Assembly (NCBI GenBank): GCA_007751255.1
Contig: CP036296.1
Location: forward strand, 3,534,001-3,598,000
DNA length: 64,000 bases
Source of the DNA: Engelhardtia mirabilis
GTDB taxonomy: Bacteria; Planctomycetota; UBA1135; GCA-002686595
Direction: 5' to 3'
The notes under the pieces are model-generated. The model had not been told where the DNA came from. It saw only the letters and a list, made by a program, of their open reading frames with translations, and searched no databases. Below are positions 1 through 64,000 of this stretch, piece by piece; the first letter of the stretch is position 1; every line of letters begins with the position of its first letter. The position numbers and the translations under genes were made by a program.

Positions 1-110
1 AGCATTCCGGCTGCCAGGGCGAGCCCCAGCAGTGCGGGGTCCGCGGCGGAGCGAGCGCTTCGGTCGGACGCGACGATGCGGGTGAGCTCGGCGGTGTGGG
101 TGAGCTTCAT
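1..110 (-). CDS. 5' end of an unidentified gene running off the left edge
   Basis: An open frame reads leftward from an ATG (complement of 108-110) to the window edge. It gives about 36 residues beginning MKLTHTAELTRIV with no stop. Codons are mostly G/C-ending, as in neighbouring genes. It would be transcribed divergently from the PIG-L gene. Nothing in this short stretch identifies a family, so it may be the start of a real gene or a chance frame. Confidence 0.3.
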   Translation of the reverse strand, partial: MKLTHTAELTRIVASDRSARSAADPALLGLALAAGM

Positions 111-317
111 GCGGATCTGGGGTTGCTGCGGACTGTCTCGTTCTGGCGGGCGACATCGGCCTGTTCCGGCGGCCGACATCGGTGCTGCCGATCGCCGCAG
201 CCGCAGCCGTCGCCGCCGAGACGGGGGCAGACCCCCATCAAGCTAGCGAGACCACGGCCGTGGGTCACGGGCGCCGGTTCTGGCGTCGCCGCCCACCTTC
301 GGCCAGGATGGCTCCAG

Positions 318-1208
318 ATGGCTTCCACCCCTTCTACGGAATCTGGGCCCCTCGGAGACGGGTTCTCGAGCTTCGCCGGCTCCCTCGTCCACGTGCCCGA
401 CGGCACGTCCCCCTCCGAGGCCCTCGCGCGCACGACCCACCTGGCGATCGTCGCCCACCCCGACGACCTCGAGTTCCTGGCCTACCACGGGATCGCCGCC
501 TGCTACGGCTCCGAGGACCACTGGTTCACCGGCGTCGTGATCACCGACGGCGTCGGCGGCCCTTCCCTGGGCCAGTTCTCGGCGGCGGAACTGCGGGCCG
601 AGCGCCAGCGCGAGCAGCGGGCGGCGGCGGATCTCGGGCGCTACTCGGCAGTGGTCATGCTCGGGGCCTCGAGCGCTCAGTTGAAGCAGACCGAGCCCCC
701 GGTGGAACTGCGCGCCGACCTCCGGCTCTTGGTCCGCGCCTGCTCCCCACGGGTGGTCTACCTCCACAACCCGGCCGACCGCCACGACACCCACGTCGCT
801 TGTCTGGTGCACGCCATGCAAGCTCTCACGGAGCTGCCCCACCACTCGCGCCCGGCGCGGGTGTTGGGCGTCGAGGGTTGGCGCGACCTGGACTGGCTGA
901 CGGGCAGCGACCGACAGGAACTCGACGTGAGCGCGCGGCCACACCTTGCGACGGCCCTGGCCGGGGCCTTCGACTCGCAGATTGCCGGAGGCAAGCGCTA
1001 CGACTTGGCCGTTGGCGCAAGGCGCCTGGCCCACGCGACCTTCGGCGACTCCCACGCGCCCGACGCTGCGGCGGGCGTGACCCTCGCCATGGACCTGACC
1101 CCGGTTCTCGCCGAGGGTGGCCCGAGCCTGGCCCAGCTCGCCGCCCGGGCGGTGGAGCACCTGGGAGCAGACATCGCGGCCCGCTTGGAGCGATTCCAGG
1201 AGCCCTAG
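318..1208 (+). CDS. PIG-L family (LmbE-like) zinc deacetylase
   Basis: A putative zinc-dependent N-deacetylase of 296 residues, the usual length for PIG-L/LmbE proteins, which remove acetyl groups from GlcNAc-type or related substrates. The zinc motif AHPDD lies near residue 46, and a second ligand segment, PADRHDTH, lies mid-protein. The frame is open back to 96, but the residues before 318 are Arg/Pro-rich and unlike the family, so the ATG at 318 is chosen. No signal peptide or membrane segment is seen. The cytochrome/DUF1592 gene follows 29 bases later on the same strand. The substrate cannot be inferred. Confidence 0.85.
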   Translation: MASTPSTESGPLGDGFSSFAGSLVHVPDGTSPSEALARTTHLAIVAHPDDLEFLAYHGIAACYGSEDHWFTGVVITDGVGGPSLGQFSAAELRAERQREQRAAADLGRYSAVVMLGASSAQLKQTEPPVELRADLRLLVRACSPRVVYLHNPADRHDTHVACLVHAMQALTELPHHSRPARVLGVEGWRDLDWLTGSDRQELDVSARPHLATALAGAFDSQIAGGKRYDLAVGARRLAHATFGDSHAPDAAAGVTLAMDLTPVLAEGGPSLAQLAARAVEHLGADIAARLERFQEP

Positions 1209-1237
1209 CCTTTCGTCCGACGGATGCCCACTGCGCG

Positions 1238-3544
1238 ATGCCCCACCTCAACGCAGCACCGTTCCTCTTGGCCCTCGCGGCGGGCGCCCTCGTGGGCGCG
1301 GGCCAGGCGCCCGACGAGCGCGCGCTGTTGAGCCGCGACATCGAGCAGGTGGTGACGCCGTTCCTCGAGGACTTTTGCGTCACCTGTCACGGGGGCGACG
1401 AGCCCGCGGGCGGCCTGGGCCTCGAGCGCTCAATCGACGTCGAGAGCGTGCAGCAGGCGGAGTCCGAATGGCGCTACTTGGCCCAGCGCGTACGACTGGG
1501 TCAGATGCCGCCCAGCGGAGAGTACGCCCCCACGGACGACGAGCGCGCCGACCTGGTGGACTGGGTCGAGCGCGCCCTGGCCCTGCGCTACGACCCGTCC
1601 ATGGCGCCGGACCCAGGCGCACCGGTGATTCGACGTCTGACCCGCGGCCAAGCGCGCGCGACCCTGCGCGACCTCTTCGCGATCGAGATCGGCGCCTTGG
1701 GCCTCTTGCCCGAGGACGATGTCGCCCTGGACTTCGAGGGCATCGGCAGCGCCCAGCACCTGCCCGCCGCGTCCGTCGACGGTCTGCTCGAGTTCGCCCG
1801 CGTCGCCGCCCGCGAGGCCGTGCTCTACGACTCGAACGGCTGGCCGGCGCGGGTGCGGCACCCGGCGGCGGAGCTCGATCCCGAGCGTCAGGGCCGCATG
1901 GCCTCGACGCGCGAGGTCGGCGGCCCCCACGAGTTTCCGCGACCCGGCCAGTACGTGCTGCGCTTCGCGGCCTGGGCCGACCAGGCGGGCGACGAGATTG
2001 CGCGGGCCGGGCTGGTCGTCGACGGCGAGACCCTGGCGAGCTTCGAGGTGCATCCCGAACGCGGTGACGAGCCCGAGGTGCTCGAGCTCGCGTTGACGGT
2101 GCAGTCCGCGGGCACGCGCCAGGTCGCCGTGCGTTTCGAGAACGATTACTACCAACCCGACGATCCCGACCCCGGCCAGCGGGACCGCAACCTGGCGCTG
2201 GTGTGGCTCGAGGTGGAAGGGCCGTTCGAGCCGCCGCGGCTCTCGCCTCTGCTCACGAGCTTGCTCGAGCGGCACGGGGTTTCGCTCGAGAACGAGCCGC
2301 CCCCCGGCGCCCGCCGCGAGCTGCTCGCCGAGCTGGCTCGGGCGGTGTGGCGCCGCCCGCCGGCCGAGGACGACGTCGAACGACTCGCCGCGCTGAGCGA
2401 GGAGCTCAGCCCCTTCGGCGCGGGACTCCGGCTCACGCTGGAAGCGATGCTCGCCTCGCCCCGCTTCTGGTACCGGATCGAAGCCGACGGCACAGGCGCG
2501 GGCCCCGTGCGAGCCCTGGACGGTTTCGAGCTGGCCACGCGACTGTCCTTCTGGCTGTGGGGCTCGACTCCCGACCAGACGCTCCTGGATCTGGCGCAGA
2601 GTGGCGCGTTGACGGAGCCCGATGTCCTGGCGCAGCAGGTCCGACGGTTGCTGTTCGACCCCCGCTCGCGCCACCTGTCCGAGGAGTTCGTCCCCCAGTG
2701 GCTCGCCCTGCGCCGCTTGCAGGAGCGCGAGTTCGACGATCGCGAGTTGGTGCCATCGATGGTGCGCGAGACGGAGCTGCTGTTCGAGGCCGTGCTGCGC
2801 GAGGCGCTGCCACTGCGCGCCCTGCTCGACGCGCAGTTCACCTTCGTCGACGAGGACCTGGCGCGGCACTACGGGATCACCGGGGTCGAGGGGCCCCACA
2901 TGCGACGGGTCTCCACCAGTGGCACCGGCCGCCGCGGCCTGCTCGGGCACGCCTCGATCCTGGCCGCCACCAGCGAGCCAGCGCGCACCTCGCCGGTCTT
3001 GCGCGGCAAGTGGATCCTCGACGCGCTGCTGGGTGATCCGCCGCCCGCGCCGCCGCCCGGCGTGCCGGCCTTGGCCGCGAACCAGGTCGCCTCCGCCACC
3101 AGCCTTCGCGCTCAACTGGAGCTCCACCGGGCGGACCCGGCCTGTGCCGTCTGCCACGACACCATGGATCCCCTCGGGCTGGCGCTGGAAGGCTTCGGGC
3201 CGCGCGGGCGCGAGCGCAGCTTCGACGGTGCCCATCCGATCGACGATCGGGCCACCCTGCCGGGCGGCAGCGAGCTGCATGGGGCCGCCGGCCTGGTCGA
3301 GTTCCTGTGCGACGATCCGCGCTTCCTACGCACCTTCGTGGAGAAGCAGCTCGTGTTCGCCCTGGGGCGGGCCCTCGGACCGGCGGACCGCGGCGAGGTC
3401 GCTCGAATCGTCGCCGGCTTGGACCCACGACAAGCGACGATCGTCGACGTGATCCAGGCGCTAGCGGCCAGCCACCCCTTCCGCTTTCGCCGTACCATCG
3501 ACCCTCGCCCCGATCCGGAGTCCCCGTCGAGGCGGCCCCTATGA
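1238..3544 (+). CDS. Planctomycete-type cytochrome c protein (DUF1587/1595/1592/1588/1585)
   Basis: A 768-residue exported protein with an N-terminal hydrophobic signal (residues 5-22) and a heme-binding CVTCH at 47-51. The long body matches the DUF1587-1595-1592-1588-1585 family found in planctomycetes, Verrucomicrobia and some myxobacteria. A second CxxCH (CAVCH) sits near residue 636 in the DUF1588-like part, followed by DPLG. The family's reaction is unknown; a periplasmic redox role is inferred from the heme motifs. The ATG at 1238 is chosen because the signal peptide starts there, although the frame is open upstream. Its stop overlaps the next ATG by 4 bases, coupling it to the DUF1552 gene, its habitual partner. 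Confidence 0.88.
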   Translation: MPHLNAAPFLLALAAGALVGAGQAPDERALLSRDIEQVVTPFLEDFCVTCHGGDEPAGGLGLERSIDVESVQQAESEWRYLAQRVRLGQMPPSGEYAPTDDERADLVDWVERALALRYDPSMAPDPGAPVIRRLTRGQARATLRDLFAIEIGALGLLPEDDVALDFEGIGSAQHLPAASVDGLLEFARVAAREAVLYDSNGWPARVRHPAAELDPERQGRMASTREVGGPHEFPRPGQYVLRFAAWADQAGDEIARAGLVVDGETLASFEVHPERGDEPEVLELALTVQSAGTRQVAVRFENDYYQPDDPDPGQRDRNLALVWLEVEGPFEPPRLSPLLTSLLERHGVSLENEPPPGARRELLAELARAVWRRPPAEDDVERLAALSEELSPFGAGLRLTLEAMLASPRFWYRIEADGTGAGPVRALDGFELATRLSFWLWGSTPDQTLLDLAQSGALTEPDVLAQQVRRLLFDPRSRHLSEEFVPQWLALRRLQEREFDDRELVPSMVRETELLFEAVLREALPLRALLDAQFTFVDEDLARHYGITGVEGPHMRRVSTSGTGRRGLLGHASILAATSEPARTSPVLRGKWILDALLGDPPPAPPPGVPALAANQVASATSLRAQLELHRADPACAVCHDTMDPLGLALEGFGPRGRERSFDGAHPIDDRATLPGGSELHGAAGLVEFLCDDPRFLRTFVEKQLVFALGRALGPADRGEVARIVAGLDPRQATIVDVIQALAASHPFRFRRTIDPRPDPESPSRRPL

Positions 3545-4884
3545 CTGCAACTCGAACCAAGTCCGCCCTGTCCCGGCGGACCCTCTTGCGCGGCCTCGGA
3601 GTCGGCCTGGCCCTGCCCTGGCTCGAAGCCATGGCTCCCGCGACGCGATCGAGCTTGGGTCTCACCTCGCCTGACCCCGCGGCGCGGCGGCTGATCTACG
3701 TCTACGTGCCCAATGGCGTGCAGCCCGGCGCGTGGTTCCCGAGCACCGAGGGCCCCCTGGCGGAGCTGCCGCCGACCCTCGCGCCCCTCTCCCCCTACCT
3801 CGACACCCTCTCGGTCCTCGGCGGCCTCGAGTGCGACAAGGCCAAGGCCAACGGCGATGGTCCGGGGGACCACGCGCGCGCGTCCGCGGCGTTCCTCACG
3901 GGCGTCCAACCGCTCAAGGCCGACGGCCAGGTCCACCTGGGCCCCAGCGCCGATCAGATCGTCGCCGACGCCCTGGCGGGCACGACCCCCATGCGCTCCC
4001 TGGCGGTGGGATGCGAGGGCGTGCTGCGCTCCGGGCAATGCGACTCGGGCTACGCCTGCGCCTACTCGACCCACATCTCCTGGCGCAGCGAGACCACACC
4101 GGCGCTCAAGGAGTTTCGACCGGGCCCCCTGTTCGACCGCCTGTTCCGCGGCGCCGACTCCGAGCTGACCAACGCCGAGCGCGCGCGTCGACGCAGCGTG
4201 TTGGACTTCGTCGCCGACGATGCCGCGCGGCTGCAGCGGCGGCTGGGCAGCGCGGATCGGGCGAAGCTGGACGAATTCCAGACCGGATTGCGCGACCTGG
4301 AGCAGCGCATCGCCCGCCTGGCCAGCGCCAACGCCGCGGTGCCCGACGAGCTGCGGCCGCAGGACCCCGGTTCGGACCTGGGTGAGCAGGCTAGGGTCAT
4401 GTCCGACCTGATCGCCCTGGCCTTGGCCCAGGACCTCACGCGCACGGTCACCTTCATGCTCTTGAACGAGGGCAACAACCGCCCCTACCGCGAGCTGGAG
4501 ATCGACGAGGGCCACCACGGCCTGTCCCACCACAAGGGCGATGCGGCGTCGATCGACAAGCTCGCGCGGATCGAGGCCTTCCATGTGGAGCAGTTGGCCT
4601 ACCTGTTGGGCCGCCTGCGAGCGACGACGGAAGGCGACGGGAGCCTCCTGGATGCGGCGATGGTCTGCTACGGGAGTGGCATCGGCGACGGCAACCGCCA
4701 CCAGCACAGCGAGCTGCCGATCCTCCTGGCCGGGGGTGGCGCAGGCACCTTGACTCCCCTGGGCTACCGCCGGTTCCCCGACCGCACGCCCCTCAACGAC
4801 CTGCACCTGGCGCTGATGGAGCGCATGGGCGTGCAGCCGGAGCGCTTCGGCGACGGACGGGCCCCGCTCGACCTGCGTGCGTAG
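3541..4884 (+). CDS. DUF1552 family Tat-exported protein
   Basis: 447 residues. The N terminus carries a twin-arginine signal (SRRTLLRG, arginines at 12-13) followed by a hydrophobic run ending near residue 30, so it should be exported folded to the periplasm. The remainder resembles DUF1552 proteins, which are encoded beside DUF1592 cytochrome proteins in planctomycetes and relatives. The enzymatic role is unknown; the fold is thought to be related to the DUF1501/alkaline phosphatase-like group. The start is fixed by the ATGA overlap with the upstream gene; the frame is open further upstream only inside that gene. A strong hairpin follows two bases after the stop. Confidence 0.87.
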   Translation: MTATRTKSALSRRTLLRGLGVGLALPWLEAMAPATRSSLGLTSPDPAARRLIYVYVPNGVQPGAWFPSTEGPLAELPPTLAPLSPYLDTLSVLGGLECDKAKANGDGPGDHARASAAFLTGVQPLKADGQVHLGPSADQIVADALAGTTPMRSLAVGCEGVLRSGQCDSGYACAYSTHISWRSETTPALKEFRPGPLFDRLFRGADSELTNAERARRRSVLDFVADDAARLQRRLGSADRAKLDEFQTGLRDLEQRIARLASANAAVPDELRPQDPGSDLGEQARVMSDLIALALAQDLTRTVTFMLLNEGNNRPYRELEIDEGHHGLSHHKGDAASIDKLARIEAFHVEQLAYLLGRLRATTEGDGSLLDAAMVCYGSGIGDGNRHQHSELPILLAGGGAGTLTPLGYRRFPDRTPLNDLHLALMERMGVQPERFGDGRAPLDLRA

Positions 4885-4886
4885 CG

Positions 4887-4939
4887 GCCTCGGTAGGCGT
4901 TCGTACGGTGCCAGGCACAGAACCGCCGCCTACCGAGGC
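4887..4939. terminator. Bidirectional hairpin terminator between convergent genes
   Basis: A perfect 13-base inverted repeat (4887-4899 with 4927-4939, arms GCCTCGGTAGGCG and CGCCTACCGAGGC) encloses a 27-base loop that contains a smaller GTGCC/GGCAC hairpin. It fills almost the whole 57-base gap between the stops of the DUF1552 gene (+) and meaB (-), so it can end transcription from both sides. There is no T-run, which is common for terminators in very GC-rich genomes. Confidence 0.75.
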
Positions 4940-4941
4940 GA

Positions 4942-5924
4942 CTACAGGCCGAATGCTCGCAGGAGCTCCCGGGCGGCTTCCGAGGCAGGCAGCTCCGCTG
5001 CTCCGACCCGGCGCTCGAGGTCGTCCAACTTGGCGCGAACCGCCGGATGCGTGCGGAACGCGTCAACCAGGGCCTCTTCCAAGTGGCTCCACATCCAGCG
5101 CTTGCGTTGGTGGATACGGTTCGCCTCGAACACGCCGGCGCCCTCGAGGGCGGCGCGGTGCTCGGTGATCGTCTCCCACACTTCCTCCAGGCCCGTGCGC
5201 TCGAGTGCGCTCGCAAGCAGCGTGCGCGGGCGCCAGCACTCCCGCCGCGGCCGCAGGTAGTGCAGCGCCGCGTCGTACTCCGCCCGCGCCGCCTCCGCCC
5301 GCGCGCGGTTCTCGCCGTCGGCCTTGTTGACCACGATCAGGTCGGCGTGCTCGACGATGCCCTTCTTGATGCCCTGCAGCTCGTCGCCGGCACCGGGCAG
5401 GAGCAGCACGCAAAAGGTGTCGACCATCTCCGCCACGGCCGTCTCGGACTGGCCCACGCCCACGGTCTCGACGAGCACCACGTCGTAGCCTGCCGCCTCC
5501 AGCACGACCATGGCCTCGCGGGTGCGGCGCGCCACGCCGCCCAGGGTCGCGGCCGAGGGGCTGGGGCGCACGAATGCCGCCGCGTGCATGGCCAGCGCGT
5601 TCATGCGGCTCTTGTCGCCGAGGATCGAGCCCCCGGTGATCGTGCTCGACGGGTCGACGGCGAGCACGGCGACCCGGTGCCCGCGCTCCACCAGGTGCAG
5701 TCCCAGAGCTTCGATGAAGGTGCTCTTGCCCACGCCGGGCACGCCCGAGATGCCGACCCGATGGGCACCGCCGGAGGAGGGCAGAAGAGCCCGCAGCAGT
5801 TCGGCCGCGCCCGCCTCGTGCTTGGCCGCACGACTCTCGACCAGGGTCACGGCGCGGCCGATCAACGCCCGGTCTCCCGCGCGAACTCCCTCGGCCAGGC
5901 GCAGGGCTTCCGAGACCTCGGCGC

Positions 5925-5928
<4 letters not shown>
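4942..5928 (-). CDS. meaB: Methylmalonyl-CoA mutase-associated GTPase MeaB
   Basis: 328 residues, typical for the MeaB/ArgK G3E-type GTPase that loads adenosylcobalamin onto methylmalonyl-CoA mutase and protects it from inactivation. The P-loop GVPGVGKST is at residues 62-70, followed by the family segment around VDPSS, then an ETVGVGQSE stretch and the NKAD guanine-specificity motif. The GTG start at 5928 overlaps the mutB stop as GTGA, so it is translationally coupled as the last gene of the mutase operon. Confidence 0.95.
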
Positions 5929-8068
<2,140 letters not shown>

Positions 8069-8072
<4 letters not shown>

Positions 8073-10156
8073 GCTCCCACCTCCTCGAGTTTGGCGCCGG
8101 AGAACTCCAGGGCCGTGCGCAGGTGCGCGACCACGTCCATGCCGAGGTGCACGAAGTGCTCGGCGCCCGCGGCGCGCAGGGCGGCCTCGCGTTCCCCCGG
8201 TTTGCCGGCCACGGCGGTGTGGGTCGCGCCCGCTGCGCGCAGTCTCGCCAGGGCGGGCTCGAGCTCGGTGGCGTAGCGCTCGTCGGAGCCCGCCACGCAG
8301 ACCAGGGCCGGACGCCGCTCGGCGATGGCGGCGCTCAACTCGGCAGGGTCCGTCGGCAAGGGTGCCGCCACGGTCGGGATGCCCCCGACGGCGTAGAGGT
8401 TCTCGATCCAGCCCACCCGCGCACGGTGCTCGGACGCCGGACCCAGGGTCGCGATCCACACGGGCCGGGCGTCGGCACCCAACTCGTCGGCGGCGTCGCG
8501 CAGCGCCTCGAAGGCCCAGGCCTCGCGCCGGGCGACCAGGGGCGGCGCCAGGGCCGGCTCCGAGTCGCCGGAGAGGGCCCGCATGATGCGCGCGAAGTCC
8601 GCGCCGTTGTTGACCACCTCGCGCAGCTTGGCCAGGTCGACCTGCGGGTTCAGCTCCAGCGGCGACGAGGGGACGGCGGACACATCCGGATCCGCCGCGC
8701 GGGCGGGCTCGGGCAGGCTCTCCCCGTGTTGCGGGAACTCGCTGACGCCGGTGATCGGTCGCTTGCGTCGGGCCACGTCCTGGGCCAAGCCGGCCCAAGC
8801 CTCTTTCAGCTCGGAGGCCGCGCCCCCGCCGGTGATCCACTCGGCCAGCCTCCCGTCGAGCTCCTGGGCCCTGCGCCAACCGGCAGCGGCCAGGTCGGCG
8901 GTCAGTTGCTCCACCAGGTAGGCACCGCCCGCGGGGTCGGCGACCCGACCGAGGCCACTCTCCTCGGCCAGCACGTGGTGCAGGTTGCGCGCTACGCGTC
9001 GACCGAGCTCCGAGGGCTGCCCCAGGGCGTCGTCGTAGCAGGCGGCGTGGATCGCGTCCGCGCCGCCGCAGATCGCCGCGAAGGTCGTCGTCGACGCGCG
9101 CAGCACGTTGGTCCAGGGGTCGCGGCGGGTCAGGATGCGCGACGAGGTCGCCGCCCGGATCCACGGGGCCGGCACGGGATCGATGCCGCAGCTCTCGATC
9201 AGGTGCGCCCACAGCCAGCGCAGGGCGCGCAGTTTGGCGATCTCGGGGAACAGCTCGCGATCGACCTCGACCGCGAAGGCGATCTCGCGGGCGGTGACGG
9301 CGGGGTCGATGCCGCGCTGCTCCATGGCGCGCAGGTAGGCCGCCGCCGTGGCCACCGCGACGCCCAGTTCCAGCGGCGCGTCCGCGCCGGCGCGGTGGTA
9401 GGCGCTGACGTCGACGCCGATGGCGCGGCAGCCGGGCAGGTACTCGGCGCTGAAGCGCACCAACTCGGCGAGCTGGTCGAAGCTCGCCTCGAGGGACCCG
9501 GGCAGGGCGCCGTCGCGCGCCAGCACGCCCAGGGGGTCGGCTCCGAAGCGTACGTTCAGCTCGCCGTCGGCCACGCCGGCGCGGGCGGAGACGTCGAGCA
9601 GCGCTGCCGCGGCGGGCGCGAAGGCCGCACCGGCATCGAGCTCGAGCCCCACGGCCTCGAGCACCACGCCGTCCAAGAGCAGCGCGAGGTCGGCCCCGCG
9701 GCGCACCACGACGCCGTCGTCGGCACCTTCGAGACCCCAGGCCGCCTCGGCGTCGAACTCCAACCACAAGCCCGAGGCTCCGCCGGCCAGGTCGGCGCGC
9801 AGCGCTGCGCCTTCCGTCGCGGGGTCGGCTCCGCTGGCGCGGCTGAGCACGCACCAAGGTGCGACCCGCTCCGCCTCGACCGACTCCTCCGCCGTGGCGC
9901 CCGAGCCGCCGCCCTCGCCGAGCACGCGCACTCCGCGCACGAAGGGTGCCCGCCCGGGCGCGCCCAAGTCGTAGTCGGGGCGCGACGTGTAGAGCGGCTC
10001 GAGCGTGAGCCCGCCGCGCAGGCGCGTGCGCAGGGCTCGATCGAAGTCGGCGCCGGCCAACTCGCGCTCCACGCGCTCGCGCCAGCTCGAGGGGTCGGGG
10101 GAGGCGAAGTCAGCGCGCGGCAGCGCGCCCGACGCGTCGGTTTGGTTGGTCGTCAT
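8069..10156 (-). CDS. mutA: Methylmalonyl-CoA mutase small subunit
   Basis: 695 residues from the ATG at 10156; an in-frame GTG at 10171 is an alternative. The sequence is a diverged copy of the mutase barrel plus B12-like domain (segments such as [16 protein letters not shown] and [10 protein letters not shown]). It has Ala/Gly-rich stretches and lacks the DxHxxG cobalt ligand, as expected for the non-catalytic MutA partner of MutB. It is 25-40 bases downstream of icmF and overlaps mutB by 4 bases, within one operon. Confidence 0.92.
8080..8086 (-). promoter_or_regulatory. Strong Shine-Dalgarno that fixes the mutB start
   Basis: On the minus strand GAGGAGG lies 7 bases before the GTG at 8072. 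It is inside the last codons of mutA, so mutB is re-initiated after mutA termination. Such a strong ribosome site is unusual in this window and supports the GTG call. Confidence 0.8.
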
Positions 10157-10196
10157 CGAGTCCTGGTTCACACCGCGCCGCGGGACGCGGCGCCGG

Positions 10197-13100
10197 TCAC
10201 ATGTTGCGTCGGTACCTGCCGCCCACTTCGAACAGGGCGCCGGAGATCTGACCCAGGCTGCAGACCTTGGTCACGTCCATGAGCTGCTCGAAGAGGTTCT
10301 CGCCGGCCAGGGCCGCCCGTTGCAGCCCCTCCAGGGCCGCCGGCGCGCGGTCGGCGTTGCGGGCCCAGAAGGCGTCACGGGCACGGATCGCGCCCTGCTG
10401 TTCTTCGCCCGTCGAGCGGATCACCTCGCCCGGCACCAGGGTCGGCGAGCCCTTCGAGTCGAGGAAGGTGTTGACCCCCACCAGCGGCAGGGATCCGTCG
10501 TGCTTCTTGCCCTCGTAGTAGAGGGACTCGTCCTGGATCCTCGAGCGCTGGTACATGCGCTCCATGGCGCCCAGCACCCCGCCGCGGTCGGCGATGCGGC
10601 GGAACTCGGTGTAGACCGCCTCCTCCACCAGGTCGGTCAGCTCCTCGATCACGAAGGCCCCCTGCAGGGGGTTCTCGTTCGCGGCCAGGCCCAGCTCCTT
10701 GTTGATGATCAACTGGATCGCCAGGGCTCGGCGCACGCTCTCCTCGGTGGGCGTGGTGATCGCCTCGTCGTAGGCGTTGGTGTGCAGCGACTGGCAGTTG
10801 TCGTAGATCGCGTACAGCGCCTGGAGCGTGGTTCGGATGTCGTTGAACGCGATCTCCTGGGCGTGCAGGGAGCGGCCGCTGGTCTGGATGTGGTACTTGA
10901 GCTTCTGGCTGCGCTCCCCGGCCCCGTACACGAAGCGCATGGCCTTGGCCCAGATGCGCCGCGCCACGCGGCCGATCACCGCGTACTCCGCGTCCACGCC
11001 GTTGGAGAAGAAGAACGACAGGTTGGGCGCGAAGTCGTCCACCGCCAGCCCGCGGCTCAGGTAGTACTCCACGTAGGTGAAGCCGTTGGCCAGGGTGAAG
11101 GCCAGTTGGGTGATCGGGTTCGCCCCCGCCTCGGCGATGTGGTAGCCGGAGATCGAGACCGAGTAGAAGTTCCGTACGCCTTCGCGGCAGAAGTACTCCT
11201 GGATGTCGCCCATCATCCGCAGGGCGAACTCGGTCGAGAAGATGCAGGTGTTCTGGGCCTGGTCCTCCTTGAGGATGTCCGCCTGCACCGTGCCGCGCAC
11301 CACGCGCAGGGTGTCGGCCTTGATCTTCGCGTAGGTCTCGGGGTCCAGCACCTCGTCACCGCTGACGCCGAGCAGGGCCAGGCCCAGGCCGTCGTTGCCC
11401 TCGGGCAGCTCGCCGCGGTAGACCGGGCGCTGCGCGCCGCGCTGGGCGTAGAGGGCGTCGATGCGCTTCTGAGCCGCCTCCATGCCGCCCGTCGCGTGCA
11501 GGTGCTTCTCGCACTGCTGGTCGACGGCCGCATTCATGAAGAACGCGAGGACCATCGGCGCCGGACCGTTGATGGTCATCGACACCGAGGTCTTCGGGTC
11601 GCACAGGTCGAAGCCGGAGTACAGCCGCTTGGCGTCGTCGACCGTCGCGATCGAGACCCCGGAGTTGCCGACCTTGCCGTAGATGTCCGGCCGGATGTCG
11701 GGGTCCTGACCGTAGAGCGTGACCGAGTCGAAGGCGGTCGACAGGCGCGCGGCGGGCATGCCGCGGGAGACGTAGTGGAAGCGCCGGTTGGTGCGCTCGG
11801 GGCCGCCCTCGCCGGCGAACATGCGGGCGGGGTCCTCGCCCACGCGCTTGAGCGGGAACACGCCCGAGGCGTAGGGGAAGCTGCCCGGGACGTTCTCGGT
11901 CAGGAGCCAGCGCAGCACGTCACCGGGGTCCTGGTAGCGCGGCAGGGCGACCTTGGGGACCTTGAGCCCGGCCAGGGTCTCGACCTTGAGGTCCTGCTCG
12001 ATGACCCGGTCGCGCACCTGGAAGCTGAACTTGTCCGCGCTGAAGCGCTCGACGGTCTGCGGCCATTCTTCCAGCAGCCCGCGGCACTCGGGATCGAGTT
12101 GCTTTTCGAGCTCGGCGGCCAGGGTATCGAGGGCTCCGGCGTCGAGGGCTCCAGCCTGGTCCCCACGCTCGCGCAGCAGCTCGGCCGTCCCCCTGACCTG
12201 CGCCCAGCGCCGCGCCAGGGCCGTCTGGCGCTCGGTGAACTGATCGCGCCGCTTGGAGGCGTCGGCGATCTCGGCCAGGTAGCGCACGCGGTCGGCCGGG
12301 ATCACGCCGGGCACCGCCCCGTGGTCGTCGGCGATCGCCCCGGTCGGGTGCAGGTCCGCCCCCGCCTTGGACACCAGTTGATCGATCAGCGCGCGGTACA
12401 GCCGGTTCATGCCCGCGTCGTTGAACTGCGAGGCGATCGTGCCGAAGACCGGGAAGTCCTCGACCGGCACGTGGAAGGCCTGGCGCGCCCGCTGGAATTG
12501 CTTACGCACGTCGCGCAGGGCGTCCAAGGACCCGGCCTTGTCGAACTTGTTGATCGCGATGCAGTCGGCGAAGTCGATCATGTCGATCTTCTCGAGCTGC
12601 GTGGCGGCCCCGTAGTCGGCGGTCATCACGTACAGGGACACGTCGCAGTGCTCGACGATCTCCGTGTCCGACTGGCCGATGCCGCTGGTCTCCACGATCA
12701 CCAGGTCGTGCCCGGCGACCTTGGCCAGGTCGATCGCCGTCTGCACGTGGGCCGACAGGGCCAGGTTCGCCTGGCGCGTGGCCAGGGAGCGCATGTAGAC
12801 CCTCTCGTCGTGGATCGAGTTCATGCGAATGCGGTCGCCCAGGAGCGCCCCGCCGGTGCGCCGCTTGGAGGGGTCGACCGAGATCACCGCGATCGTCTCG
12901 GTCTCGAAGTCCGTCAGGAAGCGCCGCACCAGCTCGTCCACCAGGGACGACTTGCCCGCCCCGCCGGTGCCGGTGATGCCCAGCACCGGGATCGTCTTCG
13001 ACGGCTTGTGGCGCTCGACCAGGTCGCGCAGGTCGCCGGCCACCTCCGGCAGGGTCTCCGCGGCCGTGATCAGCCGCGCCAAGCTCTGGTGGTGGCGCTG

Positions 13101-13649
13101 CAGGAGCCCCGCCTCCGCGGCCCCCACCATGTCGGCCGACACCGTGGGCCGGTCGCAGCGCCGCAAGAGGTCGTTGATCATCCCCTGCAGGCCCATCGAG
13201 CGGCCGTCGTCGGGCGAGTAGATGCGCGCGACCCCGTGGGCGTGCAGCCGATCGATCTCGCTGGGCAGGATCGTGCCCCCACCCCCGCCGAAGACCTGGA
13301 TGCCCGCGCCGCGCTCGCGCAGCAGGTCGACCATGTACTCGAAGAACTCGACGTGGCCGCCCTGGTAGGAGGTCACCGCGATGCCCTGGACGTCCTCCTG
13401 GATCGCGCAGTCGACGATCTCGGCCACCGAGCGGTCGTGACCCAGGTGGATCACCTCGGCCCCGGAGGCCTGCAGGATCCGCCGCATGACGTTGATCGCC
13501 GCGTCGTGACCGTCGAACAGGGAGGCGGCCGTGACCAGGCGGATCGGTCGGGAGGGCTGGTAGGCCTCGGTCTCGGGCGCGTGGCCGGCGGAGGGGCCCG
13601 ACGCGGGCGCGGCGGACCCGCCGGTGGGCTTCGTCGAAGCGGTGCTCAT
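10197..13649 (-). CDS. icmF: Fused isobutyryl-CoA mutase IcmF
   Basis: 1150 residues with three parts in the IcmF order. First is an N-terminal B12-binding domain (DGHDAA near residue 50 as cobalt ligand). Next is a MeaB-like GTPase domain (GTGGAGKSS near 226, with an NKFD-type motif). Last is a C-terminal mutase barrel. At the two substrate-selecting positions the barrel reads RMF and AQN (about residues 610 and 798), where methylmalonyl-CoA mutase has RQY and VRN. That Phe/Gln pair is the known IcmF signature for isobutyryl/n-butyryl-CoA. The ATG at 13649 is chosen; the open frame further upstream is Pro/Arg-rich. It is the first gene of the mutase operon. Confidence 0.93.
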
Positions 13650-13953
13650 GGGATCGGGGATCGGCTCGGGGGGGCGGCCCGGGCGGCGAGGCGGTGCTGC
13701 CGAGGCGAATGGCGGGGGCTCGCGGACCCGCGGCGGCGGCGGGGCCATCCGAGGGTCGAACGTGCGGGCTGGGACCGGGCGATTGTAGGGCCCGAGGGCC
13801 CCTCTACCAGGGTCGCCTGGGCCGGGTGGACCCCGATAGGGTTCTGGCCGGGCGCCGCAGGGCGGTCGGCAAGGTGCCCGCGAACGGACCGGGGGGACGC
13901 GGATCGGCTGGTGCCGACCCGCGTCCCCCCGTCTGGCTACACCTCGTAGCCGG
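13650..13953. other. Intergenic region between icmF start and M28 peptidase stop
   Basis: A 304-base gap. It should hold the promoter of the icmF-mutAB-meaB operon, transcribed leftward, and it contains the terminator hairpin of the peptidase gene (13890-13931). Frames crossing it are Pro/Arg-rich and do not look coding. No convincing -35/-10 pair could be picked by eye. Confidence 0.5.
13890..13931 (-). terminator. Long hairpin terminator of the M28 peptidase gene
   Basis: A 13-base perfect stem (13890-13902 with 13919-13931, arms CGGGGGGACGCGG and CCGCGTCCCCCCG) continues, after one A/C mismatch, with a 5-base inner stem (TCGGC/GCCGA) and a TGGT loop. It begins 22 bases downstream of the peptidase stop on the minus strand. 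The length and perfection make it one of the clearest terminators in the window. Confidence 0.75.
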
Positions 13954-15903
13954 CTACTTGGCCTGAAGAGTGATGTCCAAGGTCAGCTCGTCGCCACCAC
14001 GCTTGACGCCGACTCGCACCACGTCCCCGGGTTCGTGGCTGGCCAGCATCCCCATCCAACCCATGACGTTCTCGATCTTGACGCCGTTCCAGCGGACCAT
14101 CAGGTCGCCGTCCTCGATGCCGCCCTCGTCGGCCGAGCCGCCGGGGGTGACGCTTCCGACCAGCACACCGATGGCGTCCTCGTCGTAGCTGCCGGGCATG
14201 ATTCCGAAGCGCACCTTCGCGTCACCCCGCGAGGCCTGGGGCGCCGAGGCCTCGGCGGGCTCGGCCTGGGCTTCGGTGAATTCGAAGCGCTGGTCCCGCG
14301 TCGACATGGCGCTGACGATCTGCTGCCAGAGGTCGATCGTGAGCAGGGCATCGACCCGGTTGATCTTGTCGACCGTGTCGCGGGGCGTGTGGTAGTCGTC
14401 GTGGAAGTCGGCGATGATCCCGAACAGGACCGGCACGCTGTTGCGCTCGAAGGCCATGTGGTCGCTGCCCCCACCGCCACGCCGACTGGTCACGATCTCC
14501 AGGGGTGAAGCGTCGAAGAAGGGTTGGACCCACTCGGCCATGCCGACGCCGGTGCCCCCGCCGGACACGCTCAGGCGCTTGTTGGTGATGCGCCCGATCA
14601 TGTCGAAGTTCAGCATCAGCACGTGGTCCTCGATCGGCAGGATCGGATTGGCCACGTAGTGGAACGCTCCATTCAGACCCGACTCCTCGGCGTCGAAGGC
14701 CATGAACAGGATCGAGCGGGCCGGCGTCCCCTCCGGCAGCTCGGCGTACTCGCGCACCATGCGCTCGGCGAGCATGATCACCGCCGCCGTGCCGGAGGCA
14801 TTGTCATCCGCGCCCGGGTGCAGCTCGCGCCCCGCGGACTCGCGGTCGCGCGAGCCGAAATTGCCCATGCCCAGGTGGTCCATGTGCGCGCCGACCACGA
14901 TCAGCTCGTTGGCCAACGCGCCATGGCCCTTGAGCAGGCCGGCGACGTTCTGGGCCATCAGCTCCTCGCGCACCACTTCGGCCTCGAGGGTCATGTTGCC
15001 GTTCAACTTCACGACCGAGCGCCCCTCGTCCGCCAGCTTGCGCAGGTCCATGAGGGAGCGTCCCTCGGGATCCATCGCCTTGACCACGCCCTCACCGGCC
15101 TCGGTCGAGAGCATGATCACCGGCACCTCGGCCGCGCTGCCGCCCATGGAGAAGCCCGAGAGCTGGCTCGCACGCGGGTCGGCGCAACCGGGGGGGTTGA
15201 TGATCACGATGCCGGCGGCGCCGCGGCGCGCTGCATCGCGCACCTTGCGGGCGAACCCGGCCCTCGCGCTCCACGGACGGCTCTCCTCGGCCCAGCGACT
15301 GTTGCCTTCGCCGTCCATGGGCTCGAAGCGCAGCATGACCGCAACCCGGCCACTGAGGTCGTCGTCCTCGGCGTAGGAGGAGTACTCGCTGTCGCCGGGC
15401 CCACTGGCGATCGAGTAGCCCACGAACACGGCGGGCGCCGTCACGGTCCCGCCCGCTCCCAAGCTCAGGGCGGTGTAGTCGGTGCCCGCGATCAGATCGG
15501 TCCCACCGGGGGCCGAGAAGCCCTGCCCTGCGAGGGTCGAGGTCCCCGACAGGGCGAAGGGCTGGCGGAACCCAGGCACGCCGTCGACCTCGAAGGCCTC
15601 GTCGAGCCCGGCCTGGCGCAGGTAGTGCTCGACGTAGTCCCGCGCGATGTCCATGCCACGGGTCCCCGGCAGTCGTCCCTCGAGGAAGGGACTGGCCAGG
15701 AACACCACGTGGTCGTTGTAGGCCCGGAAGTCGGGTCCCAGCTCGGCCAGCGCATCGGTGACCGGGTCCTGGCCGAGCCAGGGGTCGTCGTCGCCGACCG
15801 GGGTCAGGGCCGGAGCGAGGCTCGCACTTGCAGTGGCCGCAAGGGCCGAGAGTGCCAAGGGGAGCGCGAGGGCGGAGGAGACCGCGAGGGAGCGAAGACG
15901 CAT
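13954..15903 (-). CDS. Secreted M28 family zinc aminopeptidase with PDZ domain
   Basis: 649 residues. An N-terminal signal peptide (residues 1-28, ending ATASAS) directs export. A protease-associated-like insert sits near residues 130-300. All five M28 metal ligands are visible in order: AHMDH (about 340), GADDNASG (365), DAEESG (403), NFDMIG (431) and SDHMAF (481). The last 80 residues form a PDZ-like domain that could bind substrate C termini. Expected to be an extracytoplasmic metallo-aminopeptidase; the substrate is unknown. It is monocistronic, divergent from the transporter operon, with a strong terminator downstream. Confidence 0.92.
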
Positions 15904-16090
15904 GAAAGCTCGCGCCGTCGGTGCGGCGCGCGGGGGTTGGGTCGGAACGGGCTGACCGCGGCGATCGGTCGCGGCCCCGTGGGGCTGGCCAACTCGTGTG
16001 GGCGGTCGTGACGGCGACGTGGGCGCCGGGGATTCCGGGGCGGGCCTGGGCGGACGTCGACTGCTAGTCTAGTGCGCCCGAGACGCTCCT
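15904..16090. promoter_or_regulatory. Divergent promoter region
   Basis: A 187-base gap between the M28 peptidase (-) and the metal-transporter operon (+) that must carry promoters for both. No operator palindrome, such as a Zur-type box, was recognised by eye. Confidence 0.45.
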
Positions 16091-17539
16091 ATGAGCCCAC
16101 AATCGATGACCGCACACCGCCATTTCCGGCCTGGCACACTCCTCGCGGCGTGTGGGCTGCTGCTGACGCTCCTCGTCAGCGGGCTCGCGGGCGGGTCGCT
16201 CGGCTCGGCGCCGATCCACGCCTCGACCGCCTCTAGCGCGTCTGTGGCGGAGTCCGTGCTCCCCGCCGCCGCCCGCGGCTGGCACCCGTCCGACGGACCC
16301 GACGCCGACGTCCGCATCTGGATCGACGAGGGCGCGATCCGCTTCCGCGTCGAAGCCAACCTGGCCTTCGCGGACGCCATGCTCGACGTCCCGCGCGAGT
16401 TCGAGGACCACCTGGACGAGGTCGAGCGCGAGCCCCTCGTCAAGGCGCTCTTCGCGGCCTACCGCGAGCACAACCGGGTCACGGTCGACGGGGTGCAGAT
16501 CGATCCGGTGCTGGGCGACTGGCGCGTGCTCGACGCCCTCGAGGAGTTCATCCCGCTCTTCCCGCTGAACGGCGCGCGGGCTCTGACCCGCATTCGAATC
16601 GAGTACGAGTACCCCCTGCTCGGCACGCCGCGCTACGTGTCCCTGGTCTGGGGTCTGTACCCGGTCGACACGGTCGCGCGTCTGGGCCCCGACGGCCCCA
16701 AGGTCGCGATCAACGCGCAGCTCAACGCCGGCGGCTTCGACTACCCCGTGCAGTTCACCGAGGGCGAGCCCGAGTACATCTGGCACGGGGAGCTGCCGAC
16801 CGCGGATGAGGTCTTCCTGCCCGTGCCCGCGGCTGCCCAGGAACACGAACCCGTGGAGCCGCCCCTGGGCGGGCTCGCGCTGGGGGTCGCCGTGAGCGCC
16901 CTGGGCGCCCTGGGGCTGCGGCGCAAGCGCAGGCTGTGGCCGGCCGTCACCCTGGGTCTGGGCCTGGCCGTGTTGGTGCTGACCGGTCTCGAGTACCGCG
17001 CCGCGCAGAGCGCCGACGAGCCGCTGCAGCCGGCCGAGGCCCTGGCCGTGTTCGAGCCCCTGCACGAGAACATCTACCGCGCCTTCCGCTTCGACGACGA
17101 GTCGCGCATCTACGACGCCCTGGCGCGGAGTGTCGACGGCGAGCTGCTCGAGCGGCTCTACCAGCAGGTCTACCGCAGCCTCGTCAACGAGGAGGAGGGC
17201 GGCGCCGTGAGCCGGGTCGAGGCCCTGCGCCGGATCGACTCGCAGGTCGACTCGATCGGCGAGCTCGACGACGGTCGCCGCGGCTTCACCGTCACCACCC
17301 GCTGGCAGGTGGACGGGGCCGTGATCCACTGGGGTCACGCCCACCGCCGCACCCAGGAGTACGGCGCGCGCTACACGGTCGCCGAGAACCCGGCGGGCGC
17401 CGAGACCGGCGCCGGCTGGCGTATCGTCTCGAGCGAGATCCTGGACCAGCAGATCGTCTCGGCCACGCCGGGGCTCGAAGAGGAGATCGGCGAGACCGGC
17501 GGACCGGCGACGGTCGCGCCGGCCAGCCGCGAGCTGTGA
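16091..17539 (+). CDS. Unknown membrane-anchored protein, first gene of the metal ABC operon
   Basis: 482 residues, no family recognised. Residues 15-40 look like a signal sequence or membrane anchor. An extracytoplasmic domain (about 45-255) rich in acidic residues follows. Two hydrophobic segments near 260-300 are separated by an RRKRR charge cluster, and a C-terminal charged domain ends the protein. Because it overlaps the ABC ATPase gene by 4 bases (GTGA), it is probably an accessory component of that transporter. Alternative start: ATG at 16106. Confidence 0.75.
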   Translation: MSPQSMTAHRHFRPGTLLAACGLLLTLLVSGLAGGSLGSAPIHASTASSASVAESVLPAAARGWHPSDGPDADVRIWIDEGAIRFRVEANLAFADAMLDVPREFEDHLDEVEREPLVKALFAAYREHNRVTVDGVQIDPVLGDWRVLDALEEFIPLFPLNGARALTRIRIEYEYPLLGTPRYVSLVWGLYPVDTVARLGPDGPKVAINAQLNAGGFDYPVQFTEGEPEYIWHGELPTADEVFLPVPAAAQEHEPVEPPLGGLALGVAVSALGALGLRRKRRLWPAVTLGLGLAVLVLTGLEYRAAQSADEPLQPAEALAVFEPLHENIYRAFRFDDESRIYDALARSVDGELLERLYQQVYRSLVNEEEGGAVSRVEALRRIDSQVDSIGELDDGRRGFTVTTRWQVDGAVIHWGHAHRRTQEYGARYTVAENPAGAETGAGWRIVSSEILDQQIVSATPGLEEEIGETGGPATVAPASREL

Positions 17540-18213
17540 TCGCCGCACGCGACCTGCGGCTGGCCTACGCCGGCGGCGACTTCGTCCTCGACGTCCCCCA
17601 CTTGGACGTGGCGCGGGGCGAGCAGCTCGCGATCGTGGGTCCGAGCGGCAGCGGCAAGACGACGTTCCTGCACCTGGCGGCGGGGATCCTGCGGCCCGAC
17701 TCCGGCCAGCTCTCTGTCGACGGCCGCGACCTGGACGCCATGGACGACGCGCTGCGCCGGCGCTGGCGCGTGGCGCGCATCGGGCTGGTGTTCCAGGACC
17801 TCGAGCTGCTGCCCTATCTCGACAGCCTCGACAACGTGCTCCTGCCCCTGCGGATCGGCGGGGGAAGTCTGGATGCCGAAGCGCGCGAGCGGGCCCGTGG
17901 CCTCTTGGCGGACTTCGGCGTGGCGCACACCACCCACCGGCGACCCGCGCGCCTGTCGGGGGGCGAGCGCCAGCGGGTGGCCCTGGCACGCGCGCTGGTC
18001 ACCGAGGCGCCACTGCTGTTGCTCGACGAGCCCACCGGGAGCCTCGATCCGGACAACGCCGAGCGCGCCGTGGGGCTTCTGCGCGCGAGGGCCGCGGAGC
18101 GAGGCGCGACCTTGCTGATGGTCACCCACGACCGCGCCGCCGCCGCGGGCTTCGAGCGCGTGCTCGACGCCGGGGCCGGGCTCGAGGCGCTCGACGCGGA
18201 GCTGCGCGCGTGA
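17536..18213 (+). CDS. ABC transporter ATPase, MacB/LolD type
   Basis: 225 residues from a GTG that overlaps the upstream stop. Walker A GPSGSGKTT is at 35-43, a Q-loop VFQD follows, the signature is LSGGERQR, Walker B is LLLLDEPTGSLD, and the switch is VTHD. The subfamily (VFQDLELLPYLDSLDNV; DEPTGSLD) is that of MacB/LolD/FtsE ATPases, which work with FtsX-fold permeases rather than with ZnuB-type importers. It is followed by exactly such a permease, overlapping by 4 bases. Confidence 0.93.
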   Translation: MIAARDLRLAYAGGDFVLDVPHLDVARGEQLAIVGPSGSGKTTFLHLAAGILRPDSGQLSVDGRDLDAMDDALRRRWRVARIGLVFQDLELLPYLDSLDNVLLPLRIGGGSLDAEARERARGLLADFGVAHTTHRRPARLSGGERQRVALARALVTEAPLLLLDEPTGSLDPDNAERAVGLLRARAAERGATLLMVTHDRAAAAGFERVLDAGAGLEALDAELRA

Positions 18214-19382
18214 AGGCCGTGGCCTACTTGACGCTGAGCGAGGCGCGCCACCGCCCGGGGCCGCACCTCTTGTTGATCGGCACCCTGGCCCTGGCCCTGT
18301 TCCTGCCCTGGACCACGCGCGCGCTGGTCGGGCGACTCGAGACCGCGTTGGTGGCGCGGGCGGACGCGACGCCGCTGACCGCGGGCAGCGCCGGCAGTCG
18401 TCTGGACCTGACCCTCGCCAGCCTGTACTTCCGCGAAGTGGACCTCGAACCCGTGGGCGCCGACCTGTGGGACGAGCTCGCAGCGGACCACGGCGGCGTG
18501 GCCGTGCCCCTGCGCCTGGGCGCCCACGCGCGCGGCTTCCCCGTGGTCGGCACATCGCCCGAGTACTACGAACAGCGTGGCCTGGGGCTGGCTTCCGGCG
18601 AACGCCCGCTGATCGTGGGCGAGTGCCTCCTGGGCTCGGAGGTCGCGCGCACGCTCGGACTGACGACCGGGGCCGAGCTCTTCTCGGACCAGGACGAGCT
18701 GTACGACCTGTCGGTGCCCCAGGCCCTGCGGATGCACGTGTGTGGCGTGCTCGCTCCCTCGGGCGGGCCCGACGACCGCGCGGTGTTTACCGACGTGGGC
18801 ACGAGCTGGGCCATCGAGGGCCTGGCCCACGGCCACGGCAACGCGAACGACCCGGCCCTGGATCCACGCCTGGTGATCGCCGACCTCGAGGGCAACCGTG
18901 TGCTCAGCGGCGCCTACGTGCCGCCCGCCGAGATCGGCCCGGCGGACCTGGCCGACTTCCACGCCCATGGGGAGCGCGCCGACCTGCCCCTGTCCGCCGT
19001 CCTGTTCTTCCCCCACTCGACCAAGGCGCGCACCCTGGTTCGCGCGCGCATCGACCTGCGCGAGGGGCTGCAGATGGTCGCGCCGCGGGCGGTGGTCGAC
19101 GAGATCCTTGGCGTGGTCTTTCGCGTCCAGCGCCTGCTCGACCTGTTCTCGATCGCGGTGGGCGTGACGGCCCTGGCCCTGGGGGGCTTGATCGTCGGCC
19201 TATCGATACGTCTGCGCGCACCCGAGCTGCGCACCCTCGACCGCCTCGGTGCGGGGCGCTCCGTCGCCGCGCAACTGGTGGGCACGCAGGTGGCCGGACA
19301 GCTCGCTACCGCCTTCGCCGTGGCGGCTCTGGCCGTCGCTCTGACCCTGGCACTCCTCCCCGACCTGACCCGATGGCTCTGA
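18210..19382 (+). CDS. FtsX/MacB-like ABC permease
   Basis: 390 residues from a GTG overlapping the ATPase stop. The topology is MacB-like: one membrane helix near 18-38, a large extracytoplasmic domain (about 40-300), then hydrophobic segments near 308-335 and 350-385. It is the membrane partner of the upstream ATPase. The lipoprotein gene starts inside its last codons (10-base overlap), linking it to a metal-binding substrate protein. Transport direction cannot be read from sequence; the partner suggests metal acquisition. Confidence 0.88.
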   Translation: MKAVAYLTLSEARHRPGPHLLLIGTLALALFLPWTTRALVGRLETALVARADATPLTAGSAGSRLDLTLASLYFREVDLEPVGADLWDELAADHGGVAVPLRLGAHARGFPVVGTSPEYYEQRGLGLASGERPLIVGECLLGSEVARTLGLTTGAELFSDQDELYDLSVPQALRMHVCGVLAPSGGPDDRAVFTDVGTSWAIEGLAHGHGNANDPALDPRLVIADLEGNRVLSGAYVPPAEIGPADLADFHAHGERADLPLSAVLFFPHSTKARTLVRARIDLREGLQMVAPRAVVDEILGVVFRVQRLLDLFSIAVGVTALALGGLIVGLSIRLRAPELRTLDRLGAGRSVAAQLVGTQVAGQLATAFAVAALAVALTLALLPDLTRWL

Positions 19383-20356
19383 CACGATCGATCCGCTCGT
19401 CGCGCAACAGCGTTCCCGCCCTCTTCGCGGCCCCGCTCGCCCTGGCCCTCGGTGGGCTGCTGAGCGCCTGTGGCGGCGCCGGTGGCACGGGCACGGCCGA
19501 AGCGATCGAGCCCGACCAGGTGGTGCGGACCACCGCCTACCCCGTGCACTTCCTGACCGAGCGCGTGGCCGGGCCCGAGATCGAGGTGGAGCTGGTCCTG
19601 CCGGCCGGCGCGGACCCGATCTTCTGGCAGCCGCCGCGCGAGGTCCTCGCGGCGCTCCAGGGCTCGCGCCTGATCGTGACCAACGGCGCGGACTTCGAGC
19701 GTTGGATGCGCTCGGCCAGCCTGCCCTCGACGCGGGTCGTGCGCTCCGCGGACGGCTTCGCCGATCGTCACCTGCAGTTCGAAGGCGCCACCCACAGCCA
19801 CGGCCCCACCGGCGAGCACAGCCACACGGGAACCGACGGTCACACCTGGATGGACCCGCGCAACGCCGAGGACCAGGCCCTGGCCATCGCCGCGGCCCTG
19901 GCGGACGCCTACCCGGACCAGGCCGAGCAGATCCAAGGGCGCATGGTCGCCCTGCGCGCGGACCTGCGCGCCCTCGACCGGCGCCTGACCCAGATGCTGC
20001 CCGCGCTCGCTCAGGTGCGCTTGATCGCCTCCCACCCGGCCTACGACTACATCGCGGCCCGCTACGGGCTGGAGATCGTCAACCTGGACCTGGACCCCGC
20101 CGAACCCCTGGGCCTGGCGGACTTCGCGTCGATCGAAGCGGCGACGGATGCCGGCCGCGTGAACGTCCTCCTGTGGGAGTCCGAGCCCCTGGCCGAGACC
20201 GTGACGGAGCTCGACGAGCGGCTCGGCGTGCGCTCGGTGGTCTTCAGCCCCGCCGAGGGTCCGCCCGCCGCGGGCGAGCCCGACTACCTGGGCGTCATGA
20301 ACGCCAACCTCGACCGACTGGGCGAGGCTGCGGGAGTCACGTCCGAGGGTGAGTGA
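19373..20356 (+). CDS. Zinc/metal ABC transporter substrate-binding lipoprotein (ZnuA/TroA-like)
   Basis: 327 residues. A lipoprotein signal ends LLSAC (Cys about residue 34), so it is anchored at a membrane surface. The fold is cluster A-I (TroA/ZnuA). A His-rich loop near residues 140-160 (THSHGP, EHSHTG, DGHTWMDP), later SHPAYDYIA, and a C-terminal LLWESEP segment match metal-ligand positions of ZnuA proteins. Zinc is the most likely ligand; manganese is possible. The ATG at 19373 lies within the permease gene and the stop overlaps the next start by 8 bases. Confidence 0.9.
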   Translation: MALTRSIRSSRNSVPALFAAPLALALGGLLSACGGAGGTGTAEAIEPDQVVRTTAYPVHFLTERVAGPEIEVELVLPAGADPIFWQPPREVLAALQGSRLIVTNGADFERWMRSASLPSTRVVRSADGFADRHLQFEGATHSHGPTGEHSHTGTDGHTWMDPRNAEDQALAIAAALADAYPDQAEQIQGRMVALRADLRALDRRLTQMLPALAQVRLIASHPAYDYIAARYGLEIVNLDLDPAEPLGLADFASIEAATDAGRVNVLLWESEPLAETVTELDERLGVRSVVFSPAEGPPAAGEPDYLGVMNANLDRLGEAAGVTSEGE

Positions 20357-21017
20357 GCTCCCCTCCGACTGGCAGGCGCAGGTGCGACGCGCCTGCGCCG
20401 GGGCCAGGGCCACGGAGTTCTCTCGCGGGCTGTTGCGGGTGGAGTTGGATCTGGGCGGGGTGACGTCTGCGATGCTGTCCCGCCACGACGAGCTCGGAGC
20501 GGCGGGGGGCGAGCCCAACTCCATGCACGAGAGCGGCGCGAGCCTCGAGCAGCTCGGACTCGGCGAGTTGGGTGCGATCCTGCGCTCCGACCTCGCCGAG
20601 CCCCTGCGACGCGCCTTCCTGGCCGACGTCGCCAGCGCACCACTGACCAGCGAGTACGCCTACATCGTGGACTACGGGGAGCGCGGCGATCGCGACCTGG
20701 CCCTGCACGTGGACGAGAGCTGCGTGACCATCAACCTGTGCCTGGGCGACTGGTTCGAGGGCGGCGAGCTGCGTCTGGCTGGCCTGCGCTGCGGGCGGCA
20801 TCGCCAGAGCGAGCCGCGGGAGGATGAGCTGTTCGCCGTCGACCACGAACCCGGCCTGGCCTGGATCCACCTCGGCGCCCATCGCCACCTGGTCCCGCCC
20901 CTCGACCAGGGCCGGCGGCGCAACCTGATCGTCTGGTGCAGCGCCGCCGACGGGCCGCTCAGCGCCTCGATGGAGTGTCGCCCCTTCTGCGGCGATTGGC
21001 TCCCCGACGCCGGCTGA
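20349..21017 (+). CDS. 2-oxoglutarate/Fe(II) oxygenase-like protein
   Basis: 222 residues with a GTG start inside the lipoprotein gene. The iron facial triad is recognisable: H120-x-D122 in LHVDES, and a distal His at 178 or 180 (LGAHRH), followed by an Arg (GRRRN, about 190) that would bind the 2-oxoglutarate carboxylate, in a prolyl-4-hydroxylase-like pattern. The substrate is unknown. Co-transcription with a metal uptake system is unusual and could reflect a need for iron or a link to metal limitation. A rival reading is an oxygenase-fold protein without activity. Confidence 0.72.
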   Translation: MSELPSDWQAQVRRACAGARATEFSRGLLRVELDLGGVTSAMLSRHDELGAAGGEPNSMHESGASLEQLGLGELGAILRSDLAEPLRRAFLADVASAPLTSEYAYIVDYGERGDRDLALHVDESCVTINLCLGDWFEGGELRLAGLRCGRHRQSEPREDELFAVDHEPGLAWIHLGAHRHLVPPLDQGRRRNLIVWCSAADGPLSASMECRPFCGDWLPDAG

Positions 21018-21193
21018 GTCGTGCGTGGACGGGATCGGTCGCCGCCCGAGCCCGGCGCGGGCGACTCCCTACGCCACTTGCGCCGAAGCCCCAGGGCGTC
21101 GCGTCGGCAGCGCGCCGAAGCAGCAGCGCACCGAAGCACGCCGAAGCACAACGCGCCGAGCGTTCCACGGCCCTGCCGCCCTCCCGTCCCGGC

Positions 21194-22423
21194 TCACAGC
21201 CCCTGCAAGCCGCGCAGCTTCGACTCGATCGCCGACATGAACTCGTCGGTGGTCAGCCAGGGCGTCTCGGGGCCGATCAAGTGGGCCAGGTCCTTCGTCA
21301 TCTGCCCGCCCTCGACCGTATCCACGCAGGCGCGCTCGAGGTTCTGGCAGAAGCTGACCAGGCGTTCGTTGCCGTCGATGCGCCCGCGGTGCCCCAGGCC
21401 CCGCGACCAGGCGAAGATCGACGCGATCGGGTTGGTCGAGGTCTTCTCCCCGCGCTGGTAGGCGCGGAAGTGGCGCGTGACCGTGCCGTGGGCGGCCTCG
21501 GCCTCGATCGTCTTGCCGTCGGGTGTCATCAGCACCGAGGTCATCAGCCCCAGCGAACCGAAGCCCTGGGCCACGGTGTCCGACTGCACGTCGCCGTCGT
21601 AGTTCTTGCAGGCCCAGACGAAGCCGCCGCTCCACTTGAGCGCCGCGGCCACCATGTCGTCGATCAGGCGGTGCTCGTAGGTGATCCCCGCGGCCTTGAA
21701 CTGGTCCGCGAACTCCGCTTCGAAGATCTCCTGGAAGAGGTCTTTGAAGCGCCCGTCGTAGGCCTTCAGGATCGTGTTCTTGGTCGACAGGTAGACCGGC
21801 CAGCCGCGGTTCAGCCCGAAGTTCAAGCAGGCCCGCGCGAAGCCCCGGATCGACTCGTCGAGGTTGTACATGCCCATCGCCACGCCCGGCTCCGCGAAGT
21901 CGTAGACCACGTGGATGGTCGGCTCGCTGCCGTCGGAGGGGGTGAAGGTCATGGTCAGCTTGCCGGGGCGGTCGACGACCATGTCGGTGGCCCGGTACTG
22001 GTCCCCGAAGGCGTGGCGACCGATGACGATCGGCTTGGTCCAGCCCGGCACCAGTCGCGGCACGTTGCTCATCACGATCGGCTCGCGGAAGACCGTTCCG
22101 CCGAGGATGTTGCGGATCGTCCCGTTGGGGGAACGCCACATCTTCTTCAGGCCGAACTCCTCGACGCGCTGCTCGTCGGGCGTGATCGTGGCGCACTTGA
22201 TGCCGACGCCGTGCTCGAGAATCGCCTCGGCGGCGTCGACCGTGACCTGGTCCGAGGTGGCGTCGCGGTGCTCGATCCCCAGGTCGAAGTAGATCGTCTC
22301 GAGGTCGACGTAGGGCAGGATCAGGCGCTCCTTGATCCAGGCCCAGATGATGCGGGTCATCTCGTCGCCGTCGAGCTCGACGACCTTACCGCTGACGGGG
22401 ATCTTGCTTGCGTTGCCGGTCAC
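21194..22423 (-). CDS. icd: NADP-dependent isocitrate dehydrogenase
   Basis: 409 residues of the eukaryote-like homodimeric IDH type: oxidative decarboxylation of isocitrate to 2-oxoglutarate in the TCA cycle. Hallmarks are [10 protein letters not shown] near the N terminus, SPNGTIRN for substrate, a [10 protein letters not shown] metal-binding segment, and [10 protein letters not shown] for the nucleotide. The start is the GTG at 22423 (complement of CAC), which gives the family-typical short N terminus; the ATG inside DGDEMTR is too late. Monocistronic, convergent with the 2OG-oxygenase gene. Confidence 0.95.
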
Positions 22424-22783
22424 TTGAGGGGGGGATCGAAGATTCGCGCTCGGTCGCGCTGTGGCGGGGGGAGCGACCGGCCTCGCGGCCGGCGCAGGGG
22501 GCGCAGAGTCTATCGGTCGGCCGAGTCGGGGGCCACCGCACAGGACAGCGGCCGTTGCAACCACGTCCGGGCCGCCCGACACCGGCTGAGCGACACCGGC
22601 GGTCCTGAACCTGCGCCACCGCGAGCCCCCGAATCGACAAAGTTGCAATCGGGTCCGTCGCGCGTGGGGCGTTCTCCGTTCATGCCGCCACGGGTGGCTC
22701 TTGCCGGCCCTGCGCCCCTTCCCGACCGGCGGTCCAGCGCGACGCCGACCATCCCTTGTTTCCGACCATCCCCCCTCTCGAAC
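22424..22783. promoter_or_regulatory. 360-base divergent intergenic region (icd / SBBP protein 1)
   Basis: It holds no convincing gene. It must contain promoters for icd (leftward) and the first SBBP protein (rightward). A short direct repeat, CCGACCATCCC, occurs twice at about 22745-22775, just before the SBBP start. Frames through it are open but Pro/Arg/Ala-rich and lack the coding pattern. Confidence 0.45.
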
Positions 22784-25294
22784 ATGACTTTGAACTCGTC
22801 CTTCAGGTGCCCGCTGGTTCCGCTTCTGCTCGCGTCATGGGCTGCACCGAGCGCCATCGCGAGTGGCGGCAGCTCGATTGAGGCCGTCGACGCAACCGCC
22901 TCCAGGGTGATGGTCCGATCAACCAGCGTCGGGGCGCTGAGCGGCTTCGTCGAGAACCTCGGCCAGGCCCATCCCGACGCGCGCTACACCGTCCGACAGG
23001 GACCGGTACAGGGCTGGATCACCGAGCGCGGGCTGGCCCTGGTCCTTCCGCCCGAAGGTCCATCGGGAAGTGCCTGCGCGCTGCACCTGGAGTTCGTGGG
23101 CGCAGCGACGCATGCCGTCGAGGCCCAGGAGCTGGTGCCCGGTCGCGCGCACTTCATGCGAGGCGGACGAGAGACGGTGCTCGGGGCGCAGACCGCAACC
23201 AAGGTGGTCCTGCGCGACGTACTCCCGGGCCTGGACGTGCTTTGGACCCAGAGCGCTGGGGAACTCGAGTACGACATGTTGCTCGCGCCGGAGCTGGCCG
23301 CGAGTTCGATCGCCCTGACGGTCGACGGGGCCACGGCGTTGTCGCTGATGGATCCGCGTACCCTCATCGTGACGACCGCGGCTGGAACCCTGCGGCAGAC
23401 CCTGCCCGCCGCCTGGGAGCTCGAGCCGGATGGAACTCGAAGGCCACTGGAGGCACGCTTCGTCCTTCCGGGCGACGGAACGGTGAGTTTCGCGCTCGAC
23501 GGTCGCACACCGGGTCGTGCGGCGGTGATCGATCCAGTCCTGCACTATGCGACCTACGTCGGTGGCGCCGGACCCGACCTCGCCCTGGACGTGGCCAGTG
23601 ACGGCTTCGGGCGCATCTACGTGACCGGCGCGGCCGGCGCGGCCGACTTCCCCACCACGGCGGGTGTCGTCGACGACCTTCTGGTGAACGACGAAGCCTT
23701 CGTGATCTGTCTCGCGCCGGACGGTGCGTCCGTGATCTGGTCCACCTTCCTCGGGGGCATCGGCGATGACGTGGGGCGAGCCCTGGACGTGAGCGAGGAC
23801 GGCAGCCTGGTCTGGGTGGCGGGCTCGTCCCGCAGCTCCGACTTCCCCCTGCCTGCGGCCGCGCTCGATCCCACCAAGGGCGACTTCGACGATGGCTTCG
23901 TCGCGCGGCTCAGCGGCGAGGGCACGGTGCTGGACTGGGGGACCTTCCTGGGAGGAGCGGGGCACGACCGCATCGAAGACCTGGCGCGCACGGTCTCCGG
24001 GGACGTCATCGTGGCCGGGACCACGGATTCGCCCAACTTCCCGGCGACCGCGGGCGTCGGGCAGACGTCGCCGCAGGGTGGCGAGGACGCGTTCCTCTCC
24101 AAGCTGAGCGCCGCCGGCGACGCGCTGATCTGGTCGACCTACTTCGGCGGCGCTCTCGACGACGGTGGTCACGCCTTGGCGGTGGCGGCGAACGACCAGG
24201 TGTTCTTGGCCGGCACGACCTCGTCCTCGGATCTGCCTACGAGCGGCACTGCGTTCCAACCCACGCGCGCGGGCAGCGAGGACGGCTTCGTGGCACGCTT
24301 CACCACGACCGCTTCGACGATTCTGTTCGGGACCTATCTCGGGGGCAGCGGCGAGGAGCAGGTGCGTGCCTTGACCCTGGGCGTCGGCGGCGAAGTCCTG
24401 GTCGCCGGTCGCACGGGATCCTTCGACTTCCCGACCACGGCGGGTGCCTTCCAAGCCGGTCCGCAGGGCGACGACGACGGCTTCGTCGCGGCCCTCAGCG
24501 CGACCGGATCGACCCTGCTGCGCTCGACCCGCGTCGGCGGCAGCGGCGCGGACGAGATCCACGGGCTGACCACCGAGCCATCCGGCGTGCTGCACGTCGT
24601 GGGCGCGACGGCATCCTCCAACTTCCCCGTGACGCCAAGCGCGCTGCAGCCGTCGAACGGCGGCGCCTTCGACCAATTCGTGGCCACTCTGGCAGGAGAC
24701 CTCACGGGCAGCAGCTACGCGAGCTACTTCGGCGGACCCGGGGACGACTGGGCTTCGGCCGTGGCCTACCACCCGTTCACCGGTCGCGTCACCGTGGCCG
24801 GCCAGGCTCTCGACGGCGCGCCGACCAGCGACGGCGCCCTTGCCGGGAGCGCAGCGGGGGCTTCCGCCGACGTGACGATCCTGTCGCTCGGATCGGGCGT
24901 CTGTCCGACCGCCCCCCAGGCCATGTTGCTCGGCGCGCCCTGCGGCACCGCGACGCTCGAGCTTTCGACGCCGCAACTGGGCACCTACGTCGAGTTCTCG
25001 GTCAGCGCAGCGCCGCCCCTGTCCCTCGGCTCGCTCAACTCGAGTCCGCCCGCGCTGTTTCCATTGCCGATCGAAGGCGGCTGCGTTCTGTGGCTCGACC
25101 TGGGCTCACTCTCGACCTTGGCCTACTTCCTGACCGACGAGAACGGGGCGTGGACGGCCTCGGTGCCGTTGGCCCACGACCTCCCCATCTGCGGTGCCCA
25201 GGCTGCCTATCAAGCCGTGGTCATCGACATCGCCGGCGGTCCGCTCAGCTTCGGACAGGTCACCAATGCCGTGCAAGTGACCTTCGGGGGCTGA
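22784..25294 (+). CDS. Secreted SBBP seven-repeat beta-propeller protein 1
   Basis: 836 residues. A signal peptide (1-26, ending SAIAS) is followed by a DUF7948-like N-terminal domain (about 45-255, beginning GFVENLGQ). Seven SBBP-type repeats fill about 255-680, each with a YxGGxxxD start ([56 protein letters not shown]). A Cys-bracketed C-terminal module of about 130 residues ends [11 protein letters not shown] and TFGG. Extracellular or cell-surface location is inferred; function unknown. The next gene is a full-length paralogue. Confidence 0.9.
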
Positions 25295-25469
25295 CGGACC
25301 TTGGCGAAGGGGGCGGGAGTCGAGAGGGAACCAGACCGTGGGGGCGATCGTCGCAATCGACACCCCGTCCGGGATCGGCCCGCTTAGGATCCTGCATTCC
25401 TCGACGAGGGCACGGGACGACCATCGCGGTCCGCCCCCGCCCCCCCACTCCCCGCCCAGGAGCCCCCCA

Positions 25470-27953
25470 ATGGGAATCCAGTCCGCCCTAGCTAGCTCGC
25501 GCTCGTTCACCCTCGTCGTCGTGGCCTCCATCGGCCTGCCGGCCCTGGCCCAGGCCCAGACCGTCGCCGAGTCCGCCAGTCGACTCGCACGCCTCCCCGG
25601 CGGATTCGTCGAGAACCGCGGGCAGGAACCGGATGCGGTGCGCTTCCACGGACGGCAAGGGAGGCTGCACCTGTGGGCCACCGAGGCTGGCCTGACGCTG
25701 GGCCTGCCTGCCGTGGATCAGGCGGGCCGCGATACCGCGCTGGAGCTTCACTTCGGCGCAGGACAGGCTCGCTCGATCGAAGGCCGAGCGCCCCTCGACG
25801 GTCCGAGTCACTTCCTGCGTGCTGGTGAGGAGTCCGTGGTCGGGGCCGTGAACTTCGCCGAGGTGCTCTACCGCGAGCTGGCGCCCGGACTCGACCTGCG
25901 CCTCAAGCAGACCGACGGCGCGATCGAGTACGACCTCGAGCTCGCGCCAGGCGCGACCCTCGACGGGTTCTCGATCGAGATCGCGGGCGCGTCGGGTGTG
26001 CACCTGGTCGCACCGGACGAGTTGCGGATCGAGACCCCGGCGGGCCCCCTGATCCAACGTATCCCGGCCGCATGGCAGGTTCGCTCAGATGGTGAGCGCG
26101 AGGCCCTCTCGGGCCGCTTCGTGCTCCAGGGCGACGACCGTGTGGGATTCGCCCTCGAGGGGCGCGATCCCTCACTCGCGGCGGTCCTGGACCCGGTGCT
26201 GGGCTTCGCGGGCTACATCGGCGGTTCGGCCTGCGACTTCGTGCAGGACGTTGCCCTGGATTCCCTGCACCGCTCCTTCGTCGTCGGCATCAGCCAATCG
26301 GCCGACTTCCCCACCAGTCCTGGGGTCATCGACACCACCTGGCTCAATGACGAGGCCTTCCTCGCCAGCTTCGACCCGAGCGGCACCAACCTGCGCTTCG
26401 CGACGTTCCTGGGCGGCAGCGGCGACGACGTGGCCCACGGCCTCGATATCGACCTGCTCGGTGAGCGGGTCTGGATCGTGGGCGAGACCGAGTCGGCCGA
26501 CTTCCCGGTGACCCCCGGCGCCTTCGACATCGTCAAGGGCGACTTCGAGGACGCCTTCGTCGCGCGCGTCAGCGCGGACGGAACACTGCTCGACTGGGCC
26601 ACCTTCCTGGGCGGCAACAACAGCGACCGCGCCGTGGCGATCACCGTGGAAGCCACGGGCCGCAGCTACCTGGTCGGGACGACTTCCTCGACGGACTTCC
26701 CCGTCACCCCCGGAGTGGGTCAGCCAGGTCCCGCCGGGGGCTCGGATGCCTTCGTGGCCAAGCTGTCCGCCTCCGGCGCGAGCCTGCTCGTGTCGACCTA
26801 CTTCGGCGGCTCGAACGCCGACGAGGGCACGGGCGTCGTGACCGGCTTCGGCGGTGAGCTGATCGTCGCGGGCACCACCCGCTCCGACGACATCCCGACC
26901 TCCGTCGCCGCCGTCCAGCCCGCCCGTGCGGGCGGCGACGACGGCTTCATCGCACGTCTTTCGGCCAACGGCGGGTCCCTGGTGTACGGCACCTACCTCG
27001 GCGGCAGCGGTGACGATCGCATCGCGAGCATCGCCACCTGGCCGGCCCAGACCATCTACGCCGTGGGCGTGACCGAGTCGGCTGACTTCCCGACCACGGT
27101 GGGAGCCCTGTTCACGTCGCCCCAGGGACTGGACGACGCCTTCGTCAGCGTGATCAGTGCCGACGGCAGCGGCTTCGTGCACTCGACCTACCTGGGCGGC
27201 AGCGGCAACGACGCGGCGACGGATGTGGCTCTCGACCCGGTCGGCACCACCTACGTGGTCGGAACCACGACCTCGCCCGACCTGCCGGTCACCGGTGACG
27301 CCTTCCAGTCGACCCTGGCCGGCGGCTCGGACATCTTCCACTTCATCGTGGCCTCGGACGGGACGGCGATCGACTTCGGGACCTACTACGGCGGTGCCCA
27401 GGACGACTCCGGTCACGGCATCGACCACGACGACTTCACCGGGTCGGCTTGCTTCGGCGGCCACGTCCTGGACGGGGTGCCCTCGAGCCCGGGAGTCTGG
27501 GACCCGAGCTTCAACGGCGGCTCCGGAGACGGGTTCCTGGTCTGCTACTCGCCCCTGCCCTGCCCCACCACGGCCCTGTCGGTCAACTTGGGCAGCCCCT
27601 GTTCGTCCGCGACCCTGACCGTGCCGCCCCTGGTCCAGGGCAGCTACATCACCCTGACCATCACCGGCGCGCCGCCGAATGCCTCGGGCCTGCTCTACAC
27701 CAGCCTCGCGGGCTCGCCGCCCTTGCTCTGGGAGGGGCTCTGCGACATCTGGATCAACATCTTCAGCGCCAACCCCTTCGCGCCGGTGTTCACCGACGCC
27801 AGCGGCAACTGGAGCCTGTTCATCGGGCTACCCAACGACGCCCCTCGGTGCGACCAGAAGGTCACCTTCCAGGCGCTCGTGCTCGATATCGCCGGCGGCC
27901 CCCTGTCCTTTGGTCAGCTCACGAACGGAGTCGAGTGCACCTTCGGGAGCTGA
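25470..27953 (+). CDS. Secreted SBBP seven-repeat beta-propeller protein 2
   Basis: 827 residues, same architecture as its upstream neighbour: signal peptide (1-29, ending LAQAQ), N-terminal domain starting GGFVENRGQ, and seven repeats (YIGGSACD, FLGGSGDD, FLGGNNSD, YFGGSNAD, YLGGSGDD, YLGGSGND, YYGGAQDD). The C-terminal module has two Cys (CPTT, GSPCSS) and ends [11 protein letters not shown] / TFGS. The ATG at 25470 is chosen at the signal peptide. The two genes look like an old tandem duplication: structure is conserved while sequence has diverged. Function unknown. Confidence 0.9.
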   Translation: MGIQSALASSRSFTLVVVASIGLPALAQAQTVAESASRLARLPGGFVENRGQEPDAVRFHGRQGRLHLWATEAGLTLGLPAVDQAGRDTALELHFGAGQARSIEGRAPLDGPSHFLRAGEESVVGAVNFAEVLYRELAPGLDLRLKQTDGAIEYDLELAPGATLDGFSIEIAGASGVHLVAPDELRIETPAGPLIQRIPAAWQVRSDGEREALSGRFVLQGDDRVGFALEGRDPSLAAVLDPVLGFAGYIGGSACDFVQDVALDSLHRSFVVGISQSADFPTSPGVIDTTWLNDEAFLASFDPSGTNLRFATFLGGSGDDVAHGLDIDLLGERVWIVGETESADFPVTPGAFDIVKGDFEDAFVARVSADGTLLDWATFLGGNNSDRAVAITVEATGRSYLVGTTSSTDFPVTPGVGQPGPAGGSDAFVAKLSASGASLLVSTYFGGSNADEGTGVVTGFGGELIVAGTTRSDDIPTSVAAVQPARAGGDDGFIARLSANGGSLVYGTYLGGSGDDRIASIATWPAQTIYAVGVTESADFPTTVGALFTSPQGLDDAFVSVISADGSGFVHSTYLGGSGNDAATDVALDPVGTTYVVGTTTSPDLPVTGDAFQSTLAGGSDIFHFIVASDGTAIDFGTYYGGAQDDSGHGIDHDDFTGSACFGGHVLDGVPSSPGVWDPSFNGGSGDGFLVCYSPLPCPTTALSVNLGSPCSSATLTVPPLVQGSYITLTITGAPPNASGLLYTSLAGSPPLLWEGLCDIWINIFSANPFAPVFTDASGNWSLFIGLPNDAPRCDQKVTFQALVLDIAGGPLSFGQLTNGVECTFGS

Positions 27954-28022
27954 CCAGGCTCGGCCGATGAACTCCCCGGCTCAGGTCCGTCCCGGCCTTG
28001 GTTCGACTCCGTACGACCGACC

Positions 28023-28184
28023 ATGAAGGTGCTCCTCAATCTGCTGCCCGCCGCCGTGCTCATCGCGGGGTTGGTGCTGCGCGCCACCGGCTGCTGAGGC
28101 GACACGCGTTCCATGCTCGGTACGGGCATGATCCTGGCCGGCGCCGCCGGCCTCGCGTGGCGCTCGTCCGTCTCGTGGAGCTGA
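28023..28184 (+). CDS. Putative small membrane selenoprotein (in-frame UGA at 28095-28097)
   Basis: Read through the TGA at 28095-28097, the frame gives 53 residues: a hydrophobic helix (residues 2-22), a polar turn TGC-Sec-GDTRS with Sec at residue 25, and a second hydrophobic helix (about 30-44). Of the 52 sense codons, 49 end in G or C (23 of 24 before the TGA, 26 of 28 after it), so both sides look equally coding in the same frame. A hairpin with a GGTAC loop follows the TGA at bacterial SECIS distance. No family is recognised. The rival reading is a chance 24-codon ORF. No clear ribosome site is seen. Confidence 0.55.
28112..28130 (+). promoter_or_regulatory. Candidate SECIS hairpin of the small selenoprotein
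   Basis: CATGCTC (28112-28118) pairs with GGGCATG (28124-28130), including one G-T wobble, closing the 5-base loop GGTAC. Exactly 21 bases lie between the TGA and the loop. Bacterial SECIS elements lie inside the coding sequence just 3' of the UGA with G at the start of the apical loop, which this fits. Confidence 0.5.
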
Positions 28185-28236
28185 ACTCGGACCTCCATAT
28201 GGGGGTCCGAGGACGCTGACCTGACGTGAGCGGTCC

Positions 28237-28272
28237 CCGCCGGGTCCAGCCCGACCCGCTGAGTCCCGGCGG
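28237..28272 (+). terminator. Possible terminator hairpin
   Basis: CCGCCGGG (28237-28244) and CCCGGCGG (28265-28272) form an 8-base perfect stem with a 20-base loop, 52 bases after the small selenoprotein stop. It could end that transcript or attenuate reading into the peroxiredoxin gene. In such GC-rich DNA the pairing could also be incidental. Confidence 0.35.
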
Positions 28273-28478
28273 ATGACCTCGGGGCCGGTGCCATCGCCGG
28301 CCGGTGCCGCCCCCCCCCAGCTCCCGCGACGCGATCCGTCCGCAGGAGCCGGCAGTCGACGGTGTGGACGCTGGCCCTGGGCCCGGGCGATACCTAAGGT
28401 CTGGCCATGGATTTGCGTCGCTGGCTCGGCGTCGGCCGCACCGCGGCGCGACGGCTCATGAAGAGTGAAGGACCCACC

Positions 28479-28925
28479 ATGCCCACCATCGGCGCTCCGG
28501 CTCCCGAGTTCGACCTTCCCACCCACTCCGGCCAGCGCATGCGACTGGCGGACCTGCGCGGCAAGCGCGTGGTCCTGTGGTTCTACCCCAAGGCTGACAC
28601 ACCTGGGTGAACGCTGCAGGGCAAGGGCTTCCGTGATCGAAGCCCTGACTTTGAAGCCGCCGGCATCCAGGTGCTCGGCATCTCCTTCGACACCCCCGCC
28701 GAGAACGCTGCCTTCGCCGAGAAGTTCGGATTCCCCTACCCGCTGCTCTCCGACGAGACCCGAGAAGTGGGTCTGGCCTACGGAGCCTGTGACAGCAAGG
28801 GCGACGGCTATCCCCGCAGACTGACCTTCGTGATCGACGCCGACGGGCTGCTGATCGAATCGATCGAGACCAAGGACCCGGCCGGTCAGGCCGACGACTT
28901 GGCGGCCCGCATGATCGGAAGCTGA
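28479..28925 (+). CDS. Selenocysteine-containing peroxiredoxin (BCP/PrxQ family), UGA at 28608-28610
   Basis: 148 residues when the in-frame TGA is read as selenocysteine; the usual BCP length. The active-site segment reads FYPKADTPG-Sec-T, so Sec44 replaces the peroxidatic Cys of TPGCT, and FRD then LGISFDT, EKFGFPYPLLSD and AYGACD continue without any break in homology or frame. It reduces peroxides. The Cys usually found five residues after the catalytic residue is Lys here (TLQGKG), so it is not a classical atypical 2-Cys enzyme; the only Cys is in YGACD. Start: ATG 28479 with GAAGGA at 28467-28472; the frame is open from 28407. Confidence 0.88.
28624..28646 (+). promoter_or_regulatory. 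SECIS hairpin of the peroxiredoxin
   Basis: AGGGCTTC (28624-28631) pairs perfectly with GAAGCCCT (28639-28646) around the 7-base loop CGTGATC. The loop starts after 21 bases 3' of the TGA at 28608-28610, the same distance as in the small selenoprotein upstream, and carries a GT at positions 2-3. Position and shape fit a bacterial SECIS element read by SelB. Confidence 0.7.
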
Positions 28926-29046
28926 TCCAGCAACCCCGCGACCGCACCTCCGCGTCGGCAACTCCGCGACCATCACTTCCACCTGGCCCCCCCACCCGGC
29001 CCCCCAACCAGGCTCCTGGCTCGACCCCCAACTCCGGGCACGACTC

Positions 29047-29075
29047 GCCGCCGGCCTCTCGCCGGGGCCGGCGGC
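29047..29075. terminator. GC-rich hairpin between peroxiredoxin and methyltransferase genes
   Basis: GCCGCCGGCC (29047-29056) and GGCCGGCGGC (29066-29075) form a 10-base perfect stem with a 9-base loop. It lies 121 bases after the peroxiredoxin stop and 23 bases before the methyltransferase start, so it could be a terminator or could influence translation of the next gene. Confidence 0.45.
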
Positions 29076-29098
29076 GCCGGAGCAAGTCCTCGCTCGAC

Positions 29099-29725
29099 AT
29101 GGCGGCGTCCGAGGTCCCCGACAACACGCACGACGACCCGATGTCGACCGTTCCCCAGTTCTTCGCTCACCACCGGCTACTTCTGAGCCGCGCCTTCGCC
29201 GTCCTTCTGGGTGTCTACATCCTGTTCGGGCCGCCGCCGCCCACCTTCGCACCCTGGGTAGCGAGCCTCTCCGGGCTGACTGGATTGGCACTGCTGGCCA
29301 TCGCGGCGTTCGGGCGCGTCTGGTGTCTGACCTTCATCGCCGGCAAGAAGAACGTCGAGGTCGTGAAGTCGGGTCCCTACTCGATGGTCCGCAACCCGCT
29401 CTACGTATTCAGCTTCGTGGGGGCGATCGGCTTCGGGCTGGCGATCGAGGACCCGCTGCTGACCTTTACGATCGCGGCCGCCTTCACGATCTACTACTAC
29501 TTCGTGGTCAGAAGCGAAGAGGCCTACCTGCTCGCCAACCAAGGCGAGTCCTACCAGCGCTACTTCGACTCGACCCCGCGCTGGATCCCCAGACCCAGCC
29601 TCTACACCGAGCCCGACTCGGTCGAGATCGACCCGCGCCGCATGCGCCGCGGAATCCTCGACGCGATGTGGTTCATCTGGGCCTACTTCCTGCACGAGAT
29701 CCTCGAAGCGATCCAGCGGGCCTGA
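29099..29725 (+). CDS. Isoprenylcysteine carboxyl methyltransferase (ICMT)-like membrane protein
   Basis: 208 residues. Hydrophobic helices lie near 33-50, 55-75 and 115-145. The conserved block VKSGPYSMVRNPLY, followed later by RSEEAYL and YQRYFDSTPRWIP, is that of the ICMT/PEMT family of membrane SAM-dependent methyltransferases. The bacterial substrate is unknown; phospholipids or small molecules are possible. ATG 29141 is an alternative start. It follows the peroxiredoxin on the same strand, but a hairpin separates them, so co-transcription is uncertain. Confidence 0.85.
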   Translation: MAASEVPDNTHDDPMSTVPQFFAHHRLLLSRAFAVLLGVYILFGPPPPTFAPWVASLSGLTGLALLAIAAFGRVWCLTFIAGKKNVEVVKSGPYSMVRNPLYVFSFVGAIGFGLAIEDPLLTFTIAAAFTIYYYFVVRSEEAYLLANQGESYQRYFDSTPRWIPRPSLYTEPDSVEIDPRRMRRGILDAMWFIWAYFLHEILEAIQRA

Positions 29726-29765
29726 CGGCGCCGGCGACGGGGTCCGGGGCAGCGGCGGGCACGAC

Positions 29766-31385
29766 CTAACGTGACGGCCCGCGCAACCTGATCGTCTGCG
29801 CCTCGGGGACGGCTTCGACCACGAACGACTCGTCCCCCAAGTAGGCCCGATGGCCGTTCGGCCCGCCCGCCTGACGCCAGACGACGGTCCACTCGCCCGG
29901 GGCGCTGAGGTGCCCCCGAAAGCCTTCGTCCGTCCGCTCCAGCGAATCGACCCGGGGATCGTCGAAGGTGGAGAGGTCGGTTCGGACTGCCTCGGCCACC
30001 AGGTCGAACTGCTCGAGCACGCTGCGGGGCAGGCGCAGGACGACTTCACCCCCGGGCTCCATCCGTACCGTAGTCGGTCGATCCACGCCTTCGACGCGGG
30101 TGCGAAAGCAGCCCGGGACCCAGATCTCCGCGTCCACGCGGACGCCGCCGGCGAGGGGGCTTTGGGCCAACAGCGGATCCGATCCGAAGCGGGTCTCCCA
30201 GTAGCGGCGGGCCACCGTTCCCTCGTGCTCGATCGCGCTCTCGAGGTGGGCCAAGCCCTCGCTGGCCGGGGAGCCGTCGGGCAGGCGAACCTCGATCGGC
30301 AAGGGAACGAAGCGCGCCTTCGAGGAGAGTTCGAACAGTCGCTCGTCCTGGGTCAGCTTGCCGCGCCTCAACTCGACGTCCGCGAAGGTCAAGATCGGCG
30401 CGCCGACGAAGCTGCTCCAGAGCTCGGCCCGCACGGTCCCGGCGTAGTCGACGTCCATGCGTACATCGCTGATGTCGAACAGCGTCTCGGTGGCGAGCAG
30501 GTCCCCCTTCGGCCCGCGAAGTTCCAGTCGCCATTCGGGTTCGGTCTGGGGCGCAGGGGTCTGGGAGCCGAGCTTGAAGCCGATCACGACGTCCGACAGA
30601 TCGAGGTCGGCGCCGGCAGGCCGCGGCAGCTTCGCGTTCCGACTCAGCGCGAGGTAGGCGGGGCTCAGCAACTCGAACACGCGGGGCCGTCCGCCGATCT
30701 CTACGTCCGGCAGAACGCGCGCGACCTGATGGGTCTCGAGGAAGTCACCGACCAACGGATCGAGATCGAGATCCGGCACGAGTAGTCGCCAACGCTGGTC
30801 TCCTGCGGGCCGAGCCCCGCGCAGCTCGAACTGGCCTCCCGCGCCCACCTCGGCGCGCCCGACCATCCAAAGCACAGGTCCCGCTAGCTCCCACGATTGC
30901 GGGGGTTCGAGCTCGATCGCGAGGACGAGCCCACGCTCGGCCAGGGGAGCCGTGCCCTCGTCGGTCACCAGGCGGCCGGAGCACAGCTCGGGCCAAGGCC
31001 TCAACTCCACCCGACCCAGGTCGACGACTGACGATCCGTCCGCGTCAGGGAGTTCGATCAGTGTGCCTAGCCCCCCTTCCAACGGATCGCCGATCAGCAA
31101 CTGTTCGGGGACCTGATTCTGGACGAACTGTCCCCGCACGAGCAGCTCGACGGAGCCGTCGCGTTCGGTTCGCACGCGGGTGGCCCTCCTGATCCGCAGC
31201 CCGGCGGTGCAGGTGGTGAACTGCAATCGCTCGCGCCCGATCGGCTCACCGGAGGGATCGACCAGCACCATGGAGTAGGTCCAATCGATCTGGCGTGCAC
31301 TTGCGCCCCCTGCGATCGCGGCACTCGAGCCGCGGGGACAGACTGCGGACAATGCCAAGAGCGACACGAGGACTCGGACGGCCAC
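29766..31385 (-). CDS. Unknown secreted protein
   Basis: 539 residues from a GTG at 31385, chosen because it begins a signal peptide (VLVSLLALSAVC, cleavage about residue 24) and is preceded by TTGAGGGG. The rest is beta-rich with many Leu/Val-Glu alternations, without recognised catalytic motifs or obvious repeats; parts resemble carboxypeptidase-regulatory-like beta-sandwich domains (ELRGARPAGDQRW, VRLPDGSPASEGLA). It sits 8 bases downstream of the aldehyde dehydrogenase gene and may share its transcript. No function is proposed. Confidence 0.7.
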   Translation of the reverse strand: MAVRVLVSLLALSAVCPRGSSAAIAGGASARQIDWTYSMVLVDPSGEPIGRERLQFTTCTAGLRIRRATRVRTERDGSVELLVRGQFVQNQVPEQLLIGDPLEGGLGTLIELPDADGSSVVDLGRVELRPWPELCSGRLVTDEGTAPLAERGLVLAIELEPPQSWELAGPVLWMVGRAEVGAGGQFELRGARPAGDQRWRLLVPDLDLDPLVGDFLETHQVARVLPDVEIGGRPRVFELLSPAYLALSRNAKLPRPAGADLDLSDVVIGFKLGSQTPAPQTEPEWRLELRGPKGDLLATETLFDISDVRMDVDYAGTVRAELWSSFVGAPILTFADVELRRGKLTQDERLFELSSKARFVPLPIEVRLPDGSPASEGLAHLESAIEHEGTVARRYWETRFGSDPLLAQSPLAGGVRVDAEIWVPGCFRTRVEGVDRPTTVRMEPGGEVVLRLPRSVLEQFDLVAEAVRTDLSTFDDPRVDSLERTDEGFRGHLSAPGEWTVVWRQAGGPNGHRAYLGDESFVVEAVPEAQTIRLRGPSR

Positions 31386-31393
31386 GAGCCCCC

Positions 31394-32758
31394 TCAACTG
31401 CGCTGGACCGAGATCGTCTTGGGCACCGTGAACTGGCGGTGTCCCTCGACGGTGCCGATGAAGCCGAAGCCGGACTGGCCGTGGCCGACCCAGGGGCCCG
31501 CGGCGGAGAGGTAGCGGTTCACGCCCACCTGGCCGCTTCTGATCCCACTGGCCACGCGCATGCCGCGCTCGAGGTCGCCGGTCCAGACGTTGGCGCCCAG
31601 GCCGAAGGGGGTGCTGTTGGCCAGACGCACGGCCTCGGCCTCGCTGCCGTCGAAGCGCGACACGCTGACCACCGGACCGAAGGTCTCCTCGCTGGACAGG
31701 CGCGCGCTGGCGGGCACGTCCATCAGGACGGTGGCCGGATAGAAGAACCCGTCCCCGTCGAGCGGCGCGCCGCCGGCCATGAGGCGGGCGCCCGCGGACA
31801 CGGCGTCTTGGACCAGGGCGTGGATCTTGTCGCGCTGGGGGCCCGAGACGATCGGACCGAACTTGGCCCCCTCGCTGAAGCCGGAGGACGGCGCCCAGCC
31901 ACGCGCCTTGTCGACCACCAGTCGTTCGAACTCCTCGGCCACGGCGTCCGCGACGTAGATGCGCTCGACGCTGCAACAGACCTGGCCCGCGTTCCGCAGA
32001 GAGTGGCGCACCGCCGACTCGGCCGCGGCTTCGAGGTCCGCGTCGGCGAACACCACCAAGGGGTCCTTGCCGCCCAGCTCGAGCACCAGGCGTTTCAGCC
32101 CCGCCGCCGCGGAGCCCATGATTCGCATGCCCGTCTCGCGGCTGCCGACGAAGCCGATCATGTCGACGTCGGCCGCCACCAGCCTCGCCCCTACATCGCC
32201 CAGGCCCTGCACCACTTGCAGCACGCCGTCGGGCAGGAAGGTTCCGACGATCTCGGCCAGCACCGCGCCGGTCAGGGGCACGTGCTCGCTGGGCTTGAAG
32301 ACCACCGCGTTGCCGGTCGCCAGGGCGGGCACCAGGATCGACATGGGCATGCCGACCGGGAAGTTCCAAGGCGTGATCGCCGCGACCACGCCCAGGGCCT
32401 CGCGCCGGATGACGGAGTCGACGCCGTCGCCGGGGACGCGTTCCTCGGCCACCGCCGTGCGCACCTCCTCGAGGGTGCTCGCCATGCCCCGCGCCCGCCC
32501 ACGCACTTCGGCCAGCGCCTCGGCCCGGGGCTTGCCCATCTCGCGGGTGACGAGATCGGCGATCTCCTCCGCCCGCTCGCCGAGACGTTCCGCGGCGGCG
32601 GCGAGGGCGTCGATGCGCGCCTCGATCGGCACTGCCGCCCAGCGCGGCTGGGCCAGCCGAGCGGCGCGCACCGCGGCATCGATCTCCTCCGCGGAGCTGA
32701 CGGGGATCATGGAGATGGTCCCGCCGGTGGCGGGGTCGATGTCGGCGAACTCGGTCAT
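31394..32758 (-). CDS. NAD(P)-dependent aldehyde dehydrogenase (succinate-semialdehyde dehydrogenase-like)
   Basis: 454 residues, the short SSADH-type ALDH length. Motifs: TPWNFP for cofactor, FVGSRETG for the Rossmann turn, the general base in LELGGKDP, the catalytic Cys in GQVCCSVER, and the C-terminal EETFGPV. It oxidises an aldehyde to its acid; succinate semialdehyde is the best guess but specificity cannot be read. The SDR gene lies 39 bases upstream on the same strand. Confidence 0.92.
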   Translation of the reverse strand: MTEFADIDPATGGTISMIPVSSAEEIDAAVRAARLAQPRWAAVPIEARIDALAAAAERLGERAEEIADLVTREMGKPRAEALAEVRGRARGMASTLEEVRTAVAEERVPGDGVDSVIRREALGVVAAITPWNFPVGMPMSILVPALATGNAVVFKPSEHVPLTGAVLAEIVGTFLPDGVLQVVQGLGDVGARLVAADVDMIGFVGSRETGMRIMGSAAAGLKRLVLELGGKDPLVVFADADLEAAAESAVRHSLRNAGQVCCSVERIYVADAVAEEFERLVVDKARGWAPSSGFSEGAKFGPIVSGPQRDKIHALVQDAVSAGARLMAGGAPLDGDGFFYPATVLMDVPASARLSSEETFGPVVSVSRFDGSEAEAVRLANSTPFGLGANVWTGDLERGMRVASGIRSGQVGVNRYLSAAGPWVGHGQSGFGFIGTVEGHRQFTVPKTISVQRS

Positions 32759-32797
32759 CGTGAGTCTCGGAAGGCAGGGTCGTCGCGGGCGGCGGGC

Positions 32798-33517
32798 CTA
32801 CAGTAGCCAGCCCCCGGCGACCTCGAGGTCCTGGCCGGTAGCGTAGCCGCTGTCCTCCGACAGCAGCCAAGCGGCGGCCCGCGCGATCTCTTCCGGTCGC
32901 CCTGTGCGCCCCATCGGGATCGCCGCTTGGCGTGCGGGATTCAGAGTGTCCGCGTGCGCGCCATCGTGGGGCACGATGCCCGGCGAGAGCATGTTGACCC
33001 GCACGCCGTGGGGCGCTTCCTCCTTCGCCATCGAGCGCACCAACAGGGCCAGGGCCGACTTGGTTGCGGCGTAGCCGGCCGCCTGAGTGCGTGCCCGCCC
33101 GCCGCCCAGGCCGGCGCAGCCGAAGAAGAGCCAGGCCCCGCCACTGGCCCGAATGGCCTGCCGGCCGGCCGCGACCAGGTTCCAGGCGCTCATCACGTTG
33201 CTCTCGAAGAGCCGGCGCAGGGTCTCGGGCTCGAGCTGGTCGAGCCGGCCCGATTCGAAGTCGCCCACGGCATGGACGACGCGGTCCAAACGCCCCTCCG
33301 CCTCCAGGACCTGACCCACCACTGCGTGGGCAGCGGCGGACTCGAGCAGGTCTGCCCGATGCAGGCGCCCGGCGAACTCGGGCTCGAGCTGGGAGGCTCG
33401 GTCGGAGCTCGTGCGCCACACCAGATGGACGCGGTCACCGCCGGCCGCGAGTTCTCGGGCCACGGCCAGTCCCAGGCCGCGGGCCGCTCCGGTGACGAGG
33501 CTGACGCGTTGGTGCAT
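32798..33517 (-). CDS. Short-chain dehydrogenase/reductase
   Basis: 239 residues. The N-terminal TGAARGLG dinucleotide-binding motif and the catalytic YAATK pair are clear. The position where SDRs have the catalytic Ser (about 13 residues before Tyr) falls in a Gly-rich stretch (FGCAGLGGG) without Ser, so activity may be altered or the alignment shifted. ATG at 33517 is chosen at the family-typical start; the open frame upstream is not SDR-like. It lies between signal peptidase and ALDH genes, all on the minus strand. Substrate unknown. Confidence 0.88.
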   Translation of the reverse strand: MHQRVSLVTGAARGLGLAVARELAAGGDRVHLVWRTSSDRASQLEPEFAGRLHRADLLESAAAHAVVGQVLEAEGRLDRVVHAVGDFESGRLDQLEPETLRRLFESNVMSAWNLVAAGRQAIRASGGAWLFFGCAGLGGGRARTQAAGYAATKSALALLVRSMAKEEAPHGVRVNMLSPGIVPHDGAHADTLNPARQAAIPMGRTGRPEEIARAAAWLLSEDSGYATGQDLEVAGGWLL

Positions 33518-33554
33518 GGCCCCGAGGATCGCCTGCGGAGCCGCGCGATGCCAG

Positions 33555-34100
33555 TCAGTCCAGGATGCCGATGCGCGCCGGAGGCCAAACGCGCAGCTCG
33601 ACCCGGCCGCGCAGGTCCTGGACCGGGACCAGGCCGAAGTCACGACTGTCGGCACTGTGGGGCCGGTTGTCGCCCATCACGAACACGTGGCCCGGGTCGA
33701 CAACGGTGGAGACCACGCGGTCGTCGCGGTCGGTGACGGCGTAGGGCTCCTCCAGCCGCGAGCCGTCCACGAAGACCCCGGCGGGCCCGACTACGACCCT
33801 CTCACCCGGCAGGCCCACCACCCGCTTGATGTAGTCCAACTGCGGATCGACGGGCGAACGCAGCACCACGATGTCGCCCCGATTCACGTGCCCGAAGACG
33901 AAGCTCCAGGGTTCGACGAGGATCCGGTCGCCGTCGTGGATGCCCGGCTGCATGGATGCTCCGCGCACCACCGAGAGGTTGAAGAGCAGCGTGTAGGCGA
34001 GCATCCCGGCCACCGAGACGAACAGGCCGTCGCGGAGGCTGCGAGCGCGCCGCGAGAGCAGCAGGCGGGGGATCGGACGGGAACGCCAGGCACGGACCAT
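33555..34100 (-). CDS. lepB: Signal peptidase I
   Basis: 181 residues. One membrane helix near residues 24-45 precedes the catalytic Ser in RGASMQPG (about 48) and the general-base Lys in YIKRVVGLPGE (about 91). The later GDNRPHSADSR box is the family's third conserved region. It cleaves signal peptides of exported proteins at the outer face of the inner membrane. At 181 residues it is a short form. ATG 34100 is chosen; the frame is open far upstream without homology. Confidence 0.92.
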   Translation of the reverse strand: MVRAWRSRPIPRLLLSRRARSLRDGLFVSVAGMLAYTLLFNLSVVRGASMQPGIHDGDRILVEPWSFVFGHVNRGDIVVLRSPVDPQLDYIKRVVGLPGERVVVGPAGVFVDGSRLEEPYAVTDRDDRVVSTVVDPGHVFVMGDNRPHSADSRDFGLVPVQDLRGRVELRVWPPARIGILD

Positions 34101-34493
34101 GGGCAGGACTATCGGCCGCCCCTGGAGCGGGTCTTGATCCCGCTTGGGTCGGAAGCCGTGACGCCGAAAGCCATGACCTGGCTCGAGGATCGGTCCGGAC
34201 CTGGCCCAGGGCCGCCGCCGCGCGCGAGGCTCCAGCGGTCGCCGAGATCCGCCACCGGCGCGTTCCGCTCGCTCGCCCCTGTGCCCGGTGGATCGACCCC
34301 ACCGCCGACGAGGCCTCTCGGCCCGACGTGGACGGCTCGGATGCAAGGTGCCGTCAGCGGGCGGTAGGCGAACGCGGGCCGCCGTTTGGACTGCTGGGCG
34401 TGGATACCGATGACCGATGCGGGCTAGCCTGGGCCCCAGGGTGCGGCCCCCCGTCGCTCCCGCGCCCCACCCGATAGCCCACCCCCCTCTCTG
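34101..34493. promoter_or_regulatory. 393-base divergent region (lepB / otsA)
   Basis: No gene is apparent. It must carry promoters for lepB (leftward) and for the trehalose/acyltransferase operon (rightward). Frames through it are Arg/Pro/Gly-rich. No operator or strong hairpin was recognised by eye. Confidence 0.45.
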
Positions 34494-35876
34494 GTGTCCG
34501 CCCGCAGCCGTCTGATCGTCGTCGCCAACCGCCTGCCGGTCCACCGCGTCAAGCGCGCCTCCGGTTCCGGCTGGGAGACGAGTCCGGGCGGTCTGGTGAG
34601 TGCCCTGGCGCCGATGCTGCGGGAACGCGAGGGGGCCTGGGTCGGCTGGCCCGGCTACGCCGGCGAGGCCCCCAGGCCGTTCGAGCACGAGCGCATGAGC
34701 CTGATCCCGGTCGGCCTCAGCCGCAGCGACCTGGACGGCTTCTACCTGGGCTTCTCCAACGCCACCCTGTGGCCCCTGTACCACGACGCGGTGCGCTACC
34801 CCGAGTACCACCGCCGCTGGTGGGCGCCCTACGTCGACGTCAACAACCGCTTCGCCAAGATCACCGCCCGCCACGTGGCCGACGGGGACCTGGTCTGGGT
34901 CCAGGACTACCAACTCCAGTTGGTGCCCTTGATGCTGCGCCAGCGCAAGCCCGGCGTCCGGATCGGCTTCTTCCTCCACATCCCCTTCCCGCCGGTCGAG
35001 CTGTTCGCCCAGTTGCCCTGGCGCCAGCAGTTGCTGGAGGGCCTCTTGGGCGCCGACGTGGTGGGCTTCCAGACCAAGGTCGGCGCCCAGAACTTCGTGC
35101 GCGCGGCCCGGCGCTTCGCGGGGGCGCGGGGTCACGAGGGGCTGCTCGAGCATCGCGGCCGCCGGATCCAGGTGCGCCACTTTCCGATCTCGATCGACTA
35201 CGCCGCGATCGACAGCGCCGCGCGCCGGCCGGAGGTGGCCCAGGCCGCGGCCGAGATCCGCAAGCACACCGCGGGCGGTCGCAAGCTGCTCCTGGGCGTC
35301 GATCGCCTCGACTACACCAAGGGCATCGACCTGCGCCTACGCGCCTTCGAGACCCTGCTCGAGCGCTACGAGAACAGCAACGACGTGGCCTGCTTCGTGC
35401 AGATCGCCGTACCCAGCCGCGAGCACTCACCCGAGTACGCCGACATGCGGACGCGCATCGAACAGCTCGTCGGGCACATCAATGGCACCTACTCGGAGCG
35501 CGGCCTGACGCCGGTCCACTACCTGTACCGCAACATCCCGTTCGACGAGCTCCTGGCCTACTACCTGGCCGCCGACGCGATGGTGGTGACGCCCCTGCGC
35601 GACGGCATGAACCTGGTCGCGAAGGAGTACGTGGCCACCCGCTTCGACAACGCCGGAGCGCTGGTCCTGTCCGAGTTCGCCGGAGCCGCGCAGGAGCTGA
35701 AGCAAGCGATCCAGGTCAATCCCCACGACGTCGACGGCATCGCCGCGGCCCTCGACCAAGCCTTGACCATGCCCCAGGACGAGATCGAACGACGCATGCG
35801 ATCCATGCGCAGCCGAGTGCGCCGCCACGACGTCTACGCCTGGGCGTCGTCCTTCGTGGAGGCCATGGCCTCATGA
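34494..35876 (+). CDS. otsA: Trehalose-6-phosphate synthase (GT20)
   Basis: 460 residues with a GTG start. It joins UDP- or ADP-glucose and glucose-6-phosphate into trehalose-6-phosphate. Motifs of retaining GT20 enzymes: VANRLPV, GGLVSAL and WVGWPG at the N terminus, [26 protein letters not shown] for the donor site, and [12 protein letters not shown] near the C terminus. It overlaps the phosphatase fusion gene by 4 bases (ATGA), so the two steps are made together. Confidence 0.96.
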
Positions 35877-38413
35877 ACGAGTTGTTCGAGCGCATCGACG
35901 AGCTGGCCCGGGAACCGGTGCTGCTGGTGGCAACCGACTACGACGGCACCCTGGCGCCTATCGTGGACGATCCCGCGGCGGCCCTGCCCCATCGCGAGGC
36001 CCTGGTGGCCCTGGCGCGGCTGGCGGCCCTGCCCGACACCCACGTGGCCGTGATCAGCGGGCGCGCCCTGGCGGAGCTGGCCCGCTTCACCGGCAACCCC
36101 GACGGCCTGCGCCTGGTCGGGAGCCACGGATCGGAGTTCGACGTGGGCTTCGCCTCGTCCCTGAACGAGGCCGAGCGGGCCCTGCGTTCGGAGCTGCTCT
36201 CCGAGTTGGAACGCATCACACAACTGGGCCCGGGCCTCAGCGTGGAGCCGAAGCCGGCCGGTGCCGCCTTCCACTGGCGCAGGGCCGCGCCCGGCTTGCA
36301 GGAGACCGCGCGCGACGCCGTGCTCCAGGGCCCCGCCGCCCGCGATGGCGTGCATGTGATGTCGGGCAAGTGCGTGCTCGAGCTGAGCGTGGTCAGTACC
36401 GACAAGGGCCAGGCCCTCGAACGCTTGCGACACGGTGCCGGGGCCCAAGTGGCGATCTACCTGGGGGACGACGTCACCGACGAAGACGCATTCGCGCGGC
36501 TGCACGGGCGCGACGTGGGCGTGAAGGTCGGCGACGGCGAGACCATGGCCGGTTTCCGCGTCGCCGATCCATCGGACGTCGCGCGTGTGCTGGCTCGTCT
36601 GGGCGAGGCCCGACGCGCCTGGCTGCGCGGACCGGCGACCGTGCCGATCGAGGCCCACTCGCTGCTCTCCGACCAACGCACGGCGGCCCTGGTGACGCCC
36701 GACGCGCGCGTGGTGTGGTACTGCGCCCCGCGCATCGACAGCCCGGCGCTGTTCGCCGAGTTGCTCGGCGGGCGCTCGGCCGGCTACTTCAGCGTGGCAT
36801 CCGTGGACGGCAGTGCACCCCTGCGCCAGACCTACGAGGGCGCGACGATGGTGTTGCGGACGCGCTGGAAGCACTTCTCGGTGGTCGACTACCTGGACTG
36901 CTCCCAGGGGCGGCCGCGTCAACGGGCCGGCCGCACCGACCTGTTGCGCGTCTTGGAAGGCAACGGACGCGTGGCCGTCGAGTTTGCGCCGCGCCTGGAC
37001 TTCGGTCGCAGCCCGACCCGCCTGCGCGCGGTGGAGGGCGGGCTCGAGGTGGTCGACGCCTTCGATGGCATTCTCCTGCGCTCACCCGGAGTCGAGTGGA
37101 CGATCGAGCCCGACGGACAACACCAGACCGCCCGCGCGGAGGTGGAGTTGGGGCAGGCGCCGCTGGTGCTCGAGCTCAGCTATGGCGGTGGCGCGCGGGG
37201 TCAGGCCACGGCCGAGCGCGCCCGCAGGCGTTCGACGCACCTGTTCTGGTCGGACTGGGCCGACGGCCTGCGCCTGCCGAGCGTCGCCACCGACGCCGTG
37301 CGGCGCAGCGCGCTGGTGCTGAAGAGCCTGTGCTACGGCCCCACCGGCGCGATCCTCGCCGCCCCCACCACGAGCCTGCCCGAGCACGTGGGCGGCATTC
37401 GCAACTGGGACTATCGCTACACCTGGCTGCGCGACGCGGCCCTCTCCGCCCACGCCCTGGTCGAGCTGGGCAGCCTCTCGGAGGGCATGGACTACCTGGA
37501 CTGGGTGCTGTCGGTGGTCGAGGAACTGGACGGGCCCCAGCAACTGCGGCCGCTCTACGACGTGACCGGGCGCGACCTGGGCCCCGAGGCCGAGATCCGC
37601 GAGCTGTGCGGCTACGCCGGCAGTCGGCCGGTGCGAGTCGGCAACGCGGCCGCGGCGCAGGTGCAGCTGGACGTCTTCGGCCCGATCGCGGACCTGGTCC
37701 TGGCCCTGGCCCGCGCCGGTGCGCCCCTGGCGTCGAGCCACTGGCGCCTGGTCGAAGCCCTGGTTCTGGCGGTCGAGCGGCGTTGGGCCCAGCCGGACCA
37801 CGGCATCTGGGAGATCCGCGCGGCCCCGCGCCACCACGTCCATTCCAAGACCATGTGTTGGGTCACCGTCGACCGGGCCATCGCCCTGGCGCGCGACCAC
37901 TTCCACAAGGACGTGGGCGAGTGGCCCGCCCTACGTGACCGCATCCGCGACGAGATTCTCGAGCGGGGCTACAAGCCCTCGCGTGGAGCTTTCACCGCCG
38001 CCTACGAGGGCGACGATCTCGACGCGGCCACCTTGCTGCTGGGCACCTGCGGCCTGATCGACTGCGGCGACGAGCGCTTCGTGCGGACCGTCGACGCGAT
38101 CGAAGCCGAGCTACGCGCCGGCGCGACGGTCTATCGCTACCGCTCCAATGACGGCCTTGCGGGAACCGAGGGCGGCTTCCACATCCTCGCGGCGTGGTTG
38201 ACCGACGCACTGCTCGAGACCGGTCGCGGCGAGCGCGCGGAGCAGTTGTTCGAAGCACTCTTGGACTGCTGCGGACCCACGGGCCTCTTGTCCGAGCAAC
38301 TCGACCCCGAGACGGGGCGAGCCCTGGGCAACCATCCCCAGGCCTATTCGCACCTGGGGTTGATCTTCAACGCGGTGCGGCTGGCGCGACACGGCCGCGG
38401 GGGTCGCCGTTGA
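35873..38413 (+). CDS. Fusion of trehalose-6-phosphate phosphatase and GH15 hydrolase
   Basis: 846 residues in two parts. Residues 1-250 are a HAD-type OtsB: DYDGTLAP (nucleophile D22, acid D24), an SGR segment and GDDVTDEDAF. Residues 258-846 are a glycoside hydrolase family 15 domain (IEAHSLLSDQ start, WYCAPRIDSP, RNWDYRYTWLRDA, then GIWEIR and GTEGGF carrying the two Glu positions expected for catalysis). GH15 includes glucoamylases and actinobacterial trehalases. The protein may therefore make trehalose and also cleave trehalose or a related glucan. Overlaps otsA and the next gene by 4 bases each. Confidence 0.9.
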   Translation: MNELFERIDELAREPVLLVATDYDGTLAPIVDDPAAALPHREALVALARLAALPDTHVAVISGRALAELARFTGNPDGLRLVGSHGSEFDVGFASSLNEAERALRSELLSELERITQLGPGLSVEPKPAGAAFHWRRAAPGLQETARDAVLQGPAARDGVHVMSGKCVLELSVVSTDKGQALERLRHGAGAQVAIYLGDDVTDEDAFARLHGRDVGVKVGDGETMAGFRVADPSDVARVLARLGEARRAWLRGPATVPIEAHSLLSDQRTAALVTPDARVVWYCAPRIDSPALFAELLGGRSAGYFSVASVDGSAPLRQTYEGATMVLRTRWKHFSVVDYLDCSQGRPRQRAGRTDLLRVLEGNGRVAVEFAPRLDFGRSPTRLRAVEGGLEVVDAFDGILLRSPGVEWTIEPDGQHQTARAEVELGQAPLVLELSYGGGARGQATAERARRRSTHLFWSDWADGLRLPSVATDAVRRSALVLKSLCYGPTGAILAAPTTSLPEHVGGIRNWDYRYTWLRDAALSAHALVELGSLSEGMDYLDWVLSVVEELDGPQQLRPLYDVTGRDLGPEAEIRELCGYAGSRPVRVGNAAAAQVQLDVFGPIADLVLALARAGAPLASSHWRLVEALVLAVERRWAQPDHGIWEIRAAPRHHVHSKTMCWVTVDRAIALARDHFHKDVGEWPALRDRIRDEILERGYKPSRGAFTAAYEGDDLDAATLLLGTCGLIDCGDERFVRTVDAIEAELRAGATVYRYRSNDGLAGTEGGFHILAAWLTDALLETGRGERAEQLFEALLDCCGPTGLLSEQLDPETGRALGNHPQAYSHLGLIFNAVRLARHGRGGRR

Positions 38414-39693
38414 CGTCTCCCCTGCTCACCAACCGCGAGCCGGCACCCAAGGGCGACCTGTTGCGGCGCCTGGGCCTGGCAGTCGTCGAGTTGCTCGGCA
38501 TCTTCGTGACCGACATCTCCCTGCCGACGAGCGTGGCATTCGGCGCGTTCTACGCCGTGCCGCTCTTGTTCTGCTTCCACCGCGCACGCCGCAAGGAGGT
38601 GCTGGTGCTCGCAGCCGCTTCGTCGATCTTGGCCCCCCTGGGTGCCTTCATCGGCAGCGACGGTTGGGCGACCCCCGAGCTGGGCGTTGTGATCTCGGCC
38701 TCGACCGCGGTCTTCGCGATCTGGCTCACGGCCGGCCTGGTGTTGAATCGGCTGACAGAGGAAGAGCAGCTGATCGCCACGCGCGAGTTGAACGAGATCG
38801 CCCTTGGCGCAACCGAGGAGGGCGTGGTCGTGACCGACGCCCAGGGAATCGTCACTTGGCTCAATCGCGCGGCGGAGGGCATGCTCGGTTGGCGCCGGGT
38901 GGAAGCCGAGGGCCGCAGCCTTTCCGACGTCTACCGCCGCGTCGACGACGAAACGGTGACCCGCGCACCTGAACTCCCGGTGGACGTGATCATCGCTCGC
39001 ACCCGCAGCGGCGCGCGGCTACCGGTGGAGGAGACCACGGGAGTGATCCGCGATCTCCAGGGCGCTCCGCTGGGCCACGTGGTGGTGCTGCGCGACGCCA
39101 GCAAGCGCGAGTCGCTCGAACGCGAGCTGCGCCAGATGGCCTTCCGCGACCGACTCACGGGCCTGCCGAACCGGACGCTACTGGCCGAGCGCCTGGCCCT
39201 CGAGCTGGACCACGCCGCCCGTGACCAGAGGATGCTCGCCGTGCTGTTCATCGACCTCGACCACTTCAAGGAGGTCAACGACACCCTCGGTCACCAAGCC
39301 GGCGACGACCTCCTGCGAGGCGTTGCGGCCCGACTTCAGGAGTGCCTGCGCGCGGCAGACACGGTGGCGCGACTGGCAGGCGACGAGTTCGTGATCCTGA
39401 CCCCGGGGATCCACAACCGCCAGGACGCGACGCTGGTGGCCCAGAAGGTCTGCGCGGCCCTCTCCGAGCCCTTCCACCTGGGTTCCCACGAGCGCACGGT
39501 TCTGCCGTCGATCGGTATTGCCGTCTTCCCCGAACACGGCGTCGATGGGGACGTGCTGCTGAAGCAGGCCGACGGTGCCATGTACCTGGCCAAGCACGAG
39601 GGTGGCGGTCGCTTTGCCTTCGCCGACGGCATCGCGGACTCTGAATCTGGGTCCGGCCCTGGTTCTGGCCGGTCCAAGTCCCACAGCGACTGA
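38410..39693 (+). CDS. Membrane PAS-GGDEF protein, probable diguanylate cyclase
   Basis: 427 residues from a TTG overlapping the upstream stop (TTGA). Three or four hydrophobic helices (about 20-115) form an N-terminal sensor, then a PAS domain (about 125-240), then a GGDEF domain (about 255-415). The signature is AGDEF in place of GGDEF, a variant that can still be active. No RxxD inhibitory site is seen five residues before it and no EAL domain follows. Making c-di-GMP would fit the polysaccharide O-acylation genes downstream, which start 16 bases later. Confidence 0.85.
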   Translation: MTSPLLTNREPAPKGDLLRRLGLAVVELLGIFVTDISLPTSVAFGAFYAVPLLFCFHRARRKEVLVLAAASSILAPLGAFIGSDGWATPELGVVISASTAVFAIWLTAGLVLNRLTEEEQLIATRELNEIALGATEEGVVVTDAQGIVTWLNRAAEGMLGWRRVEAEGRSLSDVYRRVDDETVTRAPELPVDVIIARTRSGARLPVEETTGVIRDLQGAPLGHVVVLRDASKRESLERELRQMAFRDRLTGLPNRTLLAERLALELDHAARDQRMLAVLFIDLDHFKEVNDTLGHQAGDDLLRGVAARLQECLRAADTVARLAGDEFVILTPGIHNRQDATLVAQKVCAALSEPFHLGSHERTVLPSIGIAVFPEHGVDGDVLLKQADGAMYLAKHEGGGRFAFADGIADSESGSGPGSGRSKSHSD

Positions 39694-39709
39694 TCGAGCA
39701 GCCCCCCCG

Positions 39710-41146
39710 ATGCTCTTCAACAGCTTCGAGTACGTCCTGTTCCTGTGGACCGTCTACGTCCTCTTCTGGACCCTGCGGACCAGGCGCAAGCTGCGGCACA
39801 CCATGTTGCTGGTCGCCAGCTACTGGTTCTACGCCCAGGCCGACTGGCGATTCCTGTCGCTCTTGGTGGTCAGCTCGCTGGTCGACTTCTGGGCCGGCCG
39901 CGGCGTCCACGACGCGCTCGAAGCCGGCAACCGCCGTCGCGCCCACGCCTTCCTGGGCCTCAGCCTGGCGGTCAACCTCGGATTGCTCGGCACCTTCAAG
40001 TACGCCGACTTCTTCCTCGGCGGCTTCAGCGACCTGGCACAGGCGGTCGGCCTCGACCCGATCGGCCTGCGGCTGGACCTCGTGCTCCCGGTCGGGATCA
40101 GCTTCTATACCTTCCAGACGCTCAGCTACACCTTCGACATCTACCGCGGCAAGCTGCGGCCGATCGCGAGCTTGCTGGACTTCTCGCTCTACGTCTCCTT
40201 CTTCCCCCAGCTCGTCGCCGGCCCGATCGTGCGCGCGATCCAGTTCCTGCCGCAGCTCGAACAGCCGCCCGAGTACGACGATCGACGCGTTTCCTCGGGC
40301 CTGTTCCAGATCCTGCGCGGCCTGGTCAAGAAGCTCTTGATGGCCGACGTGCTCGGCGCCCACCTCGTGGACGCCGCCTTCGCCGACGCGGACACCATGG
40401 GCCAGCTCGGCGCGCCGGCCCTACTGCTCGCCACCTACGCCTACGCCCTGCAGCTCTACGGCGACTTCGCGGGCTACTCCGACATCGCCATCGGCTCGGC
40501 TCGCCTGCTGGGCTTCGAGCTGCCCAAGAACTTCGACGCGCCCTTCAAGTCCCGCTCGCTCGAGGAGTTCTGGACCCGCTGGCACATCACCATGTCCTCG
40601 TGGTTCATGGACTACGTCTACGTGGGCCTGGGCGGCAGCCGCGTGGGCTTCTGGCGCTACGCGCGCAACGTGATCGTGGCCTGGGGCCTGGTCGGGCTGT
40701 GGCACGGCGCGGCCTGGACCTTCGCCCTGTGGGGCCTCTACCACGGGCTGTGGCTGGTCGCGGTGCGCTGCGTGCGGATGCTGCTGCCCGACGAGCGCCT
40801 GCCCCAGAACAAGCTGTTCGCCGTCTTGGGGGTGCTGTTCACCTTCCACGTGGTGGCCTTCTCGATGATCCTGTTCCGCTGCCCGGACCTGGCCACCTTC
40901 AGCTCCGCGGTGGCGCAGCTCGGTGACTGGTCCATGGGCCTGCCGAATGTGCCCTGGCAGATCTGGTTGGTCCTAGGCCTGGGCTACGCCAGCCACCTGA
41001 TGCCCGACGCCTGGCAGCAGGCCCTCGAGCGCGGCTGGGAAGCGACGCCGCGCGTGGTCCAGGGCCTGGCCCTGGCTGCATCGATGGTGCTGCTGTTCGC
41101 CCTGCACCCGCCGGGGTTGGCGCCGTTCATCTACTTCCAGTTCTGA
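39710..41146 (+). CDS. MBOAT O-acyltransferase, AlgI/PatA-like
   Basis: 478 residues with about ten hydrophobic helices. MBOAT hallmarks are the FWTRWHITMSSW block and the GLWHGAAWTF block carrying the catalytic His, plus an upstream PVGISFYTFQ-type segment. Such proteins pass acetyl groups across the inner membrane for extracellular polysaccharide or cell-wall O-acetylation, together with an SGNH-fold partner. That partner (41146-42633) is encoded immediately downstream with a one-base TGATG overlap. Confidence 0.94.
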   Translation: MLFNSFEYVLFLWTVYVLFWTLRTRRKLRHTMLLVASYWFYAQADWRFLSLLVVSSLVDFWAGRGVHDALEAGNRRRAHAFLGLSLAVNLGLLGTFKYADFFLGGFSDLAQAVGLDPIGLRLDLVLPVGISFYTFQTLSYTFDIYRGKLRPIASLLDFSLYVSFFPQLVAGPIVRAIQFLPQLEQPPEYDDRRVSSGLFQILRGLVKKLLMADVLGAHLVDAAFADADTMGQLGAPALLLATYAYALQLYGDFAGYSDIAIGSARLLGFELPKNFDAPFKSRSLEEFWTRWHITMSSWFMDYVYVGLGGSRVGFWRYARNVIVAWGLVGLWHGAAWTFALWGLYHGLWLVAVRCVRMLLPDERLPQNKLFAVLGVLFTFHVVAFSMILFRCPDLATFSSAVAQLGDWSMGLPNVPWQIWLVLGLGYASHLMPDAWQQALERGWEATPRVVQGLALAASMVLLFALHPPGLAPFIYFQF

Positions 41147-42633
41147 TGGCTCGACTGCTAGACCTCCTGCGCTGGATCGGTCCGCGGACCGTCGCGATGG
41201 TGCTCTCGCTGGCGGCGCTGGAGCTGGGTCTCTACCACCTGGGCGACTACGGCAAGTGGATCGTCCAGGAGCAGAGCGCGCGCTACGGCTGGCGCATGCT
41301 GCCGAACCAACGGGGCTGGTCGCGCGACTTCGACGTACGCGAGCAGACCAACGACCGGGGCTTTCGCGACGACCGCGATTGGGGGAGTGCGCCCCTCGAG
41401 GACGGCGGCTCTTGGTTCTCGCAGATCCTGCCCGCGGCGCCCGTCGAGGAGGACGCGGACCTCCTGCGAATCGCGACGGTCGGCAACTCGATGACCTACG
41501 GCACCAGCGTGCCGGTGGGTTCGACCTGGCCGCGGGTGCTGGAGACCCTGATCGCCGAGGAGTTCGTCCGGCGCGGCGACCCGCGCGGGGTGCGGGTGAT
41601 GAACTTCGCCACCCAGGGTTACACCTTCGAGCAGATGGCGCGGATCTACGAGGACGAGATCCGCCCCTGGGCCGTCGACCTCCTGATCTGGCCCACCATC
41701 GCCGCCGACACGCGTCCCATGCGGCCCGCCACCGACGATGTCGACTACGACTTCCGGCGCACGGTGATCCGCACGGCGACCTACGACATGCTGCGCGAGC
41801 AGGTGATCGATCACTGGCTGCCCCCGGCCGGGCGCGGGGGCCCCGAGCGGACGCCGCGCCAAGTCAAGACGGAGTTCCGCCAGCGGTTGCGCCCGGCGCT
41901 CGAGTTGGCCGTGCGTGGTGCTGCGCCCCTGCCGACGAGCGGCGACGGCGAGGAGCGCGCACAGCTCCTGGCCGCGATCGATGCGGGACTCGCCCGTGCC
42001 TTCGAGCGCACGCCGCTCGATCGTCTGGTGCGGGAGGTCTGGACCGAGTTGACCCGCCCCGATCTCATCGAACAGGCGCGGAGCCTGGGGCTGGACCTGG
42101 CCTCCGAGGCCTGGCCGGCCTTGGAGTCGAGCCTGACCCTCGAGCTCTGGGAGCCGCTGGATTCCGCGCAGAAGCGCACGCCCTTCGCACCTGCTCAGCA
42201 ATTCCTATGGGACCCGCGGGGCGCGCGCCTGTTCCGCATCGCCCGTGAGTTGCAGGCCCCCGGGGGGCAACTGGCGGTGCTCCTGTTGCCGAACATGCAC
42301 CTGACCCTGACGGCCGAGGCCCCCTCGCCCGCGGTCTACTGGCAACCGTGGAGCGCGAGCGACCCTGTGGCCCAGCTCGGCAGCACCAGCTTGATCGACG
42401 CCGTCGACGCCTTCCGCGAGCCCATGGCCGAACTGGCCGAAGTCCTGCGAGCTCGGGGCTTCGTCGAGGGTGACGGTGGTCAGGACCTGATCGGCGATGA
42501 CTATCCATTCGTGGACCAGAGCCTGTTCCTGCTCCGCGACACCGGTCACTACAACGTGGCCGGACACCGCCGCTTGGCCGAGGTCGTCTTCGCGCGGCTG
42601 CTCGCGTCCGGCGCCCTCGAACCGGCGGACTGA
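41146..42633 (+). CDS. SGNH-fold protein, probable AlgJ/AlgX-like partner of the MBOAT
   Basis: 495 residues with an N-terminal membrane anchor (about 14-32). SGNH block I reads VGNSMTYG with the Ser nucleophile near residue 112, and the C-terminal block V is DTGHYNVAGHR with the Asp and His of the triad. The extracytoplasmic domain would transfer the acyl group delivered by the MBOAT partner onto a secreted glycan. The glycan is unknown and no polysaccharide polymerase is in the window. Confidence 0.85.
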   Translation: MARLLDLLRWIGPRTVAMVLSLAALELGLYHLGDYGKWIVQEQSARYGWRMLPNQRGWSRDFDVREQTNDRGFRDDRDWGSAPLEDGGSWFSQILPAAPVEEDADLLRIATVGNSMTYGTSVPVGSTWPRVLETLIAEEFVRRGDPRGVRVMNFATQGYTFEQMARIYEDEIRPWAVDLLIWPTIAADTRPMRPATDDVDYDFRRTVIRTATYDMLREQVIDHWLPPAGRGGPERTPRQVKTEFRQRLRPALELAVRGAAPLPTSGDGEERAQLLAAIDAGLARAFERTPLDRLVREVWTELTRPDLIEQARSLGLDLASEAWPALESSLTLELWEPLDSAQKRTPFAPAQQFLWDPRGARLFRIARELQAPGGQLAVLLLPNMHLTLTAEAPSPAVYWQPWSASDPVAQLGSTSLIDAVDAFREPMAELAEVLRARGFVEGDGGQDLIGDDYPFVDQSLFLLRDTGHYNVAGHRRLAEVVFARLLASGALEPAD

Positions 42634-42735
42634 GCGCGAATGACCCCCACCCGGAACCGTAGAGTCTGACCCGCCCGCTTCGCGTCTCCCACCCGCTCGC
42701 CTCCCCGCCACCCCCCTCGGTTCCTTTCACTCGGC

Positions 42736-44061
42736 ATGCCCCCCCTGCTCCGCGCGGCGTTGCGAATCGCCGCCAAGGACCTCCGCAGCTGCCTGCGGGA
42801 CCGACAGACGATCATCTACGCGGTGGTCCTGCCGCTGGCGATGTACCCGGTCATGTTCTGGATCATGCTCCAGGCCCAGATCCTGATCGAGGGTAAGCGC
42901 AGCGCCCAGACCCTGTCGATCGCGGTGTTGGTCGAGCAGAGCGCCGCCGAGCGCGCCGCCGAGCTGACCTCCGACCTGGGCCTCGATACGGACGCGACGA
43001 GCTTCGAGGCCTGGGCTCCGCTGGAGGTGCTCGGAACGAGCGAGCCCGATCTGGCGGCCGCCGCCCGAGAGCGCGCCAGGACCCTGCTCGAGCTCGATTC
43101 GCCGCCCGACGTGATTCTCGCCGTCTATTCGCCCGCGGGCGAGCAGCCGACGCTCGCGATCCTCTACGACGGCGCTCGCGCGCGTTCCACCAACGCACGG
43201 GAGCGACTCGAGCAGAAGCTGGCCGAGTTGGCCGAGGTCGCCCGCGACGACGCCCTCGAGTCGGTGGGTACCGACCGCAACGAGCTCGCGGGGCTCGAGT
43301 TTCGACCGGTCAACCTGGCCACCGGCAAGGAGGTCGGGGCCTTCATCGCCTCGATGTTGCTGCCCATGATGATCGTCGTGATGGCGGTCATGGGCGCCTT
43401 CTACCCTGCTGTGGACTTGACCGCCGGTGAGCGCGAACGCGGGACCGAGGAGACGACCCTGTTGCTGCCCGTGCCGCGCACCGCGGTGCAGCTGGGCAAG
43501 CTCTTGGCCGTCACGGCCATCGGCGGACTGGCCTCGTCCATGAATCTGCTCGGCATGGGCGTCGCGGCCGGGCACCTGCTCGGGATGACCGGGGCCGGCG
43601 GCCTGGACTTCCAACTCGATCCCCTGGCGCTGCTGCTGGTCGCGCCGCTGGTGCTGATCTTCGTGCTCTTCACCAGTGCGATCCTGACCGCCATCGCCTC
43701 CTTCGCGGAGACGTTCAAGCAGGGCCAGTCCCTCTTGGGCAGCGCCCAACTCCTGTTCATCTTCCCGGCCATGGCTTCGAGCCTGCCGGGGCTCACCTTG
43801 ACGCCCGGCATCGCCGCGATTCCCGTGGTCGGAGCCGCCGTCGGCTTCCGCACCATCCTGCGCGGCGGGCCCCTGGGCGAGCTGCCCTGGGGTGGCCTGG
43901 CCCTCTGCGCCCTGGCCATGGTGGCCTACGCGACTCTCGCCGTGCTCGTCTCCGTGCGTCTGCTCAACCAGGAGCTGCGCACCGGCGGCAGCACCTCCGT
44001 GGTCGCGCGACTGCGCGCAGCCGTGGGCCTCACGGGCGGTGGGAGCCGCCAGATCCAATGA
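42736..44061 (+). CDS. ABC-2 type permease, NatB-like
   Basis: 441 residues. A membrane helix near 25-50 is followed by a long extracytoplasmic domain (about 55-195), then five hydrophobic segments between about 195 and 425. The layout and the segment VDLTAGERERGTEETTLLLP are those of NatB/ABC-2 permeases of sodium-efflux-type exporters. It overlaps the ATPase gene by 4 bases (ATGA). The substrate is unknown; the family name derives from sodium export in Bacillus. Confidence 0.88.
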   Translation: MPPLLRAALRIAAKDLRSCLRDRQTIIYAVVLPLAMYPVMFWIMLQAQILIEGKRSAQTLSIAVLVEQSAAERAAELTSDLGLDTDATSFEAWAPLEVLGTSEPDLAAAARERARTLLELDSPPDVILAVYSPAGEQPTLAILYDGARARSTNARERLEQKLAELAEVARDDALESVGTDRNELAGLEFRPVNLATGKEVGAFIASMLLPMMIVVMAVMGAFYPAVDLTAGERERGTEETTLLLPVPRTAVQLGKLLAVTAIGGLASSMNLLGMGVAAGHLLGMTGAGGLDFQLDPLALLLVAPLVLIFVLFTSAILTAIASFAETFKQGQSLLGSAQLLFIFPAMASSLPGLTLTPGIAAIPVVGAAVGFRTILRGGPLGELPWGGLALCALAMVAYATLAVLVSVRLLNQELRTGGSTSVVARLRAAVGLTGGGSRQIQ

Positions 44062-44864
44062 CGTCCATCGATCCCCAGCGGCCCGCGGCCGAACCCGTCA
44101 AGGGCGAATCCGCCGTGCGCACCGAAGCCCTGACCAAGCTCTACGCCGACGCCAAGCGAGGCGAGGTGCGCGCCCTCGACGGCCTCGACCTCGATTGCAA
44201 GTACGGCGAGATCTACGGGCTCTTGGGCCCCAACGGCGCGGGCAAGTCGACCACCCTGCGGATCCTGGCGACCATGCTGGCCCCGACCTCGGGTCGCGCC
44301 ACCGTCGCCGGGTACGACGTGGCGAGCGATTCCTTGGCGGTGCGACGCAACGTCGGCTTCCTCTCGGCCAGCACGGGCCTCTACCCGCGCCTCGACGTGC
44401 GCGAGACGCTCGAGTACTTCGGGCGCATGCACGGCCTCGAAGAGCGCGCCCTGGCCGATCGCATCGATGAGCTGATCGAAGCCTTCCGCATGGACTCCTA
44501 CGTCACCCGGCGCTGTGAGCACATGTCCAGCGGCCAGAAGCAGCGCGTTTCCATCGCGCGCGCGGTGCTGCACGACCCCACGGTGCTGATCCTGGACGAG
44601 CCCACCACCGGTCTCGACATCCTCTCGACCAGCGACATGATCGACTTCATCGCCTCGCGCAAGGACTCCGGGCGCTGCGTGCTGTTCAGCACCCACGTGC
44701 TGTCCGAGGCCGAACGCCTGTGCGATCGCATCGGGATCATCCACCACGGTCGCCTGCTCGGCAGCGGCACCCTGCCCGAGCTGCGAGAGCGAACGGGCGC
44801 CGAGTACCTGGACGGCATCTTCCGCGCCTTCGTCGAGGTCGACGAGCGGGCCCACATCGCATGA
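44058..44864 (+). CDS. ABC transporter ATPase, NatA-like
   Basis: 268 residues. Walker A GPNGAGKST is at 57-65, the signature is MSSGQKQRVS, Walker B is VLILDEPTTGLD, and the switch His is in STHVLSEAE. It energises the ABC-2 permeases encoded on both sides, overlapping each by 4 bases. The region between Walker A and the signature (NVGFLSASTGLYPRLDVRETLEYF, shown here only as a landmark around residues 95-118) is typical of NatA-like ATPases. Confidence 0.94.
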   Translation: MTSIDPQRPAAEPVKGESAVRTEALTKLYADAKRGEVRALDGLDLDCKYGEIYGLLGPNGAGKSTTLRILATMLAPTSGRATVAGYDVASDSLAVRRNVGFLSASTGLYPRLDVRETLEYFGRMHGLEERALADRIDELIEAFRMDSYVTRRCEHMSSGQKQRVSIARAVLHDPTVLILDEPTTGLDILSTSDMIDFIASRKDSGRCVLFSTHVLSEAERLCDRIGIIHHGRLLGSGTLPELRERTGAEYLDGIFRAFVEVDERAHIA

Positions 44865-47068
44865 CGACCAGCTCCCGACCCGGCGCCGGGGGAAGTGGCG
44901 CGAGGGCCAGCGGTGGACGCAGCGTCGTCGCCCTGGTGGCGCGCGGCGAGCTCCTGCGCCTGCTGCGTGATCGCAAGGCGGTGTTCTTCGCGCTTGTCCT
45001 GCCGCTGCTGCTCTACCCCCTGCTGTTCTTGGGCTCCGAGAAGCTCGGGCAGGCCTCCGAGCGCCGCATGGAGGACCAGAGCGTCGCCATTGCCGCGAAC
45101 CTGGAGGCTCTCGATGGGGACCTGCGCCAGCAGTTGCTGGACCGCCTCCCCGCCCCGGACGGCGCCACCTTCTCGATCGCCGACGAGTTGCTCGAGGGGC
45201 TGACCGACGGGGCGGCACCCGAGGCTGGAGCTGTTGGCGAGGATGCTTCGAACGCCGGTGGCGACGACCACTCGGGCGAGGATGCCCAGCGCGAACGTGC
45301 GTCCGAACTGCTCGAGGAGCTAGCGGTGGACCTCCTGCTGGTGGCGCGCCCTTCGGACTCGGAGGGCTCGCCGCCGGTGATCGTGGCCTGGTTCCGTCGC
45401 AACGACGAGTCCGGCATGCGCGCCAGCCAGTTGATTGGCAGCGCTGTCTCGGACCTCTCGACGACCCTGTTCGAAGCCCGCCTGGTCGAGCTGCTCGGCG
45501 TCGACCCGGCCCAGTCCTTCGCGGCCACGAGCGAGGACGTGGCCAGCGTGGCTGACAGCGCGGGCCTGGCCCTGGGCAAGCTGCTGCCGTTGATCGCCGT
45601 GCTCGTGGTGCTCAGCGGCGGCGCCTTCGCGGCCCTGGAGGCCTTCGCCGCCGAGCGGGAGGTCGGCACCCTCGAGACCCTGCTGGTGCAGCCGGTCGAG
45701 CGCATCGACATCGCCCGCGGCAAGCTGATCGCCGTCCTGGCCACGGGCCTAGCGGCCTGGATCGGCAACGCGGCGAGCTTGATCGCCTGTGCCGCCGGCG
45801 GATTGCTCGCGACCATCGACGAGGGTCTGGCCGACGCCCCCGTGGCCGTGCTGATCGGGCGCGTGGGCCTGGGCACCGTGATCATGTTGCCGACGATCGC
45901 CCTGATCGCGTCAGTGCTCGGGATGGTCTCCGCCCGCGCGCGCAGCTACCGCGAGGGCCAGAACTACATCCTGCCCCTGACCCTGGCCGGCATGGCCCTG
46001 GCGTCGCCGGCCGCGGCGGCGGACGTGGTGTTCGATCCGCTCCTGGCGCTGATTCCGGTGCTGGGGCCGTCCTTGGCCATGCGGGATGCACTCGCCGGTT
46101 CCCTGGCGCCAGTGCCGGCCCTCGTCGCCCTGGCGAGCTCCGCCGTCTACGCGCTGCTGGCCCTGCGCGGCATCGCCAACACCCTGGACGCGGAACGCCT
46201 GCTGCAAGGGGCCGACGTCGACGCCGAGGCGGGCGCGCGCCGCGCCCACGCACGCCGCGCGATCCTGTGGGGCGGCGTCGGCGTCGGCGCGGTGCTGCTG
46301 ATCGGATCGTGGCTGCAGTCCAAGGACCTGGTCTGGGGCCTGGTCGCGACCCTCTGGGGCCTGGCCCTCGGCATCGCCCTGTTGGCCGCGCGCGACCTCG
46401 GCAAGAAGCTCGACCTGCGACCTGCGGCCGTACTCGGCCTGACCGGCGGGAGTCCGGTGGGCGTTGGACTCGGCGTCTGCGGTGCCCTACTCGCTGGGCC
46501 CGGTCTCGGTCAGATGGCCGGCAAGGTGCTCGAGCTGCAAGAACGCGTGCTGCCCATGCCCACTGTGGACGCGGGCGCCATGGAGCAGGTCTTCGCGGCG
46601 CTGCTCGATCGCCCCTTGATCGTGGCCCTGTTCCTGGTGGCGATCAGCCCCGCCATCTGCGAGGAACTGCTGTTCCGCGGAGCGGTCCTGACCGGACTGC
46701 GGCGAGATTTGAGCGTGGGCAAGACCCTGGGCTGGCAGGCGCTGCTCTTCGCCCTGGCCCACGGCTCGGTGCACCGGCTCGTGCCCACCGCCAGCCTGGG
46801 CCTGATCCTCGGCCTCTTGCGCTTGCGAACGGGCAGCATCCTGCCCTGCATCGCCCTGCATGCCAGCTACAACGGAGTGCTCGTGGCGGCTACGCAGATG
46901 GATCCCGAGGGCCGCGCCGCAAGCCTGCTGCAACACCCGGCCTGGATGCTCGCCACGATCGCCGGCCTGGCCCTGGCCCTGTTGCCGCGTCAGGCCGCGG
47001 TGGAGAGCACCACGCCCACGACTCCGACGAAGCCCAACGCTGTGCCCACTGCCGATCGCCAGCCGTAG
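44861..47068 (+). CDS. ABC-2 permease fused to a CPBP intramembrane protease
   Basis: 735 residues. Residues 25-440 repeat the NatB-like permease plan: a helix near 35-55, an acidic extracytoplasmic domain, and helices from about 225 (EREVGTLETLLVQP marks the coupling segment). After a soluble linker (about 440-465), residues 470-715 are a CPBP/CAAX protease domain with EELLFRG, FALAHGSVHR and LHASYNG motifs carrying the expected Glu and His residues. Such fusions occur in planctomycetes. The protease may process the exported substrate. Its 3' end overlaps the convergent EamA gene by 79 bases. Confidence 0.9.
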   Translation: MTTSSRPGAGGSGARASGGRSVVALVARGELLRLLRDRKAVFFALVLPLLLYPLLFLGSEKLGQASERRMEDQSVAIAANLEALDGDLRQQLLDRLPAPDGATFSIADELLEGLTDGAAPEAGAVGEDASNAGGDDHSGEDAQRERASELLEELAVDLLLVARPSDSEGSPPVIVAWFRRNDESGMRASQLIGSAVSDLSTTLFEARLVELLGVDPAQSFAATSEDVASVADSAGLALGKLLPLIAVLVVLSGGAFAALEAFAAEREVGTLETLLVQPVERIDIARGKLIAVLATGLAAWIGNAASLIACAAGGLLATIDEGLADAPVAVLIGRVGLGTVIMLPTIALIASVLGMVSARARSYREGQNYILPLTLAGMALASPAAAADVVFDPLLALIPVLGPSLAMRDALAGSLAPVPALVALASSAVYALLALRGIANTLDAERLLQGADVDAEAGARRAHARRAILWGGVGVGAVLLIGSWLQSKDLVWGLVATLWGLALGIALLAARDLGKKLDLRPAAVLGLTGGSPVGVGLGVCGALLAGPGLGQMAGKVLELQERVLPMPTVDAGAMEQVFAALLDRPLIVALFLVAISPAICEELLFRGAVLTGLRRDLSVGKTLGWQALLFALAHGSVHRLVPTASLGLILGLLRLRTGSILPCIALHASYNGVLVAATQMDPEGRAASLLQHPAWMLATIAGLALALLPRQAAVESTTPTTPTKPNAVPTADRQP

Positions 47069-47943
47069 CGCTCCCCCATCCGCAGCCCGATCGGCAAGGC
47101 AAACAGCGGCGTGGTCGCGAACAGGATCGCCGACACGCCCGGCGACAGGCTCCCGAGCGCGAGGCTGTGGAGCGGCAGGTTGAGCACGGCCCCGACCAGG
47201 ATCGGGGGCAAGAGCAAGAGCAGCGTCGGCCGGTGACCGAGCCCGCCGACCAGCTGGGTCAGGCTGCGGCGCATCCCGCCGCGACCTCGCAGCCCTCCGA
47301 GCGCGATCGCGATCAAGGCCGCCCCAGCCACGCCGCCGACCAAGCGCAGCACGGTGCCCGGTAACAGGTCGACGCCCTCGAAGCCGCGACGACCGCTGAC
47401 GATCGCGAAGGCCTGGGAAAGGGCAGCGAGGGAGGCCAGGCTGACGCCCACGCGCTTGTCGCGGGCCGTGGCCAGGTTGCCCGACCCACCCCGGTCGGAA
47501 ACCACCAGCGCGATGCCGGCCAGGGCCACCGACATGGCGACCAGAGCCTTGGGCGGGAGCGACTCGCCATCGAACAGGAAGGCCAACAGGGCCGCCAGGG
47601 GCGGGATCAAGTTGACGCTCATCGCGGCCAACTGCACCCCGCAACGGGGCAGGGCCGCGAAGTAGAGGGCGTCGCCGATGGCGAAGCCGAACAGGCCGCT
47701 GAGACCGAGCCAGCCCCAGGCTGCGGTGCTCGGGATGGCCCACCCCGCCGCAGCCCAGACGCAGGCGAAGACCACCAGCGCGACGGTGTTCTTGAATAGG
47801 TTCGCCGCGACGGGCCCCGCGTGGGACTTGCCGCGCAGGGCGCGGGCGAACTGATGCGACGCCAGCGCCCAGCCGGCAGCCGCGGCCATGCCTGCGGCGG
47901 CTCCGGCGATCGCGGTCGAGTTTCCCAGCACGGCGTCGGGCAT
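46990..47943 (-). CDS. EamA/DMT family transporter
   Basis: 317 residues with about ten hydrophobic helices arranged as two EamA repeats, typical of the drug/metabolite transporter superfamily of small-molecule exporters. ATG 47943 is chosen; the frame is open to 48027 but that extension is Arg-rich. Substrate unknown. Its last 79 bases overlap the convergent permease-protease gene, so the final residues of both proteins share DNA. Confidence 0.88.
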   Translation of the reverse strand: MPDAVLGNSTAIAGAAAGMAAAAGWALASHQFARALRGKSHAGPVAANLFKNTVALVVFACVWAAAGWAIPSTAAWGWLGLSGLFGFAIGDALYFAALPRCGVQLAAMSVNLIPPLAALLAFLFDGESLPPKALVAMSVALAGIALVVSDRGGSGNLATARDKRVGVSLASLAALSQAFAIVSGRRGFEGVDLLPGTVLRLVGGVAGAALIAIALGGLRGRGGMRRSLTQLVGGLGHRPTLLLLLPPILVGAVLNLPLHSLALGSLSPGVSAILFATTPLFALPIGLRMGERYGWRSAVGTALGFVGVVGVVLSTAA

Positions 47944-48070
47944 GGCGGCGAAGCGCGTCGAGATCGCGGAGCGGAGGCGGATCGATCGTGCAGCGCGAAA
48001 GGACTCGGAACGTCGTCGCCGACCCACCGTGTCAGAGCGACATCGCCGCCCGCCCCCTGCAGCGCCACCC

Positions 48071-48235
48071 TAGTGTCCTGGATCAGAAATTCGGCGTCAC
48101 TGCCCGGAGGTCCGATCGATGCTGGCTAGGCGCGCCGACGACGCGTATCCGCTGCGATACTCGGAGGAGGCGCTGGCGACGCCAGCGGCGATCGGAGCCC
48201 GGGAAGTGACGCCGAATCTCTGATCCAGGACACTA
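48071..48235. mobile_element. MITE-like element with about 31-base terminal inverted repeats and TA ends
   Basis: TAGTGTCCTGGATCAGA at 48071 is matched, in inverse, at 48235. The first 31 bases of each end differ at only one position, and weaker inverse similarity continues to about 55 bases. The element is 165 bases long with TA at both borders, the pattern left by IS630/Tc1-mariner elements that duplicate TA. It carries no transposase. The TA at its right end forms part of the TAG stop of the Rrf2 gene. Inside is a 34-codon frame (48119-48223) of unknown meaning. Confidence 0.65.
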
Positions 48236-48724
48236 GCGATCGCTCAGGTGCAACCCCGCTCCCAAGGGCCCCGAGCCGCCGTCGGTCGGAACGGGCAGGG
48301 GGTAGTGGCTGTCGGGTCGCTCGGCCGCGAATCGGGAGAGGTCGTCGAGCGACGTCTGTGCCAGCACACCCAGGTACTGGTCGCAGGCCGACTTCCAGTA
48401 GTGGTGCAGGGGGCAGGCGCGTTCGTCCGTGCACTCGGCTTGACCCAGCATGCACGTGCGCACACGGGCCAGGTGCTCCTGGGCATCGACCACCTCATAG
48501 AGGTGGATCTGCTTGGGATGGCGCGCGAGTCGGAAGCCGCCGCTGCGGCCGCGCTGGCTGTGCACCAAACCTCGCGCGACCAGGGGCTGCAGGATCTTGG
48601 CCAGGAACGGTGCCGGAATGCCGAGGCGCTCACCCATGTCACGGGCGAGGTGGAAGCTGCCCTCTTCCTGCATGGCCAGGAAGGTCAGCGCTCGGATTGC
48701 GTATTCGCTTGCTCGGGAGATCAA
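48233..48724 (-). CDS. Rrf2 family transcriptional regulator, probable Fe-S sensor
   Basis: 163 residues with a TTG start (48724). A winged-helix domain (about 1-80; ISRASEYAIRAL, then GRSGGFRLA in the wing) is followed by three cysteines in CMLGQAECTDERAC, the spacing used by IscR/NsrR-type proteins to hold an Fe-S cluster. It probably senses iron-sulfur status, NO or redox stress. The gene ends exactly at the MITE-like element, which supplies its TAG stop, so the native C terminus may have been altered. A perfect palindrome lies just upstream. Confidence 0.9.
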   Translation of the reverse strand: MISRASEYAIRALTFLAMQEEGSFHLARDMGERLGIPAPFLAKILQPLVARGLVHSQRGRSGGFRLARHPKQIHLYEVVDAQEHLARVRTCMLGQAECTDERACPLHHYWKSACDQYLGVLAQTSLDDLSRFAAERPDSHYPLPVPTDGGSGPLGAGLHLSDR

Positions 48725-48748
48725 GGGCGGCCCAACCGGTGGTGTTCG

Positions 48749-48760
48749 TTAGCTAGCTAA
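48749..48760. promoter_or_regulatory. Perfect 12-base palindrome upstream of the Rrf2 gene
   Basis: TTAGCTAGCTAA at 48749-48760 is a perfect palindrome, 24 bases before the TTG start of the Rrf2 gene, and AT-rich in a GC-rich neighbourhood. Rrf2 regulators often repress themselves from such a site overlapping the promoter. An autoregulatory operator is inferred, not shown. Confidence 0.45.
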
Positions 48761-48790
48761 GAAGACGATTTTGTCCGTTGAGCATAAGCG

Positions 48791-48824
48791 GAAGACCCCC
48801 CGCTGTGTCCAGCGAAGGGTCTTC
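48791..48824 (-). terminator. Hairpin terminator downstream of the small basic protein gene
   Basis: GAAGACCC (48791-48798) pairs with GGGTCTTC (48817-48824), enclosing a second stem CGCTG/CAGCG (48801-48805 with 48810-48814) and a TGTC loop. It lies between the stop of the small basic protein gene (48975) and the Rrf2 promoter, both on the minus strand, so it likely separates the two transcripts. Confidence 0.6.
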
Positions 48825-48974
48825 AGAAGTGTCTCGCGGCTGGCTGACCCCGATGGGCCTCGGAATTCGGGGGCCGACGTTGACGGCGCTGCTCGGAGGC
48901 CACGCCGTCGAGGTCTTGACCCGGCGAAGTGTTCGAGCGACGCCGAGTATCGGCCCCATCCGGGGCCGTAGGAC

Positions 48975-49085
48975 TCAGCGGTTCTTCTTGCGGGCGCGCA
49001 GGAACTTGCCGGAGCCCATGCCGATCTTGCGGACGCGGCGACGACCGCGGGTCGGTCCACCGGACTTGGTCTGTGATTTGGCCAT
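48975..49085 (-). CDS. Tiny basic protein, probable ribosomal protein bTHX-like
   Basis: 36 residues from ATG 49085, starting MAKSQTK, with about fourteen Lys/Arg. The stretch KIGMGSGKFLRARKK resembles the GKIxMGSxGxxRxRKKK core of the small ribosomal protein THX (bTHX). It has its own terminator and precedes no other gene. It could instead be another small RNA- or DNA-binding protein. Too short for routine gene callers. Confidence 0.55.
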   Translation of the reverse strand: MAKSQTKSGGPTRGRRRVRKIGMGSGKFLRARKKNR

Positions 49086-49240
49086 GGGATTGAGTCTCGT
49101 TGCTGGGGGCTGGCTGGCTGTTGGCGGGCCTGCCCGCCGATTTGAGCCGCAAAGTCTCGCAGCTCGGCACGCCTGGGGCAAGGGCGCAGACCCTCGCTGG
49201 GCACCTGGGGGGCTCATTTGCGGGCTCATCCGACCTCAAC

Positions 49241-50317
49241 TCAGTGAGCCCGCCAGTGCTCCAGACGCCGCTGGCCGTTGCGCCACACCGCGAAGAGGCG
49301 CTCGATCGTGTCGGCCTGGCCCGGGGCGCCTGGGGCCAGATCCCGCGGCGCGAGGCTTGAGCGGGCGGGATCGACGAACATCCGCGGCCAGTCGGGCTGG
49401 GCCGGCGGCGCCGCCGGCCGGTGCAGAACCAGGCCTTCGACCACCACCGCCTGCCGGTCAGCCGGAACGTCGGGAAAGAACGTCTCCAGCACCAGCAGCC
49501 GCTGGTGCCGAGCCAGGTCCGGCGAGAGCAGGTCCGCCGACCGGTCGCGGCTGGTCCAGGGCGCCCCCACCGCTGACGCCAGGGTGCGAGGGAGGTCGTG
49601 GAGGGAGGCCGCAAAGCGCTCGCGGCGGCCCGGCTCGGCCCCGGAGCCGAGGATCGCCAGGGGTACCCGCACGGACCGATCGCGCAGTGGATCGTCCATG
49701 GACACGGGACCCGCCAGGCCCGCGACTGCGGCCAGTCGTCCTCCAGGCGCCCCGGCGACCCAGGCCTCGATCCGATCGACCAGGTCGGGATCCGTCAGGT
49801 TGGCCCCCACGTGCACCAGGGCGAAGCGCGGCGCCGAATCGCCTCTCCTCAGCCAGTCGAGGGCGGCCTGGAGGTCGCCGTCGGCGCCTGCGTGCTCGAA
49901 TCCCTGGCCGAGCAGGGGCAGCCTCGCCCAGGACTCTGGGACGAACCAGGCGCAGCCGTAGCCTTGGCTGGCGAGGGCAGTCGCGAGGGTCTCCATGGGT
50001 TCGCCGAGGTCGTCGCCGCTGCCGAGCAGGCCCGTGTTGCGCGGCCAGCGGCCGGTCAACAGCGACGCCAATGCCGGCAGGCTGCGGGGCACGGGGGTTC
50101 GCGCCGCGGGGAAACTCAGCGCCGAGCCAGTCCCAAGAGGTTGACCACCGGCCTGGCCTACGACGATGAGCAGATCCGCGCGAGGCGCGATCGGCTCGGC
50201 ACCGCAAGCCGCAGGCAGCGACATCGACAAGATCAACGCGAGCCGCGCGAACGCCGATCCGAAACAGGTCACCACGGGCACAGTGTCGGTCCGGCGGGCC
50301 GTACTTGCAGCCCCCAA
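49241..50317 (-). CDS. Degenerate sulfatase-like lipoprotein
   Basis: 358 residues with a signal ending SLPAAC, suggesting a lipoprotein (Cys about 38). RSLPALASLLTGRWPRNTG aligns with the sulfatase signature CSPSRASLLTGRYPHNHG, but the nucleophile Cys and the following Pro-x-Arg are replaced. The N-terminal metal Asp pair of sulfatases is also not evident (LLIVVGQAGG). It is therefore likely catalytically dead as a sulfatase, perhaps a binding or partner protein of the divergent sulfatase. Starts at 50275 or 50272 (GTG) are also possible. Confidence 0.65.
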   Translation of the reverse strand: MGAASTARRTDTVPVVTCFGSAFARLALILSMSLPAACGAEPIAPRADLLIVVGQAGGQPLGTGSALSFPAARTPVPRSLPALASLLTGRWPRNTGLLGSGDDLGEPMETLATALASQGYGCAWFVPESWARLPLLGQGFEHAGADGDLQAALDWLRRGDSAPRFALVHVGANLTDPDLVDRIEAWVAGAPGGRLAAVAGLAGPVSMDDPLRDRSVRVPLAILGSGAEPGRRERFAASLHDLPRTLASAVGAPWTSRDRSADLLSPDLARHQRLLVLETFFPDVPADRQAVVVEGLVLHRPAAPPAQPDWPRMFVDPARSSLAPRDLAPGAPGQADTIERLFAVWRNGQRRLEHWRAH

Positions 50318-50387
50318 TGCGGCGCGGGTCGCAGACAGCGACCGGCGCCGTTACGCTCCCGATGGCGCAGCCCGCGCCCCCGACCCC

Positions 50388-52811
50388 ATGGCCGACGAGG
50401 TCCAGCCGAAAGACAGCCCCCTTACGCCCTTCCCCGTGGTGGCGGCGGTCGGCTTCGCGCTCGGCGCCGCCGCGCTCCACTCCCGATGGCGGGTCGAGTG
50501 GCTGGAGCACGCGGCCGGTCCCGCCGACGCCGAGCGAGTGCGCTGGGTCCTTTCCCATCACTTCGGCTCCACCCTGCTGGCGGCCCTCGGAACCTGCATC
50601 GCGGCGGCGCTCCTGGCGCGAGCACTGTGGCGCGAACGCGCCGTCGGGGCGATTGTCGGTGGCCTCGCGTTGGCCGGCGCCAGCCTAGGGGTCTGGATGG
50701 GATGGCTCGCCGGCCCCCCCGCGCTGCCGCCGACGCTCGAGACCAGGTGGCTGATCGAAGGCATGGGCGCCTCCTGGGTCCTGGGAGTCATCGCCACGGG
50801 GAGCGCGTTCAGCCTGGTGCTGCTGGCCCGTCCGCGCGGGGTCCTGGGCGCCCTGCTGGGCTTCGGCGGAGTGGCCCTGTGCGCCGTGGTCTGGCTGGAG
50901 CGAGCCGGCGTCGCGGCCGACCCCTTCATGGTCGAGACCAGTCAGGTGGTCCAGAACCTCACCGATGGCGCCGTGAACTGGGATGTCGTCACCCAGCGCG
51001 CGGACGGACCCGTGCACGTGGCCATGGTCACACCCGCGCGCGAGAACCGGCTGGACGGGGTCGACCTGCCGACACTCGTGCTGCCGCCGCCGGCGGCGGT
51101 GTCGTTCGAAGTCCCTGACGACGACGCGCCCCTGTGGCTCGAGCTGCGGGCCGGCGCCGACGCGGAGGTCGGTCGCGGCGACCAGCCGGCGGTGGTGCGC
51201 TGGGAGGTCCGCGTGGACGGCGAGCTGCGCTGGTCGGAGGAACGGATCCTGCTCGACGGCACCCCGGCCCACAAGCGGGTCTGGAGTGTGGTGAGGGATG
51301 ACGAGTCGGCACCCGGCCTGTCGGTCGAGCCCGGTCAACGGGTCGAGCTCGCCACGGGTCTCGCCATGCCCCCGGATCGCTCCGAGTCCCTCGGTCCGCT
51401 CGCAACCGGCTTCGGGCGGGTGCGCCTGATTCGCCGCCCCGCGCGTCCGCTCGAGCAGGCCTCGCCCGATCGACCCAACATCGTCTTCGTGGTGGCCGAC
51501 ACCCAGAGGCGCGATCGCCTCTCGGCCTATGGCTACCAGCGCCCCACTTCACCCAACGTCGACAGCCTGGCGAGGGCCGGCACCCTGTTCGAGCGGGCCT
51601 ACGCGACCTCGACCTGGACCTGGCCCTCCACCGCATCGCTCTTCACGGGCCTGACACCCTTTGCCCACGGCGTGCGCGCGGCGCCGACGGCCTACCTGGC
51701 CGACGAGCTCCGAACCCTGGCCGAGATCCTCAGCAGCGACGGCTACCGCACCGCGGCCTTCTCGGGCAACCCGCTCGTGGCCGCCCGGCGCAACTACGAC
51801 CAGGGCTTCGAGCGCTTCGACGACGATCCCTTGGTCTTCCGACGCGGGACGCTGCTGGTCGACCGGGCCCTGGAGTGGCTCGACGAGGTGAGCCACGAGC
51901 GCTTCTTCCTCTACGTCCACTTGATCGACTCCCACGACCCCTACCTGCCCCTGCCGGAGCAGTGTGAACGCCTGGGCCTGCCCGGGCGGCCGGAGGGCTG
52001 GCGACAAGACCAGGAGAATCTGATCCGGCAACAGCTCGTGCTCGCCGCCCAGCGCGCCGAGGACGGTCGTCCAGATGCAAACGAGCTGCTGTCCGCCGCC
52101 GATCGCGAAGCCCTCGATCAGCTCTACGACGCGGCCACGGCGACCACCGATGCCCAGCTCGGTCGACTGCTGGATGCCATCGCGGCGCGTGGCCTCGAGG
52201 ACCGCACCCTGGTGATCTTCACCGCCGACCACGGCGAGGGTCTGCTCGAGCGCGGTCTCTACGGCCACGGCCTGACCCTGCACGAGGAGGAGTCGGGGGT
52301 GCCCCTGGTGGTCGCCGGCCCGACCATCGAGGCGGGTGCGCGGATCGAGCAACCGGTCTCCAACCGCCATCTCATGCCCTCGATCGCGAAGCTCCTGGGC
52401 CTCGAGCTGCGCGGCGCCCCTGGCAGCGTCGATCTGTTCCACCCGCGGTCGATGGAATCCGGGCCGATCCTGGTCAGCTCCGACCACGCCCTGCGACACG
52501 GTCGGCGCTCGCCGACCCACTCACTGCGGGTGGGTAACGAGGTTCTGCACTGGACTCCTACCGCAGACGGCCCGCGGTTCTTCGCCGGGCAGCCCGACGT
52601 GGTTCGGCTCTACGACCTCGCCGCCGATCCAGACGCCCTGTTTGACCTTGCGAACCAGCGCCCGGAACGGGTCGCGGAGCTGCTCGAGCTCTTGCGCGAG
52701 CGCCTTGATGCCGAGTCCGCCAACGCGGTAGTCGGCGCCCTGGGCACGGGCGAGGCGACGCTCGAGATGCTGCGGCGCGCGGGCTACGTCGAGCCAGAGG
52801 AGACGGAATGA
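50388..52811 (+). CDS. Membrane-anchored sulfatase/alkaline-phosphatase superfamily protein
   Basis: 807 residues. Four or five membrane helices (about 15-180) come first, a beta-rich domain (about 185-360) follows, and a sulfatase-fold domain occupies about 365-740. It reads NIVFVVADTQRRDR for the first metal site, WTWPSTASLFTGL where the nucleophile sits (Thr or Ser rather than Cys), and TADHGEGL for the second metal pair. The active side faces outward. Sulfate, phosphate or phosphoglycerol esters are all possible substrates. ATG 50388 is chosen; upstream codons run into the divergent gene. Overlaps apaH by 4 bases. Confidence 0.85.
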   Translation: MADEVQPKDSPLTPFPVVAAVGFALGAAALHSRWRVEWLEHAAGPADAERVRWVLSHHFGSTLLAALGTCIAAALLARALWRERAVGAIVGGLALAGASLGVWMGWLAGPPALPPTLETRWLIEGMGASWVLGVIATGSAFSLVLLARPRGVLGALLGFGGVALCAVVWLERAGVAADPFMVETSQVVQNLTDGAVNWDVVTQRADGPVHVAMVTPARENRLDGVDLPTLVLPPPAAVSFEVPDDDAPLWLELRAGADAEVGRGDQPAVVRWEVRVDGELRWSEERILLDGTPAHKRVWSVVRDDESAPGLSVEPGQRVELATGLAMPPDRSESLGPLATGFGRVRLIRRPARPLEQASPDRPNIVFVVADTQRRDRLSAYGYQRPTSPNVDSLARAGTLFERAYATSTWTWPSTASLFTGLTPFAHGVRAAPTAYLADELRTLAEILSSDGYRTAAFSGNPLVAARRNYDQGFERFDDDPLVFRRGTLLVDRALEWLDEVSHERFFLYVHLIDSHDPYLPLPEQCERLGLPGRPEGWRQDQENLIRQQLVLAAQRAEDGRPDANELLSAADREALDQLYDAATATTDAQLGRLLDAIAARGLEDRTLVIFTADHGEGLLERGLYGHGLTLHEEESGVPLVVAGPTIEAGARIEQPVSNRHLMPSIAKLLGLELRGAPGSVDLFHPRSMESGPILVSSDHALRHGRRSPTHSLRVGNEVLHWTPTADGPRFFAGQPDVVRLYDLAADPDALFDLANQRPERVAELLELLRERLDAESANAVVGALGTGEATLEMLRRAGYVEPEETE

Positions 52812-53542
52812 GCCAGCTCGGCAGCGGCGGGCGGCGGATCTTCATCGGTGACGTGCAGGGCTGCCGCGAGGAACTCGAAGCGCTCCTGGCCGCCGTGCGA
52901 TTCGACCCCGCCGGCGACCAGCTGCGACCAGTGGGAGACTTGGTCAATCGTGGACCCGACAACGTGGGCGTGCTGCGCCTCCTGTCGAGCCTCGGCGCGT
53001 GTTCGGTGCTCGGCAACCACGACCTGCACCTCCTGCGTTGCGCGCAGGGGACTCGGCGGGTGAAGGGACGTGACACGATCCGCGACGTGCTCGAGCATCC
53101 CGAGCGTGGGGCCCTCTTGGGCTACCTCGCTGCGCAGCCCTTCCTGCGTGCCGACGACGACCTGTTCCAAGTCCACGCTGCCCTCGAGCCGACGTGGCGC
53201 GATCCGGCGGAGGTGCTCGCGGGGATCGATCCGCTGCAGGTGGACCCGCGCAGCGAGTTCTGCACCCGCGTGCGCTACTGCGATTCGCAGGGGCGTCTTC
53301 CCCAGACCGACCGCGACGACCCCGGCGAACCCTTCGCCCCCTGGCACGACTTCTACGACGCCGGTGCCCACGGGGGCCGCTCCGTGGTCTACGGGCACTG
53401 GGCCGTGGCCGGCCTGGTCCGCACGAGTCACACCCTCGGGCTCGACACGGGTTGCGTCTGGGGCGGCAGCCTCACGGCCTGGATCGCCGAAGAGGACCGG
53501 CTGGTGCAAGTGCCCGCCCGTCGCGTCTGGTCGCGCTTCTGA
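52808..53542 (+). CDS. apaH: Symmetrical bis(5'-nucleosyl)-tetraphosphatase (ApaH-like)
   Basis: 244 residues. Metallophosphatase motifs in order: FIGDVQGC, VGDLVNRGP, LGNHDLHLL, and C-terminal YGHWAV. The layout is ApaH: hydrolysis of Ap4A to two ADP, limiting dinucleoside tetraphosphate alarmones and removing NpN RNA caps. It is slightly shorter than the usual 270-280 residues. A related PrpE/serine-threonine phosphatase-like role is the alternative. Coupled to the sulfatase gene by an ATGA overlap. Confidence 0.85.
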   Translation: MSQLGSGGRRIFIGDVQGCREELEALLAAVRFDPAGDQLRPVGDLVNRGPDNVGVLRLLSSLGACSVLGNHDLHLLRCAQGTRRVKGRDTIRDVLEHPERGALLGYLAAQPFLRADDDLFQVHAALEPTWRDPAEVLAGIDPLQVDPRSEFCTRVRYCDSQGRLPQTDRDDPGEPFAPWHDFYDAGAHGGRSVVYGHWAVAGLVRTSHTLGLDTGCVWGGSLTAWIAEEDRLVQVPARRVWSRF

Positions 53543-53662
53543 TTCGCGGACACAGAACGAGTCGACCAATCGCGGGGCGGTTCGCTTGCATCCGCGGCGC
53601 AGAACGGACGACGGCCGAGCTCAGGGCGTGGCACCCATCGCGCGGACTCCAGCGATCAGGCC

Positions 53663-53714
53663 CCCGTTTCCAGAGCCCGTTTCCAGAGCCCGTTTCCAGA
53701 GCCCGTTTCCAGAG
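53663..53714. repeat. Tandem repeat, four perfect 13-base units
   Basis: CCCGTTTCCAGAG is repeated four times without change at 53663-53714, followed by a partial unit that merges with the end of the SGNH lipoprotein gene (stop at 53722-53724). GATCAGG occurs just before and just after the array. It lies in the 179-base gap between the convergent apaH and SGNH genes. The copy number may vary by slippage. Confidence 0.85.
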
Positions 53715-53721
53715 CCCGTGA

Positions 53722-55134
53722 TCAGGACCCAGTCGGCAGACCACGCAGGCGCACTTCGCTCAGCGCCACTTGCGCCTTGGCCTTCTCGCCCGGCGGCGGC
53801 GGTATCACCTGCAGTGCGGTGACCTCGAAGCGGACGAAGCTCACGTCGTGCCAGTCGACACTGACCTCTTGACCCGCCGCCCACTGGCGTCCGGGGCCCT
53901 GGGTCAGGGGGATCAGACCGCGATTGACCCAGTCGACGCCATTGACCGAGGTGAACGCTTCCACCCGCAGGATGCCGTCCTTGTTGACCCAGGTGTCGTT
54001 GCCCGTGGTCACCTGACGACCGTTCCAGAACTCGAGCAGGCTGACGTCCGTGGGCTGGGGCAGGGCGAGCTGGATATAGGGCGCGACCACACTCGAGGGC
54101 ACCGAGTCGTTGGAGAGGTCGGACTCGATGTCGAACAGGTCCGAGCGCCAGGCGGACTCGCTCAGCTCGTCGAACTCGTGCAGCCCCTCGTACATCCCCG
54201 CACCCAGGCCGGACCCGTCGACGGCTAGGTCAGGTTGGTAGGCCCCGAAGAAGCCAGAGGCCGTCGCTGTCACGCCGGTCACCACTGGCTGGAGCACGGG
54301 CGGCTGCGGCATGGCCTCACCGAGGGCGACCAGGCCCGCGGCCCACTCGTTGGCCATCTTGACGTAGCAGTTGAAGTCCGGATGGACGTCGGTGCCGTCG
54401 CCGCTGACGAAGGTCGGGCAGGCGGTCTGCATGTCGGCCAGGACCAGGCGTTGGCCGGCGCCGGAGAGTTCCGCCAGGAGTTCCGCAAGCCGCGCGTTGT
54501 ACCAGCGCACGAGCAGGTTCACCGACGGATCGGCGGTCGGGATGATCGCAGCGACCACGGTGGTGATCTCCGGGTCGAAGGCGTGGATCCGCTCGAGCAG
54601 GTCGCGCAGGCGCGGGAGGCTCTCCTGCCACGTACCGCCCTCGAACATGTCATTGGTGCCGGCGTGCAGCAGCAGCACCTCGGGCGCGTGCAGGGTCAGG
54701 ATCTGCTCGATCGACGAGTCCGGCTCGAGCCCTTGGCCGTCGTGGAAGACGAGATCCGCCAGGGTCCAACCGCCGTGACCCTCGTGCTCCGGGTCGGGCA
54801 GGAAGACCGGAGAGTTGACCGTGCTGCTGCCGACGAAGTCGATGCTGTCGACGCCAGCGGTCTGGAGCGCCACCTGCAAAGGGAAGCGGTAACCGGCCGT
54901 TGCTCCGAAGCCCACGGTGATCGAATCGCCCAGGGGCATCACCCGCACCGAACCCGGCTCGGCTGCGACGATCTTGGCCCAGGTCCAGGGCGCGCCCTGG
55001 GCCGTCGGACTTCCGCCGCCATCACCCGCACCCGAGTCGAACGCGGAACCGCCGCCACCTCCACCACAACCGGCGAGCAGCAACGCGCCCGAGAGGGCGA
55101 ACCAAACGCCCCGTCCGTCGAATATCGAATGCAT
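53722..55134 (-). CDS. SGNH/GDSL hydrolase lipoprotein with C-terminal beta-sandwich
   Basis: 470 residues from ATG 55134 (a frame-open ATG at 55164 is less likely). The signal ends LLLAGC, giving a lipoprotein, then a Gly/Ser-rich linker. SGNH blocks are complete: PLGDSITVG, HAGTNDMF, and DGTDVHPDF with the Asp/His pair. The last 190 residues form a discoidin-like beta domain (YIQLALPQPTDVSLLEFWN, at about residues 340-358) that may bind carbohydrate. Likely a surface esterase on polysaccharide or peptidoglycan acyl groups. Tandem repeats follow directly after its stop. Confidence 0.85.
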   Translation of the reverse strand: MHSIFDGRGVWFALSGALLLAGCGGGGGGSAFDSGAGDGGGSPTAQGAPWTWAKIVAAEPGSVRVMPLGDSITVGFGATAGYRFPLQVALQTAGVDSIDFVGSSTVNSPVFLPDPEHEGHGGWTLADLVFHDGQGLEPDSSIEQILTLHAPEVLLLHAGTNDMFEGGTWQESLPRLRDLLERIHAFDPEITTVVAAIIPTADPSVNLLVRWYNARLAELLAELSGAGQRLVLADMQTACPTFVSGDGTDVHPDFNCYVKMANEWAAGLVALGEAMPQPPVLQPVVTGVTATASGFFGAYQPDLAVDGSGLGAGMYEGLHEFDELSESAWRSDLFDIESDLSNDSVPSSVVAPYIQLALPQPTDVSLLEFWNGRQVTTGNDTWVNKDGILRVEAFTSVNGVDWVNRGLIPLTQGPGRQWAAGQEVSVDWHDVSFVRFEVTALQVIPPPPGEKAKAQVALSEVRLRGLPTGS

Positions 55135-55459
55135 GGAATCCGCCCCGCCGAATTTGTACCCCATCCAGGCCAGCGAGGATTGCTAGGTCCTTGTACGAGG
55201 CGGCAAGACGACTCTTAGAGGTAGGTCAGCCACCCGAACATTCAACGCACGGGCAATTCTTTCCGAACGCACCGGGAGTCGAGGAATCGATAGTCGCCCT
55301 GGCAAACGGCTCGCCATCCCGTCGGAGATGGCCGTGGGCGCGGGTCGGGGCGGTCGAACCGGAGCCTCGCACCATTTACCTAGCGCCACTGGGGTCAGCA
55401 GAATTCATGGCAGGGGGGCGGGATCGCCCGTCCGCGGCGCCCCTGCTCGCCCCCCGCAA
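55135..55459. promoter_or_regulatory. 325-base region upstream of the SGNH lipoprotein gene
   Basis: No gene is seen. The part nearest the SGNH start (55135-55320) is less GC-rich than its surroundings and is the likely promoter region of that gene. The other end holds the Clp_N gene's terminator hairpin. No operator was recognised. Confidence 0.4.
55413..55455 (-). terminator. Terminator of the Clp_N protein gene
   Basis: CGCCCCCC (55448-55455) and GGGGGGCG (55413-55420) form an 8-base stem that starts five bases after the Clp_N stop codon on the minus strand. A smaller CGGG/CCCG hairpin inside (55419-55422 with 55427-55430) competes with it. Confidence 0.5.
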
Positions 55460-56332
55460 TCAGGCCTGAGCGGGCTGGCCAGCGTCGGACGATTCGGCCT
55501 CGGACGGCTCGGCTGCCGCTTGCGCCGCCACGTTGCCCGCGCTCTCGGCCCGCAACTGCCCCAGTAGCTCCGAGCGCACGTCTTCCGGACGAAGACCGAG
55601 CTTCACGAAGATGTTATGGGTCATGCGATCGGGATCGGTGACCAGTGCCAGCAGGAGGTGCACGGTCCCGATCTGGGTGTGCCGCAACTCCTGGGCCTGC
55701 TGCCCGGCGGCCTGCAGCACCCGCTGGGCCGCCGGCGAGAGGGAGCCGCCGCCCATCGGGGCGCCGGCTCGCGCCGCCGGTTGGGCGCCGCCCGCCTGCT
55801 GGGCCGCCTGGGCCTTCCGCATGGCCTCGGCCTGGGCCTTCATCTGCTCGTTCTGCGGCAGGGTCTGGAGGTGATCTATGATCGCCTTGCCGAGCGCCTC
55901 GCGGTCGCCACTCACCCGCTCGAGACCCTTGGACGCCAGGCCCTCGGGATCCTGCAGGTTGGCCAACAGCAGGTGCGCGCTGCCCAGGGAGTCGTGGGCC
56001 ATGCTGGTGGCGATCTGCACCAGGACCTGCATGGTCTGCTGACCGCGGGGCGTGAAGGGCAGCTGCTGCGGGGGCTCCTCGACGGTGCCCACCCCGGCCA
56101 GCTCGTCGATCGCTGCCACCCAGGCCTCCGCGTCGATCGAGACGCTGTCCACCAGCTTGCGTGCCTGGGCCCCGTCGAGCTTGAGCAGTGCCGTGGTCAG
56201 GTGCTCCGGACCGATGGCGTTGCGCTTGGTACGGGCGACCTCGTCCCGCGCGACCTGAACGGCCTGGCGAGCTTCGTCGTCGAAGAGGTCGAAGATGGAC
56301 CGCTGCTGCGGCTGGGGCTGGGGTTCAGACAT
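55460..56332 (-). CDS. Clp N-domain protein without AAA+ module
   Basis: 290 residues. Two Clp_N-type halves are visible. The first is about residues 12-155 (FDDEARQAVQVARDEVARTK, GPEHLTTALL, then SAHLLLANL); the second is about 205-265 (LSPAAQRVLQAAGQQA, then IGTVHLLLAL). The halves are joined by an Ala/Gln-rich linker, and the tail is Ala/Glu/Ser-rich. Clp N-domains receive substrates or adaptors for ClpA/B/C, but no Walker motifs exist here and no Clp ATPase gene is adjacent. A free-standing adaptor or holdase is inferred. ATG 56332 is chosen over the upstream frame. Confidence 0.82.
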   Translation of the reverse strand: MSEPQPQPQQRSIFDLFDDEARQAVQVARDEVARTKRNAIGPEHLTTALLKLDGAQARKLVDSVSIDAEAWVAAIDELAGVGTVEEPPQQLPFTPRGQQTMQVLVQIATSMAHDSLGSAHLLLANLQDPEGLASKGLERVSGDREALGKAIIDHLQTLPQNEQMKAQAEAMRKAQAAQQAGGAQPAARAGAPMGGGSLSPAAQRVLQAAGQQAQELRHTQIGTVHLLLALVTDPDRMTHNIFVKLGLRPEDVRSELLGQLRAESAGNVAAQAAAEPSEAESSDAGQPAQA

Positions 56333-56462
56333 GGCTCGGAGCTGGATCGTCGGTGTGCGGGCGGAACAGGTTAGCGAGTGGGCGCGCCGCTTGCCCAGGC
56401 GCGCGATGGTTCCCCGCATCGGCCCGTGTCGGGGGGCCGCCCGACCCCGCTACCATGGCGCC

Positions 56463-57563
56463 GTGCCGCCCCTGACCTCCCCCAAGCGCCGCCTCCTGGT
56501 TGCCTCGGTGACCCTGCTGGTCTGCCTGGCTGCAGCCGAGCTCGGAGTCCGACTCGCCGGGCTGGCCGCCGGCACCCTCCCGAGGGCGCCCTATGGCGGA
56601 GGGGACGTCGAGGCGCTGCTCGCCTGGCAGCAGGACTTCGGCGCCCGCGGCGAGGTCTTCGGCGGCCAGACCCACGACCCCCTGCTCGGCTGGGTTCCCG
56701 CGCCGGGTCTGCGCGACTTCGTCGAGCCCGGGCACCCCCCTCGCTCGACCAACTCGGTCGGCATGCGCGGTCAGGCGGAGTTCGCCCTCGAGCCGACCGA
56801 GGGTCTGGTGCGCGTCGCCACGATCGGGGACTCGTTCACCTTCGGCACCCACCAGAAGGACGAGCGCATCTGGCCCGCCCGGCTCAGCGAGGCCTCACTG
56901 AGCCAGGGCAGCCGGCCGTTCGAGGTGCTCAACTTCGGCGTCCCCGGCTACGGCACCGACCAGGCCCTGCTGCGGCTGGAGCGCGACGTGCTGCCCTACC
57001 GACCGGACGTGGTCGTCTGGGGCATCTTCGAGACCAACCCGAGCCGCTCGCGGCGCCTGTTCAGCTACTACGCCAAGCCGCGCTTCGACCTGGCGGGCGG
57101 CGAGCTGCGCCTGGGGCACACGCCGGTGCCGGCACCGGGCGAGCTCGCGACGGCTGTCTGGGACGTGCCCCTCGCCGCCAGCCCGTGCCACCTCTTGCGG
57201 TGGCTGCAGATCAGTCGCGTGGAGGTCGTCGGACCCGGCACCGCGCCGCTACTGGAGCTGCACCGAGCCCTGCTCGCGCGCGCCGCCCGCGCCTGCGAGG
57301 AGGCCGGGGCCAAGCTCTTGGTGGTGCCGATCCCGACCCTGCGCTGGGCGGAGCTGCCGCCTTCGGCGACCGAGCTCGCGACCCATGCCATGGCCGCGGA
57401 GGGCGCGTTCAGCTCCCACGACCTGCGCCCGATCTTCGAGGGCACCGCCAAGGCCGGCGCGGGTCCCCCGCTGTACATCCCCGGGCGCCACTTCTCAGCC
57501 GAGGGCCACTGGATGGTGGCCAATACGATCGCCGGTCGCATCGACGAGCTGGGCTGGCTCTGA
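56463..57563 (+). CDS. Membrane-anchored SGNH-fold protein
   Basis: 366 residues from a GTG at 56463; the nearby ATG at 56454 is out of frame. An N-terminal hydrophobic segment (about 11-35) anchors or exports it. Block I is ATIGDSFTFGT with the Ser nucleophile; NFGVPGYGTDQ follows, and the C-terminal HFSAEGHW supplies the catalytic His. It is a different SGNH subgroup from the lipoprotein nearby. The substrate is unknown; such proteins often act on acyl groups of surface glycans. Divergent from the Clp_N gene and convergent with the DprE1-like gene. Confidence 0.82.
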   Translation: MPPLTSPKRRLLVASVTLLVCLAAAELGVRLAGLAAGTLPRAPYGGGDVEALLAWQQDFGARGEVFGGQTHDPLLGWVPAPGLRDFVEPGHPPRSTNSVGMRGQAEFALEPTEGLVRVATIGDSFTFGTHQKDERIWPARLSEASLSQGSRPFEVLNFGVPGYGTDQALLRLERDVLPYRPDVVVWGIFETNPSRSRRLFSYYAKPRFDLAGGELRLGHTPVPAPGELATAVWDVPLAASPCHLLRWLQISRVEVVGPGTAPLLELHRALLARAARACEEAGAKLLVVPIPTLRWAELPPSATELATHAMAAEGAFSSHDLRPIFEGTAKAGAGPPLYIPGRHFSAEGHWMVANTIAGRIDELGWL

Positions 57564-57593
57564 GTCAGCGCCGCCGTCGGGACGCCGCGGGCC

Positions 57594-59039
57594 TCAGGCG
57601 AACAGTCGCCGCCAGAGATTGGTCTGCAGCAGGAACTCGGGGTCCAGCTCGCGTTTGAGCCCCAGGAAGGCCTCGAGCTTGTCCGCGTCGAACATGCGCC
57701 GCACGGCGCTGCCGTCGATCACCAGGTCCTTGGCGAAGTAGAACTTGCCCCCACCGGCCAGGACGATCTCGGTCAGCTCGGCGCAGTGCTTCCAGAGCTT
57801 CTCGCGCCCCGACTTCGTCACGCGGAAGTCCATCGCGAAGCTCCAACCGTCGACCGCGTGGGTCAGCCAGAACGGATCCGGCCGGTGGCGCTTGAAGACG
57901 CCCAGGTAGGGCACGATCCCGCGGTGCTGGCAGTGGCGCAGCATCTCGGTGTAGACGTCGTGGGCCGTCTCCTTGGGCAGGAAGCTCTGGTACTGGATCA
58001 GGCCGCCGGGCCCGTAGGCGCGCTTCCAACCGGGCACGTAGTCGAGCAGGAAGGCGAAGGCCGCGTGGCTCTGGCGGTGCGGCGCCGCCTTGGCCTCGCG
58101 CTTACCCATGAAGTGCTTCGTCGCGTTGAGCCACGGCATCCCGAGGTCGTTGCAGATCGGGCGCAGGAAGCGCCAGACCTCCGACTTCGGGAAGCCCAGG
58201 ATGTGCGCCGGCAGCTCCTGGTGCGCGAGGGCCAGGGTCTTCTCCGGGTTGCGGTCCTCGCCCGGCTTCAGGTAGCGCGCCTCGTGGATCAGGCCGCGCC
58301 CGATCCCGTCGCCGCTGCCGAAGCAATCGATCCAACCGACCAGGTAGTCCGCAGCGGCCTTGCGCTCCTCGATCGAAGCCATCATCTCGCCCAAGTTGGC
58401 GGAGCTGATGGCCTGCACTTCGAGGTCGCCCGAGTACACCCGCTTGGTCTCGAGCCGGATGCGGCTGAAGACTCCGAGCATCCCGAAGCCGCCGATCGCC
58501 GCGTGGAACAGGTCGGAGTTTCGCTCGCGGCTGCAGGTCACGACTTGGCCGTCCGGTCGCACCAGGTCGAAGTCGAGGATGGCGTCGCCGATGGTGCCCA
58601 CGGCGTAGTTGTTCTTGCCGTGGATGTTCATCGCGGCCGCGCCGGCGATGGTCGGGAACATGGTCCCCGAGACCACCCGCGGCCAGAAGCCTTGCGGCAC
58701 GATCTCGCGCCACAGTTGTTGGATCGTGACGCCGGGCTCCAGGTCGGCGATGCCGGTCTCGGCGTCGAAGCCGAGGATGCGGTTCATGCGCCCGATGTCG
58801 AGCACGTGCCCGTCCTCGTTGACGCTGGCGTCGCCGTAGCTGTTGCCGCCCCCGCGCAGGCCCAGGTGGCGGCCGTCGGCCCGGGCCACGTCGAAGCAGG
58901 CGCGGATCTGGTCCACGTCGGTGGGCCGCAGGACGCGGGCGTGGGCCCCGACCGCCATGCCCCAGCCGGCCACGAACTCGAAGTCGGAGCGCGGGGCGGC
59001 GGTCGGCGTCGGGCGGGATTCGGTCACGAGCTCGCTCAC
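57594..59039 (-). CDS. FAD-linked oxidoreductase, DprE1-like
   Basis: 481 residues from a GTG at 59039; GTG 59027 is also in frame. The PP-loop FAD domain shows GLRGGGNSYGDAS, LEPGVTIQQLW and AAMNIHGKNNYAVG, the last matching the IHGKNH block of DprE1. The C-terminal half is a cap/substrate domain. DprE1 oxidises C2 of decaprenylphosphoryl-ribose, and DprE2, an SDR, reduces it to arabinose. An SDR lies five bases upstream here, so a similar two-step C2 epimerisation of a lipid- or nucleotide-linked sugar is inferred. Confidence 0.8.
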   Translation of the reverse strand: MSELVTESRPTPTAAPRSDFEFVAGWGMAVGAHARVLRPTDVDQIRACFDVARADGRHLGLRGGGNSYGDASVNEDGHVLDIGRMNRILGFDAETGIADLEPGVTIQQLWREIVPQGFWPRVVSGTMFPTIAGAAAMNIHGKNNYAVGTIGDAILDFDLVRPDGQVVTCSRERNSDLFHAAIGGFGMLGVFSRIRLETKRVYSGDLEVQAISSANLGEMMASIEERKAAADYLVGWIDCFGSGDGIGRGLIHEARYLKPGEDRNPEKTLALAHQELPAHILGFPKSEVWRFLRPICNDLGMPWLNATKHFMGKREAKAAPHRQSHAAFAFLLDYVPGWKRAYGPGGLIQYQSFLPKETAHDVYTEMLRHCQHRGIVPYLGVFKRHRPDPFWLTHAVDGWSFAMDFRVTKSGREKLWKHCAELTEIVLAGGGKFYFAKDLVIDGSAVRRMFDADKLEAFLGLKRELDPEFLLQTNLWRRLFA

Positions 59040-59044
59040 GGGGA

Positions 59045-59890
59045 TCAGATCGACAGGCGACGGAAGACGACCGAAGGGATCAGCTTGATGATCGTCCCGA
59101 CGATCCACCAACGGCCCTTCACGTAGCGGGTGTTCACCCGGTTGCGGGCCGCCGCCAGGATCTGGGCCGAGGCCTCCTCGGGGGTCGAGAGCCAGAACAG
59201 GCCGTCCATGCCCTTCGTCATGGCCGTGTCCACGAAGCCCGGCTTGATCGTGCAGACGTGCACGCCGACCTCCGAGAGGCGGTTCCGCAGGGCCTCCAGG
59301 TAGGTGTTCATGGCCGCCTTGCTGGTGCAGTAGACCGGGAAGCCCTTGCGCCCGCGGTCACCGGCGATCGACGACACCCCCACGATCGTCCCGCGGGTCT
59401 GGCTGGTGAACAGGTGGGCGGCCGGGTTGCACCAGGCGATGCAGCCGGCGGTGTTCACGTTCAGGGTGAACAGGTCCTTCGCCGTGTCGTACTCGCGGGG
59501 CTCCATGGCGGGCATGACGCCGGCGGCGTAGATCAGGAGGTCCAGGCCGCCCAGCTCGCGCACCAGGTCCTCGAACAGGGTCGGGATGGCGGTGATGTCG
59601 AGCACGTCGTGGGTGCGGGTCAGGACGCGCCCGCCGCTGGTGACGCCCAGGTGCTCGGACTCGGCCGCGAGCTTGTCGAGCTCCTCGGCCCGCCGGGCCA
59701 GGGCCGCGACGTGGTAGCCCTCGGAGACGAGCTGGCGCACCAGGGCGGCGCCGATGCCCGAGCTGGCGCCGACCACGATCGCCCGCCGCTGGTCCACGGG
59801 GACCCCGGACAGGGCCGGGGGCCGCGCGGGGGCCGCGGCCTGGGCCGGCGTGGGGCGGTCGGTGGGGGCGGCGCTCGTGGCGTCGGGCAT
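59045..59890 (-). CDS. SDR oxidoreductase, DprE2-like
   Basis: 281 residues. After a Pro/Ala-rich N terminus (1-34), the Rossmann motif is VVGASSGIG. The catalytic Ser is in VGVSSIAG, and Tyr/Lys in VYCTSK. The C terminus has a hydrophobic, basic tail (GRWWIVGTIIKLIPSVVF region, residues about 260-278) like that of DprE2 and related membrane-associated SDRs. With the FAD oxidase encoded 5 bases downstream it forms a probable epimerase pair. ATG 59890 is used; the very long open frame upstream is antisense to the FG-GAP gene. Confidence 0.85.
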   Translation of the reverse strand: MPDATSAAPTDRPTPAQAAAPARPPALSGVPVDQRRAIVVGASSGIGAALVRQLVSEGYHVAALARRAEELDKLAAESEHLGVTSGGRVLTRTHDVLDITAIPTLFEDLVRELGGLDLLIYAAGVMPAMEPREYDTAKDLFTLNVNTAGCIAWCNPAAHLFTSQTRGTIVGVSSIAGDRGRKGFPVYCTSKAAMNTYLEALRNRLSEVGVHVCTIKPGFVDTAMTKGMDGLFWLSTPEEASAQILAAARNRVNTRYVKGRWWIVGTIIKLIPSVVFRRLSI

Positions 59891-60076
59891 CGATGGTCGG
59901 CGGCGGGGCCGCGGGGGGCTGGGAGGACTCGGGCGGGCGAGGGTCGGCCCGTCATTCTCCCCCACCACGGCCGGCGGGCCAACCCGAGGCCGCCCGTTCC
60001 GGGTGAAGCGGGGGTGATCGAGGCGCGAGCGCCATGGATCGGAGCCGGTCGATCTGGTGCCATGGGCGTCGAAGTC

Positions 60077-63000
60077 ATGGGAAACCACCACAGCACGCGC
60101 TCCTCGCTCCGGCCCTTCGCAGGCATCGTCGTTCCGCTGCTCCTCCTGGGGGCGAGCGCCAACCTGGCCTCCTGCGGGAAGACCGAGCCGCAGCCCAAGG
60201 TCGGCGACCCGACCGGCGCGGTGCTGACCGCCCGCGAGCGAGCCGCGGCCCTGTTCGCGGAGGAGCGCCTGAGGGAGGCCCGCGAGGCCCTCGAGCCCCT
60301 GGTCACGCTCGAGCGACCCGATCCCACCGATCTGCTGCGCGCCGGGATCCTCGACCTCGAGCTGGGCGGGAGCTTCACCGCCGGTCGCGAAGAACTCACG
60401 GCCCGCGCCCTCGAGTCCCTGGAGTTGGTGACGGCCCTTCTGCCCGAGGATCCGGCGGCTTTCTACGTGCTGGGTCAGTACTACTACGACTTCGACTTCG
60501 AGCTGGCCGAGCCCTACGCCCGCCGCGCCTACGAGCTGGCGCCCGACGACCCGCCGACGGCGATCCTGTACGGCAAGCTGCTCACGGACCTGGCCTACGA
60601 CATGGAGCCGGCTCAGGCCGACGCGACCCTCGCGGAGGCCGAGCAGGTCTTCGAGCGGCTCCTGGACCAGGGCGTGGAGTTCCTCGGCTCCTGGACCCTG
60701 ATCGCCCTCTCGAACTACGCCAACCTGCTGCTCGAGCTGGAGCGCATCGACGACTCCGCCAACGCACGCGATCGCGCGCGGACCCTGGAGGACCGGGGCC
60801 TGACCCGGCCCTCCACCACTCAGATCAGGCGCGGTGACCTGGGCGCGCTGCTCTTTCCCCAACCCCAGGGGTCGGTGGCGCGCCCACGCAACGACCTCGA
60901 GCCGGGGACGGCGGCGGCTGCCAGCTTCCCCGCGGGCCTGCGCTCTCTGCGCGCGTTGACCCTGTCCGAGCGCGCCCACCCGATCAGCATCGCCGACGTC
61001 GACGAGAACCTGACACCGGACCGTGACTACGAGGGCCGGCCGGCGGGGACCGTGCAGGTGGACGCCCACCTGGACCCGCAGCAGCTCGTAGGCGACGACG
61101 GCCGCGCCCTGTGGCTGATGCGGCCGAGCGAGGACGGAGCCTGGCGCGGGAGCGTGATCGTGCCAGCCGAGGGCGACGGCGAGATCGAGGCCTGGGAGGC
61201 CATCGACCTGGGCGAGGACCGCGGCGAGCGCGAGCTCTTCGAGGGCCTCAGCCAGGGCCGGCCCTACGCCAAGGGTTTGCCGGGCAGCCGCGACGGCGTC
61301 CAGCGCAGCGACCTGGAGCTCGCGGTGGCGCGCGCGGGCGTCGTCGAGCTGTGGCAGTGGTCCGCCCCCGCGGCGAGCTACTCCCCGCGTTTGGAGCCCA
61401 TCGCCAGCTATCCGGGGCGATGCGAGTCCCTGGTCACCTGCGACGTGGACCACGACGGCGACCTGGACCTGATCCTCGCCGGCGATTTCGGCGCGCGGTT
61501 GCTGCGCAACGACGGCGCGGAGGGCTCCGGAGGCTTCACCGACGCCACGCAGCAGCTCGGCCTGCACGCCTCGGCCAAGTTCACCTGGGTCATCCCCGAA
61601 GACTTCGACAGCGACGCGGACGTGGACCTGCTGTTCGGCGGGCCCGCCGGCGCCTTCCTCGCCAGCAGCGATCGCAGCGAGCGCTGGAGCGACGCGAGCG
61701 CGAAGCTGCCCGCCTCGGCCAGTTGGGCGCGCGCGCCCCTGGTCGCCGACTTCGACGCGGACGGCTTCTGCGACCTGTGGCTGCCCACCAGCGGCAAGCT
61801 GTTCGTCAACAGCTACGGCGAGCGCTTCATCTCCGGCGATGCGCCGGCCTTCCCCGCGCCCGCGGACGCACGGCCCCAGGCGGTCGACATCGATCTCGAC
61901 GGCGCCTGGGACGTGGTCTGGACCGATGCGAAGGGGCTGCTGCAAGGCGAGCTCGCCCTGGCCTTCGACAGGCGCGCGGCCCTCGATCCGATCCAGGTCG
62001 GCACCGGCCACTTCGTGATCTCCGACCTCGATCGCGACTGCAACCACGAGGTCGCGTCCGCCGGCGGCGAGCAGATCGTGCGCCTCGCCGGCTGCCAAGG
62101 CGTGCAAGTCGGCTTCAAGGGCGTGAAGGACAACCCCCGTGGCGTCGGCGGCATCCTGCACGTGCGCGCCGGGGACCTGTACACGCGGCGCTACCTGCGC
62201 GGCGAGCCGGTGCTCGTGGGCGCGGGGGAGCGCGAGACCCTCGACGTGGTCCGCATGGTCTGGCCCAACGGCGTGATCCAGTCCGAGCTCGACGTGGGTT
62301 TGTGCGGTCGGCGCGTGCTGGAGCAGATCGAAGGGCTGATCGGCTCCTGCCCCTTCCTCTACACCTGGAACGGGACCACCTACGAGTTCGTCACGGACGT
62401 GATCGGCATCACGCCCCTGGGTCTGCCCATGGCGCCGGGTCAGCTCGTGCCGCCCGACCACGACGAGTACGTCCTGGTGCGCGGCGAGCAGCTCGTGCCC
62501 AAGGACGGCTTCCTCGAGCTGCAGTTCACCGAGGAGCTGCGCGAGGTGACCTACCTGGACCAGGCGGAGCTGATCGCGGTGGACCATCCGGTCGGCACCG
62601 AGGTCTTCCCCGACGAGCGCTTCACCTTCCCGCCCTTCCCCACGCCCCACACCCACACGGTCGAGCGCCTGGCCCTGCCGATCCGCGCCGTGGACGACCG
62701 CGGCAACGACTGGACCGCTTCCCTCGCGGCCCAGGACATGGACCTGGCCAAGCCCTTCGTGCCCCACCGCGGGCAGTTCATGGGCCTGGCGGCGCCACAC
62801 GCCCTCGAGCTGGAATTCGACCCGGCGGACCTCGAGGGCGCCGAAGGCCTGCGCCTGCTGATGTGCGGTTGGCTCTACTGGACCGACGCCAGCGTCAACG
62901 TGGCTGCCGCGCGCCATCCGGGCTACGAGTTCATCCCGCCCATCCTGCAGGTGCCCGACGGCCAGGGCGGCTGGCGCGACGCCGGTCCGCCGATCGGCTT

Positions 63001-63649
63001 CCCGGCCGGCAAGACCAAGACCATGGTCGTGGACGTGGCCGGCATCCTCGACCCGGCCGACCCGCGCATCCGCATCTTCTCGACCCTGCGGCTGTACTGG
63101 GATGCGATCCGCCTGGCGACCTGCGGTGACGACACCGAGCGAGTCGAGACGCGCATCGCCGCCAGCTCCGCGAAGCTCTGGGAGCGCGGCTTCTCCTGCC
63201 CGATCTACCTCGACGGCGACGAGCGCCTGGAGTGGTTCGAGTGGGACAACACGGAATGCACGCCGCGCTGGAACCAGCACCCGGGCGACTACACGCGCTT
63301 CGGCGACGTGCTGCCCCTGGTCGAGTCGGTGGACGACATGTTCGTGATCCTGGGCGCGGGGGACGCGCTGACCCTGCGCTTCGACGCGGCGAAGTTGCCG
63401 GAGCTGCGCGAGGGTTGGCGCCGGGACTACCTGTTGTTCCTGGATGGTTGGGCCAAGGACCGTGACCCCAACACCTACGAGGCCCTATACGTGGAGCCCC
63501 TGCCCTTCCACGCCATGAGCGGCTACCCCTACGGCGCGGACGAGCACTTCCCCGATTCACCCGCGCACCGCGAGTACCAGCGCACCTGGAACACGCGCCC
63601 CGCCAAGCGTTGGATCGAGCCCCTCGCGAGTCCGTCCCTTCGACGCTAG
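60077..63649 (+). CDS. FG-GAP/UnbV (CRTAC1-type) lipoprotein with TPR region
   Basis: 1190 residues. A lipoprotein signal ends NLASC (Cys about 33). TPR-like helices (about 60-240) are followed by VCBS/FG-GAP repeats with Ca-binding loops (DVDHDGDLD, DFDSDADVD, DFDADGFCD, DIDLDGAWD, DLDRDCNHE; about 450-670). An ASPIC/UnbV segment around GGILHVRAGD and VWPNGVIQ comes next. A C-terminal module then starts CPFLYTWNGTTYEFVTDV with PPDHDEYVLV. A surface or periplasmic role in binding or assembly is inferred; function unknown. ATG 60062 is an alternative start. Confidence 0.85.
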   Translation: MGNHHSTRSSLRPFAGIVVPLLLLGASANLASCGKTEPQPKVGDPTGAVLTARERAAALFAEERLREAREALEPLVTLERPDPTDLLRAGILDLELGGSFTAGREELTARALESLELVTALLPEDPAAFYVLGQYYYDFDFELAEPYARRAYELAPDDPPTAILYGKLLTDLAYDMEPAQADATLAEAEQVFERLLDQGVEFLGSWTLIALSNYANLLLELERIDDSANARDRARTLEDRGLTRPSTTQIRRGDLGALLFPQPQGSVARPRNDLEPGTAAAASFPAGLRSLRALTLSERAHPISIADVDENLTPDRDYEGRPAGTVQVDAHLDPQQLVGDDGRALWLMRPSEDGAWRGSVIVPAEGDGEIEAWEAIDLGEDRGERELFEGLSQGRPYAKGLPGSRDGVQRSDLELAVARAGVVELWQWSAPAASYSPRLEPIASYPGRCESLVTCDVDHDGDLDLILAGDFGARLLRNDGAEGSGGFTDATQQLGLHASAKFTWVIPEDFDSDADVDLLFGGPAGAFLASSDRSERWSDASAKLPASASWARAPLVADFDADGFCDLWLPTSGKLFVNSYGERFISGDAPAFPAPADARPQAVDIDLDGAWDVVWTDAKGLLQGELALAFDRRAALDPIQVGTGHFVISDLDRDCNHEVASAGGEQIVRLAGCQGVQVGFKGVKDNPRGVGGILHVRAGDLYTRRYLRGEPVLVGAGERETLDVVRMVWPNGVIQSELDVGLCGRRVLEQIEGLIGSCPFLYTWNGTTYEFVTDVIGITPLGLPMAPGQLVPPDHDEYVLVRGEQLVPKDGFLELQFTEELREVTYLDQAELIAVDHPVGTEVFPDERFTFPPFPTPHTHTVERLALPIRAVDDRGNDWTASLAAQDMDLAKPFVPHRGQFMGLAAPHALELEFDPADLEGAEGLRLLMCGWLYWTDASVNVAAARHPGYEFIPPILQVPDGQGGWRDAGPPIGFPAGKTKTMVVDVAGILDPADPRIRIFSTLRLYWDAIRLATCGDDTERVETRIAASSAKLWERGFSCPIYLDGDERLEWFEWDNTECTPRWNQHPGDYTRFGDVLPLVESVDDMFVILGAGDALTLRFDAAKLPELREGWRRDYLLFLDGWAKDRDPNTYEALYVEPLPFHAMSGYPYGADEHFPDSPAHREYQRTWNTRPAKRWIEPLASPSLRR

Positions 63650-63664
63650 CCCGCTCCCAGAGCC

Positions 63665-64000
63665 CTGACCACGCACCATCGCATCGCCGTCCTCGCGACG
63701 TCGGTCGCGCTCCTCGCCGCCTGCGCCGCGCCCGACCGGCGCTGGTCGGTGCGTGAGGAGAACGACCTATTCTCCAGCGGCGCCGGGCGGGACCGGGCCT
63801 ACAGCCAGGGGCTCTTGCTCGGCTGGGAGGCTGACCCCGAGGGGAGCCTGGGGCGCGGCGCGGCCGCGGTCCTGTCGCCCTTGGGGTTCCTCGATCCCCT
63901 GCCAGACGAGTCCGAGCCGGACGTCGAGCACGAGCGCACCCTGCGCGTGTTCCTGGAGCAGCGCATCTACAACCCGCGCGACCTGGACTCGATGGACTTC
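63665..64000 (+). CDS. LpxR-like lipid A deacylase family protein, 3' part beyond the window
   Basis: 112 codons are present before the right edge. No ATG, GTG or TTG lies between the upstream in-frame stop (63647-63649) and the signal-like sequence, so a CTG at 63665 is the likely start. Residues 5-20 are hydrophobic and end LLAACAAP, a lipobox-like site. REENDLFS, then DRAYSQGLLLGWE, matches the N-terminal strand of LpxR/DUF2219 outer-membrane beta-barrels, which remove 3'-acyl chains from lipid A. It follows the FG-GAP gene by 15 bases. Confidence 0.7.
   Translation, partial: MTTHHRIAVLATSVALLAACAAPDRRWSVREENDLFSSGAGRDRAYSQGLLLGWEADPEGSLGRGAAAVLSPLGFLDPLPDESEPDVEHERTLRVFLEQRIYNPRDLDSMDF

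Follow-up and report, generated by a model that had tools for sequence, protein, structure and literature searches.

The window, that is, the whole 64,000-nucleotide stretch of DNA analysed, carries on its plus strand the gene of a BCP/PrxQ-type peroxiredoxin with a TGA inside its reading frame (Table 1). Translated through this codon, the protein matches PF00578 across residues 4-125 (E 2.5e-36), and it belongs to AhpC/TSA by sequence family as well as by fold. Its active site, P37-KAD-T41-PG-U44, has the form PxxxTxxC/U with Gly immediately before the peroxidatic residue. With codon 44 taken as selenocysteine (Sec), Sec44 and Cys104 are the only Sec/Cys residues present.

Table 1. Features of the peroxiredoxin gene in coordinates of the window
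Feature	Position	Strand	Remarks
GAAGGA, RBS-like	28467..28472	+	6 nt upstream of the ATG; recognized by eye, presumed function
Coding sequence of the probable Sec-containing BCP/PrxQ-type peroxiredoxin	28479..28925	+	start ATG at 28479; 148 residues and final TGA (28923-28925)
Internal in-frame TGA, most likely Sec codon 44, peroxidatic residue	28608..28610	+	from homologue column and Sec machinery
AAG, Lys49 at +5	28623..28625	+	site of the classical PrxQ resolving Cys
SECIS-like hairpin	28624..28646	+	8-bp stem, 7-nt apical loop CGUGAUC (28632-28638)
TGT, Cys104 (YGACD)	28788..28790	+	sole other Cys of the protein

The first-pass annotation of this DNA had placed an in-frame TGA at the catalytic residue, followed the homology in the same frame to a full-length C terminus and predicted that gene callers would split or shorten the gene. 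All of this holds: the TGA falls into PKADTPG-U-T, the PF00578 match lies on either side of it, and a table-11 ORF list divides the gene into 28407-28610 (67 aa) and 28671-28925 (84 aa). Because a plain ORF list breaks the gene, this peroxide-removing enzyme may be absent or cut short in annotations, namely those of many Planctomycetota, some Binatota, Acidobacteriota and others in which it is present.

Two large ORFs lie upstream of the peroxiredoxin gene. The nearer one (25338-27953) has DUF7948 and SBBP beta-propeller matches, and the second half of the other (20936-25294) resembles it by eye. Downstream on the same strand, ORF 29099-29725 gives PEMT/ICMT methyltransferase matches.

Catalytic codon in homologues and Sec machinery of the genome

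Homologues were collected by a phylum search (392 genomes, 259 with a match at 1e-15), an order search (154 genomes, 73 with a match at 1e-28) and from a collection of 213 relatives among named genomes, of which the best 80 were kept. Only part of the matches was fetched, namely 193 homologous rows that are best-scoring and partly chosen for a TGA flag. The codon in the column of interest is TGA in 124 of these rows and TGC/TGT in 69. Among 168 distinct proteins there are 100 with TGA and 68 with TGC/TGT, and no other codon occurs; an earlier distinct set of 142 held 80 and 62, respectively. Sixty regions had been chosen largely for the TGA flag, and the 112 distinct proteins that remain without them still divide into 59 with TGA and 53 with TGC/TGT. 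Since the homologues are best-scoring matches and in part TGA-flagged, the ratio of TGA to Cys cannot be taken as that of the whole family, nor do related rows count as independent. The exchange of Cys and Sec that was to be looked for at this position is nevertheless found.

TGA is present in 26 of the 30 loci from the phylum search, all of them from the phylum of the window, and also in loci titled Binatia, Krumholzibacteriota, Thermoanaerobaculia, Terriglobia, Deltaproteobacteria and Proteobacteria. Loci titled Nitrospinota, Nitrospinaceae or Nitrospina in the named-genome collection all have Cys. At least 19 Sec/Cys changes are required on the tree of 168 proteins and 17 on the tree of 142, a rough count, because many forks are poorly supported.

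Two loci carry tandem BCP-type genes (G109:C14:41076-41489 and 41577-41951; G309:C13:29958-30374 and 30446-30862) with one TGA listed per copy, one copy of each pair having been inspected at the Sec column. Another Sec-BCP, from CAMBFS010000005.1, is titled Klebsiella pneumoniae and groups with bins of Binatota and of deltaproteobacteria (SH-aLRT 90); the title of this metagenome bin is probably wrong.

The source genome (6.95 Mb in 2 contigs, 90.5% complete) holds the complete set of Sec genes that the first-pass annotation had named as a check. There is one tRNA-Sec above the family cut-off (70 vs 47 bits) with anticodon tca (UCA), a SelB match of 313 bits vs a cut-off of 242, a SelA match (6.1e-115) and, about 145 bases after it, a SelD match (1.1e-94). 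The selD gene itself (C1:2448168-2449100) has an in-frame TGA at CAGU and thus likely encodes a selenoprotein. TGA occurs in 4 of 13 AhpC/TSA places of the genome, each time at the catalytic residue: in the window gene and in three ResA/TlpA-like proteins that share FFxxWUGPC. These three, likely selenoproteins too, lie at C1:169155-169520 on the minus strand and at 2717078-2717575 and 780715-780927 on the plus strand. One further, weak TGA-bearing place was seen (L187), and none of the three PF00085 (thioredoxin) places in the genome has a TGA. The search for TGA covered only a few families, so this genome may encode further selenoproteins.

Hairpin downstream of the internal TGA

A bacterial SECIS element is described as a stem-loop just past the UGA whose small apical loop contains G (passage on SECIS elements in PMC1088965). 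The window gene possesses such a structure. Its arms, AGGGCTTC (28624-28631) and GAAGCCCT (28639-28646) as DNA, or AGGGCUUC and GAAGCCCU at the same positions as RNA, form a perfect stem around the loop CGTGATC (CGUGAUC), whose first base lies 22 nt past the TGA. The perfect 8-base hairpin at SECIS distance had been noted before, and it is there. Taken alone, it is the weaker evidence, since it is only modestly unusual: out of 200 shuffles each, the number that folded equally well was 1 for a 50-nt piece (z -2.62), 8 for 61 nt and 20 for 51 nt with the TGA included, and when a 42-nt piece was recoded synonymously 200 times, 5% of the versions were equally stable.

When every homologue is compared with 200 synonymous recodings of itself, greater stability of the native stretch is seen in Sec genes (mean z -1.03, n=80) but not in Cys genes (mean z 0.00, n=62); the difference has p 1e-7, with rows that are not independent. 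Individually, 17 Sec genes (of 80) and 3 Cys genes (of 62) reach the 5% tail of their recodings or lie beyond it. A G stands within the first three loop bases in all 80 folded Sec homologues, and the loop starts at +22 in 56 of these distinct genes, at +18 in 19 and elsewhere in 5.

Forty-five Sec genes share the 7-nt loop of the window gene, and in these the 8-bp helix is paired in 92.9% of cells, a percentage biased toward structure because the sequences were chosen for folding with this loop; slid versions of the helix reach at most 53.4%. Four of its eight pairs are changed on both sides, and the covariation score was reached by none of 500 shuffles. Part of the loop sequence is constrained by F51-R52-D53, which are conserved in the protein. 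The remaining 35 of the 80 genes fold differently, 18 of them in another register. For these 18 genes, with the loop at +18, a different 8-bp helix has 95.8% of its cells paired; one of its pairs is changed on both sides, and its covariation score was reached by 2 of 500 shuffles. One gene family thus displays two SECIS registers after the same Sec codon, with the loop at +22 (CGUGAUC) or at +18. Folding, synonymous recoding and pair counts all support the SECIS-like hairpin.

Taken together, the TGA/Cys column, the repeated changes on the tree, the compensatory changes in the hairpin, the added stability in Sec genes and the Sec machinery of the genome make selenocysteine the most likely reading of the internal TGA. 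As far as sequence comparison can tell, the gene very probably encodes a selenoprotein, a BCP/PrxQ-type peroxiredoxin with Sec as the peroxidatic residue; this confidence concerns its identity, not the manner of its recycling. The TGA might instead be an ordinary stop or stem from an error of assembly, in which case a pseudogene or two short ORFs would be left. The two separate table-11 ORFs would fit this, and the window comes from a single assembly, but frame and protein are conserved on either side of the TGA, the Sec machinery is complete and the hairpin covaries. We consider such a stop highly improbable, and we reject assembly error and pseudogene because 100 of the 168 distinct homologues carry TGA at this very codon and the rest Cys. 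A general reassignment of TGA to Trp, Cys or Gly in this organism would likewise produce an in-frame TGA within a conserved frame, but it is barely conceivable and can be dismissed: TGA terminates four of the five ORFs inspected in this part of the window, the peroxiredoxin included, occurs in only four of the 13 AhpC/TSA places, there at the catalytic residue, and in SelD at the CAGU site, is exchanged for Cys in 68 of 68 distinct rows without it and never for Trp or Gly, and the genome has a tRNA-Sec.

Resolving cysteine and proposed recycling of Sec44

In the window protein, position +5 relative to Sec44 is occupied by Lys49, +47 by Ser and +60 by Cys104. The first-pass annotation had remarked that Lys replaces the resolving Cys at +5, as a departure from most BCP proteins. 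The Lys is indeed there, but this is no peculiarity of the gene: among the 100 distinct Sec proteins, 51 have the +5 Cys and 49 are without it. The 68 Cys proteins comprise 24 with and 44 without, most of the latter from the Nitrospinota group. The proposal of the first-pass annotation that another thiol partner or the lone Cys in YGACD completes the cycle is plausible but tentative. Two further Cys recur in homologues, at +47 (LLCD, residue 91) and at +60 (YGAC, residue 104).

We suggest the following course of events. By analogy with the known SelB/SECIS pathway, SelB and Sec-tRNA would bind the hairpin and insert Sec at the UGA. The selenolate of Sec44 would then attack the peroxide and become a selenenic acid, as expected from known peroxiredoxin chemistry. 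Because Lys takes the place of the +5 resolving Cys, this selenenic acid would be reduced from outside, by thioredoxin or a low-molecular-weight thiol, in the way of one-Cys peroxiredoxins; this last step is the least certain. Comparison of the homologues favors such recycling. Twelve of the 96 Sec proteins in which all three columns are aligned have no Cys at 49, 91 or 104, so a resolving Cys at these positions is not strictly needed. We regard a one-Sec cycle with an external thiol as the likeliest course, and a reasonably probable one. In the case of thioredoxin, the relevant passages on Corynebacterium glutamicum PrxQ speak against a simple version of it for a one-Cys form: the +5 Cys is the resolving residue there, the C54S variant loses nearly all thioredoxin-linked activity, and the protein without the +5 Cys is not effectively reduced by thioredoxin (PMC5811025).

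An unlikely alternative is that Cys104 in YGACD acts as the resolving Cys. A selenylsulfide would link Sec44 to Cys104, either within one subunit or across to its partner, and be reduced by thioredoxin; the +5 Cys would have become dispensable and been lost, and the identity as a selenoprotein would be unchanged. Cys104 is the sole other Cys of the window protein. Where the column is aligned, Cys at 104 is commoner in Sec homologues without the +5 Cys (24/48) than in those with it (9/48), with a Fisher p of 0.0024 that ignores relatedness. The association is kept among rows not chosen for TGA (20/32 vs 8/27, p 0.018). Its direction is also the same on seven supported independent pairs of the tree (opposite mean 1.0, same 0.3) and, with all branches of the best tree and a pairing of its own, on 18 pairs (4.6 opposite vs 1.3 same). 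Once relatedness is taken into account, however, the link is not significant (median sign-test p 1 on the seven pairs), and the 12 proteins with neither +5 nor other recurrent Cys speak against a general need for Cys104. Cys91 (LLCD) as a replacement was rejected, because it shows no association with the +5 Cys: Sec rows that have the latter carry Cys91 in 24 of 48 cases, and those lacking it do so in 25 of 48 (p 1).

It is a doubtful extension of this alternative that Sec-type BCPs have lost the +5 Cys repeatedly, so that the YGAC Cys at +60 would be a third type of resolving residue, acting through a selenylsulfide with the catalytic Sec. If so, the window enzyme, with only Sec44 and Cys104, would be a minimal example of the +60 resolving type. 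Recycling by a route other than the one-Sec and the Cys104 cycle appears improbable.

Returning to the one-Sec cycle, no conserved neighbour gene pointing to a partner was found among ORFs of at least 90 aa between 25001 and 36000 of the window, compared with flanks of 1.5-2 kb. Apart from the peroxiredoxin frame and others that overlap it, no ORF matched several loci; ORF 32801-33676 on the minus strand matched one locus. It is likewise not established that Sec accompanies loss of the +5 Cys, given a median p of 0.375 on 12 supported pairs (opposite mean 3.2, same 0.6).

Two points are still of interest, namely that about half of the Sec forms seen have no +5 Cys and that a single family employs two SECIS registers. 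Sec and Cys variants are numerous in this family, and each sort occurs both with the resolving Cys and without it; together they provide a natural series on the effect of Sec in peroxiredoxin catalysis. The same series is suited to asking whether Sec makes the resolving Cys dispensable.

Comparison with known peroxiredoxins

Several groups of peroxiredoxins invite comparison. In PrxQ proteins of the alpha3 resolving type, the resolving Cys lies about 36 residues past the peroxidatic one (CP). In Xanthomonas PrxQ this is presumably C84, located in helix alpha3. The window protein, with Sec/Cys at residues 44 and 104 only, is not of this type. The Xanthomonas structures name C48 and C84 (PDB titles 5io2, 5iph), and the window protein has no Cys near +36. 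To the NCBIfam model of thioredoxin-dependent thiol peroxidase (NF006960) it scores 98.4 bits, below the cut-off of 140. PrxU (NF040737) is a Sec-containing peroxiredoxin as well, but the score of 52.1 bits vs a cut-off of 270 assigns the window protein to another subfamily. We take NF040737 to be the model for the Sec peroxiredoxin of Eubacterium acidaminophilum.

According to the passage on active-site residues in PMC5302317, the residue before CP is Val or Ile in the AhpE group and Gly in the BCP/PrxQ group. AhpE of Mycobacterium tuberculosis (1xxu), a 1-Cys peroxiredoxin, thus differs by its group's Val/Ile from the window protein, which has Gly43. PrxQ/BCP enzymes with CP and a resolving Cys (CR) at +5, as C. 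glutamicum PrxQ in the relevant parts of PMC5811025, share with it the fold, the PxxxTPGx loop and the Gly before the peroxidatic residue. The window protein has Sec for CP and Lys49 for CR, and so stands outside the +5 resolving type.

The closest relatives are the Sec peroxiredoxins with the TxxU motif. A Sargasso Sea survey counts, in its peroxiredoxin entries, 43 Sec peroxiredoxins of COG1225 with this motif (PMC1088965), a 2022 table has the entry 'Peroxiredoxin, COG1225 (Bcp), TxxU' (PMC9312934), and a 2026 review gives PxxxTxxU for Sec peroxiredoxin in its motif passage (PMC13188914). A 2006 study also tabulates bacterial Sec peroxiredoxins, and the literature consulted includes PMC1794560, PMC12013277 and PMC5029168. 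Selenoproteins have been reported in two Planctomycetes (PMC4807772), the main text of that paper giving no match for 'peroxiredoxin'; a text search for 'planctomycet' had no match in four of the selenoproteome papers. The passages on TxxU proteins in PMC1088965, PMC9312934 and PMC13188914 do not discuss the +5 resolving Cys. Among the matches listed, judged by title and start of abstract and mostly outside subscription journals, no paper deals with loss of the resolving Cys in Sec-BCPs; such silence is weak evidence of absence from print.

The window protein has the TxxU motif in the form TPGU, and its placement in COG1225 is presumed from motif and family name. As far as the passages on these proteins go, it has in common with them PxxxTxxU, the peroxidatic Sec and the downstream SECIS-like stem-loop, and no difference at the level of the family can be demonstrated. 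BCP-type peroxiredoxins with a peroxidatic Sec have been in print since 2005, and the window gene is therefore a further member of a described family.
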